This document shows positions 1 through 40,564 of a DNA stretch of 40,564 nucleotides, in pieces. Below the pieces are notes generated by a model. The model was given only the letters and a program-made list of their open reading frames with translations. It searched no databases and was not told the origin of the DNA. This DNA is from Bacillota bacterium (GTDB taxonomy: Bacteria; Bacillota; UBA4882; UBA10575). How positions within the stretch are numbered: the first letter of the stretch is position 1; each line of letters starts with the position of its first letter. The position numbers and the translations under genes are program-made. The stretch spans positions 1-40,564 of the forward strand of contig DUNX01000036.1 in the NCBI GenBank assembly GCA_012839115.1, written 5' to 3'.

Positions 1-76
1 ACCCAAAAGTATGATTACAGTTTTTTTTTTATTTTCTATAATAGTCCCAAGTTTAATCTTGGGAGGGAGATTGTTC

Positions 77-1030
77 TTGAAGAGGATAAGAGGATTATTT
101 TTTGGGATTATTGTTATCGTTTGTTCTGTTTTGGCCTGCGGGCTACTGCCGTTATCCGCCGCCCAAGAAAACCAGGAGGCAGGTTCTTGGGAATTGATTA
201 TGCAGCTGGCTGTTTCGCAACCGGTGAGGATGGCGGCCTTTTTCGATGAAAATTTCGGTGTAACAGGAGGGTTTAGCGGAAAAGGCAAAACCAACGTTAC
301 GACGGACGGCGGAAAAACGTGGACATTGTCGGAGAGCAGCGGCGGTTGCCTTTATGGGGTTGAAGTAATCGATACCAGCCGGATCTGGGTCTGTGGACGA
401 ATGACAGGTCAGAGTTTTACTACACCCGGCGGGCTCCGCTTGAGTAAAGACGGCGGCCGGAGTTTCGAACCGTCGACAAGCTATACAACCATTCCCGGAG
501 AGTGCCCCATGGGTTTTATTAATGAGAATACAGGATGGGTCTATCAAAACAGGGCACTCAGCGCAACCGCGGACGGAGGCAAAAGCTGGCATAAACTTCT
601 GCTGCCCGAAGGCGTGGCAAAGGTCAAAGCGGTTTCCCCGTTATCCGCAAGTGAAGGTTATATCCTGGATGAAACCGGGATGGTATTTTTCACCGGGAAT
701 CAGGGGGAAACCTGGGAGTCCTTGGCGCTTTCGAGAGAAGATTTTCCGGGGATGAAGGCCGCCGTTATGGAAGCAACCACCGCCGGGCTACGCTTTTTTG
801 ATCGGGAAAACGGTTTGGCCGTTATGGCTTTGACCGGAAGCGGAACGCCGCAGCTTGTCGCTTTTCGCACGGGCGACGGCGGGAAGAATTGGCAGGTGGA
901 GATTATTGATCAAGGAATCGGGAGCGTTTTCCTTTCGCATGACGGACGTTTTGTAACATGCTACCGGCCGGGTGCATCAGGGATCAAGGTTTATCGTTAC
1001 CGCGGGGACGCGCGCGAAGAAGGGAATTAA
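77..1030 (+). CDS. BNR/Asp-box repeat protein, probable lipoprotein
   Basis: Function unknown; family resemblance is to Ycf48/BNR-type beta-propellers exposed outside the cytoplasmic membrane. Asp-box motifs recur along the chain: DGGKTW (about residues 77-82), DGGRSF, DGGKSW, QGETW and DGGKNW, so a propeller of five or more blades is likely. I place the start at TTG 77, which follows a GGGAGGG Shine-Dalgarno (61-67) by 9 nt and gives a basic N-terminus, a hydrophobic stretch and a VLAC lipobox (Cys21). ATG 11 is in frame but has no visible ribosome binding site in the 10 bases before it and would add a second hydrophobic segment. It ends 6 bases before yedE, so the two are probably co-transcribed; the link to selenium is not evident. 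Confidence 0.75.
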   Translation: MKRIRGLFFGIIVIVCSVLACGLLPLSAAQENQEAGSWELIMQLAVSQPVRMAAFFDENFGVTGGFSGKGKTNVTTDGGKTWTLSESSGGCLYGVEVIDTSRIWVCGRMTGQSFTTPGGLRLSKDGGRSFEPSTSYTTIPGECPMGFINENTGWVYQNRALSATADGGKSWHKLLLPEGVAKVKAVSPLSASEGYILDETGMVFFTGNQGETWESLALSREDFPGMKAAVMEATTAGLRFFDRENGLAVMALTGSGTPQLVAFRTGDGGKNWQVEIIDQGIGSVFLSHDGRFVTCYRPGASGIKVYRYRGDAREEGN

Positions 1031-1036
1031 CAGCCG

Positions 1037-2173
1037 GTGCGTGGTTTGCTTACTCGTTTATTTGCTTCACGGGCGGGGCTCATTCTCACCGGCGGGACCA
1101 TTGGGTTACTGGCGGTTCTCTTGGAGAAACTCGGCAACCCGCCGGGTACCGGTTTGTGTATCTCCTGTTTTGAGCGGGATATCGCCGGGGCTCTGGGTCT
1201 CCATCAGACCGAAGGCGGCCAGTATATTCGGCCGGAGATTATCGGTTTGGTCCTGGGGTCCAGTTTATCCGCGCTGCTCTTCGGGGAGTTCAAAGCCAGG
1301 GGCGGTTCTTCGCCGTTAATCCGTTTTTTTCTGGGGGCCTTTGCCATGATCGGCGCGCTCACCTTTATGGGTTGCCCGATAGGGATAATCTTGCGCCTGG
1401 CCGGGGGCAATCTCAATGCTCTCTTGGCTTTATTCGGCCTGGTGGTGGGGATTGCGATTGGGGTGGGCTTTATCAGATCCGGATTTGATCTGGGCGGAAA
1501 GCAAACGTTGCCCCCGATTAACGCCTGGCTGATGCCCCTCTTCATGCTTGCGCTCCTTTTCGTCTTTCTTGCTGATTTGCGGGTGAATGACGCCGCCGCT
1601 CCTTTCCGGAGTTGGGTTGAACCCTCCTCTTTAAGCGCTCCGCTTGATGTGGCGCTCTTTGCCGGGCTCCTCACCGGTTTTCTTGCCCAACGCACCAGGT
1701 TTTGTGTGATTGGCGCGGTGCGGGATCTCATGTTGATTAAGTATGCGGATTTTTTGTGGGGGATTGCGGCGATGGCTGTTACCGCCGGAGCGGGGTATTA
1801 TTTATCCGGCCAGTTCGCGCGCGTGCGCGCGACACTGAAAGTCTTCACCGTGGGTGTAGAAGCCGCGGCCGGTCTTCACCAGTATGCATGGGGCCTGTTG
1901 GCGTCAGTCCTTACGGGATTGGCTTTTACCCTGGGGGGTGGGTGCGCCGGGAGACAACTCTTTCTTTCCGGGGAGGGCGACACTGACGCAACGGTTTTTA
2001 TCCTTGGGATGTTCAGCGGCGCTGCTTTTGTCCATAATTTTTCCCTGATTGACCGGCCGGCCTGCGGCACGGTTGGCGGAATTCAAACCCTGGGCGGAGC
2101 GGTGGTTCTTTTCGGTTTGGCGTTCTGTATAGTTACCGGTTTTGCCATGCGGCGCCGGTGGGAGGTGAATTAA
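1037..2173 (+). CDS. yedE: YedE-family putative selenium transporter
   Basis: Polytopic inner-membrane protein (378 aa) of the YeeE/YedE family, of the subtype found beside selenium genes. Recognisable are the N-terminal CxxCFxRDIAGALGLH-like stretch, the YIRPEIIG segment, a FMGCPIGI cysteine motif, RTRFCVIGAVRD in the second half, and GGGCAGRQ. About ten hydrophobic helices alternate with short loops, with an internal duplication typical of the family. Known for the family: transport of a reduced sulfur or selenium species; selenium is inferred from the neighbours (NifS-like enzyme, DUF3343). It starts with GTG. At 1816-1831 the coding sequence contains a 16-nt perfectly alternating CG/TG run. 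Its TAA abuts the next gene's CTG start with no gap. Confidence 0.88.
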   Translation: MRGLLTRLFASRAGLILTGGTIGLLAVLLEKLGNPPGTGLCISCFERDIAGALGLHQTEGGQYIRPEIIGLVLGSSLSALLFGEFKARGGSSPLIRFFLGAFAMIGALTFMGCPIGIILRLAGGNLNALLALFGLVVGIAIGVGFIRSGFDLGGKQTLPPINAWLMPLFMLALLFVFLADLRVNDAAAPFRSWVEPSSLSAPLDVALFAGLLTGFLAQRTRFCVIGAVRDLMLIKYADFLWGIAAMAVTAGAGYYLSGQFARVRATLKVFTVGVEAAAGLHQYAWGLLASVLTGLAFTLGGGCAGRQLFLSGEGDTDATVFILGMFSGAAFVHNFSLIDRPACGTVGGIQTLGGAVVLFGLAFCIVTGFAMRRRWEVN

Positions 2174-3325
2174 CTGATCTACCTTGATAATGCGGCAACC
2201 TCCTGGCCTAAACCTCCAGGCGTGCTTCAGGCGATGGCGGATTTTTCAGAACGGGTGGGGGCTAATCCCGGCCGCGCCGGACACCGGCTGGCCGTGGAGG
2301 CCGGGCGGATCGTTTATAATACCCGTGAAGCCCTGGCAGAATTCTTTAACGCCCCCGATCCGCTGCGAATTGTCTTTGCCGCCAATATAACGGAAGCGAT
2401 CAACATATGCCTGCACGGGCTTTTGGAACCCGGCGATCATGTCATTACCAGCAGTATGGAGCATAATTCCGTAATCCGCCCTTTGCGGTATTTGGAGAAA
2501 GCCGGAGTGGCGGTATCGGTAGCCCAATGCACCCCTGAAGGTGAACTAGATCCGGAAGAAGTGGACAAACTGGTTAAACCCTATACGAAAATGGTAGTAA
2601 TAAATCACGCCTCGAATGTGGTGGGCACACTCCTGCCCGTGCGCGAAATCGGGAGGATTTGCCGGCGGTACGGCCTTTTATTCCTGGTGGATTCCGCCCA
2701 GACCGCCGGGGCTTATCCTCTTGACATGAAAAAGGATTTTATTGATCTATTATGCTTTACCGGTCACAAGTCGCTCTATGGTCCGATGGGCACCGGAGGA
2801 GTAGCCATCGGCAACCGGGTGGCTACGGACGCATTGCGCCCGCTAAAGCAGGGTGGAACCGGCAGCCATTCGGAAAAGGAGGAACAACCGGATTTCTGGC
2901 CGGACGCCTTGGAATCAGGTACTCTTAATGTGGTCGGTTTAAGCGGATTAGCGGCCGGCCTGTCCTGGCTGCGGGAGCAGGGCGTGGCAAAAATCCGCAG
3001 GCAAGAACAGAAATTGGTTCGCAAACTGCTGGCCGGTTTGGAAGAATTGAAAGGGGTTACGGTCTACGGGACAAAGAACGCAACCAAACAAACGGGGGTG
3101 GTTTCATTTACCCTCCGGGATATTTCACCCTCCGAAGCCGGTTTACGATTGGATGAAGAGTCCGGTCTCTTGTGCCGGGTCGGCCTTCACTGCGCGCCGC
3201 TCGCCCACCGGACCATCGGGACCTTTCCCCAGGGAACAATCCGCTTTGGTCTGGGCGCCTTCAACACTAGCGAAGAGATTGAAGAAGCCGTGCGTGCCGT
3301 TTACCAGTTGACAAAGAGGTCGTAA
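2174..3325 (+). CDS. Class V aminotransferase: cysteine desulfurase / selenocysteine lyase-like
   Basis: PLP enzyme (383 aa) that removes S or Se from (seleno)cysteine as an enzyme-bound per(s/sel)enide. Starting at CTG 2174 the protein begins with the conserved YLDNAATSWPKP signature, preceded by GGAGGTG at 2161-2167 with 6-nt spacing. The next possible start, GTG 2222, would delete that motif. Other landmarks: the THKS-type PLP lysine in GHKSLYGPMGTGG (about Lys199), VDSAQTAG (cofactor Asp about 173), and the catalytic Cys in GLHCAPLAHR (about Cys340). It follows yedE without a gap and precedes the DUF3343 gene by 1 base, an arrangement known from selenium-metabolism loci. General sulfur trafficking remains possible. 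Confidence 0.9.
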   Translation: MIYLDNAATSWPKPPGVLQAMADFSERVGANPGRAGHRLAVEAGRIVYNTREALAEFFNAPDPLRIVFAANITEAINICLHGLLEPGDHVITSSMEHNSVIRPLRYLEKAGVAVSVAQCTPEGELDPEEVDKLVKPYTKMVVINHASNVVGTLLPVREIGRICRRYGLLFLVDSAQTAGAYPLDMKKDFIDLLCFTGHKSLYGPMGTGGVAIGNRVATDALRPLKQGGTGSHSEKEEQPDFWPDALESGTLNVVGLSGLAAGLSWLREQGVAKIRRQEQKLVRKLLAGLEELKGVTVYGTKNATKQTGVVSFTLRDISPSEAGLRLDEESGLLCRVGLHCAPLAHRTIGTFPQGTIRFGLGAFNTSEEIEEAVRAVYQLTKRS

Positions 3326-3326
3326 A

Positions 3327-3557
3327 ATGGCAGGGCAAGGCTTCTCCGTGTTTTTGTTTCAATCTTCCAGTTATGCCCTGCGCGCTGAAAAGCTACTGGC
3401 GCAGGAGAAAATTCGGAGTAAATTAATACCGGTGCCCCGTTCCTTAAGTTCCGACTGCGGGGTTTGCCTCCGGACCGGCCGCGCCGACAAGAAAAAGGCC
3501 ATTATGGTAATGGAGAAAAACAGCCTCCGTTTTGAGCAAGTGCATGATCTGAAATGA
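3327..3557 (+). CDS. DUF3343 putative Se/S carrier protein
   Basis: Small protein (76 aa) matching the DUF3343 family, proposed to carry Se or S from a NifS-like enzyme. The chain reads FxxSSYALRAEKLL at the N-terminus, then IPVPRSLSSDCGVCLR with the CxxC pair that defines the family, and ends shortly after. The ATG lies 1 base past the preceding stop, with AGAGGT upstream as ribosome binding site, so translation is probably coupled to the desulfurase gene. A YedF/SirA-like partner often found in such loci is not seen in this window; it may lie upstream of base 1. Confidence 0.85.
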   Translation: MAGQGFSVFLFQSSSYALRAEKLLAQEKIRSKLIPVPRSLSSDCGVCLRTGRADKKKAIMVMEKNSLRFEQVHDLK

Positions 3558-3728
3558 GTTGTAATTTATAAGTGCAAGCGCACACGATTGATTATTTGCC
3601 ACCGGGTGGGACAAAATCGATACGCCAAGGGCCGGAAAATGTAATATTATGGTATTAGGCGCGGAAGCGCGAAGATAAAATGTCTATGGGAAAAGTGCGC
3701 GGAATAAAAAGCAAAAAGAGGTGACGGC
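3558..3728. other. Intergenic region after selenium cluster
   Basis: 171 bases with no gene. It holds two short inverted repeats (CCACC-G-GGTGG near 3599-3611, and GCGCGGAAGCGCG near 3660) and a purine/pyrimidine-alternating word (GTGCAAGCGCACACG near 3573). No convincing terminator T-tract or -35/-10 pair was found. Confidence 0.4.
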
Positions 3729-4157
3729 ATGGGGGAAAATAAAACCGTGCAGGTACGTACGATTTTTCTTGTGGGATTGCCGGTAATATTAATTTTTATT
3801 CTATTATTAGGGGGTAAAATGAAAAAGAATAATACCGCCGATTTTTTTGAAGGAATTGAAATCCAATATGAAACCAAAGAGCAAAAGGCAGTAATAATAG
3901 AAGCTATAGAAGACATGCTTACTTTGGATGCGGAGGATCTGAGAAAGAAAGAATACCTCGATTATTTCCGGAAAGGCGAAAAAATAGGCATTGAACAGGT
4001 AATATACAGCTATTTTGTGCCGGATGACGTAAAAAAGACGCTCGGCGGCGATTTTTATCAGGAGTTAAACACGAAAGAAGTTAAAGAACTGCTTACCAAG
4101 CTACTGCAAAAATTGCGCCCGGAAAGCGAAGAGGATATTGAACTTAGCAGTAGTTAG
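3729..4157 (+). CDS. Hypothetical single-pass membrane protein
   Basis: I do not recognise this 142-aa protein. It has one hydrophobic segment at about residues 12-30, followed by a charged, mostly helical, Lys/Glu-rich soluble part and a short acidic/serine tail (EEDIELSSS). GAGGTGA lies 5 nt before the ATG. Codon and base use are noticeably A/T-richer than the neighbouring selenium genes. It stands alone between two low-complexity intergenic stretches, so no operon context helps. It may be a lineage-specific or recently acquired gene. Confidence 0.6.
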   Translation: MGENKTVQVRTIFLVGLPVILIFILLLGGKMKKNNTADFFEGIEIQYETKEQKAVIIEAIEDMLTLDAEDLRKKEYLDYFRKGEKIGIEQVIYSYFVPDDVKKTLGGDFYQELNTKEVKELLTKLLQKLRPESEEDIELSSS

Positions 4158-4316
4158 CCGTTGGAAATGACATGCGACGCATGTATGATTGCGACGCTTA
4201 CGCGGGAAAAGAAGACGTAAATTTACCGTTTGCGCAGACATCTCACAATGACATGAGTACGGATGATGAGATGTATACGCATGATGCATGCGTTAGGGTT
4301 TGCCCGTAATTATCTA
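4158..4316. repeat. Intergenic ATGCG/CGCAT-rich palindromic low-complexity tract
   Basis: 159 bases between convergent genes, built largely of ATGCG, CGCAT, GACG and TACGC words. It contains a perfect 15-bp palindrome ACATGCGACGCATGT (near 4171-4185) and a second inverted repeat ACGCAT...ATGCGT (near 4276-4292). There is no T-run typical of a terminator. The composition resembles the purine/pyrimidine-alternating insertions seen inside several genes downstream. Confidence 0.5.
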
Positions 4317-5075
4317 TTACAAAGCCCCCAACTCATTTTTCCCCATCACAAACTGCGCCCAATCCGTGCTCTTGATCCCCCAATCGGTAAAGCTGTCGAT
4401 AGCTTTGACCAAAGCCGCTGCTGCTGCCGGGGATCTCTCCTCCAGTAGCCGGTAAATCATAGGCATAAGGTTGTCCGGCTTATACGCGGCGCCTTCCAGC
4501 ACCCGGAGGAACCATTTGTGATAGGGAAAAAGCAGTTCGTTATAGGCTAAAATCGCCCGCCCGCCGCAAAGCACCATATTGGCGATGGCGGTCGTAATCA
4601 AATAGGGGTTCTTCTTCTTTAGCCCGTCCTCATAGAACCAGTACCACTCTCGGAATTTAGCATAAAACCAGCTCATCCTGGCCTTTTTATATTCCACCGG
4701 GTACCTTGTGGCCTCTTTAATTAACTCTTCCAGCCCCGGTATTCGGGAAAAGGCGAGGTAAGCATCTTTGAAGGCAAATTTCTCAGGTTCACTGCCGTTT
4801 TTGGCTACTTCTTTGATATAGTCGACACTTACATACTTGCCGTCGATGTACCCGTCCTCATAGTTGCAGCTCTCCCCCTCATAATAGACCAGCTTTTTCT
4901 CGTCATACCTTCTTTCGTATTCTTCCTGGGAAACAACGATCATTATATCCACATCCGCATCGGCAGCGGCAAACCCGTGGGCGATTGAACCGGCGATGAG
5001 CAAAGCCAGGACATCCTCGTTTTTCTTCATCTTCACGGTAATGTTCTCAATTGCTTCTTGATGGTGTTTGTACAA
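4317..5075 (-). CDS. Nucleotidyltransferase-domain protein (Pol-beta fold)
   Basis: Protein of 252 aa with an N-terminal Pol-beta-type nucleotidyltransferase signature: GSIAHGFAAADADVDIMIV at about residues 28-46, where GS and the DxD pair bind NTP and metal. The C-terminal part is helical and resembles the four-helix domain of kanamycin/lincosamide-type nucleotidyltransferases. The substrate is unknown; small-molecule adenylylation is family precedent only. The start is TTG 5075, with GGAGGGAA 7 nt upstream. It is monocistronic and divergent from the GH43 operon. Confidence 0.75.
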   Translation of the reverse strand: MYKHHQEAIENITVKMKKNEDVLALLIAGSIAHGFAAADADVDIMIVVSQEEYERRYDEKKLVYYEGESCNYEDGYIDGKYVSVDYIKEVAKNGSEPEKFAFKDAYLAFSRIPGLEELIKEATRYPVEYKKARMSWFYAKFREWYWFYEDGLKKKNPYLITTAIANMVLCGGRAILAYNELLFPYHKWFLRVLEGAAYKPDNLMPMIYRLLEERSPAAAAALVKAIDSFTDWGIKSTDWAQFVMGKNELGAL

Positions 5076-5232
5076 TTCATTTCCCTCCGTTGCGCTGGTG
5101 ATTTTTTCCCCATTTATCTCCGGTTATTTATTCTGGCTAAATAATAACTGCTGAATAATTTATCGTCAGATACTGGGCAAAAAAACATCTTTTTTTCGCA
5201 TACAGCACCGGGGTATTCCCTGATTCTCCCCA

Positions 5233-5261
5233 TTGTTACAGATGGATTTCTTCTCTATAAA
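5233..5261 (+). promoter_or_regulatory. Promoter candidate for the GH43-uxaB operon
   Basis: TTGTTA (5233-5238), 17-bp spacer, TATAAA (5256-5261). It lies about 115 bases ahead of the GH43 start. An inverted repeat GGCGG...CCGCC (5268-5286) falls at the predicted transcript start and could be an operator. The rest of the 5076-5378 gap shows nothing else convincing. Confidence 0.5.
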
Positions 5262-5378
5262 ATCAGGGGCGGCGTAGAATACCGCCATATCTGTATATAA
5301 ACAAAGATGACCGGCCTAGATTAGTTACTTGTCACCGACCAAGCAGGGGAAAAAAGCGGGGCGCCGAAGATCTAGAGT

Positions 5379-6287
5379 ATGGTTAAAAAGTGGAAAAATG
5401 CGGAGATCCAAATCCGTGATCCTTTTGTTTTCCCGGACCAAAAGAGCGGGAAATATTATATGTTCGGCAGCACCGACCCGGATATCTGGGGGCGGGGGAC
5501 CGGGTTTGATCTATACATAGGAGAGGATCTGGAGAATTGGGCGGGACCTTTTCCGGCATTTCGCCCGGGTAAAGACTTTTATGCCGAAGAGAACTTCTGG
5601 GCGCCGGAGGTCCATGAATACCAAGGCCGTTATTATATGTTCGCCACTTTTCTCCGGAAAGACAACAAACGGCGGGGAACCGCCGTACTGGTCGCGGATG
5701 ACCCGGCGGGTCCGTACAAACCCCACAGTAACGGGCCGGTAACCCCGGAGGACTGGTTTTCCCTGGACGGCACCGTTTATCTGGATGACGCCGGCAGACC
5801 CTGGCTGGTCTTTTGCCATGAATGGGTACAGGTTGGCGACGGCCGGATCTGTGCCGTAAGGTTAAGTGAAGATCTGAAAGAGAGCCGGGGGGAACCGGTG
5901 GTTCTCTTTTCCGCCTCGGAAGCCCCGTGGCCCACCCCATTTAAACACCACAGCAGGAAAGCCCCGGATAACTACGTGACCGACGGCCCCTTTCTGTACC
6001 GGACCGCCGGTAACAAACTGCTGATGCTCTGGAGCAGCTTTATCCATAACGTCTATGCCCAGGGTGTTGCTTTCTCCGTCACCGGGGTGATAACCGGTCC
6101 GTGGCGCCATGAGGGGGAACCCCTCTACCGGAACGACGGCGGACATGGGATGCTCTTTCGAACGTTCACGAACAAGCTGATGCTGGCGTTGCATTCGCCC
6201 AATGTTACCCCGTTGGAACGGCCTATTTTTATTGAACTCGAAGAGAAGAACGGCCGGCTGCAATTGGCCGGCCGGAACCGGAGATAA
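5379..6287 (+). CDS. Glycoside hydrolase family 43 (arabinosidase/xylosidase-type)
   Basis: Five-bladed propeller hydrolase (302 aa) without signal peptide, so probably cytoplasmic and acting on imported oligosaccharides. GH43 landmarks: RDPFVF with the catalytic base Asp14; FWAPEVHEYQGRYYMF; SLDGTVYLDD with the pKa-modulating Asp130; and VTDGPFLYR, where the usual EGP general-acid Glu is replaced by Asp202. The chain contains the whole catalytic domain and no binding module. It is the first gene of a co-directional run (GH, Gfo/Idh, uxaA, uxaB). Arabinofuranosidase or xylosidase activity is family precedent; the exact substrate cannot be read from sequence. Confidence 0.85.
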   Translation: MVKKWKNAEIQIRDPFVFPDQKSGKYYMFGSTDPDIWGRGTGFDLYIGEDLENWAGPFPAFRPGKDFYAEENFWAPEVHEYQGRYYMFATFLRKDNKRRGTAVLVADDPAGPYKPHSNGPVTPEDWFSLDGTVYLDDAGRPWLVFCHEWVQVGDGRICAVRLSEDLKESRGEPVVLFSASEAPWPTPFKHHSRKAPDNYVTDGPFLYRTAGNKLLMLWSSFIHNVYAQGVAFSVTGVITGPWRHEGEPLYRNDGGHGMLFRTFTNKLMLALHSPNVTPLERPIFIELEEKNGRLQLAGRNRR

Positions 6288-6370
6288 ACATATAAATTAA
6301 ATGCGAATATGGATGGGTGCAACCGGCGGGTTGGCAAATGGGAAAAATGCAGGGAAGGAGGGGGTTGTCA

Positions 6371-8608
6371 ATGATTGACCGGAGAGCCTTGGTGCGACGG
6401 CACAATCCGGTAATCACAAGAATCGAGCCGCTGTCTCCCCTCTCCATCGGCAACCATGAGTTTGCCTTTACCGCTGATTTTACCGGGTTGCAAACCTTCC
6501 CCGGAAGCTATGAGGTCCCCCTCGGAACCCAGTCCACTTGGGGGTGGCATTCAACCGTTGCTCCCGGGTACTATACCTACAAAGATTTGGAGTTACAGGC
6601 CTTTGCCACCTATGGCCGGGAGGTTTATTACCCCGTCGCTCCGGGGGCGAGGAAAGAAGCCTACCATTGGCTACGGCAGAACCCCCACCGCCTTCACCTG
6701 GGCCGGCTTTCCTTTTTGCTCTACAAAGAAAACGGGACTTTGGCCCGGGTAACGGAGGTGGCAGGGATCAGGCAGGAACTGGACCTCTGGGAGGGTTGCC
6801 TGCACAGTCTTTTCACGGTCGCCGGCCGGCCGGTGCAGGTGACTACTGTTGTCCACCCGGAGAATGATGAGATTGCGGTCCGGGTCATTTCCGATCTCAT
6901 AAAGGAAGGGCGCCTACAGGTGCTCTTGAAATTTCCCGCCCCCGACATGCTCTCGGATAAATGGGAGGAAGCCATCGACCTTGATTGGGAACACCGCGAA
7001 CGGCACCGCACGGAGATAATTGCCCGCAACGCCAACAGCCTCCGGTTGTTAAGGAGTATGGACCAGGACCGGTACGAAGTGGCCTGGTCCTGGCGGAACG
7101 GGGAGTTCCGCGGGGTTCCGGAGCGGTGGGCGGGGATGCGCCCCGGGCACTGTCATGAGTTTCTCCTGGCGCCCCTGGATAGCGGGGAGTTCACTTTTAC
7201 TGTGGCTTTTGCGCCAACATCCGCCAAGACCGGTGATTTTGCTGAAGCCAGGGAATTGGCGAAAAGGCACTGGGAAAGGTTCTGGCTCACCGGCGGGGCG
7301 GTGGAATTCGCCGGGAGCAAGGACCCACGCGCCCGTGAACTGGAAAGAAGAGTGGTGCTTTCCCAGTATCTAACGGCTGTTCACTGCGGCGGGTCATTAC
7401 CGCCGCAGGAAACAGGGTTGATGTATAATAGCTGGTACGGCAAGTTTCATCTGGAGATGCACTGGTGGCACGCGGCCCATTTCCCCCTCTGGGGCCGGGT
7501 CCACCTTTTGGAGAAGAGCCTCTGGTGGTACCGGAGGATTTTACCCAAGGCCCGGGAGTTGGCGGCCGCCCAGGGTTACGCCGGAGCCCGCTGGCCAAAG
7601 ACGGTGGGGCCGGACGGGGAACAGAGCCCCTCGCCCATCTCGCCGCTGCTCATCTGGGAGCAGCCGCAACCGATTATCCTGGCGGAATTATGCTACCGGG
7701 CGCATCCGGACCGGGAGATACTGGAGAAGTATAAAGAGATTGTCTTCGAATCCGCTGCTTTTATGGTCTCCTATGCGGTCTATGACCGTCACAGGGACGA
7801 ATACCTGCTGGGGCCGCCGTTGATCCCGGCGCAGGAGAACCATAAACCGGAAGAAAGTTTAAACCCCACCTTTGAGCTGGAGTATTGGCAGACCGGGCTT
7901 GAAATAGCCCTGGCCTGGGTTGAGCGTTTGCGCGCCCTAGAGCCCAATGCACACCACGGCAAAGAAGGGTACGGTAGGCAAGGCGGCAGTTCTGGTACGG
8001 ATGATCGCGCCGCCTATGGCTGCGGCACACATAACTACGCCGCGCGTGCTTGCGCGTTCAAAAATCCGGAGAACTGGAAAGAAGTCGCGGCAAAAATCGC
8101 CAAACCGCCGCATAGGGCCGGGGTCTATCTCGCCCATGAGAATTGCCCGGAGACCTTCAGCAAATACAACCAGGATCACCCTTCCATGGTCGGGGCCATG
8201 GGAGTTTTGCCCGGGAGATTAATCGACCCGGCGATTATGAGGAACACCCTGAAGCGGGTCTGGTCCGGCTGGCAATGGGAAACGGCCTGGGGATGGGATT
8301 TCCCCATGTGCGCCATGACCGCCGCACGCCTGGGTGAAAAGGCGCTGGCCGTGGCTTTTCTCTTAATGGAGACACCGAAAAACACCTACCTCCCGAACGG
8401 CCATAATTACCAGTACCCGGGGTTAAGCGCCTATTTGCCCGGGAACGGTGGGCTATTAACGGCGGTGGCAATGATGGCCGCCGGGTGGCAGGGCCTACAG
8501 CGCCCGCCCGGCTGGCCAGCCCGCGCCGGCACGTACAGCGGGGGGCCGGGGTTTCCTGACGACGGTAGCTGGTCGGTGCAATGGGAAGGACTCTATCCAT
8601 TTTTGTAA
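6371..8608 (+). CDS. Putative (alpha/alpha)6-barrel glycosidase, cytoplasmic
   Basis: Protein of 745 aa; I recognise it as a six-hairpin glycosidase-like protein but not a numbered GH family. N-terminal beta-sandwich features include SIGNHEFAFTADFTGLQTFPG (about residues 35-55) and TQSTWGWHS. The barrel carries the aromatic, acid-containing MYNSWYGKFHLEMHWWHAAHF region (about 351-371; Glu362 a candidate catalytic acid) and YLAHENCPETF. There is no signal peptide. Start ATG 6371 has AAGGAGGGGG upstream; the longer in-frame start at 6317 lacks one. Residues 527-563 form a Gly/Ala-rich low-complexity insertion between helices ERLRALEPN and NPENWKEVAAKIAKPP. Sixteen bases separate it from the oxidoreductase gene. 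Confidence 0.75.
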   Translation: MIDRRALVRRHNPVITRIEPLSPLSIGNHEFAFTADFTGLQTFPGSYEVPLGTQSTWGWHSTVAPGYYTYKDLELQAFATYGREVYYPVAPGARKEAYHWLRQNPHRLHLGRLSFLLYKENGTLARVTEVAGIRQELDLWEGCLHSLFTVAGRPVQVTTVVHPENDEIAVRVISDLIKEGRLQVLLKFPAPDMLSDKWEEAIDLDWEHRERHRTEIIARNANSLRLLRSMDQDRYEVAWSWRNGEFRGVPERWAGMRPGHCHEFLLAPLDSGEFTFTVAFAPTSAKTGDFAEARELAKRHWERFWLTGGAVEFAGSKDPRARELERRVVLSQYLTAVHCGGSLPPQETGLMYNSWYGKFHLEMHWWHAAHFPLWGRVHLLEKSLWWYRRILPKARELAAAQGYAGARWPKTVGPDGEQSPSPISPLLIWEQPQPIILAELCYRAHPDREILEKYKEIVFESAAFMVSYAVYDRHRDEYLLGPPLIPAQENHKPEESLNPTFELEYWQTGLEIALAWVERLRALEPNAHHGKEGYGRQGGSSGTDDRAAYGCGTHNYAARACAFKNPENWKEVAAKIAKPPHRAGVYLAHENCPETFSKYNQDHPSMVGAMGVLPGRLIDPAIMRNTLKRVWSGWQWETAWGWDFPMCAMTAARLGEKALAVAFLLMETPKNTYLPNGHNYQYPGLSAYLPGNGGLLTAVAMMAAGWQGLQRPPGWPARAGTYSGGPGFPDDGSWSVQWEGLYPFL
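7949..8059 (+). repeat. In-frame low-complexity insertion in glycosidase
   Basis: About 111 bases (37 codons) rich in GGC, GCG, GCAC and CGCGCGTGC words, coding for a Gly/Ala/His/Tyr/Cys-mixed loop unlike the surrounding helical barrel. The flanks join smoothly as ...LEPN / NPENWKEV.... It is one of several such segments in this window. Confidence 0.5.
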
Positions 8609-8623
8609 GGGAGGAAATAGAGG

Positions 8624-9925
8624 ATGGCGAAAAAGAGATATGCTCTGGTTGGAACAGGGGGCAGGGCCGAGTTTTTTTACGGGGCGCTGGTTGGTGAGTA
8701 CAGAGAGACCAGTGAGTTGGTGGCCTTCTGCGACATCAACCGGACCAGGATGGATTATGCCAACAAGTTGCTGGTGGAGAAATACCAATACCACAAGGTT
8801 ACGACCTACTTAAGTAATGAATACGAAGAAATGATCAGAAAAGAAAAACCCGACTTTGTCATTGTCGCCTCCATTGACCGGACCCATCACACCTATATTA
8901 TCAAAGGCTTGGAACTGGGGTGTGATATTATCACCGAGAAACCGATGACGATTGATGCCGGGAGGTGCCAGGCGATCATCGACGCGGTTAAGCGCACCGG
9001 GAGAGAGGTGCGGGTGACCTTTAATTACCGTTACGCGCCAACCAACACCAAGGTTAAAGAGTTGATCCAGAGCGGTGTGATTGGGGAGGTTTTCTCCGTC
9101 CACTTTGAGTGGGCTCTTGACATCTACCACGGGGCCGACTATTTCCGCAGGTGGCACCGGGACAAGCGCAACAGTGGCGGGCTCCTGATCCACAAATCCA
9201 CCCACCATTTTGACCTGGTCAATTTCTGGCTGGACACGGAACCGGAGACGGTCTACGCCAGGGGCGGTCTCCGCTTCTACGGCAGGGAAAACGCGGAAAA
9301 CCGGGGCCTAACCAAGTTTTACTATCGGGCTTACGGCAGTGAAAACGCGGTGGGGGACCCCTTTGCCCTCGATCTAACAGAAGACCCGCATCTGGCCGCC
9401 ATGTACCTGGCGGCGGAGAAAGAAGACGGTTACCACCGGGACCAAAGCGTCTTCGGGGACGGGATCAGTATCGAGGATACCCTGGCTGTCCTGGTTACTT
9501 ATAAAAACAAAGCCCTCCTCACCTATTCCCTCAACACCTACCTGCCCTGGGAAGGCTATATTGTTGCCTTCAACGGCAGTAAGGGCCGGATCGAGGTGAC
9601 GGTGCGGGAAAAATCTGCCATTAATGCCGGGAAAGAAAGGCCGGAAAAGGGGGTAATGAAAGGGGGTCTCCAGGAGGAAAACACCATCCGTGTGCTGCCG
9701 ATGTTTGGGCAGCCGTATCTAGTGGAGATCGATGAAGGCCAGGGTGGGCACGGCGGCGGTGACCCCCTGTTGCTGCGGGATATTTTTGGTCCGCCGGGAG
9801 AGGATAAGTTTAACCGCGCCGCCTCCCATATTGACGGGGCCAAGTCGATTCTAACGGGAATTGCCGGGAACATTTCCCTACAGACCGGGCTGCCGGTGGC
9901 AGTCGACGGGTTGGTTAAGTTCTGA
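8624..9925 (+). CDS. Gfo/Idh/MocA family NAD(P)-dependent sugar oxidoreductase
   Basis: 433-aa cytoplasmic dehydrogenase. The Rossmann dinucleotide motif is at the N-terminus (YALVGTGGRAEFF, residues 6-18), the family EKP triad with the catalytic Lys at 105-107 (Lys106), and the C-terminal domain begins with VTFNYRYAP. Conserved KSTHHFDLVNFWL (about 191-203) supplies the catalytic His/Asp. Ribosome binding site GGGAGG precedes the ATG. Known for the family: oxidation or reduction of a sugar, sugar acid or sugar-linked hydroxyl. Its position between a glycosidase and uxaA suggests oxidation or epimerisation of a sugar released by the glycosidase, or an oxidation-assisted glycoside cleavage; that is inference. 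Confidence 0.88.
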   Translation: MAKKRYALVGTGGRAEFFYGALVGEYRETSELVAFCDINRTRMDYANKLLVEKYQYHKVTTYLSNEYEEMIRKEKPDFVIVASIDRTHHTYIIKGLELGCDIITEKPMTIDAGRCQAIIDAVKRTGREVRVTFNYRYAPTNTKVKELIQSGVIGEVFSVHFEWALDIYHGADYFRRWHRDKRNSGGLLIHKSTHHFDLVNFWLDTEPETVYARGGLRFYGRENAENRGLTKFYYRAYGSENAVGDPFALDLTEDPHLAAMYLAAEKEDGYHRDQSVFGDGISIEDTLAVLVTYKNKALLTYSLNTYLPWEGYIVAFNGSKGRIEVTVREKSAINAGKERPEKGVMKGGLQEENTIRVLPMFGQPYLVEIDEGQGGHGGGDPLLLRDIFGPPGEDKFNRAASHIDGAKSILTGIAGNISLQTGLPVAVDGLVKF

Positions 9926-9949
9926 CCAAACTGATAAGCGGGGGGACCA

Positions 9950-11485
9950 ATGAAAGCCGATTGTTTATTGATTCATAAGGACGACAATGTGGTGGTGGCA
10001 TTAAGACCACTGGCCAAAGGGCAGGCGGTTACTGCCGGCGGTGAGACTATTTTCCTAAAGACCGATATCCCCGCCGGACACAAAATTGCCCGCCGCCAAA
10101 TCGGCAAAGGGGAAAATGTCATTAAGTACGGCCACCCCATCGGCCACGCCACTGCGGCGATCCTCGCCGGGGGGTGGGTGAACAGCCACAACCTGAAGAC
10201 CAACCTCTCCGGGACGCTGGATTATTCGTACCGGCCGGAGCGCCTGCGGTCACCGGGCCCGGAGGCGGACCGGGTTTTTCCTGGCGGCGAGGCCAGTTTT
10301 AATGGCTACATCAGGGAAAACGGGGATGTGGGAATCCGTAACGAGATCTGGATACTAAATACCGTTGGTTGTATTAACAAAACAGCGGAGACCATCGCCA
10401 GAATCGCTGATGAACGGTTCAGTGACAAGGGGCGCCCGGAGCCGCGGGGAATCGACGGGGTCTATCATTTTCCCCACCCCTTTGGCTGCTCCCAATTGGG
10501 GGACGACCTCCTGAATACCCAGAAGATCCTGGCCGGCCTTGCGCACCACCCGAATGCCGGCGGCGTGCTGGTCCTTGGTCTCGGTTGTGAAAACAACCAT
10601 ATCGATGAGGTCAAAAAGGTCCTCGGGGATTACGACGAAAGGCGGGTCAAATTCCTTGCCGCGCAGGAAGTTGAGGATGAAACCGCTGAAGCATTGCGCC
10701 TATTGGAAGAACTCGCCGGTTATGCCGCCGGTTTTAAAAGGGAACCGGTTCCCGTCGCCAAATTGAAGGTGGGCTTAAAATGTGGTGGTTCCGATGGCTT
10801 CTCCGGGATCTCCGCCAACCCCTTGGTGGGGGCGTTTTCCGACCTTCTTCTCGTCCGCGGCGGGACCGCAGTCTTGACAGAGATTCCGGAGATCTTTGGG
10901 GCGGAAACGATTCTAATGGCGAGGGCCGAAAGGGAAGAGGTCTTCGCGAAAATAGTGAAGCTGGTGAATGATTTTAAAGATTATTACCTCCGGCACGGGC
11001 AGCCGGTTTATGAGAACCCGTCGCCCGGGAACAAAGCCGGCGGTATCACCACTTTGGAGGAGAAATCCCTGGGGTGTATCGAAAAGGCCGGGTCTGCGCC
11101 GGTGGTGGATGTTCTTTCCTACGGGGAACGCCTGCAGAAAACCGGGTTACACCTCCTGGAGGGGCCTGGGAACGACCTGGTCTCCGTAACCGCCCTGGCC
11201 GCCGCCGGTGCGCAACTGGTGCTTTTCACAACCGGCAGGGGAACCCCTTACGGCGGTCCCGTACCGACAGTGAAAATAGCAACCACTTCCGAACTTTATC
11301 AGAAAAAGAAGCACTGGATTGATTTTGATGCGGGGGAGATCCTGACCGGCATTAGCGGCCTTACTGAACTGGCGGACCAGTTGTTTGCCTATGTCATTGA
11401 CGTCGCCTCCGGTCGGGCTTATACCCGTAATGAGATTAACGGCACAAGAGATGTCGCCATCTTAAAGAATGGAATATGTCTTTAG
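9950..11485 (+). CDS. uxaA: Altronate dehydratase
   Basis: Dehydrates D-altronate to 2-keto-3-deoxygluconate in the galacturonate branch of hexuronate catabolism. The 511-aa protein has an N-terminal SAF-type domain (about residues 1-75, ending near IGHATAAILAGGWVNSHNL) and the UxaA/GarD catalytic part with NTVGCINK, HPFGCSQLG, GLGCENN and KCGGSDGFSGISANPLVG; the conserved cysteines and histidines are metal-ligand candidates. Length is normal for the two-domain enzyme. The last codons overlap the first, partial unit of a downstream 39-bp tandem array, so the 3' end of this gene seeded the repeats. uxaC and the KDG kinase/aldolase are not in the window. Confidence 0.92.
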   Translation: MKADCLLIHKDDNVVVALRPLAKGQAVTAGGETIFLKTDIPAGHKIARRQIGKGENVIKYGHPIGHATAAILAGGWVNSHNLKTNLSGTLDYSYRPERLRSPGPEADRVFPGGEASFNGYIRENGDVGIRNEIWILNTVGCINKTAETIARIADERFSDKGRPEPRGIDGVYHFPHPFGCSQLGDDLLNTQKILAGLAHHPNAGGVLVLGLGCENNHIDEVKKVLGDYDERRVKFLAAQEVEDETAEALRLLEELAGYAAGFKREPVPVAKLKVGLKCGGSDGFSGISANPLVGAFSDLLLVRGGTAVLTEIPEIFGAETILMARAEREEVFAKIVKLVNDFKDYYLRHGQPVYENPSPGNKAGGITTLEEKSLGCIEKAGSAPVVDVLSYGERLQKTGLHLLEGPGNDLVSVTALAAAGAQLVLFTTGRGTPYGGPVPTVKIATTSELYQKKKHWIDFDAGEILTGISGLTELADQLFAYVIDVASGRAYTRNEINGTRDVAILKNGICL

Positions 11486-11720
11486 AGGATGGCGGCCATC
11501 TTAAAGAATGGAATATGTCTTTAGAGGATGGCGACCATCTTAAAGAATGGGATATATCTTTAGAGGATGGCGACCATCTTAAAGAATGGGATATATCTTT
11601 AGAGGATGGCGGCCATCCTTAAGGATGGTATATATCTTTAAGAGATGGCGGCTATCTTCAAGGATTGCGTATATTTTTGGGATGGCGGTCATTTTTAAGG
11701 ATAGCGTATACCTTTAGGAA
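11446..11720 (+). repeat. 39-bp tandem repeat array between uxaA and uxaB
   Basis: About seven copies with exact 39-nt spacing for the first six (homologous positions 11461, 11500, 11539, 11578, 11617, 11656), then a 37-nt step. Copies 1-4 are nearly identical and later copies decay. Copy 1 is the end of uxaA including its TAG. Each unit carries two overlapping palindromes: GATGGC-G-GCCATC and CCATCnTTAArnATGG; in copy 5 the second is a perfect 16-mer, CCATCCTTAAGGATGG. One frame stays open for 48 codons (11476-11622) as a 13-residue repeat, probably by chance. The rest of the gap to uxaB (11721-11872) shows no further structure. Confidence 0.9.
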
Positions 11721-11872
11721 TGGCATTATAATAAGTTGGGTAGCGCAGGCACGGAGGAAACTTGGAAAGCGGTGTATGCCGGGGGAAGCAAGAAACCGGA
11801 AAACTTACAAGCCTGTATGGGTCGGGTGCGGAGACATATGTTGCTTTCCAGGCCACTGTGGAGGGAAAGTGA

Positions 11873-13642
11873 ATGGAAAGGTTAAGCCGGGCGGTACTGG
11901 TAAAAGAAAAAGCACTGGCTGAAGGAAAGGCGCCGGTTGAAGGAGAGGCGCCTGCTAAGGGAAAGGTTTCGGCTGAAGGAAAGATGCCGGCCGGAGTCGC
12001 CCGTATGGCTGCGCGGAGCTTGGCACTGCAGGAAGGTTTACCGGAAAAAGTGATCCAGTTTGGCGAAGGGAAATTTTTGAGGGCCTTTGCCTGCTGGATG
12101 ATCCAGCAGATGAATGAAAAAGGCCTCTTCAACGGCAGGGTTGTCGTGGTCCAACCGCTCCCGGAGGGCTTAATCGATGCCTTGAACCGGCAGGACGGGC
12201 TTTATACCGTAGTTCTGCGTGGCATCGAACAAGGGAAAAAGGTGGAGAGGGTTGAGATCATCTCCGCGGTATCAAGAGGGATCAACCCCTACACCGGTTG
12301 GCCGGAACTGCTCAAGGCGGGTGAAGGAGAAGAGATCGAATTAATCATCTCCAACACAACGGAAGCGGGCATCACCTACCTGCCGGAAGAGTATATTGAG
12401 GGGAAGACCCCCCGCTCTTTCCCGGGGAAGCTGGCCGCCCTTTTGTACCACCGTTTTCAGGCAACCGGGGGTAGCCCGGAAGCCGGCCTGACCATCATCC
12501 CCTGCGAGTTGATCCCTGATAACGGCAAGAAACTAAAGGAGATCGTCCTGCGGCTGGCTACCGAATGGCGGCTGCCTGGGGAGTTTAGCGCCTGGGTAAA
12601 GCAGCATAACCGTTTTTGCAACACCCTGGTCGACCGGATTGTCACCGGTTATCCTGCAGAGGAGACAGAATACTTCCAGTCCTTACTGGGTTACGAGGAT
12701 CCCCTCCTGACCATCGGCGAACCCTTTCACCTTTGGGTCATTGATGGCCCGCCGGAAATAGCTAAGAGATTCCCCCTGGAGAAAGCCGGCTTAAATGTGA
12801 AGCGGGGAGATGTCACCCCCTACCGGGACCTGAAAGTCCGTCTTCTGAACGGGCCCCACATCATGATGGTGGCCGTCGCTTTTTTGGCAGGGGCCGATAC
12901 GGTCCAGGACGTAATGGAGGATGATTTGTTAAGGGATTACATCCGGGAGGGGATAAAGGAGATCTACCCCACCGTTGCCCTGGCCGACGCCGAAAAGATA
13001 AGTTTTGTCGAGGCGGTAATGGAACGCTTCGCCAACCCCCATAACAAACATTATTTGCAAGATATTGCCCTGAATTCCGTCACCAAGTTTAAAGAGCGCC
13101 TAATCCCGGTGCTATTGGCTCATGTGCGCCCACGTGCGCACCGCACCGGTGCGCATGGCAATACGCATACACGCGGTGCCGACCGCACCGGTGAGTACTG
13201 CACAAGTGCACATCGCAATCGCACATCTGGAGAAGCCGGCGCGGAGAATGAACGATTGCCTGAAACAATCCTCCTGACCCTGGCGGGGTTGTTGGTCTTC
13301 AACAGGCCTGTTGATACAGGTACGCACAGCGGCAAAACCGTCCGTCCCGGCGAAGTCGATGACGGGTTACAGGGGAAGCGGGGCGAAAACGGTTATGTTA
13401 TCGCCGACCGCCCGGAGATCCTGGCGGCGTTTGCGAAGGCCTGGAGCAGGTTTGACGGTACAGAAGAGAGCCTTTTCAGTTTGGTAGCGGAAATTCTGGG
13501 TAATATGGGGATCTGGGGGGAGAACCTGCATGGGATCCCCGGCTTAACAAGGGCCGTATCTCGCTATTTAGCTGAGATTATAAAAAACGGCATGCGGGAG
13601 ACGGTGGAGAAACTGTTGCGTGCGCGGTATAAGACAATATAA
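11873..13642 (+). CDS. uxaB: Tagaturonate reductase (altronate oxidoreductase)
   Basis: NADH-dependent reductase interconverting tagaturonate and altronate, the step before UxaA. The mannitol-dehydrogenase-type core is clear: VIQFGEGKFLRAFACWMI, IISNTTEAGI, the FCNTLVDRIVTGYP motif, and KVRLLNGPHIMMVAVAFLAG with the catalytic Lys region. At 589 aa it is about 100 residues longer than typical. The excess comes from a Lys/Glu/Gly 6-residue repeat after MERLSRAVL (residues 14-41) and from low-complexity segments at about 417-458 and 480-505. Ribosome binding site GGAGGGA lies ahead of ATG 11873. Together with uxaA it indicates galacturonate use. Confidence 0.9.
   Translation: MERLSRAVLVKEKALAEGKAPVEGEAPAKGKVSAEGKMPAGVARMAARSLALQEGLPEKVIQFGEGKFLRAFACWMIQQMNEKGLFNGRVVVVQPLPEGLIDALNRQDGLYTVVLRGIEQGKKVERVEIISAVSRGINPYTGWPELLKAGEGEEIELIISNTTEAGITYLPEEYIEGKTPRSFPGKLAALLYHRFQATGGSPEAGLTIIPCELIPDNGKKLKEIVLRLATEWRLPGEFSAWVKQHNRFCNTLVDRIVTGYPAEETEYFQSLLGYEDPLLTIGEPFHLWVIDGPPEIAKRFPLEKAGLNVKRGDVTPYRDLKVRLLNGPHIMMVAVAFLAGADTVQDVMEDDLLRDYIREGIKEIYPTVALADAEKISFVEAVMERFANPHNKHYLQDIALNSVTKFKERLIPVLLAHVRPRAHRTGAHGNTHTRGADRTGEYCTSAHRNRTSGEAGAENERLPETILLTLAGLLVFNRPVDTGTHSGKTVRPGEVDDGLQGKRGENGYVIADRPEILAAFAKAWSRFDGTEESLFSLVAEILGNMGIWGENLHGIPGLTRAVSRYLAEIIKNGMRETVEKLLRARYKTI
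11912..11995 (+). repeat. 18-bp tandem repeat coding the UxaB N-terminal extension
   Basis: Four in-frame 18-bp units plus a partial fifth, encoding ALAEGK, APVEGE, APAKGK, VSAEGK and MPAG. The units are diverged but the register is exact. They are inserted between the usual N-terminal MERLSR motif and the conserved LPEKVIQFGEG start of the fold. Confidence 0.8.
13121..13246 (+). repeat. In-frame GCAC/CGTG-rich insertion in uxaB
   Basis: About 126 bases (42 codons) dominated by GTGCGC, CACGTG, GCGCAC and ATACGC words. They code for an Arg/His/Thr/Gly-rich stretch between the conserved VTKFKERLIPVLL helix and NERLPETILLTLAGLL. A 12-nt direct repeat, ACCGCACCGGTG, occurs at 13140-13151 and 13182-13193, 42 nt (14 codons) apart. 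Confidence 0.6.
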
Positions 13643-13719
13643 CACGTTTCCAGAAAAATCCTCCGCCGCAGGCAAAGGGATAAGGCACAGGCAAAGGGAT
13701 AATCTGCAATTCAGCCAAA

Positions 13720-13755
13720 GAAAAGACGGCTGCCTTCTCAGTCAGCCGTCTTTTC
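13720..13755. terminator. Bidirectional terminator between uxaB and the beta-barrel gene
   Basis: Perfect 13-bp stem GAAAAGACGGCTG / CAGCCGTCTTTTC with a 10-nt loop; T-rich on both strands. It lies between two convergent genes. Confidence 0.85.
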
Positions 13756-13772
13756 GTGTATGTTCGTGCCGA

Positions 13773-14249
13773 TTACCAGGTATATCCCAGTGCCAGGCGA
13801 AGTGCAGGCCCGAAACCACCAAAAGTGTATCCTTCCATTTTAGCTGTGATATAGGATCCTCCTGCACCGGCTTCGACAGTGAAGCCCTTGTCAAAAACCC
13901 ATTTGAAACCACACAGTCCCTGAATTGCAAATCCTGTGGCAGAAGTTCCCGGTGCACTTACAGATACAAAGGACACATCTCCTTCGGCAAAAAGACCGGA
14001 TCTTTCTCCCTTCAAGTATTTTCTGTAACCGGCGCCGACTTCAAATCCACTAACAACTCCTACGTTGACAAAACCCGCGGAAAGTAAGAGGCTGTTTAGA
14101 TTGCCCAAAGGTTTCTCGTACTGTGCGTTTAAAACTCCGCCCATCAGGCCTAAGGGGTTCACCGTAATGGTTTGGTCTGCCGCCATTGAGACACTGGCAA
14201 AGGAGAGAATAAGCACCAAAGTTAATAAAATGGATGTTATCTTTTTCAT
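13773..14249 (-). CDS. Outer-membrane beta-barrel-like secreted protein
   Basis: 158-aa protein with a classical signal peptide (MKK, hydrophobic core, cleavage near SMA/ADQ) followed by strands of alternating hydrophobic residues and turns: LLLSAGFVNVGV, FEVGAGYRKYL, GLFAEGDVSFVSV, GFAIQGLCGFKWVF, FTVEAGAGGSYITA. It ends in LRLALGYTW, and a C-terminal aromatic residue is the usual outer-membrane insertion signal. Eight strands are plausible, as in small OmpA/OmpW-like barrels; no specific function is recognised. AAGGAGGT precedes the ATG and the promoter is a perfect consensus, so expression should be high. If it is a true outer-membrane protein, the organism is diderm. Confidence 0.75.
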   Translation of the reverse strand: MKKITSILLTLVLILSFASVSMAADQTITVNPLGLMGGVLNAQYEKPLGNLNSLLLSAGFVNVGVVSGFEVGAGYRKYLKGERSGLFAEGDVSFVSVSAPGTSATGFAIQGLCGFKWVFDKGFTVEAGAGGSYITAKMEGYTFGGFGPALRLALGYTW

Positions 14250-14281
14250 TAAATATACCTCCTTATAAGAGATTTTTTTTA

Positions 14282-14310
14282 ATTATATTGTAAACTTATT
14301 AAATTGTCAA
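14282..14310 (-). promoter_or_regulatory. Consensus sigma-A promoter of the beta-barrel gene
   Basis: On the minus strand: TTGACA (14310-14305), exactly 17 bp, TATAAT (14287-14282). Both hexamers match consensus perfectly. The transcript would start about 25-30 bases ahead of the ATG. Confidence 0.85.
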
Positions 14311-14365
14311 CATATTTTGGAAAACTATTATGGACAAAACCGGATGTAAAAATTAATTTAGGTTC

Positions 14366-14402
14366 TTGTTTTTCTTCATCTGTCCGGTATAATTATTACC
14401 GG
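14366..14402 (+). promoter_or_regulatory. Promoter with overlapping palindrome, YkgJ-family gene
   Basis: TTGTTT (14366-14371), 16 bp, TATAAT (14388-14393). The -10 box sits inside the inverted repeat CCGGTA-taattat-TACCGG (14384-14402), a possible operator. The start codon is about 12 bases further on, so the leader is very short. Confidence 0.55.
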
Positions 14403-14414
14403 AAGGTGACACCG

Positions 14415-15095
14415 ATGTTTATTATCAATCAAGCAGATAATAACAACCCAGCAGTATCGTTTGAAGGATTAGAAGCCCTCCTGGCTTTTTACCGGGAAGT
14501 CGATACTGTAACAAACGAGTTCAAGAAACAGGGGAAAGTGGACTGCTTGCGCTCTTGCCGGGAATGTTGCCGGACGTCCGCGGCCAACATTGAGGTGTCG
14601 GTCTTTGAATTTCTCCCTTTGAGCATTCATCTTTGGCAGACGGGAAAAGCCGAATTCTGGCTGGCCCGGGCGGCTGCAGCGGCGCCGGACTCTCCTTGCG
14701 TGCTTCTTAATGAGAATGCCCTTTTTCAGCCGGAAGGAGGGTGCCGGTTCTACGCCTGGCGACCGTTGTTATGCCGTTTATTCGGGTTTTCCGCGGTGGA
14801 GGATAAATACGGGCAGCCGGTCATCTCCCTTTGCCGCAGGATTACTCAGAAAAATCCCGGACTGCGGGAAAGACTGCAAGCGCAGGTGGAGAGTGGCCTG
14901 CCTGTACCAATCAATTCATCCTACGCCCGGAGAGTTTCTCTCCTCAACCCCGCCCTGGGCCAAACGCGTTACCCGATTAATAAAGCGCTTTTGTTGGCGC
15001 TGGAAACTACCGGGTTCCGTCTGGCCCTGGCCGGGGAGGATGGACACCCGCGCGAGACGCCGCCGGATGTCCCGCCGGTAGGAAAACCGGCTTGA
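14415..15095 (+). CDS. YkgJ-family cysteine cluster protein
   Basis: 226-aa cytoplasmic protein of the YkgJ (putative zinc/iron-chelating) family. The cysteine pattern is visible: Cys44, Cys48, Cys51 and Cys52 (CLRSCRECC), Cys95, Cys110 in GGCRFYAWRPLLCRLFGF with Cys120, and a further Cys near 139. The biochemical role of the family is not established. I start it at ATG 14415 because GGAAGGTGA lies just ahead and the -10 box is at 14388; the longer in-frame start at 14304 would lie upstream of that promoter. A strong terminator follows the gene. Confidence 0.82.
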   Translation: MFIINQADNNNPAVSFEGLEALLAFYREVDTVTNEFKKQGKVDCLRSCRECCRTSAANIEVSVFEFLPLSIHLWQTGKAEFWLARAAAAAPDSPCVLLNENALFQPEGGCRFYAWRPLLCRLFGFSAVEDKYGQPVISLCRRITQKNPGLRERLQAQVESGLPVPINSSYARRVSLLNPALGQTRYPINKALLLALETTGFRLALAGEDGHPRETPPDVPPVGKPA

Positions 15096-15183
15096 GGGTG
15101 AACCGTAAAAAATGAGAAAGGGAGCGAAGTTTGGAAGAAGCGGATCTGGGAAAGTGCAGAATCTGCCTTCTTTAGCGCTGCAT

Positions 15184-15217
15184 ACAAAAAAACACGGAAG
15201 TATCCGTGTTTTTTTGT
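15184..15217. terminator. Rho-independent terminator after YkgJ-family gene
   Basis: 15-bp perfect stem ACAAAAAAACACGGA / TCCGTGTTTTTTTGT with a 4-nt loop. A-rich and T-rich arms could make it work on both strands. Confidence 0.9.
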
Positions 15218-15352
15218 AAACGCCGGGTGATGAGCAATGGGCGTCGAGTAACAGGCATTGAACATCGAGGGAGAACGACGAAGGTCGAACAACGAGTGGG
15301 TCGAGCGCCAAACCCCGGGTGACGAGCGACAAGTAACGAGGGCCGGGACCTG
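15218..15352. repeat. CGAG/GACG low-complexity intergenic tract
   Basis: About 135 bases composed of degenerate GAGCAA, CGAGTAAC, GACGA and CGAGCG words, with an imperfect direct repeat CGGGTGAyGAGCrA near 15222 and 15317. No ORF or hairpin stands out. Confidence 0.5.
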
Positions 15353-15381
15353 TTGCCCCGAACAAATGTTTGTGTTATAAT
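15353..15381 (+). promoter_or_regulatory. Promoter of the radical SAM / DUF4130 operon
   Basis: TTGCCC (15353-15358), 17 bp, TATAAT (15376-15381), 30 bases ahead of the ATG. Confidence 0.7.
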
Positions 15382-15411
15382 ATAAAAGAACATGTGTTCG
15401 GAGGCGAGAGA

Positions 15412-16713
15412 ATGGATCTTCTGGAAAAACTGGGTATCCTGGCTTCCGCCGCCAAGTATGATGTTTCCTGTGCCTCATCGGGAAGTAACCGGAAAAACAC
15501 CCCCGGCGGGTTGGGAAATTCTGCTGAAGCGGCGATGGGGATCTGCCACAGTTGGTCCGCGGACGGGCGGTGCATCTCACTCCTGAAGATCCTCTATACC
15601 AATTGCTGCAGCCATGACTGTGCCTACTGTATCAACAGGAGAAGTAATGATCTGCCGCGGGCCGTTTTTACCCCGGAGGAAGTAAGGAAGCTAACCATCG
15701 GTTTTTACCGGCGTAATTACATTGAGGGTCTGTTCTTGAGTTCCGGGGTGTTGAAGACGGCCGATTACACAATGGAGTTGCTGCTCAGGACTGTAAAAGA
15801 CCTGCGTCTGAAGGATAATTTCAACGGGTATATCCATCTGAAGGTCATCCCCGGCGCCGACCGGCGACTGGTGCGGGAAGCCGGCTTTTATGCCGACCGG
15901 TTAAGTGTCAATATTGAGCTGCCTTCGGAGCGGGGTTTAAGACTCTTGGCCCCGGGGAAGGATAAGGAAGCGATTTTGCAACCCATGGCTTATATAAATG
16001 AGCGAATTGTTGCGAATCAAGAAGAAAAAAAGAAATTTAAGCGGGCAAAGGCTTTTTCCCCGGCCGGACAAAGCACCCAGTTGATTGTGGGGGCCACCCC
16101 CGAATCGGACCTGCAGATTCTCAGGCTTTCCGAAGGGTTATACAAGAAAATGGGGTTGAAAAGGGTTTATTATTCCGCCTTTATCCCCGTGGCCAAAAAT
16201 CCTTTGTTACCGGCGATTGATGCGCCGCCGCTCCGGAGAGAACACCGTCTTTACCAGGCCGACTGGTTGCTGCGGTTTTACGGCTTTAGCGCGGACGAAC
16301 TCCTGGAGACGCCGGCGCCGTTTTTAGATGAGGACCTGGATCCAAAGACCGTTTGGGCCCTGCGCAATCTGGATTTCTTCCCAGTGGAGATCCATAGGGC
16401 TTCGTACCGGATGTTACTGCGGGTACCGGGCATAGGGGAGCAGTCGGCGCGGCGGATCATCTCCGCCCGCCGCTGGGGAACACTGGGGTTTCCGGAATTG
16501 GCAAAACTCGGGGTGGTGATGAAAAGGGCCCGGTATTTTATTACCTGCCGGGGAAGTTTTTTGGAGAGACTGGATAACGAAGAGAGGATCCGCGCCCGGT
16601 TGCTGGCCGGGGTAAAGAAGAAGGAATCCCTGGCCGGGCGGCAGTTGCCATTGAATTTTGCCGCCGGCCTGGAGTCATACGGAGGGGAGACCGATGCTGA
16701 CCTATGTCTATGA
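15412..16713 (+). CDS. Putative DNA modification/repair radical SAM protein
   Basis: 433-aa radical SAM enzyme. The [4Fe-4S]/SAM-binding CxxxCxxC is Cys66-Cys70-Cys73 (CSHDCAYC). A C-terminal helix-hairpin-helix LLRVPGIGEQSARRI (about residues 334-350) implies nucleic-acid contact. This matches the family (TIGR03916 type) that co-occurs with a DUF4130/uracil-DNA-glycosylase-linked partner; the partner is the next gene. The exact chemistry is not known. Start ATG 15412 has GGAGGCGAGAG upstream. It overlaps the next gene by 20 bases. Confidence 0.88.
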   Translation: MDLLEKLGILASAAKYDVSCASSGSNRKNTPGGLGNSAEAAMGICHSWSADGRCISLLKILYTNCCSHDCAYCINRRSNDLPRAVFTPEEVRKLTIGFYRRNYIEGLFLSSGVLKTADYTMELLLRTVKDLRLKDNFNGYIHLKVIPGADRRLVREAGFYADRLSVNIELPSERGLRLLAPGKDKEAILQPMAYINERIVANQEEKKKFKRAKAFSPAGQSTQLIVGATPESDLQILRLSEGLYKKMGLKRVYYSAFIPVAKNPLLPAIDAPPLRREHRLYQADWLLRFYGFSADELLETPAPFLDEDLDPKTVWALRNLDFFPVEIHRASYRMLLRVPGIGEQSARRIISARRWGTLGFPELAKLGVVMKRARYFITCRGSFLERLDNEERIRARLLAGVKKKESLAGRQLPLNFAAGLESYGGETDADLCL

Positions 16714-17614
16714 CGGGAGTCTGGAAGGACTCTTCACCGCCTTGTATGAGGGTTTATTCAGCGGGGAAGAGGTGGCGGAGATTACTAATAATCGCCGGTA
16801 CAGGCCGTCGCTCTTTTCCACCGCGAAGGTTATCGCCACCGATCCGGAGAAGGCCCGGAAACTACGGCGTTTTTTACAAAAACGCCTTTCGCGGCAGGCC
16901 TTTCAGAATCTCGTCTATTGTTATCTCTCTGAATCCGGGATGGAAAAAACAATCCTTTCTTATATAAGGCTACTGATGCCCGCGGGAAGAAAGGCGGGGG
17001 GTAATTCGCATGCCCGTAGCCGGGAGATTATGGCGGTGCTTGGCGCGATTACGCAAACCGCGAGGAAAGTGGCTTATGAGGTCCATCGTTTCCATGGCTT
17101 TCTCCGCTTCCGGCAGGTACGCGTTGGCACGTGGAAAAACGCGTGCCCGAACACGTGTACCAGCGCACATACGCCCGACGGTGACCCTGGCGCAGAAGTC
17201 GCTGATACTCTACTATCGTCATGCGGGAACACGCACGCAAGTATAGACGAATGCGACGGTGACTTCTATTATGCGCCGATCGAGCCGGACCATAATATCC
17301 TGGCCCTTTTAGTCCCGCATTTTACCGCCAGGTTTGCCGGGCAGAAATGGTTCATTCATGACCGCCGGCGCAATTTAGGCGCTTATTACGACGGGCGGGA
17401 ATGCCGGTTGGTGAGCGGGGTTGAGATTAGCGACCAATTGGCCGCCTCCCTCCAGGGGAGGAAGGCCGGTAGCGAAGATGAAGAGGAAATGCTCTGCCGG
17501 GAGCTGTGGCAGGAGTATTTTACCTCTACCGCTCTGGAAGAGCGGAAGAATGAAAAATTACAAAAACAACATATGCCGGTCCGGTACTGGAAGTACCTTA
17601 CCGAGTTCGAATAG
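16694..17614 (+). CDS. DUF4130 / TIGR03915-family putative DNA repair protein
   Basis: 306-aa partner of the radical SAM protein; in relatives this domain can be fused to uracil-DNA glycosylase. Landmarks: MLTYVYDGSLEGLFTALYE at the N-terminus, KVAYEVHRFHGFLRF, DFYYAPIEPDHNILALLVPHF, KWFIHDRRRNLGAYY, and the C-terminal ERKNEKLQKQHMPVRYWKYLTEF. Start ATG 16694 lies inside the end of the preceding gene behind a GGAGGGGAG site, so translation is coupled. Between GFLRFRQV and GDFYYAP there are about 46 extra residues (143-188) of low-complexity, Cys/Thr/His-containing sequence; relatives as I remember them have a short loop. No uracil-DNA glycosylase domain is present. Confidence 0.88.
   Translation: MLTYVYDGSLEGLFTALYEGLFSGEEVAEITNNRRYRPSLFSTAKVIATDPEKARKLRRFLQKRLSRQAFQNLVYCYLSESGMEKTILSYIRLLMPAGRKAGGNSHARSREIMAVLGAITQTARKVAYEVHRFHGFLRFRQVRVGTWKNACPNTCTSAHTPDGDPGAEVADTLLSSCGNTHASIDECDGDFYYAPIEPDHNILALLVPHFTARFAGQKWFIHDRRRNLGAYYDGRECRLVSGVEISDQLAASLQGRKAGSEDEEEMLCRELWQEYFTSTALEERKNEKLQKQHMPVRYWKYLTEFE
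17120..17257 (+). repeat. In-frame ACGC/CGTG-rich insertion in DUF4130 gene
   Basis: About 138 bases rich in ACGCGTG, ACACGTGT, GCGCACATACGC and ACGCACGC words, interrupting a conserved core. A 10-nt direct repeat CGACGGTGAC sits at 17176-17185 and again at the right edge (17254-17263), 78 nt (26 codons) apart. Confidence 0.6.
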
Positions 17615-17781
17615 TAAATGGATAAAAAGATTTACATACCGGTCCACTGAAGACCTTTTCCAAGGCGCCTTGGGCTCCTCCTTGTTCTTCATTCTTCACA
17701 AATAACCACAGATTACTGCCCCGGTGACGCATTGTCAGTATACCCCCCCCAATCCCAACTACAAAAATATGGATTATTTTC

Positions 17782-17810
17782 TTGACATTGGTTATATCTG
17801 CATGTTAAAA
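17782..17810 (+). promoter_or_regulatory. Promoter of the iclR-type gene
   Basis: TTGACA (17782-17787), 17 bp, TTAAAA (17805-17810). It favours the start codon at 17867, since the in-frame ATG at 17819 would lie almost at the transcript start. The rest of the 17615-17866 gap holds a palindrome CCAAGGCGCCTTGG (17660-17673, possible weak terminator) and a C-tract. Confidence 0.7.
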
Positions 17811-17831
17811 TCGGATTAATGAAAAAACATC

Positions 17832-17848
17832 GTTCCGCTGAGCGGAAC
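17832..17848 (+). promoter_or_regulatory. Palindromic operator candidate in the iclR-type leader
   Basis: Perfect inverted repeat GTTCCGC-TGA-GCGGAAC, just downstream of the promoter and ahead of the regulator's start codon. The position suits autorepression by an IclR dimer. Binding by this protein is inference. Confidence 0.6.
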
Positions 17849-17866
17849 AAAGATGGGGGTTTTGCC

Positions 17867-18640
17867 ATGAGTGCAAAGCAACCGCTTTTAATAATTGAGA
17901 GAATAGCCCGGATCCTTCAGTTGTTCAATTTTGAAAAGCATGAATGGGGAATTACGGAGATTGCCCAAAAGACCGGTCTCAGCAAGAGTGTTACATATAG
18001 GTTATTGCACAGTATGGAAGAATACGGTTTTATCAAGCAGAATAATGCGACCAAGAAATATGGTTTGGGGATGAGGTTTTTTGAATTGGGCCAGATTGTT
18101 AAAGCGAATATGGATTTGCGGACTGTAGCAAAGGAGGTGATGACGGAGCTAAGCCGCAAATGCAACCAGACGGTTATCCTTTGTATAATAGACCACTTGC
18201 AACAGGTGTGTATTGAAAAAGTGGACGGGCTAAGTATCATCCGGATCGCCTCCGAAGTAGGGGCGAGGATACACCTTCATGCCGGCGCCTCTGCCAAGCT
18301 TTTACTGGCATACCTACCGCCGGAAGAGAGGGAGAGGTGTTACCGGGAATTCGGTTTGCCCCGTTTTACTAAAAAAACCATCACGGACAGAGAGCAACTG
18401 GAAACCGAGCTTTCCCGGATCCGAGAACAAGGCTATGCTTTATCTGTGGAAGAAAGGGACATTAATTTAGCGGCACTGGCCGCACCGGTCTTTGATTACC
18501 GTGGTGAGGTTGTTGCCAGCTTGACCTTGATTGGCCCCAAATGGGATTTTGGTCCGGGACAAGCCCGGGTGTATATAAAAGAAATAAGAGCAGCCGCGGG
18601 TGAGATAAGCGAAAGGTTGGGCTACAAACGGGAAAAATAG
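17867..18640 (+). CDS. IclR-family transcriptional regulator
   Basis: 257-aa regulator. A winged helix-turn-helix occupies about residues 8-60 (ERIARILQLF, GITEIAQKTGLSKSVTYRLLHSMEEYGFI); the IclR effector-binding domain follows (LRTVAKEVMTELSRKCNQTVIL, LHAGASAKLLLAYLPPEERE, EQGYALSVEERDINLAALAAPVFDYRGEVVASLTLIGP). Start ATG 17867 follows GATGGGGG; the in-frame ATG 17819 is too close to the promoter. The likely ligand is a sugar or sugar-acid metabolite. It precedes the fucose-isomerase-like, deoC and deoB genes on the same strand, which makes them candidate targets, though no second copy of its palindrome was found. Confidence 0.9.
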   Translation: MSAKQPLLIIERIARILQLFNFEKHEWGITEIAQKTGLSKSVTYRLLHSMEEYGFIKQNNATKKYGLGMRFFELGQIVKANMDLRTVAKEVMTELSRKCNQTVILCIIDHLQQVCIEKVDGLSIIRIASEVGARIHLHAGASAKLLLAYLPPEERERCYREFGLPRFTKKTITDREQLETELSRIREQGYALSVEERDINLAALAAPVFDYRGEVVASLTLIGPKWDFGPGQARVYIKEIRAAAGEISERLGYKREK

Positions 18641-18811
18641 GCAGACAGTGGGAAAGAAGCCTCGGAAAAAAGAATGAATGACCAACACCTCATTAATTAA
18701 TTGTAGCTTGCTATTGGCGCCGTTTTTACAACCGGTATACGAAAAAGAGAATCAAAGAAGAAACGTAGTAAGGTAGGAGATAAAAATCAAAGCATAGGAG
18801 TGAGTTAAATC

Positions 18812-20074
18812 ATGACAGAAATACCGGTAATACCGGTTTTATCAGCAAGCAAGCAGCCGGAAAAGATGTGGGCGAGGGCGGATAGATTTATTGACGAACT
18901 CAACACTATAGAAGGGTTTGAATTTCGAGTCTCCCAGGGAAACGGGGAAGACGAAGAGGCAGGGGTCTTATTGGTCTTGAACGGTGGAACCGGGATCCCG
19001 GCTGTAGAGTGCGGGAAAAACAAGCCGGGGCCGGTCATTCTTTTAGCCCACCCGCTGGATAATTCTCTCTCTGCCGCTTTGGAGATCCTTGCCTATCTCC
19101 GGGGGATAGGGAAAAAAGCAGTGGTGGTCCAGGCTGTCGGCGACTGGAAAAAGGACCTGCGCCAACTGCTGATAATCTGTGCCGCCGGAAATGAAGTGCG
19201 GCAAAGCAGGATTGGCCGGATCGGGCAGGAGCAATTCACTGGCTATCCTTTTCCCACTCCTGTAGAGGAACTGATTAAGAAAACCTGGGGCCCGGAAATA
19301 GTAGATATTCCTTCTTCCGCGGTTACCGAGAGGTATAAAGAACTCCAGGATGATTCCCGCTCTGCAGAACTGGTTAAAGAGATGGCAGTCGGCAACAGGG
19401 GGGTGGCGGAGCCCGGAGCGGATGGAGCCGATGATCTGAAAGGAGCCGCCATAATCTATCTTGCCTTAAGAGAGCTTGTTGACGAATATGAGGTGGATGC
19501 CGTTGCCATTAACTGTTTCGACCTGTTGCCTGTTTTGAAGAATACCGCCCATTATGCCCTGGCGAAATTGAATAACGATGGGGTGATGGCTGCCTGCGAG
19601 GGGGATATTATTACCGCCACCGGGATGCTGATCGCAAAAGAGGTGACCGGCCAGCCCTCCTTTATGGCCAACCCCTGTATGGTTGATGTGGAAAAGGGCT
19701 TAATCACCCTGGCCCACTGTGCAGTCGCAAGAACAATGTGCAGTAGCCATAAGCCGTGCTCCCGCTTTGAGCCGGGGATAGGCGCTGCCTGCCAGGGCCA
19801 TATGCCTCCTGATGACTATACCCTTTTTCGAATCGGCGGGAAAGACCTGCAAGAAATCTATACCGCCCTCACAACCTACCAAAGTAATAGTGAGGGCGGG
19901 AACCCCTGCCGCACCCAGGTTACATTAAAATTTTATGACCCGAAGAAGGCGGAGGAACTTCTCCGCAGGCCACTGGGCAACCATCACCTGGTCATAAAAG
20001 GCGGGCACGAAGAAAAACTCCTGAAATACCATGACCTTTTTTTGACCCAAAATTTGTCGCCGGTAGGACAATAG
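18812..20074 (+). CDS. L-fucose/L-arabinose isomerase-fold family protein
   Basis: 420-aa cytoplasmic protein resembling the distant L-fucose isomerase-like family rather than FucI or AraA themselves. Landmarks: VDAVAINCFDLLPVLKNTAHYALAKLNNDGVMAACEGDIITATGMLIAKEVTG in the centre (the ACEGD acidic residue a metal-ligand candidate), FMANPCMVDVEKGLITLAHCAVARTM, and HHLVIKGGH near the C-terminus (candidate metal His). Family precedent is aldose/ketose isomerisation; the sugar is unknown. AGGAGTGAG-type site before the ATG. The 18641-18811 gap shows no clear promoter, so it may be transcribed with the IclR gene. Substrate cannot be assigned. Confidence 0.7.
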   Translation: MTEIPVIPVLSASKQPEKMWARADRFIDELNTIEGFEFRVSQGNGEDEEAGVLLVLNGGTGIPAVECGKNKPGPVILLAHPLDNSLSAALEILAYLRGIGKKAVVVQAVGDWKKDLRQLLIICAAGNEVRQSRIGRIGQEQFTGYPFPTPVEELIKKTWGPEIVDIPSSAVTERYKELQDDSRSAELVKEMAVGNRGVAEPGADGADDLKGAAIIYLALRELVDEYEVDAVAINCFDLLPVLKNTAHYALAKLNNDGVMAACEGDIITATGMLIAKEVTGQPSFMANPCMVDVEKGLITLAHCAVARTMCSSHKPCSRFEPGIGAACQGHMPPDDYTLFRIGGKDLQEIYTALTTYQSNSEGGNPCRTQVTLKFYDPKKAEELLRRPLGNHHLVIKGGHEEKLLKYHDLFLTQNLSPVGQ

Positions 20075-20138
20075 AAACCAATACGGAAATTAATAAGAAA
20101 AAACATGAAATATGACCCCAGCCTTTGAGGTGATAAAT

Positions 20139-20831
20139 ATGGATCTCAACAAAATCATCGACCACACCCTCTTGAAACCGGAAGCAACTTACCGGGAGAT
20201 TGAAGAACTCTGCCAGGAAGCGAAAGAATACGGTTTCGCCACGGTTTGCGTCAACCCGGTCCATGTCAGGCTGGCCGCCAAATTGTTACGCGCGTGCGAA
20301 AAGACCGGCGTCAAAGTCTGTACGGTGATCGGGTTTCCCTTGGGCGCCGGCGTCCCCTTGACCAAAGCCGTGGAGGTGCGGGAGGCGATTGCCAACGGCG
20401 CGACCGAAGTGGATATGGTCATCAATATCGGCGCTTTGAAATCCGGCGATTATGAACTGGTCTTCCGGGATATCAAAGCGGTGGTGGATGCCGCCGCCGG
20501 GCAGGCCTTAACCAAAGTGATCATTGAGACTTGCCTTTTAACGGATGAAGAAAAAGTAAAAGCCTGCCTGTTGGCGAAGGAGGCCGGCGCCGGTTTTGTT
20601 AAAACGTCTACCGGGTTCAACAAGAGCGGCGCAACAGCGGAAGATGTGGCCTTGCTGCGTAAAGTGGTCGGAACGGCAATGGGCGTTAAGGCCTCCGGCG
20701 GGATCCGGGACCGCCGGACCGCTGAAGAGATGGTCAAAGCCGGCGCCAACCGGCTGGGAACCAGCTCCGGGGTGGCGATTATGAAAGAGGAACAGGAAAA
20801 AACTCAAGGAAGAGACATGGGAAAAACATGA
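20139..20831 (+). CDS. deoC: Deoxyribose-phosphate aldolase
   Basis: Cleaves 2-deoxy-D-ribose 5-phosphate to glyceraldehyde 3-phosphate and acetaldehyde. The 230-aa chain has the DeoC active-site set: Asp93 ([13 protein letters not shown]), Schiff-base Lys155 (FVKTSTGF) and Lys184 (GVKASGGIR). Start ATG 20139 has GAGGTGA 5 nt upstream and gives the standard [18 protein letters not shown]-terminus; the alternative at 20112 adds a non-conserved tail. The next gene, deoB, is the classical partner in deoxynucleoside salvage. Confidence 0.95.
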
Positions 20832-20896
20832 AATGTTTTTGCGGACGCTTGTCTTCAGGAGAATCCAGCATAATAAAGGGGAGGAACTATACGGCT

Positions 20897-22075
20897 ATGA
20901 CCAGAAAACGTGTTTTCCTGATCGTTCTGGATGGCGTCGGCGCCGGGGAAATGCCGGATGCCGGCCGTTTCGGCGACGAAGGCAGTAATACCCTGGGGAA
21001 TACCGCCCGGGCGGTGGGGGGGTTAAGCCTCCCGGTAATGGGCGGCTGGGGCCTGGGAAATATAACCGGGATTATGGGAGTCCCGCCGGTCGAAGGCCCG
21101 GCGGCGGCCTTTGGCCGGATGGCCGAAGCCTCTCCCGGGAAGGATACCACCACCGGGCACTGGGAGATGATGGGCCTTGTGCTGGAGAAACCGTTTCCCG
21201 TCTACCCGCATGGATTTCCTCCCGGGCTGATAAAAAGGTTTTCGGAGGCGGTCAACCGTGGCGTGCTGGGAAACAAGCCGGCCTCCGGAACGCAAATTAT
21301 TGAAGAATTAGGCCCGGAACATATGCGCACCGGCGCCCTGATCGTCTATACCTCGGCGGACAGTGTTTTTCAGGTGGCGGCCCATGAGGAAGTAGTCCCG
21401 CCGGAAGAATTGTATGATATTTGCCGGACAGCCAGAGAAATGCTGGTGGGAGAGGATATGGTGGCGCGGGTAATTGCCCGGCCCTTTACCGGCAAACCGG
21501 GGGCTTTTCGCCGGACGGAACGGCGGAAAGATTTTTCCCTGGCGCCGCCGGACGAAACCTTGCTGGATTTTTTCTCCGGCCGCGGCATAAAAACGGTGGG
21601 AGTAGGCAAAATCAAGGATATTTTTGCCGGGCGCGGCCTGGCCGAAAGCTACCACACGGGAAATAACCGGAAAACCATGGAGACAGTACTGAAGATAGCC
21701 AGGGAAGACCATTCGGAGGCGCTGATCTTTGCCAATTGCGTAGATTTTGATAGCCTCTACGGCCACCGTAATGATCCCCGGGGATTTGCCGCCGCCCTTG
21801 AGGAAGCCGACCGTTCTTTGGGAGAACTCTCCGGGCTGTTGGGGAAGGAGGATCTGCTTATTGTCACCGCGGACCACGGGTGTGACCCCACCACCCCCAG
21901 CACCGATCATTCCAGGGAGTATGTGCCTTTGCTGGTTACCGGCGAAATGGTTGCAAAAGGCAGGAACCTTGGGACCAGAAAAAGCTTTGCGGATTTAAGC
22001 GCCACCCTGGCGCAGGTTTTTTCTTGCGACGGCTGGGAGAAGGGGGAGAGTTTTTACACGGACCTGAAAAAATAA
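20897..22075 (+). CDS. deoB: Phosphopentomutase
   Basis: Interconverts (deoxy)ribose 1- and 5-phosphates, feeding DeoC. The 392-aa alkaline-phosphatase-superfamily protein starts with VFLIVLDGVGAGEMPDA (metal Asp), has the phosphorylated-Thr segment KDTTTGHWEMMG, and the C-terminal metal cluster VTADHGCDPTTPSTDHSREYVPLLV. Length is normal. I choose ATG 20897 because it begins at the conserved first strand and GGGGAGG precedes it; an earlier in-frame ATG at 20828 overlapping deoC's stop would add 23 non-conserved residues. Confidence 0.94.
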   Translation: MTRKRVFLIVLDGVGAGEMPDAGRFGDEGSNTLGNTARAVGGLSLPVMGGWGLGNITGIMGVPPVEGPAAAFGRMAEASPGKDTTTGHWEMMGLVLEKPFPVYPHGFPPGLIKRFSEAVNRGVLGNKPASGTQIIEELGPEHMRTGALIVYTSADSVFQVAAHEEVVPPEELYDICRTAREMLVGEDMVARVIARPFTGKPGAFRRTERRKDFSLAPPDETLLDFFSGRGIKTVGVGKIKDIFAGRGLAESYHTGNNRKTMETVLKIAREDHSEALIFANCVDFDSLYGHRNDPRGFAAALEEADRSLGELSGLLGKEDLLIVTADHGCDPTTPSTDHSREYVPLLVTGEMVAKGRNLGTRKSFADLSATLAQVFSCDGWEKGESFYTDLKK

Positions 22076-22078
22076 CAC

Positions 22079-22117
22079 AAAGTTTTATGATACTCGTACG
22101 CGTCACATAAAACTTTT
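22079..22117 (+). terminator. Terminator candidate after deoB
   Basis: 11-bp stem AAAGTTTTATG / CATAAAACTTT with a 16-nt loop containing TACGCGT, ending in TTTT. The stem is A/T-rich, so strength is uncertain. Confidence 0.55.
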
Positions 22118-22156
22118 GCTGCATTTTCGCGTCTTATTACGGTTTTTCTTTATATC

Positions 22157-22181
22157 CCCCGGGAAACCGCCTTTTCCGGGG
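22157..22181 (+). other. GC-rich hairpin in the deoB-ABC intergenic region
   Basis: 10-bp stem CCCCGGGAAA / TTTTCCGGGG (one G-T pair) with a 5-nt loop, flanked by an outer TATCCC/GGGATA repeat. No T-run follows on the plus strand, so it is not an obvious terminator. Confidence 0.5.
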
Positions 22182-22236
22182 AAAGGGATAGCAGGCCGGA
22201 GAGAAAATCCTTTACCACTGTGTGATTTTAGTGTAT

Positions 22237-22249
22237 TATAATATATAAT
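22237..22249 (+). promoter_or_regulatory. Double -10 element ahead of the amino-acid ABC operon
   Basis: Two overlapping-register TATAAT boxes (22237-22242 and 22244-22249), about 50 bases ahead of the GTG start. Neither has a good -35 hexamer, so regulation by an activator is possible. Confidence 0.45.
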
Positions 22250-22298
22250 GTAGAGGCTTGTCCATTGTTATCTATATTATCTATGGAGGTGCTAACGG

Positions 22299-23054
22299 GT
22301 GAAGAGAAGTTATCTCTATCTGCTTGTTTTTGTTGTGGCCGTGGTGGCGCTGGTCATTGTCTTTACGAACAAACCGCAAGAAGAGGCGCAGGCGGTCTTG
22401 CGGGTAGGAACAGATGCCGCCTATGAACCGTTCGAGTATATTGATGAGGACGGAAATTTTGCCGGTTTTGACATGGAACTTATCGCTATGATCGCAGAAG
22501 AGATGGGCAGAGAGCTGGAATTGCAAAATGTCCAATGGGACGGGATCATCCCCGGGCTGATGAACGGGAATTACGACTGCCTGATCTCGGCGATGACCAT
22601 TACCGAGGAACGGATGAAACAGATTAATTTTTCCGACCCATACTTCACGATCAAGCAGGCGATTGTCGTCAGGGAAAACGACGATTCCATAACCGGATCG
22701 GCGGATCTGGTAGGCAAAACAATTGCCGTTCAGAACGGGACAACCGGTGATCTCTATGCCAGTCAAATTGAGGGCGTACGGATGAAACGTTTTGATACCA
22801 ATCCCCAGGCGATCCAGGAGTTGCTGAATAACAATGCCGACGCTGCCGTGATGGACGATTTAGTAGCTTACCAGGCGATTTCGAAGATGAGCGGCTTGAA
22901 AATGATTGAAATCCCCGATGCTGAAGTGGAGAATTACGGCATTGGGGTAAAGAAGGGCAACGAGGAATTATTGGCAGGGATCAACAAAGCCCTCGCCACT
23001 CTTAGAGAGAATGGCAAACTCGGCGAGTTGGTCGAAAAATACAGGTCCATGTAA
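22299..23054 (+). CDS. Polar amino-acid ABC transporter, substrate-binding protein
   Basis: 251-aa periplasmic/exported binding protein of the SBP_bac_3 (His/Gln/Lys) family. An N-terminal hydrophobic segment (residues 5-22) ends near AQA/VLRVG; there is no lipobox cysteine. Family motifs: LRVGTDAAYEPFEYIDEDGNFAGFD, LISAMTITEERMKQINFSDPYF, VGKTIAVQNGTTG and the C-terminal LGELVEKYRSM. Start GTG 22299 has GGAGGT 8 nt upstream. A long hairpin separates it from the permease gene. Absence of a lipid anchor fits a diderm periplasm but is not proof. Confidence 0.9.
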   Translation: MKRSYLYLLVFVVAVVALVIVFTNKPQEEAQAVLRVGTDAAYEPFEYIDEDGNFAGFDMELIAMIAEEMGRELELQNVQWDGIIPGLMNGNYDCLISAMTITEERMKQINFSDPYFTIKQAIVVRENDDSITGSADLVGKTIAVQNGTTGDLYASQIEGVRMKRFDTNPQAIQELLNNNADAAVMDDLVAYQAISKMSGLKMIEIPDAEVENYGIGVKKGNEELLAGINKALATLRENGKLGELVEKYRSM

Positions 23055-23065
23055 GAAGTTGGAGA

Positions 23066-23109
23066 AGAGATGTGGTCAAAGAGCCCCCGGGTTTTTTGAC
23101 CACATCTCT
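23066..23109 (+). promoter_or_regulatory. Intercistronic hairpin between binding-protein and permease genes
   Basis: Perfect 15-bp stem AGAGATGTGGTCAAA / TTTGACCACATCTCT with a 14-nt loop, starting 12 bases after the binding-protein stop. No T-tract follows, so mRNA 3'-end protection or partial attenuation, giving more binding protein than permease, is the likely role. Confidence 0.75.
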
Positions 23110-23251
23110 TAGTATATGCGCACGTGCCGTAGGTCTGTATGCGTGCATGCTGCAGGCCGGAAAAGGCAACTGGCAGGAACACAATCGCCGGGATAACACC
23201 GGGTACCGGTTCGCCGGCGGAGAAAAGACGAAGGGTGTATCAAAAAAGCAG

Positions 23252-24244
23252 ATGAAGCATGCAAAAATGTTATTAGCCCCGCTGGTCATAGCCATAATCC
23301 TTCTCTTTGCCGCCTCCAGCAGTCAGGCGCAGGAAATTGCCGTAGATACGGCCGGCACAGAGACGGTTTTAAGGATTACTTCCAATCCGGAAGGAGCGGA
23401 AGTTTTTATCAACGGCGAGCCTTATGACGGGGTGACGCCGCTGACCATCAGAGGCCTTTCACCGGGGAAGTATTTAATTGAAGTTGCAAAGGCCCGATAC
23501 AAAAAAGAAAGCCGGAATGTGGAGGTTAAACCCGGTGAAAACGCGGTCCGGTTTTCCCTGGCGGAAACCGCCCTCCATTACCTCTGGAAAATCGCCCCCC
23601 TTTTAGTGCTCGGGGCGGTGATGACGCTTTTCCTGACAATGATTTCGGTTTTTAACGGGATTGTTATTGGCATCTTTGCGGGCATGGCCCGGGTGGTGCC
23701 GGCCCGGCTTCTCAACATTATTGCCGGGGCTTACGTGAATTTTTTCCGCGGTACCCCGCTTTTGGTCCAGATCTTTATGATTCATTTTGGGTTGCCACCG
23801 GTGTTGGGTTCGCTGTTTGGCGACGGGAACCCCATTCCCCTCAATCCTTTTCTCTCCGCCTTCTCTGCTTTAAGTATTAACAGTGGTGCTTACGTTGCGG
23901 AGATTATTCGTGCCGGGATCCAATCTATCGACCGGGGTCAGATGGAGGCGGCCAGGTCATTGGGGATGTCGTACTGGCAGGCTATGCGTCATGTCATTTT
24001 GCCCCAGGCGGTCAAGAGGGTCATTCCCCCGCTGGGTAATGAGTTTATTGCCATGTTAAAAGACTCTTCGCTGGTTTCCGTCATCGGCATGGAGGAACTG
24101 GTCCGGAAAGCCCAGGTGATCGTGACCCGGACTTACCGGCCGACCGAAACCTGGCTTGGCGTGGGCCTCGTTTTCTTAATGATGACCCTGCCCTTTACAA
24201 AAATTGTGACCGAATTGGAACGGAGGTTGAAAACCAGTGATTGA
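23252..24244 (+). CDS. PEGA-domain / amino-acid ABC permease fusion
   Basis: 330-aa protein. Residues 1-27 look like a signal peptide (cleavage near AQA/QEIA). Residues 38-103 are a PEGA domain ([33 protein letters not shown]). From about 108 a HisM/GlnP-type permease follows, with the EAA loop [27 protein letters not shown] and FRGTPLLVQ. The PEGA part would sit outside the membrane beside the first transmembrane helix, where the binding protein docks. ATG 23252 is my start, with only a weak ribosome binding site; the earlier in-frame start at 23072 lies inside the hairpin and reads low-complexity sequence. It overlaps the ATPase gene by 8 bases. Confidence 0.87.
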
Positions 24245-24962
24245 AGTTGTGGACCTGCATAAACGTTTTAACAGCCTCCATGTGTTGAAAGGTATCACTA
24301 CCCATGTAGAGCCGGGCGAAGTGGTTTGTATCATTGGACCCAGCGGTTCGGGAAAAAGCACCTTTTTGCGCTGCCTCAACCTTTTGGAAGAGCCCAGTGC
24401 CGGGCAGATATTTATTGAGGGCGTCAATATACTGGATCACAAAAATGCCAATATTAATGAAGTCCGGGCGGAAATGGGCATGGTTTTTCAGCGGTTTAAC
24501 CTCTTTCCGAATATGACGGCGCTGCAAAACATCACCATCGGCCCGGTTCAGGTCAGAAAACTCTGCCAGGAAGAGGCTGAGGAACGGGCTTATACCCTTC
24601 TGGACAAGGTCGGTTTACGGGAAAAAGCCCATGAATACCCGGACAACCTTTCCGGAGGGCAACAACAGCGGGTGGCCATTGCCCGGGCCCTTTCCATGCA
24701 CCCCAAAGCCATGCTCTTTGATGAACCCACCTCCGCCCTGGACCCGGAGATGATTAAGGAGGTCCTGGATGTCATGAAAGACCTGGCGAAGGAGGGTATG
24801 ACCATGGTTGTGGTCTCGCACGAGATGGGCTTTGCCCGGGAAGTCAGTGACCGGGTGCTTTTCATGGACGACGGGGTGATTGTTGAAGAAGGCCCGCCCA
24901 GCCAGGTTTTTAATCATCCGCAGAACGAAAGGACAAAAAGCTTTTTGAGCAAGGTCCTATAG
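24237..24962 (+). CDS. Polar amino-acid ABC transporter, ATP-binding protein
   Basis: 241-aa GlnQ/HisP-type ATPase. Walker A GPSGSGKS at about residues 34-41, Q-loop [10 protein letters not shown], signature [15 protein letters not shown], Walker [13 protein letters not shown], and the switch His in VVSHEMGFA. The GTG start overlaps the permease stop and has GGAGG 10 nt upstream, so translation is coupled. Substrate is probably a polar amino acid; the sequence does not say which. Confidence 0.93.
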
Positions 24963-25056
24963 GCTGGACGGGGCGGACCCGGAAATCCGGCAAAAATCAG
25001 TCATTTCTTATGGCAATGAAATTGCTTGCTATAGAATTGCTTGCCACGAAGTTGCA

Positions 25057-25089
25057 AAAAGCCGATGCCAGCAGAGGCTTTTATTTTTT
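25057..25089 (+). terminator. Terminator of the amino-acid ABC operon
   Basis: AAAAGCC / GGCTTTT stem with a 12-nt loop, followed by ATTTTTT. The rest of the gap to 25247 holds an inverted repeat CCCGGCC-cgt-GGCCGGG (25099-25115) and no clear promoter. Confidence 0.75.
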
Positions 25090-25247
25090 GTCACCAGGCC
25101 CGGCCCGTGGCCGGGGGCAACCACGGCAAATTAAAGAAATTCCGGAAAAGAGCAGGACTTACCAGTTTCTTCACCAAATACTAATAGGACCGTCCAGTGA
25201 GACATGGAATTCCAAGCGACGGGAAACCGGCGGGAGGTCGAAGAGGT

Positions 25248-28200
25248 TTGGTACCAAATACGGCAACAGGCAGGTTTATAGCAGAAAAGTACCATACGGG
25301 CGATTTTAAACTTGTCTTTAGGGAAAAAGCAGCGGCGATCTTTGTTGAGTCCACCGGCTATCCGGGGGTAAAGAGGGCTGCCTACGACCTGCAAGAAGAT
25401 ATCCAGCGGGTGACAGGGCAAACCCCGAAAATCCTTGACACCCTTGAAGGTTGTGGTGAAGAGTATGTGGTGATCATCGGAACCCTTGGGAAAAGCGGGA
25501 TCATCGAGGACTTGATCGCCCAAGGCAAGGTTGATGCCGGAAGTATCCGGGGGAAATGGGAAGCCTATCTGATCCAGGTGGTGCCCGAGCCGGTACCGGG
25601 GGTGGGCTGTGGTTTGGTGATCGCCGGCAGCGACCAGAGGGGTACGATTTATGGCATATATAACATATCGGAGCAGATCGGGGTCTCGCCCTGGTACTGG
25701 TGGGCGGATGTCACACCGGAGAAGAAGGAGACCCTCGTGGTTAAGAAGGGGGTTTACCGGCAGGGTGAACCGTCCGTTAAATACCGGGGGATTTTCCTCA
25801 ACAATGAAGCGCCCAGCTTGACCCGTTGGGTACAGGGACGGTACGGCGGCTTTAACTCATTTTTCTATGAAGATATTTTTCAGTTGCTTCTGCGGTTGAA
25901 AGGGAATTATTTGTGGCCGGCCATGTGGAGTCCAAAGAATTTTTTCCGGGACGACCCTTTCAACCTGGTCAAAGCGGAGGAATACGGGGTCGTAATCGGT
26001 ACTTCCTACCGCGATCCGATGATGCGGAGTTGGGGCGAATGGAGCAGGTACGGAGAGGGAGAATGGAATTTCCTTACCAACGCTGAGGCGATCAAAAAAT
26101 TCTGGGCGGACGGAATTGAACTGGCCAAAGATTATGAGAAGATTGTCACCATCGGGATGCACGGTGAGGGGGACGCGCCGCTGTTAGCGGACGGGACGAT
26201 GGAAGAGAAGATCGCCGTCATGGAAAGGATTATTGAGGAACAACGGAAGATCCTGGCGGAAAAGATCGATCCCGATCTTAGCCGGGTACCGCAATTCTGG
26301 GCCCCCTGCAAAGAAGTGCAGCAATATTACGAGGCAGGGATGGGGATCCCTGACGATGTCACCATTCTTTTCGCCGACGACAATTACGGGAATATAAGGA
26401 TGCTGCCCAAACCGGAAGAGAGGGACCGTCCCGGCGGTTACGGCATATATTATCATTTTGATTATGCCGGCAGGCCCAGGTCATACCGGTGGGTGAATAC
26501 CGTGCCGCTGCCGAAGATTTGGCAACAGATGCGGTTGGCTTATGACTATGGGGTCGACCGGATCTGGATCGTTAATGTCGGTTGTCTTAAAACCCATGAA
26601 GTAGCCACCGAGTTCTTCCTGGATATGGCCTATGATATCGACAAATGGCACAAGGATAACATCACTGATTTTGCCCGGCAGTGGGCGGAAAGGGAGTTTG
26701 GTCCGGAATACGCTGCCCAGATCGGCGAGATTGTCATGAAATACAAGAAATTCAACGGCCGGAGAAAACCGGAGATCGTCTTTCCGGATACCTATAGCCT
26801 CCTTAGATACAGGGAAGCCGAAAGGGTCTTGTCGGAATTTACGGAGATTGTCTTCAAGGCTGAGGAGATTTATCAGGCCTTACCGGCGGCGAAGAAAGAC
26901 GCCTACTATCAACTGGTCTTGTACCCGGCACGGGGAAGTATGAACGTGCTCAAGCTCAATATCTACGCCGGCCTGAATAATTTTTACGCGCGCCAGGAAA
27001 GAACAAAAGCCAACGTCTATGCGGACCTGACGGAATATATCTTTGCCGAAGAAGCGGCCGATACTCTTTATTACAACAACAAGCTGGCCAAAGGAAAATG
27101 GAAGGGGATCATGTCCGACGCCCATATCGGGCAGACCGGATGGCAGACCCCGGGGCGGAATATCATGCCCGAAATCAAAAGGTTGGTGGTTGAAGCCGGG
27201 GCGGCCATGGGCGTGGCGGTGGAAGGGTCTTTGCATGTCAGGACCAAAGACGATTTCATCGGCAGGCTGCCCGGGTTTTCGGTTTTTACCCAGGAGCGCC
27301 GTTATATCGATGTTTTTAACCTGAAGCGCGACCCCTTCCCGGTGACCCTGACAACGAGCGATCCCTGGATCAAGCTGAGTATAAACGAGGCTTTTGTTGA
27401 AGACCAGATCAGAGCCTGGGTGGATATTGACTGGGAGCGGGCCCCCAAAGGGAAGAAGGTTAACGGCAGGATTAAGATTGCCGGGACCGGCATTGAGACC
27501 ATAGTGGAGGTAATTGTCCATAATCCGGAAACCCCAATCCCGAATGAACTGGAAGACCGGACCTTTGTGGAAAGTAACGGATATGTTGCCATCGAGGCCG
27601 AGCACTACGCCAAGAATGTGGTGGTTGGTGATACCGGCTGGCAGGTAGTTCCCGGTTATGGACGGACCCTCTCTTCCATGGTGGTCTTGCGCGAGGGCGC
27701 CCATCCCGGTACCGGCCTGAGTGCAACCCCGCCGGAGAACTCACCTTACCTGGAATACCGGGTTTATATTGAGAATCCGGGGGATATAAAGGTTATAACA
27801 TATACCGCCCCTACCCTGAATGTCACCCGGGACCGGGGCCTCCGGTATGCAATTTCCTTTGACGAACAGCCACCGCAGATTGTCGATACCTTCCCCCAGG
27901 AATTTGCTGCGGATGATACCTGTCAGGCCTGGGAATTCGGGGTCATCTATAATATCAGGCATAATGCCACCCAGTACAAGGTGGAAAAGGCAGGGTACCA
28001 TAGTTTACGTTTCTGGATGGTCGATCCGGAAGTGGTCTTGGAAAGAATAATCCTGGACATCAAGGGTGTCGAACACAGCTATTTGGGACCGCCGGAGAGT
28101 TTTTATAAAGGGAAGGAAAAGGAACCGCCTAAAGACGGGTATTTGGATCTCTTGACCGCCTTTGATTATGGGCGCTACCTGAGGGAGGTTACGGAAACCG

Positions 28201-29117
28201 GCAGTAATCACGGGCAGACTACGGAAGAAGCAAAAGAAAAACTGGCCGCAGGCATCCTGCCGGCAAGGAAGGTTTTAAGCAACAGCCGGGCCGATCTGGA
28301 GGAACGCCTGGCGGCCTTGGCCGGTGTTGAACAGGCAATCAGGGCCTTTCAAGCATCGTTTGTCTATAAAGAAGGTTATCAGGAGTTGGAGGCAACGATA
28401 GTCCGGGCGGAGGCAGCCCTGGTCGATGTGCGCACCGGGTACCGGCATGGCGAATACCCGCCGGAGGCGAAGGAAGTCCTGGAAAGGGTAATTGCCGCCG
28501 CCCGGGAACTCCTTGCCGCTGAAAATGCTGTTTTAAAAGAACGGCAAGAGATGGTCAACCGGCTTGACCAGGAACTTGAAAAGTTCCGGGATTCGGTGAT
28601 CATCAATTTGAAACATAAAACCCTCTACCCCACAGCCGATACTTTCGTCCGGGGTGGTGAATACGCCGGTCTCAAACTGGGGGGCCTTCCCCGCCTGGAA
28701 GTGAAGTTGGAGAATGAGAACCCCGAAATGACCAGGTTTGCCTTTTTACGCTTTGACCTCGGCGGTCTTCCCCCGCTGGAAAAGGCGGTCTTACGGCTTT
28801 ACGCCGAATATGCCTCCGATTTGCACACCAGACAGCTGAGCCTCTATGATATTTCAGATTTGGAGTGGCCGGGGGACCACACGACCTGGGAGACAGCTCC
28901 TTTGATCGGAGGTGACCTCATTGCCGGTTTTAATGTCACTAATAAAATCGGGGTTTGGTATGAGATCGATGTCACGGAGGCTGTAAAGAGGAGGATGGAA
29001 AAAGGTGAGATCTCCTTCCGGCTGCAGGTGGACACGAGCCACTGGGGGAGCGCTGTCTTTTTTACCAGTAGAGAAGGGGAGCGGAACCCGCCGGAATTGA
29101 GTCTGGTCCTGGCCTGA
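25248..29117 (+). CDS. GH115 alpha-glucuronidase with C-terminal DNRLRE domain
   Basis: Removes (4-O-methyl)glucuronic acid side chains from glucuronoxylan. In the 1289-aa chain I see the N-terminal domain (YPGVKRAAYDLQEDIQRVTG), the GH115 barrel (KYRGIFLNNEAPSLTRWV, LLRLKGNYLWPAMW, TIGMHGEGD, ILFADDNYGNIRML, YYHFDYAGRPRSYRWVN), the GH115 C-terminal domain from about residue 775 (NGYVAIEAEHYAKN), a Glu/Ala-rich helical region (about 975-1117) and a DNRLRE-type beta domain (about 1125-1288). TTG 25248 has GGGAGG 9 nt upstream; GTG 25197 is a possible longer start. Neither gives a signal peptide, odd for a protein with binding-type modules. Convergent with the GH10 xylanase. Confidence 0.9.
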   Translation: MVPNTATGRFIAEKYHTGDFKLVFREKAAAIFVESTGYPGVKRAAYDLQEDIQRVTGQTPKILDTLEGCGEEYVVIIGTLGKSGIIEDLIAQGKVDAGSIRGKWEAYLIQVVPEPVPGVGCGLVIAGSDQRGTIYGIYNISEQIGVSPWYWWADVTPEKKETLVVKKGVYRQGEPSVKYRGIFLNNEAPSLTRWVQGRYGGFNSFFYEDIFQLLLRLKGNYLWPAMWSPKNFFRDDPFNLVKAEEYGVVIGTSYRDPMMRSWGEWSRYGEGEWNFLTNAEAIKKFWADGIELAKDYEKIVTIGMHGEGDAPLLADGTMEEKIAVMERIIEEQRKILAEKIDPDLSRVPQFWAPCKEVQQYYEAGMGIPDDVTILFADDNYGNIRMLPKPEERDRPGGYGIYYHFDYAGRPRSYRWVNTVPLPKIWQQMRLAYDYGVDRIWIVNVGCLKTHEVATEFFLDMAYDIDKWHKDNITDFARQWAEREFGPEYAAQIGEIVMKYKKFNGRRKPEIVFPDTYSLLRYREAERVLSEFTEIVFKAEEIYQALPAAKKDAYYQLVLYPARGSMNVLKLNIYAGLNNFYARQERTKANVYADLTEYIFAEEAADTLYYNNKLAKGKWKGIMSDAHIGQTGWQTPGRNIMPEIKRLVVEAGAAMGVAVEGSLHVRTKDDFIGRLPGFSVFTQERRYIDVFNLKRDPFPVTLTTSDPWIKLSINEAFVEDQIRAWVDIDWERAPKGKKVNGRIKIAGTGIETIVEVIVHNPETPIPNELEDRTFVESNGYVAIEAEHYAKNVVVGDTGWQVVPGYGRTLSSMVVLREGAHPGTGLSATPPENSPYLEYRVYIENPGDIKVITYTAPTLNVTRDRGLRYAISFDEQPPQIVDTFPQEFAADDTCQAWEFGVIYNIRHNATQYKVEKAGYHSLRFWMVDPEVVLERIILDIKGVEHSYLGPPESFYKGKEKEPPKDGYLDLLTAFDYGRYLREVTETGSNHGQTTEEAKEKLAAGILPARKVLSNSRADLEERLAALAGVEQAIRAFQASFVYKEGYQELEATIVRAEAALVDVRTGYRHGEYPPEAKEVLERVIAAARELLAAENAVLKERQEMVNRLDQELEKFRDSVIINLKHKTLYPTADTFVRGGEYAGLKLGGLPRLEVKLENENPEMTRFAFLRFDLGGLPPLEKAVLRLYAEYASDLHTRQLSLYDISDLEWPGDHTTWETAPLIGGDLIAGFNVTNKIGVWYEIDVTEAVKRRMEKGEISFRLQVDTSHWGSAVFFTSREGERNPPELSLVLA

Positions 29118-29156
29118 CCGGCGGCTCACGTGTCCGGTGTAACCGCATGTTCCTGA

Positions 29157-29237
29157 GGAAACAAAAGGAGACAGAAGGAGACAGAAGGAGACAAAACGAG
29201 ACAAAAGGCGACAAAAGGGAAGAAAAGGAAACTAAAA
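29157..29237 (+). repeat. 10-bp tandem repeat (GGAGACAAAA type)
   Basis: About seven consecutive, increasingly degenerate 10-bp units: GGAGACAGAA twice (29167, 29177), GGAGACAAAA (29187), CGAGACAAAA, GGCGACAAAA, GGGAAGAAAA, GGAAACTAAA. They lie between the GH115 stop and its terminator, inside the transcribed 3' region. Confidence 0.85.
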
Positions 29238-29254
29238 GCGTTAAAGAGAGCAAG

Positions 29255-29286
29255 AAAGGACGGGGCGGATAAACCCCGTCCTTTTT
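29255..29286 (+). terminator. Terminator of the GH115 gene
   Basis: AAAGGACGGGG / CCCCGTCCTTT stem with an 8-nt loop, followed by T residues. Confidence 0.9.
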
Positions 29287-29288
29287 GG

Positions 29289-29314
29289 GTGCGCCCAGCA
29301 TGGGCGCAATCTAA
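29289..29314 (+). mobile_element. Group II intron 5'-end fragment behind terminator
   Basis: GTGCGCCCAGCATGGGCGCA plus ATCTAA matches the 5' end of a bacterial group II intron and, with two base differences, positions 35705-35729 of this window. Similarity stops after about 25 bases. It begins directly behind the terminator T-run. Confidence 0.55.
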
Positions 29315-29356
29315 TCCTGATTTTTTCCGCGCGCGCCGTAATCCCGATCTTTCCCC

Positions 29357-31129
29357 TTAATCCTGTAACCGGATTGTCCAGGTGCGCTCTGCCGGCGGGG
29401 TGTCATCGGAAGGGAGATGACAGAGAAAGGTGGCTCTTTTCCCGCCGGCGGTTATGGTGACTTCATAATCGCCCTGGAAGCCACGGAAGGTGGTCCGTCC
29501 TTCCCCGTTGGTGGTAAGGGTTTCTTCCGTATGCCATGTTTCATGGATCAGTTTTTTTATCCGGTCATAAACGGGTTTGGGTGACATGTCCTGCCGCAGC
29601 ATCCCCCCGCCTTTCAGCCAGGAACCGTTATCCGACAGATCCCACCAGATCAAGCCGACCATAGCCGGGTGGGCAAAACAGATCCTGTAAAACTCCTCGG
29701 CATATTCAGCCTGGGTCTCTTCATCCCAGATCCCCGTATGGTAGGAGTTGATGATCTCCGCTCCGGACGAGGTGGGAGTGAACTCGGTGATGTGCAGATC
29801 TTTGCCGAGGGTGGCATAATGGTCGAGGACGGTTACGACATTATCCAAGTTGAAACGCTGGGTCCGCGGTTCGTGGGCCTGGATCCCGATGCCGTCAAAG
29901 GGAACACCATTGGCTATGGCCTCTTCGAGCATGGTAAAGAACTGCGGGGTGCCGGTAGCCAGGACATTATAATCATTCACAATCAGTTGGACGCCGGGGG
30001 CGGCCGCCCGTGCCCAACGGTAGGGTTCGTCAATCTTGATCTTAGGCAGGTGGGAAGGTTCATTGACCACTTCCCAGTACTCAATGGCGCCGGCATACCG
30101 CGCCAAAATCTCTTCAACCCTCCGCTTCTGCAGGTCCGGCCCTGGGTGGTCGTCGGCTCCGCCGTTGGCCCAGATCGGTATTCCCGCCTCACGGTCCCAG
30201 AGGAGCGGGTGGCCTTTCATGCGGATCCCCCGCTGGGTGCACCAGGCCACCACCTGATCCGTATAATCATATATGGGTTTACCCCGTTCCCATTCATAAC
30301 TCCGCCAGTAAAAACCAAGGGTTGCCGCGTTAAAGAGCTCTTCGAACCGCTGCTTGTAGAGGTTATTTAGGTTCTCTGAAGAGTAGCGTCCCCATTGGAA
30401 GATGTTACAGCCAAAAAGAAAGGCGTGACGGATATGTTTTACGTGGACCTGCGCACCGGGTACGGGGGCGCCGTCCGGGCCCAAAACCGTGATTACCGCG
30501 CCGGCCTTGCGGTGCTTTTCGATCTGCTCGTCAGCCATACGGAGCAGTTGGCGTTCCCGTTCGCGGCCTTCCGCCGCCCAAGCTTCACGGCTGCCGGCTT
30601 TCAGGAGTTCACCACCGGGTTCGCCACTGGATGAGGGAAGTATTTCAAGCCACCGTACATACAGATTGCGGTCTTCCACCCACCGGGTACTGCCGGGACG
30701 TTCCGGTACGGCCGCATCGTTGAGAAAGGCCACAGTGATCCGGTGCACACCGGCGGGTAGGTGCTCTTCGAATATGTAATCGGTAAACTTCTCACTGTCG
30801 ACGGTTTTTACCCCGACGTTAACCCCATTGACGAGTAAAGCCATGAGCGGCCATTCTCCCAGGGCGGGTGAGCCCGCGGCATGGGCTACAATGCGGTAAG
30901 AACCGTCGGACGGGATCATGATATATTCACCGATCTCCCCGTTGGTCCAGACATTCCAACTCCCGGCCAATGGATCGCCGGGGGGCATTTTACCGCCAAC
31001 TGTACGGATGGAGAGGTCCGGCGCTTTGAGAATGAAGGCCGCGGCTACCGGGGAAGGGAAGAAAACCCAGGAGAGGATGGTAATCAACAGAAAACCCAAA
31101 AAGGCCAGAATTTCTCTTAGTAACATCAT
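29357..31129 (-). CDS. Secreted GH10 endo-1,4-beta-xylanase with N-terminal CBM
   Basis: Cleaves the xylan backbone outside the cytoplasmic membrane. The 590-aa protein has a signal peptide (about 1-30, ending SPVAAA), an N-terminal binding module (about 35-165; AGVHRITVAFLND...DRNLYVRWLEI resembles calcium-dependent xylan-binding CBMs), a helical linker, and the GH10 barrel (about 235-535) with GCNIFQWGRY, the acid/base Glu357 in WEVVNEPS and the nucleophile Glu449 in LHITEFTP. A short beta tail ends the chain. I start at 31129, where AGGAGAAACG precedes tandem ATGs; the in-frame start 33 bases upstream lacks a ribosome binding site. It lies 65 bases downstream of the thiQ-like gene on the same strand. 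Confidence 0.93.
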   Translation of the reverse strand: MMLLREILAFLGFLLITILSWVFFPSPVAAAFILKAPDLSIRTVGGKMPPGDPLAGSWNVWTNGEIGEYIMIPSDGSYRIVAHAAGSPALGEWPLMALLVNGVNVGVKTVDSEKFTDYIFEEHLPAGVHRITVAFLNDAAVPERPGSTRWVEDRNLYVRWLEILPSSSGEPGGELLKAGSREAWAAEGRERERQLLRMADEQIEKHRKAGAVITVLGPDGAPVPGAQVHVKHIRHAFLFGCNIFQWGRYSSENLNNLYKQRFEELFNAATLGFYWRSYEWERGKPIYDYTDQVVAWCTQRGIRMKGHPLLWDREAGIPIWANGGADDHPGPDLQKRRVEEILARYAGAIEYWEVVNEPSHLPKIKIDEPYRWARAAAPGVQLIVNDYNVLATGTPQFFTMLEEAIANGVPFDGIGIQAHEPRTQRFNLDNVVTVLDHYATLGKDLHITEFTPTSSGAEIINSYHTGIWDEETQAEYAEEFYRICFAHPAMVGLIWWDLSDNGSWLKGGGMLRQDMSPKPVYDRIKKLIHETWHTEETLTTNGEGRTTFRGFQGDYEVTITAGGKRATFLCHLPSDDTPPAERTWTIRLQD

Positions 31130-31194
31130 CGTTTCTCCTCTCTTGCTGTTATGGATCTGCACCGCTTGTCTATTGCGTATCTGCTTATAGCGTA

Positions 31195-32328
31195 TTAAAT
31201 CCCCGGGGAATTGTCAACAGGAACTGAAGGTCCGCTACTGTTCTGGGGAGAAACAGGGAAGAGCCTGATTTGCCGGGGGTCAAAACCCAGGGTGATCTGG
31301 TCTCCCTCCCGGAGGTTCCGGTATTTTTTTGCGATAAAAGCCCTGATTACCCCGGCGCCACAGCGGACTTCCAGCCGGTAGCCGGAACCCAAATACTCCA
31401 GGGTCTCAATTTTTCCTGTTACCCGCCAGGCAAGTACCGGGCCGGGGGAGAGATCCTCCGGCCTCACCATCAGCAGGTATGTTCCGGGCGGTAAGTCTTC
31501 CTGGAGCGGCAGTTCAAAACAGCCGTCGCCTTCCAGGCGGACCCGGGCCCGGCCTTCTCCTTCCTCCACAGAGCAGGGCAGGAGGTTTGCTTCGCCCAAA
31601 AAACCGGCGACAAAAGGGGTGGCCGGGTTTTCATAAACCTCTTCGGCGGTTCCGGTCTGTACCAGCCGGCCGTTTTCCATTACTCCCAGGCGCCCGCCGA
31701 AGGATAAGGCCTCTTCCTGCTGGTGGGTGACGAAAATAGCAGTGAACCCCAGCTTTGCTTGGAGCTTTTTCAGCTCTTGCCGCAGCCGCTGGCGGAGGCT
31801 GTAGTCCAAAGCGGAAAAAGGTTCATCCAAAAGGAGCAACAGGGGTTTGGGGGCCAGGGCCCGGGCCAGGGCGACCCGTTGCTTCTCCCCGCCGGAGAGG
31901 TGCTGGATCTGCCGGTGGGCCAGCCCCTCCAGGCTGAAAAGGGCCAGTAATTCAGCCAGGCGTTGCCGGCGGGCGGGGGCGGGCAGGTGTTGGACTTTGA
32001 GCCCGTATTCAATATTTCCGGCCACCGTCAGATGGGGGAAAAGGGCATAATCCTGAAAAACCAGGCCCACCCTTCTTTGGGCCGGCGGCAGGTTTGTTAT
32101 CTCCCGGCCGTCCAGGATTATTACCCCGTGGTCCGGTTGCTCCAAACCGGCAATCAGCCGCAGGAGGGTGGTTTTCCCACACCCGCTGGGCCCGACCAGG
32201 GAGAAGATCTCCCCCCGGTTGACCTGTAAAGCGACTTCCATCCGGAATTCGGGGTAGGCCTTTTTTATTTCCAGGCAAAGTTGTTCGCTGCCGGACAATT
32301 CATTGCCGGACAATTCGTTTTCGTTCAT
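31195..32328 (-). CDS. thiQ: Thiamine-type ABC transporter ATP-binding protein
   Basis: 377-aa ATPase of the spermidine/iron/thiamine (PotA-like) class. Walker A GPSGCGKTT, signature LSGGEKQRVALARALAP, Walker B LLLLDEPFSALD, switch VTHQQEEAL, then a C-terminal TOBE-type beta domain (from about residue 245). Classical proteobacterial ThiQ is about 230 aa and lacks TOBE, so this is a longer relative. It overlaps the permease stop by 1 base and is the last gene behind the TPP riboswitch, which is the reason for the thiamine assignment. Confidence 0.85.
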   Translation of the reverse strand: MNENELSGNELSGSEQLCLEIKKAYPEFRMEVALQVNRGEIFSLVGPSGCGKTTLLRLIAGLEQPDHGVIILDGREITNLPPAQRRVGLVFQDYALFPHLTVAGNIEYGLKVQHLPAPARRQRLAELLALFSLEGLAHRQIQHLSGGEKQRVALARALAPKPLLLLLDEPFSALDYSLRQRLRQELKKLQAKLGFTAIFVTHQQEEALSFGGRLGVMENGRLVQTGTAEEVYENPATPFVAGFLGEANLLPCSVEEGEGRARVRLEGDGCFELPLQEDLPPGTYLLMVRPEDLSPGPVLAWRVTGKIETLEYLGSGYRLEVRCGAGVIRAFIAKKYRNLREGDQITLGFDPRQIRLFPVSPQNSSGPSVPVDNSPGI

Positions 32329-34130
32329 TATTCTTCTTCAGCCTCCTCCGGCCGGGGGAAAATATCTTGCAGACGTGGACGGGAACGTCCTTCCATCAAC
32401 AAGAAGAGCAGCAGGGAAATAAGGATAAAGATCGTACCCAAGGCTATGGCCTGGGGAAACCGGTAATGCCCGATCAAGCGGTAAATAGCCACAGAGAGAG
32501 TGACCACCCGGCCCCGTCCCAGCATGAGCACGGCCGCCAGATCGCCAAGGGAAAAGGCGGCGGCGTAGGCTGCAGCCGTACTCAAGGCCGGCCGCATTAA
32601 TGGCAATTCCACTGTTTGCAGAATGCGGGCAGGGGTCGCCCCCAGGAGGGCCGCCGCTTCCAGCAGGGGTTCTCCCAATTCGCGCCGGGCTGTTCTCAGC
32701 ATTGAATAAATCAGGGGGAAGGCCAGGAATAATTGGGCCCATAAAATAAGGACCACAGAAGGGAGAACCTTTCCGGCCAGCATAAACAGGCCTGAGGAAA
32801 AGGTGACAAAGGAGACGCCCAGCGGCAATTGCAACCAAAGATCGGCTTTGCCCCAGGGACGGTCTCTCCTGAGCCGGGCCAGGTAATAAGCGAGACTTAC
32901 CGCAACAACGGAAACAGTAACCGCCAGGCCGGTGCTGGTGGTGATTACTGAGAGAAAACTCCGCCCGACCGCAAACCGGAAACCATCCGTCAGGAGCAGG
33001 CGGTAATTCTCCAAGACCGGGAGCCCCCCGGACAGCCCGCGGGAGAAAAAGGAACGGGCAACCACAGCCGCCAGGGGACTGAAGAAAAAGAAACCGGTAA
33101 ACACCAGGTAAAACAGGAAGAGGATGGTCCGCCCCGGATAGTCCCGGAACTTCAGGGCGGGAAGGGTCCCGGCAAACAGTCCCTCCCGCCGGCGCCGGCG
33201 ACCGGAGAGGGCCTGCAGGTAAAGGAGACCGGCCAGCAGGAGCAGTTGGACGATGGCGATGAGCGCCGCCCGGGCAAAACGGAGGCGGCTGCTGTATTCA
33301 ATATAGATTAAGACCTCAAAGGTCTTGTAGAGATAACCGCCGAGGACCAGAACCACGGTAAAACTGAAGAAGGAATAGAGAAAGACCAGGAGAAAGAGGT
33401 AAAGTAGGGTCGGCGCCATTAAGGGCAGGGTTATCCGGCGCCAGGTGTAAAAAGGCCCCGCCCCCAGCAGGGCGGAAGCCTCGTGCAGGGTAGGGTTGAT
33501 CCGTTCCCAGGCTTCGCCGGTGAGGCGTAGGCAAAAGGTGAAATTATAGAAAACATGCGCCAAAATAATCCCCCAGAAGCCGTAAAGGCCGGTAAAACGC
33601 CACCCGCGGTCCGGGAAGAGCAAAGTCAACCAGTGGTTGAGGACGCCGTTATTGCCGTAAAAAACTACCATCCCGAGGACCACCAGGATCCCCGGGAGCA
33701 TGAAAGGGAGGACCATGGCGCTCCGCAGGAGGCGCTTGCCGGGAAAAGCAAACCGGCCGAAAAAATAGGCCCCCGGCAGGGCCAGCAACAGGCTGAAGCC
33801 TGCGCTGTATAAAGCCTGCCGGCAGGAGAAGGAAAGGGTATTCCAAAAGAGTTTTGACCGGAGAAAACCGGTCAACTCTTGCCAAAAGCCGGCGCCAAAG
33901 AAGACCTTGACCAGCAAAGAAAGAACCGGCAGATAAAAGAGGAGCAGCAAGAGAAGGTAGACCGGGTTCCGGTCTGCGTGCCATTTTTCCCGTGCGTGCG
34001 GGCGTGAGTGTTCACGGCAAGCACGAATTAGTCCGCCGGCTGGTGGTCGCTTCTCCCCGCGCGCGCGCGCAAACACACGTGAGCGTACGTCATCATAATT
34101 GCCGTCTTTCACCCTATTGCCGCTTTTCAC
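32328..34130 (-). CDS. thiP: Thiamine-type ABC transporter permease, double-length
   Basis: 600-aa inner-membrane protein with two tandem permease halves of about six helices each, as in ThiP/FbpB. An EAA-type loop is visible in both halves (ERINPTLHEASALLGAGPFYTWRRITLPL and GEPLLEAAALLGATPARILQTVELPL). The conserved part begins near NPVYLLLLLLFYLP (about residue 55). Before it is an Arg/His-rich, low-complexity leader coded by purine/pyrimidine-alternating DNA (33985-34095), and no in-frame ATG/GTG/TTG lies closer to the first helix, so the GTG at 34130 or another GTG six codons inside is the likely start. A hairpin terminator precedes the gene. Confidence 0.86.
   Translation of the reverse strand: MKSGNRVKDGNYDDVRSRVFARARGEKRPPAGGLIRACREHSRPHAREKWHADRNPVYLLLLLLFYLPVLSLLVKVFFGAGFWQELTGFLRSKLFWNTLSFSCRQALYSAGFSLLLALPGAYFFGRFAFPGKRLLRSAMVLPFMLPGILVVLGMVVFYGNNGVLNHWLTLLFPDRGWRFTGLYGFWGIILAHVFYNFTFCLRLTGEAWERINPTLHEASALLGAGPFYTWRRITLPLMAPTLLYLFLLVFLYSFFSFTVVLVLGGYLYKTFEVLIYIEYSSRLRFARAALIAIVQLLLLAGLLYLQALSGRRRRREGLFAGTLPALKFRDYPGRTILFLFYLVFTGFFFFSPLAAVVARSFFSRGLSGGLPVLENYRLLLTDGFRFAVGRSFLSVITTSTGLAVTVSVVAVSLAYYLARLRRDRPWGKADLWLQLPLGVSFVTFSSGLFMLAGKVLPSVVLILWAQLFLAFPLIYSMLRTARRELGEPLLEAAALLGATPARILQTVELPLMRPALSTAAAYAAAFSLGDLAAVLMLGRGRVVTLSVAIYRLIGHYRFPQAIALGTIFILISLLLFLLMEGRSRPRLQDIFPRPEEAEEE
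33985..34095 (-). repeat. Alternating purine/pyrimidine tract in thiP 5' end
   Basis: Contains CGTGCGTGCGGGCGTGAGTG, an uninterrupted GCGCGCGCGCGC run near 34060, and CACACGTGAGCGTACGT words. In frame it codes for about 35 Arg/His/Ala-rich residues ahead of the first transmembrane helix. Similar in texture to the insertions in uxaB and the DUF4130 gene. Confidence 0.55.
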
Positions 34131-34179
34131 CCTTTATCCCTGTCCCCTTCTGTCTCTTCGTTCACCTGTCTATTCGTAT

Positions 34180-34225
34180 CAAAAAGGGTCCGGCGCCGGC
34201 GGCCAACGGCAACTAGCGCCGGACC
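34180..34225 (-). terminator. Intercistronic terminator-like hairpin between thiB and thiP
   Basis: Read on the minus strand: 10-bp perfect stem GGTCCGGCGC / GCGCCGGACC, 19-nt loop, then CCTTTTT. It follows the binding-protein gene, so it probably lowers permease/ATPase expression relative to ThiB. Confidence 0.75.
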
Positions 34226-34316
34226 GTTATCAAGCCCTTTCCATCTTTTGTTTTTTCCAGCTTACAGCTATGCTTTATCTTTTAATCACCTGTTTTTCAC
34301 AGTCCGCAACCGGCGT

Positions 34317-35357
34317 CTATTTTTCTATCGCCTGTTCCCAGCCGGCCAGCCATTTGTCCAGGTTGGCCTCGATACTTTCCAACGGCAGGTTCAATAATTT
34401 TTCAACCGGTGTTGCCAGTCGGAAGGCGGGGTCCAGTTCCACATCGGAACGGGCCGGATACATAAACTGGTTCTCCGGGATCAATGTCTGAAACTCCGGG
34501 GAGAGCAGGTATTCGATAAGGAGCTCCGCTGTTCTTGGATTTTTACTCCCTTTTAGGATACCCACCCCTTCAATCTGGGCATAGGCCGCCCCGTCCAAGA
34601 CCAGCGGCTGGTACCGTTCGGTTTTTTCATAAAGTATGTGGTAGGCGGGGCTGGTCCCGTAGGAGAGGACGATCGGGGCTTCCCCGGCCGTATACATGCC
34701 ATAGGCCTCATCCCAACTGGCGGCGATTGCCAGGACATTTTTACGCAAGGCCCGCCAGTAATCGATATAACCGTCTTCGCCAAAAAGGGCGATAGTTGTC
34801 AAGAGAAAGATCTGCCCAGGAGAAGAGGTCAGCGGGTTGGTGAGGATAATTTTCCCCTGGTAAGCCGGGTCCAAGAGGTCCTGATGGCCGGCGGGTACCT
34901 GCGCCAATTTTTCCGAATCGTAATTAAGGAGCACGTAACCAAAGTCAAACGGGGTCAAGCGGAATTCCGGGTCAAAAACCAGATCGGCCGGGATGTGATC
35001 CGCCGCTTTCGGCCGGTAGGCACGGAAAAGGTCCTCTCTTGCCGCGCGTAGGAAGTAAACACTATCCAAGCCGATGACAACATCAGCTACGGGTTTCTCT
35101 TTTTCCCGGATCAATTGGGAAAAAAGTGTCCCTGTATCATTAAAGGATTCGAATACCAGTTCAACCCCGTGTTTCTTCTGAAAGTCCTCACAGGCCCGGT
35201 CGACCAGGGCCGTAGGGAAGCTGGCATAAGTATAGACCGTGAGTTTCTTCTCCTCCTGACGCCCGCAACCGGCAGATAAGATCATCCCGGCCGCCAATAC
35301 CGTCAATAAGGCAAACAGCAGGCAAATAGAGAGATGCATGCGTCCCGACTTTTTCAT
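34317..35357 (-). CDS. thiB: Thiamine-type ABC transporter substrate-binding lipoprotein
   Basis: 346-aa binding protein. Signal peptide with lipobox LSAGC (Cys31). The mature part begins KLTVYTYASFPTALVDRACEDFQKKHGVELVFESF, typical of the ThiB/iron-binding class; VADVVIGLDSVYFL and FDFGYVLLNYDSEKL match ThiB-like proteins. The TPP riboswitch immediately upstream supports thiamine, or a thiamine precursor or phosphate ester, as ligand. Start ATG 35357 has AAAAGGAGG about 9 nt upstream; the in-frame start at 35447 would lie inside the riboswitch terminator. Confidence 0.9.
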   Translation of the reverse strand: MKKSGRMHLSICLLFALLTVLAAGMILSAGCGRQEEKKLTVYTYASFPTALVDRACEDFQKKHGVELVFESFNDTGTLFSQLIREKEKPVADVVIGLDSVYFLRAAREDLFRAYRPKAADHIPADLVFDPEFRLTPFDFGYVLLNYDSEKLAQVPAGHQDLLDPAYQGKIILTNPLTSSPGQIFLLTTIALFGEDGYIDYWRALRKNVLAIAASWDEAYGMYTAGEAPIVLSYGTSPAYHILYEKTERYQPLVLDGAAYAQIEGVGILKGSKNPRTAELLIEYLLSPEFQTLIPENQFMYPARSDVELDPAFRLATPVEKLLNLPLESIEANLDKWLAGWEQAIEK

Positions 35358-35429
35358 TTTAAAAAGCCTCCTTTTCCGGAGCGCCCCGGGAGAACCGCCC
35401 GACCGGAGGGGAGAGGTGGCAAAAAAAAT

Positions 35430-35456
35430 GGATAGAAAAAACCCCACAAAAGGGGT
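35430..35456 (-). terminator. Expression-platform terminator of the TPP riboswitch
   Basis: Minus strand: ACCCC-TTTTGT-GGGGT followed by TTTTTTCT. The ACCCCT arm could alternatively pair with AGGGGT at the 5' edge of the aptamer (35538-35533), giving a ligand-dependent switch. Confidence 0.65.
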
Positions 35457-35461
35457 ATGAG

Positions 35462-35540
35462 TCTTCTCCCTACGCCGGTATTACCCGGATCAGGTTCAAA
35501 GGGTCTAATCTCAGCCCCGTTATCCGGAGCACCCCTCTAA
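35462..35540 (-). ncRNA. TPP riboswitch (THI element)
   Basis: Read on the minus strand, all signature blocks occur in order: GAGGGGTGC, GGGGCTGAGA, ACCCTTTGAACCTGATC, GGGTAATACC and GCGTAGGGAGAA. It lies in the leader of thiB and would repress the thiBPQ operon when TPP is abundant. Confidence 0.95.
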
Positions 35541-35567
35541 TTTGGTAATTTATCAGATTTAATTCAA

Positions 35568-35596
35568 TTTATAGCACACCCGGCGCTTCTTGTCAA
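35568..35596 (-). promoter_or_regulatory. Promoter of the thiBPQ operon
   Basis: Minus strand: TTGACA (35596-35591), 17 bp, extended TGC-TATAAA (35573-35568). The transcript start would fall about 20 bases ahead of the riboswitch. Confidence 0.85.
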
Positions 35597-35671
35597 ACGC
35601 CTTTTTGCGAGTGGCGTCAAGCCCAGCTGCCACCAGGACACTTTTTATAGAGAGCAACAAAGATATTGGGG

Positions 35672-35703
35672 GAGCCGGTTTCCCGCAGGCTCTTACTTTT
35701 TTC
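35672..35703 (+). terminator. Terminator-like hairpin next to intron relic
   Basis: GAGCC / GGCTC stem with an 11-nt loop followed by TTACTTTTTT. No plus-strand gene lies directly upstream; it may be the insertion target of the intron whose relic follows. Confidence 0.55.
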
Positions 35704-35860
35704 CTGCGCCCAACATGGGCGCAGTCTAACCGGTGAAAGTCCGTAGTCCGCCCTGGTAGTGGGAAGGACATAGCGGCGGAAACGGAGTATGAAGCGCGGT
35801 TGAAATAAAATTTGTCGTGAGAAGTCAGCAGCAGCCATAGTACGAACTCTCTGCTCATGA
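35704..35860 (+). mobile_element. Degenerate group II intron remnant
   Basis: Begins with TGCGCCCAACATGGGCGCA and GTCTAACCGGTGAAAGTCC, typical of the 5' end and domain I of bacterial group II introns, continues CCGCCCTGGTAGTGGGAAGG, and then jumps to ACGGAGTATGAAGCGCGGTT and GAGAAGTCAGCAGCAGCCA, the kind of sequence found just ahead of the intron reverse-transcriptase ORF. No reverse-transcriptase coding sequence, domain V or 3' end remains, so internal and 3' deletions have inactivated it. Assignment is from remembered intron sequences, not a search. Confidence 0.75.
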
Positions 35861-35908
35861 AAAAAACCGGGCCGGTTAATACTATAAACAATTGGGGGAG
35901 ATTGAAAT

Positions 35909-36385
35909 ATGAGTGTTATTCCTCTCGAGTATTACGCTCCGGTTTTTAGCCTTTTTCTCCTTTTTCTACTGGTGATCTTTGTCCCCCGGGAGCGGTACAA
36001 GGAGTTGTTCTGGTTTGGGCTGGTTTGGGGCTTTCTCTTTAGTACAGCCGTGACCTTTCTTATCTCCGAGGTATTCCATTTATTCCATTATGAACGGGTC
36101 ATGCCCTTTATTCTGTTCGGCGCTCCGCTTTGGCTGACCTTTGCCTGGATCCCTGCGGTCATGCTTTACCTTCATTTTCTCCCGGAAGGGGGAGAATGGT
36201 ATGTCTTCCCCCTTTACCTGGTGGGTTTTGCCGTCGCCGGGATGGAAATTGACGGGGTTCTCAACCAGGGCGGGATTTTACTCTATGACCATTGGACGCC
36301 TTTTTGCCGTTTTCTCCTCTCTTTAGGCTGGTTTTATCTGTTAGCCCGCCATTACCGGTATTGGCGGAAGAAAAACCCTGTCTAG
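35909..36385 (+). CDS. Hypothetical polytopic membrane protein
   Basis: 158 aa with about five hydrophobic helices (near residues 8-24, 33-52, 64-85, 97-113, 128-146), charged loops such as VPRERYKELF, and an Arg/Lys-rich C-terminus (RHYRYWRKKNPV) likely in the cytoplasm. It resembles small membrane proteins widespread in spore-forming Firmicutes, but I recognise no function. GGGGGAGA precedes the ATG. Its end overlaps the convergent spmB stop by 4 bases. Confidence 0.7.
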   Translation: MSVIPLEYYAPVFSLFLLFLLVIFVPRERYKELFWFGLVWGFLFSTAVTFLISEVFHLFHYERVMPFILFGAPLWLTFAWIPAVMLYLHFLPEGGEWYVFPLYLVGFAVAGMEIDGVLNQGGILLYDHWTPFCRFLLSLGWFYLLARHYRYWRKKNPV

Positions 36386-36918
36386 CCCCTGAAGAAAAGG
36401 TTACAGAAGAAAATTGAAGCGGCAAAACCGGCAAAATCAGCGGCCAAACCAACCAGCACGGCGTAACGGGGGTTTTTTACGCCGACGGAACCAAAGTAAA
36501 CACCGGTAATATACATGGTGGTATCGGTGCTGCCTTGAATGGTTGCCGCCATGAGCCCGGTGAGGGAATCCGGCCCGTATTTCTCCATTAGCTTTAGGAC
36601 CAGAGACATGGCGGCGGAGCCGCTCATCGGGCGGATAATTAAGAGCGGTAGGATCTCTGCAGGGGTTCCGGCCGCTTTCAGGATTGATTGGAAAGGGCGG
36701 AGGAGCCAGTTCAGAACGCCGGTCACTTGGAATAACTCCACTGCAAAGTAGATGGCGACAATATAGGGGAGGATCTTTACGACCAGGGTGATCGCTTCGG
36801 CCGCCCCCTCGACAAAGCAGGAGAAAATATCTACTTTTGTTAAATACCCGTGCAGAACCACCAGCCCAATCATTATCGGCAGCACCCACATGGAAAAACG
36901 GATAAAAAAATCGGTCAA
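36382..36918 (-). CDS. spmB: Spore maturation protein B
   Basis: 178-aa membrane protein of the nucleoside-recognition (Gate) domain family, with SpmA involved in spore core dehydration and heat resistance. Visible: VLPIMIGLVVLHGYLTKVDIFSCFVEGAAEAITLVVKILPYIVAIYFAVELFQ, IIRPMSGSAAMSLVLKLMEKYGPDSLTGLMAATIQGSTDTTMYI. I start at TTG 36918, whose TTGA overlaps the spmA stop and which has GGAGGAGG upstream; this gives the standard length. The longer upstream reading runs out of frame through spmA. Confidence 0.92.
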   Translation of the reverse strand: MTDFFIRFSMWVLPIMIGLVVLHGYLTKVDIFSCFVEGAAEAITLVVKILPYIVAIYFAVELFQVTGVLNWLLRPFQSILKAAGTPAEILPLLIIRPMSGSAAMSLVLKLMEKYGPDSLTGLMAATIQGSTDTTMYITGVYFGSVGVKNPRYAVLVGLAADFAGFAASIFFCNLFFRG

Positions 36919-37496
36919 GGCTTTTTGCGCCTCCTCCGCATGAAAAGATCGAGGAGAATCGCACAGAAGGTGGAGATGGAGGTGGCGAAGAGAGAAGAGA
37001 TAACAATGGCTTCCGGCCTGACCGAGTCCAGTGAGGCACGCATGGCCACCATGGTGGTGGGGATCAGGGTGATATTCGAGGTGTTCATGGCCAAAAATGT
37101 ACACATCGCCTCTGAAGCATCCTTCGCGTGGCCGTTTAGTTCCTGCAGTTTCTTCATGGCTTTCAGGCCAAAGGGTGTGGCGGCGCTGCCAAACCCGAAA
37201 AAGTTGGCGCTGACGTTCATGGAGATGTAGTCCAAGGCGGGGTGGCCCCGGGGGATACTGGGGAAAAGCAACCGCAAGAGCGGATACAGGATTTTACTAC
37301 AGGATTTAAGAAAGCCGGATTTCTCCGCAATTTTTGCGATCCCCAGCCAGACGCTGAGGACCCCCAGGAGGGTAAAGCTCCTGGTCACTGCAGCATTTGA
37401 CGATTCCACAAGGGCGGTCATGACCAGTTGCGGTTCACCGTTGACCAGAGCCGCAATAATCCCTAACATAATGAGGGAGAAAAAAATAGTCTTCAT
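36915..37496 (-). CDS. spmA: Spore maturation protein A
   Basis: 193-aa membrane protein, partner of SpmB. Family features: LIMLGIIAALVNGEPQLVMTALVESSNAAVTRSFTLLGVLSVWLGIAKIAEKSGFL, MNVSANFFGFGSAATPFGLKAMKKLQELN, CTFLAMNTSNITLIPTTMVAMRASL. Start ATG 37496 has GAAAGGGGG 7 nt upstream; that site is one arm of a 10-bp inverted repeat. The gene pair shows that the organism is, or descends from, an endospore former. Confidence 0.93.
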   Translation of the reverse strand: MKTIFFSLIMLGIIAALVNGEPQLVMTALVESSNAAVTRSFTLLGVLSVWLGIAKIAEKSGFLKSCSKILYPLLRLLFPSIPRGHPALDYISMNVSANFFGFGSAATPFGLKAMKKLQELNGHAKDASEAMCTFLAMNTSNITLIPTTMVAMRASLDSVRPEAIVISSLFATSISTFCAILLDLFMRRRRKKP

Positions 37497-37503
37497 CGCC
37501 GGG

Positions 37504-37538
37504 CCCCCTTTCATTCCATGCATACAATTGAAAGGGGG
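37504..37538 (-). promoter_or_regulatory. Hairpin sequestering the spmA ribosome binding site
   Basis: Perfect 10-bp inverted repeat CCCCCTTTCA / TGAAAGGGGG with a 15-nt loop. On the transcript the 3' arm is the spmA Shine-Dalgarno, 7 nt ahead of its ATG, so folding would hide it. Confidence 0.6.
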
Positions 37539-37624
37539 AGTTTATGCTTGTTTTTCCACCGGAACATGGGCGCCGGGAAGGGGGATGCATTGCTTCCATT
37601 TTTTATGGAAAAGAACAGCAAGGG

Positions 37625-37654
37625 AAAAGAAAAAAACCCGGCAGGAGGACCGGG
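37625..37654 (-). terminator. Terminator downstream of the PP-loop gene
   Basis: Minus strand: CCCGG / CCGGG stem with an 8-nt loop followed by TTTTTTCTTTT, directly after the gene's stop. Confidence 0.75.
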
Positions 37655-37665
37655 CCTTTCTTTTT

Positions 37666-38688
37666 TCAGTTGATCCGGAACCGGTCGGGGAGGGAAGGAT
37701 CTTTGGTCCCTGTAACCGGCAGTTCCAGGCGGCGGTGTTCCGGCCCGCCGCCTAGTATCCGGGCGGCCGTCTTTTTTCCGGGAGGGAGGTCGCTGTAACG
37801 GGCGGTCAATTGCGCGAGATTCTCCAGATCAGCGGTGGAAGGCCGGCCGCAGCCGAGGGCCAGGGGCCCGGGGGCGCTCATGGTTTTTACCAGTAAAAGC
37901 TGGGGGTCGCGCCGGCGCCGGAAAAAGTGGAAAAAGAGCCGGCGGTTTTCTTTTTGGTTCCTGCCGATGACGGCCTTAAATTCCGGGCTGAGCCGGAAAT
38001 GGCGGCCTACGGAGAGCAGGCGCATGGCATCCAGATCCAGGCGGCCGTTGTGACGGAGAAGGTCTTCTACTTTCCGGCCGTATTCTTTATTGGTCAGGAG
38101 GCAGCCGCCGGCCGGGGACTCATATTCGTGGAGTCCGTATTTTTTTGCCAGTTCCATCTGGATTTTTCTTTGCCGTCCCTGGATGGATGGACAATGGTCC
38201 AGGGAGATCCAGCCCTTTTCCTCCGGGATAGTGGGCGGGAGGAGACGGGCGGAGAGCGGCCGGACAATCAGCCCCTCCAGGCCGGCCTCCCGGTCGATGA
38301 GGGGGAAGGCCCCTTTGTACTGGGATTTTGGCCGTTGGCCTACAACTTCACCGGTAACAATAAAGGAGGCGCCGGTTGCCTCCAGCATCTCGCCGGCCCG
38401 GCGTAAAAAGTAAATATGACAATCCAGGCAGGGGTTAAAAGCCCGCCCGTAGCCGTGTTTTGGCGCTTCCAGCATCCGCAGGTAATCCTCGTCCAGGCGG
38501 ACGATCCGGAGCGGGGCGCCTGTTTGGGCCATCAACCGCCGGAGACGTTCTGTTTGCTTTGCTTCTACCTCCGGGGGGAGAAAGGGCTGGAGAAAATGAA
38601 CGGCCTCTACTTCAACACCGGCTTCTTGGATCAACTTCACCGCCAGCAGGCTATCAAGACCGCCGGAAAAAAGAACAAGTGCTTTCAT
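37666..38688 (-). CDS. PP-loop ATPase, ThiI/MnmA-like (putative tRNA thiolation)
   Basis: 340-aa cytoplasmic protein. The PP-loop pyrophosphatase motif SGGLDS is at residues 8-13; FNPCLDCHIYFLRRA (Cys87, Cys90) and SPAGGCLLTNKEYGRKVEDLL supply conserved cysteines. The family is annotated variously as tRNA thiouridylase-like; family knowledge points to adenylation-driven sulfur transfer, and the exact target is unknown. Start ATG 38688 fits AAAGGA about 11 nt upstream and begins at the first strand; an ATG four codons earlier is possible. The 60-base gap upstream contains a TATATAAT box on both strands. Confidence 0.8.
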   Translation of the reverse strand: MKALVLFSGGLDSLLAVKLIQEAGVEVEAVHFLQPFLPPEVEAKQTERLRRLMAQTGAPLRIVRLDEDYLRMLEAPKHGYGRAFNPCLDCHIYFLRRAGEMLEATGASFIVTGEVVGQRPKSQYKGAFPLIDREAGLEGLIVRPLSARLLPPTIPEEKGWISLDHCPSIQGRQRKIQMELAKKYGLHEYESPAGGCLLTNKEYGRKVEDLLRHNGRLDLDAMRLLSVGRHFRLSPEFKAVIGRNQKENRRLFFHFFRRRRDPQLLLVKTMSAPGPLALGCGRPSTADLENLAQLTARYSDLPPGKKTAARILGGGPEHRRLELPVTGTKDPSLPDRFRIN

Positions 38689-38748
38689 TTTTGGTTTCAT
38701 CCTTTCCGTGTACCCTAGATTCATTATTGCAATATATTATATAATACA

Positions 38749-39519
38749 CTAGAAAGTAAAAACTGTGTAATTGGGCAGATTTATCTTGAAGGATGCGCCC
38801 GGAGGGGAGTCATCCTGAAGGATACCATCCGGAGAGATATCATCCAGAGGAATGTCATCCGGAGGGACAAGGCCATCGTCAACCGCTTCCGGACTGCTTT
38901 TTTCTCCTTCCCAGTTGTTTTCGGCCGGGATTAAGTCGGGAGGAAGCTCAAAGTATTCGGGTGGAATTGGGCCGATGTTAAAATCAATAACCTCCACCAG
39001 GATTTCGGAGATGATTACCCCTCCTTTGACAATCCGCTCCAGCTTTTTTAGGGGAAAATAGCCTAATTCCGGTGCTTTCCAGAGGGTAACCTCCCAGCCG
39101 GGTGTTACCGGATTCCGGAAACGAAAAACCTCACAGTCATAACCTAGAATTTCCTGCTTGCCCAAGGTTTCACTGACCAACTGATCCGCCTCCACCTCCA
39201 GATCCAAAACATTGGCGACAAGCATGGAAGAATAGGGCGAAGTAAAATACTCCCATCCCCCTTCGTCAAAAAACCAGATGAGATCGAGGTCTGGACGGAC
39301 TATGGTTACCGTCGGTGGAAAAGGTGAAGCATAAATCACCTGACGGATTAATTCATTTGCTTGGTAATGCCGGATTTCCTGGAAATAATCTTCGGAAGTG
39401 ACGAGGGCGTAATAGGAGAATTCTGCAGGCAGTGCGGAAGAAGCAGGAATCCCGGCCGGGAAGAAAAGCAATATCCCGAGAATGCAGGATAGAAAGGCAG
39501 CAAGCCGCAGAGTTGTCAT
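38749..39519 (-). CDS. LolA-like secreted protein
   Basis: 256 aa: signal peptide (about 1-28, ending ASSALPA), then a LolA/LolB-type half-barrel reading with FSYYALVTSEDYFQE, YASPFPPTVTIVRPDLDLIWFFDEGGWEYFTS, LGYDCEVFRFRN and GWEVTLWKAPELGYFPLKKLE. The C-terminus is an Asp/Pro-rich tail (PPDDIPLDDISPDG...) coded by a 15-bp tandem repeat. In diderms such proteins carry lipoproteins to the outer membrane; monoderm relatives are also known, so the role is open. GGGGGGAAAG precedes the ATG. Confidence 0.68.
   Translation of the reverse strand: MTTLRLAAFLSCILGILLFFPAGIPASSALPAEFSYYALVTSEDYFQEIRHYQANELIRQVIYASPFPPTVTIVRPDLDLIWFFDEGGWEYFTSPYSSMLVANVLDLEVEADQLVSETLGKQEILGYDCEVFRFRNPVTPGWEVTLWKAPELGYFPLKKLERIVKGGVIISEILVEVIDFNIGPIPPEYFELPPDLIPAENNWEGEKSSPEAVDDGLVPPDDIPLDDISPDGILQDDSPPGASFKINLPNYTVFTF
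38811..38870 (-). repeat. 15-bp tandem repeat coding the LolA-like C-terminal tail
   Basis: Four in-register 15-bp units on the plus strand (CATCCTGAAGGATAC, CATCCGGAGAGATAT, CATCCAGAGGAATGT, CATCCGGAGGGACAA). On the coding strand each gives five residues rich in Asp and Pro. Confidence 0.85.
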
Positions 39520-39664
39520 TTTCTTTCCCCCCTAAGAAAAACTTCGCCAATTATTACCTATTTCCTCTTTTCATAACACATAACCACTCAGGCGCAGGCC
39601 AACCGGTTGTTCACCGGCTGGAGAGTTTCCCCCCGCCTGTATCAGGTCTTCTTTTTTCAGGGGC
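39520..39664. other. Gap between LolA-like gene and tRNA promoter
   Basis: No gene. One imperfect inverted repeat CCAACCGG...CCGGCTGG near 39599-39622, and pyrimidine-rich stretches; nothing else convincing. Confidence 0.35.
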
Positions 39665-39693
39665 TTTACAGGAAACTGATTATGGGGTATAAT
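39665..39693 (+). promoter_or_regulatory. Promoter of tRNA-Leu
   Basis: TTTACA (39665-39670), 17 bp, TATAAT (39688-39693), about 10 bases ahead of the tRNA. Confidence 0.8.
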
Positions 39694-39703
39694 TATGGTC
39701 AGA

Positions 39704-39790
<87 letters not shown>

Positions 39791-39808
39791 TCTTTTTTAG
39801 TTTATGAC

Positions 39809-39844
39809 AAGCCTGGCAAAACAATGCCGGGCTTTTATTTTTTT
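39809..39844 (+). terminator. Terminator after tRNA-Leu
   Basis: AAGCCTGGCA / TGCCGGGCTT stem (one T-G pair), 6-nt loop, then TTATTTTTTT. Confidence 0.9.
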
Positions 39845-39877
39845 GGATCGACCCATCGCCCGGGTCGAGGGCTCCCC

Positions 39878-39906
39878 TTAACTTCAACCGGCAATTGGTG
39901 TATAAT
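39878..39906 (+). promoter_or_regulatory. Promoter of the 5'-nucleotidase family gene
   Basis: TTAACT (39878-39883), 17 bp, TATAAT (39901-39906), about 77 bases ahead of the ATG. Confidence 0.6.
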
Positions 39907-39982
39907 GCTAAGAGAGGAAACAACCGGTCAAGGAGGTTCCTCTGCGCGTGGCGCACGGATTAGAAAAATGGGGGAGAGAAAA

Positions 39983-40564
39983 ATGACCAGAGCTTTTTTT
40001 CTTTTCGTAACATGGGTTTTCCTGATTTTCCTGCTGTTTTCTATTATGGTGGTGCCGGTGGCTGCTGTCGAATTTTATTTCACCATTTTACATACGAATG
40101 ACGAACATTCCGCCTTGATTCCCCATTCCGCGGCTGTGGACTACGCCCTCGCCCTGGAAGGGAACGTGCACGCGAACCCGGCTGTCGGCGGGTTTGCGCG
40201 GTTGGCCGGGGCGGTAAAACAGTTGCGGGAGGAAAAGACCGGGCAAGGCGAGGAGGTTCTCCTGATTTCAGCCGGTGATTTTCTGGGGGGAACCCCCTAT
40301 TCCTGGCTCGCCCTTTCCGGCCAGGCTCCCGAGTTGCTCCTGATGCAGTCGATCGGCTATGACCTGGTAACCCTGGGTAATCATGAATTTGATTACGGCC
40401 CGGAGGTACTTGCTGGTTACCTGCAAGCCGCCGGGTACCCGGAGGCCGCCGCCGGGATGCCGGTGGTGGCAACGAATACCATGCCGCCCGCTGATCATCC
40501 CCTGGCCGCCGTGGGACTGACCCGGACGCATCTTGTAGAATTGGCCAACGGCCTGCGGGTTGGC
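39983..40564 (+). CDS. 5'-nucleotidase/UshA-family metallophosphatase, 3' end outside window
   Basis: Open to the window edge (194 codons seen). Signal peptide (hydrophobic core FLFVTWVFLIFLLFSIMVVPVAA), then the calcineurin-like metallophosphatase domain: FTILHTNDEHSAL (metal Asp/His), ISAGDFLGGTPYS and LVTLGNHEFDYG (Asn-His metal/phosphate motif). Exported hydrolases of this family dephosphorylate nucleotides or 2',3'-cyclic nucleotides; the C-terminal substrate domain, which would decide, is not in view. ATG 39983 follows GGGGAGAG; an ATG five codons upstream is possible. Confidence 0.9.
   Translation, partial: MTRAFFLFVTWVFLIFLLFSIMVVPVAAVEFYFTILHTNDEHSALIPHSAAVDYALALEGNVHANPAVGGFARLAGAVKQLREEKTGQGEEVLLISAGDFLGGTPYSWLALSGQAPELLLMQSIGYDLVTLGNHEFDYGPEVLAGYLQAAGYPEAAAGMPVVATNTMPPADHPLAAVGLTRTHLVELANGLRVG

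Follow-up and report, generated by a model that had tools for sequence, protein, structure and literature searches.

The tandem array that overlaps the 3′ end of uxaA in the window (the whole 40,564-nucleotide stretch of a Bacillota genome analysed here, contig DUNX01000036.1) is very probably a minisatellite that was born from the end of this gene by repeated tandem duplication and that has no demonstrated function. A segment of ~38 bp, consisting of the last ten codons, the stop codon and a trailer of ~8–9 bp, would have been duplicated in tandem, and the resulting units would later have been duplicated again. Replication slippage or short-homology recombination is the most likely mechanism. 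Such duplications would be harmless to UxaA because the first copy retains the whole gene and its stop codon, and the extra copies would then be left to drift.

Layout of the array and its flanking genes

The array occupies positions 11456–11724 and is composed of seven head-to-tail units on the forward strand, five of 39 bp followed by two of 37 bp. An earlier sequence-only reading of this DNA had placed it at 11446–11720 with exact 39-nt steps; the array is real, but its true bounds are those given here, and the step holds for units 1–5 and not for units 6 and 7. Unit 1 (11456–11494) reads AILKNGICL-stop plus 9 bp and holds the last ten codons of uxaA (GCC ATC TTA AAG AAT GGA ATA TGT CTT TAG), and unit 2 (11495–11533) has the same sequence. 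Unit 3 (11534–11572) reads TILKNGIYL-stop and is identical to unit 4 (11573–11611), while unit 5 (11612–11650) reads AILKDGIYL-stop, residues that match the gene end of the sister species' own uxaA. Of the two shorter units, unit 6 (11651–11687) reads AIFKDCVYF and has lost the stop codon, and unit 7 (11688–11724) reads VIFKDSVYL-stop. Compared to unit 1, units 2–7 are 100, 92, 92, 79, 76, and 73% identical, so that the repetition of the last uxaA codons and their stop, with decay by distance from the gene, stands as first described. The identity of the array at a lag of 39 is 0.79, and none of 300 dinucleotide shuffles exceeded 0.41 at any lag. Two half-repeats of ~19 bp can be recognized within the unit, both carrying ATCTTTAAGG in the consensus (unit-by-unit p of 0.01–0.21), and they faintly suggest that a 19-bp step preceded the full unit.

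Two palindromes had been assigned to every unit. Both occur, but not every copy is perfect: GATGGC/GCCATC is complete at just two junctions, 1/2 and 4/5, and has 5-bp arms or worse at the other junctions, and the 16-bp CCATC-TTAA-GATGG is perfect in unit 5 alone (CCATCCTTAAGGATGG), the corresponding sequence in units 1–4 being CCATCTTAAAGAATGG.

The upstream gene, uxaA (9950–11485, forward strand), encodes an altronate dehydratase of 511 aa with SAF, GD_AH_second, and GD_AH_C domains (PF20629 with E 7.9e-102, PF04295, and PF08666), and its last ten codons lie in unit 1. The next gene in the same direction is uxaB (11873–13642, forward strand), a tagaturonate reductase recognized by NF002969 (E 8.3e-172, above the NCBIfam cut-off). 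Profile matches thus identify both genes and confirm the proposed position of the array between them. uxaB itself contains repetitive sequence. Near its N-terminus (11917–11991) there is an 18-bp in-frame tandem repeat (LAEGKAPVEGEAPAKGKVSAEGK), and the sister protein is 6 aa, or one 18-bp unit, shorter there. A low-complexity in-frame stretch at ~13131–13240 (HGNTHTRGADRTGEYCTSAHRNR) is 21 aa longer than in the sister, and the Pfam Mannitol_dh_C match breaks off at this stretch.

Origin and history of the units

In Bacillota, Gemmatimonadota, Chloroflexota, and others, nearly all UxaA proteins end in REIAIFKDGVTL or a close variant, and the terminal peptide AIFKDGVTL is near-identical in UxaA of many phyla. 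Since this C-terminus is conserved across phyla, the array derives from the gene and not the gene from the array, which supports the earlier proposal that the end of uxaA seeded the repeats.

The same peptide accounts for the main palindrome. Written in typical codons (GCC ATC TTT AAG GAT GGC), AIFKDG becomes GCCATCTTTAAGGATGGC, a near-perfect palindrome. The AIFKDG codons of 79 homologues form a mean of 4.8 of 9 Watson–Crick pairs, compared to 2.4 in other 18-nt windows of uxaA, and random synonymous codons for the same residues give 5.3 of 9. The main palindrome is therefore half-formed in array-free UxaA genes; in Alicyclobacillus suci, the exact 18-mer is followed by ordinary sequence past the stop, and the array is absent. 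Because this pairing is present in homologues without an array, the main palindrome simply follows from the peptide. The other palindrome arises where the trailer GGATGGCG meets the next GCCATC.

The units also preserve a record of their relative age. With the ancestral states F (position 3) and V (position 7) taken from family UxaA, both ancestral residues survive in units 6 and 7 only, and the derived residues are distributed as L and I in units 1–5, N in units 1–4, and C in units 1 and 2. Every derived state is a block that begins at the gene, an arrangement that fits 8 of the 5040 possible orders of seven units (by hand count). These residue blocks are nested from the gene outward, and thus the distal units hold older versions of the gene end.

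The sister species (G002, contig JAAYGG010000071.1), whose UxaA orthologue is 89% identical to that of the window (88% over the uxaA body), carries an array at the same place with 2.4 units and a 38-bp period, and its uxaA–uxaB gap measures 123 bp compared to 387 bp in the window. The array is older than the divergence of these species, neither of which has lost it. A cross-species tree of units placed w5 of the window with r1 of the sister, w6 with r3, and units 1–4 with r2 (support of 55–79); as read from this tree, some unit types may be older than the two species, and the order of units may differ between them. The third genome of the genus has no uxaA. Among the homologues examined in other genera, none had an array after uxaA, and no other family member besides the sister carries the unit. 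Weak array-like BLAST matches in two further genomes (G008 and G010) turned out to be unrelated sequence without tandem repeats.

RNA structure and rival explanations

The sequence-only reading gave the units a possible tuning role in termination, mRNA decay, or protein binding. In its strongest form, this would make the array a selected RNA element that controls the uxaA:uxaB mRNA ratio through hairpins that terminate transcription, slow it, or stop 3′ exonucleases, which we consider unlikely. The array lies between two genes of one pathway, is found in two species, and folds with great stability compared to shuffles (z −9.3, and −3.4 for the sister array); the strong fold and the retention of the array in both species since before their split speak against a neutral reading. 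A tandem palindrome is, however, expected to fold better than shuffles. The predicted MFE of −113 kcal/mol equals what neutral decay produces, as simulation along the same pedigree, started from the inferred consensus and of modest power, gave −111 ± 13 kcal/mol with 43% of the runs at least as stable. Hairpin pairs decay at the random rate. Scored against the consensus unit, substitutions in the seven distinct units broke 10 palindrome pairs, compared to ~10.4 under random placement, and the departure from random breakage was not significant in any unit. The one terminator-like site in the array (11612–11629) is at chance level, shuffles giving 0.5 ± 0.8. No Rfam family matched above its gathering score, and the sub-threshold matches were mostly to eukaryotic or viral miRNA models, as is expected for any long hairpin. 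A codon-derived palindrome whose pairs are lost at random speaks against the proposed tuning, and so do the 2.4 units and different period of the sister array, the confinement of the unit to a single locus, the lack of an array downstream of uxaA in other genera, and the frequent birth of gene-end arrays in the genus. A regulatory side effect of hairpins between uxaA and uxaB is possible, and a fold as strong as the one predicted may affect the transcript whatever the origin of the array. A coding role in another frame was rejected: with a 39-bp period, a frame stays open in the window, but the 38-bp period of the sister means that no frame is conserved.

Palindromic units near the gene for a uronate-type regulator could also be clustered operators bound by a transcription factor such as the KdgR-like IclR regulator, whose gene lies at 17819–18640. 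This is highly unlikely, as the encoded peptide accounts for the palindrome, symmetry is lost in the distal units with no compensation, and no promoter-like site was found near the array. When up to 3 mismatches were allowed, the palindrome had 7 matches beyond the array, each with exactly 3 mismatches, compared to 6 for a reversed control pattern. The full unit has no copy elsewhere in the genome. This restriction to one locus and the coding origin of the unit refute the insertion of a REP/BIME- or MITE-like mobile palindromic element downstream of uxaA, despite the palindromic 37–39-bp units in an intergenic gap; the sequence of unit 1 is conserved coding sequence that belongs to uxaA itself. 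Finally, the count of seven could be an assembly artefact, given that the genome is a draft of 148 contigs, that units 1–2 and 3–4 are identical, and that the array may exceed the read length. We regard this as extremely improbable, since the five distinct unit types (w1/2, w3/4, w5, w6, and w7) imply at least five real units, and the array recurs in the sister genome, which was assembled separately.

Gene-end arrays in the genus and related repeat systems

The uxaA array is not isolated: short tandem arrays spanning gene ends are in excess throughout the genus. Tandem Repeats Finder, run on a 610-kb sample of the window's genome, identified 62 merged arrays, of which 12 cross the 3′ end of a gene and one crosses a 5′ end; if the non-coding arrays were placed at random, 5.1 and 5.3 would be expected, respectively. 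Pooled over the genus, 16 arrays lie on 3′ ends and 1 on a 5′ end, or 14 and 1 when the two deliberately chosen uxaA loci are left out. Three genomes of the genus contain 56 non-coding arrays in 870 kb, compared to 6 in 700 kb from five other genera of the family, a difference of ~7–8 times (binomial p 4e-9) in a survey based on crude ORF and start calls, sampled contigs, and draft genomes. In 100 kb of E. coli K-12 there was a single array, within a gene, and a genome of 72% GC (G036) had many arrays, mostly within genes.

Further stop-spanning arrays were found in the window's genome at L110:1661–1784 (39 bp × 3.2, repeating the end of a 353-aa ORF), L112:5910–5979 (15 bp × 4.8, ..YAK-stop), L113:12181–12217 (16 bp × 2.3, ..DTP-stop), L121:2600–2698, and L115:16632–16662. 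For the L110 and L112 arrays, both sister species have the gene end without an array. The excess at 3′ ends could arise because duplication across a stop leaves the gene whole and duplication across a start disturbs the control region. Other repeats were also noted: a 10-bp tandem array in the window (29156–29238, AGGAGACAAA × 8.2), which lies 39 bp downstream of the stop codon of a 1306-aa ORF; short intergenic arrays at L113:12788–12819, L118:5897–5948, and L122:4853–4919 with the common core GAATTCGC (in some copies GAATTCGT), possibly a dispersed motif; and a 40-bp array of 4.8 copies at L123:12899–13113, in which several units contain the palindrome GGGGGCCCC and which no called ORF crosses.

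A tentative extension of these findings is that a process specific to the genus raises the rate of short tandem duplication, and that the harmless duplications spanning stop codons pile up as arrays that record earlier C-termini. Under such a process, exchange between array and gene could also rewrite the protein end; the unit types w5/r1 and w1–4/r2 are common to both species and stand in different order. Candidate losses of repair genes were examined in 16 family genomes, and no genus-wide loss was found among recJ, mutS, and sbcD: recJ and mutS are present in all 16, and a weak sbcD-like match, below the cut-off in every case, occurs in 15 and is missing only in the sister species G002. Non-coding array units in the genus are only slightly more palindromic than controls (p of 0.035 against shuffles and 0.17 against non-coding DNA), and hairpin-promoted slippage is therefore not established.

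Compared to known repeat systems, the array most resembles bacterial minisatellites (VNTRs), which are attributed to replication slippage and have units of tens of base pairs in copy numbers that differ between relatives (PMC2884548). Its seven head-to-tail units of 39 or 37 bp fall within the range of ~10–100 bp, its copy number varies between close relatives (7 and 2.4), and its pattern is consistent with the short-homology slippage described for those repeats. Unlike them, the uxaA unit is the end of a still-functional gene with its stop codon, and ancestral codons remain readable in the older units. REP/BIME elements likewise are palindromic units of ~20–40 bp that follow genes, are sometimes tandem, and can fold in mRNA (PMC3733652, PMC2817692), but REPs are dispersed in more than 100 copies per genome (PMC2817692), whereas the uxaA unit occurs at one locus and derives from coding sequence. 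Mycobacterial interspersed repetitive units (MIRUs) also lie between genes and have short reading frames that meet gene boundaries; they form a dispersed family, with insertion reported at start codons (PMC12548453), and the single-locus uxaA array instead arose in place from the stop-codon region of the upstream gene. As the units are contiguous and have no unique spacers, the array is not a CRISPR, in agreement with the first reading, and with one terminator-like site where 0.5 is expected and no Rfam match, it has the features of neither an intrinsic terminator nor an Rfam element. No account of bacterial arrays seeded by a stop codon turned up in the literature searched, which took in few subscription journals.

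All told, a gene-end minisatellite, most likely formed by slippage, is the best description of the array. It illustrates that competing hairpins between the genes of an operon can come from the ordinary duplication of a peptide with palindromic codons, and it warns that regulation should not be read into structure alone. The excess of gene-end arrays in the genus suggests that tandem duplication is raised in this lineage, which could help to show what determines its rate in bacteria, and such arrays constitute a small fossil record of gene ends.
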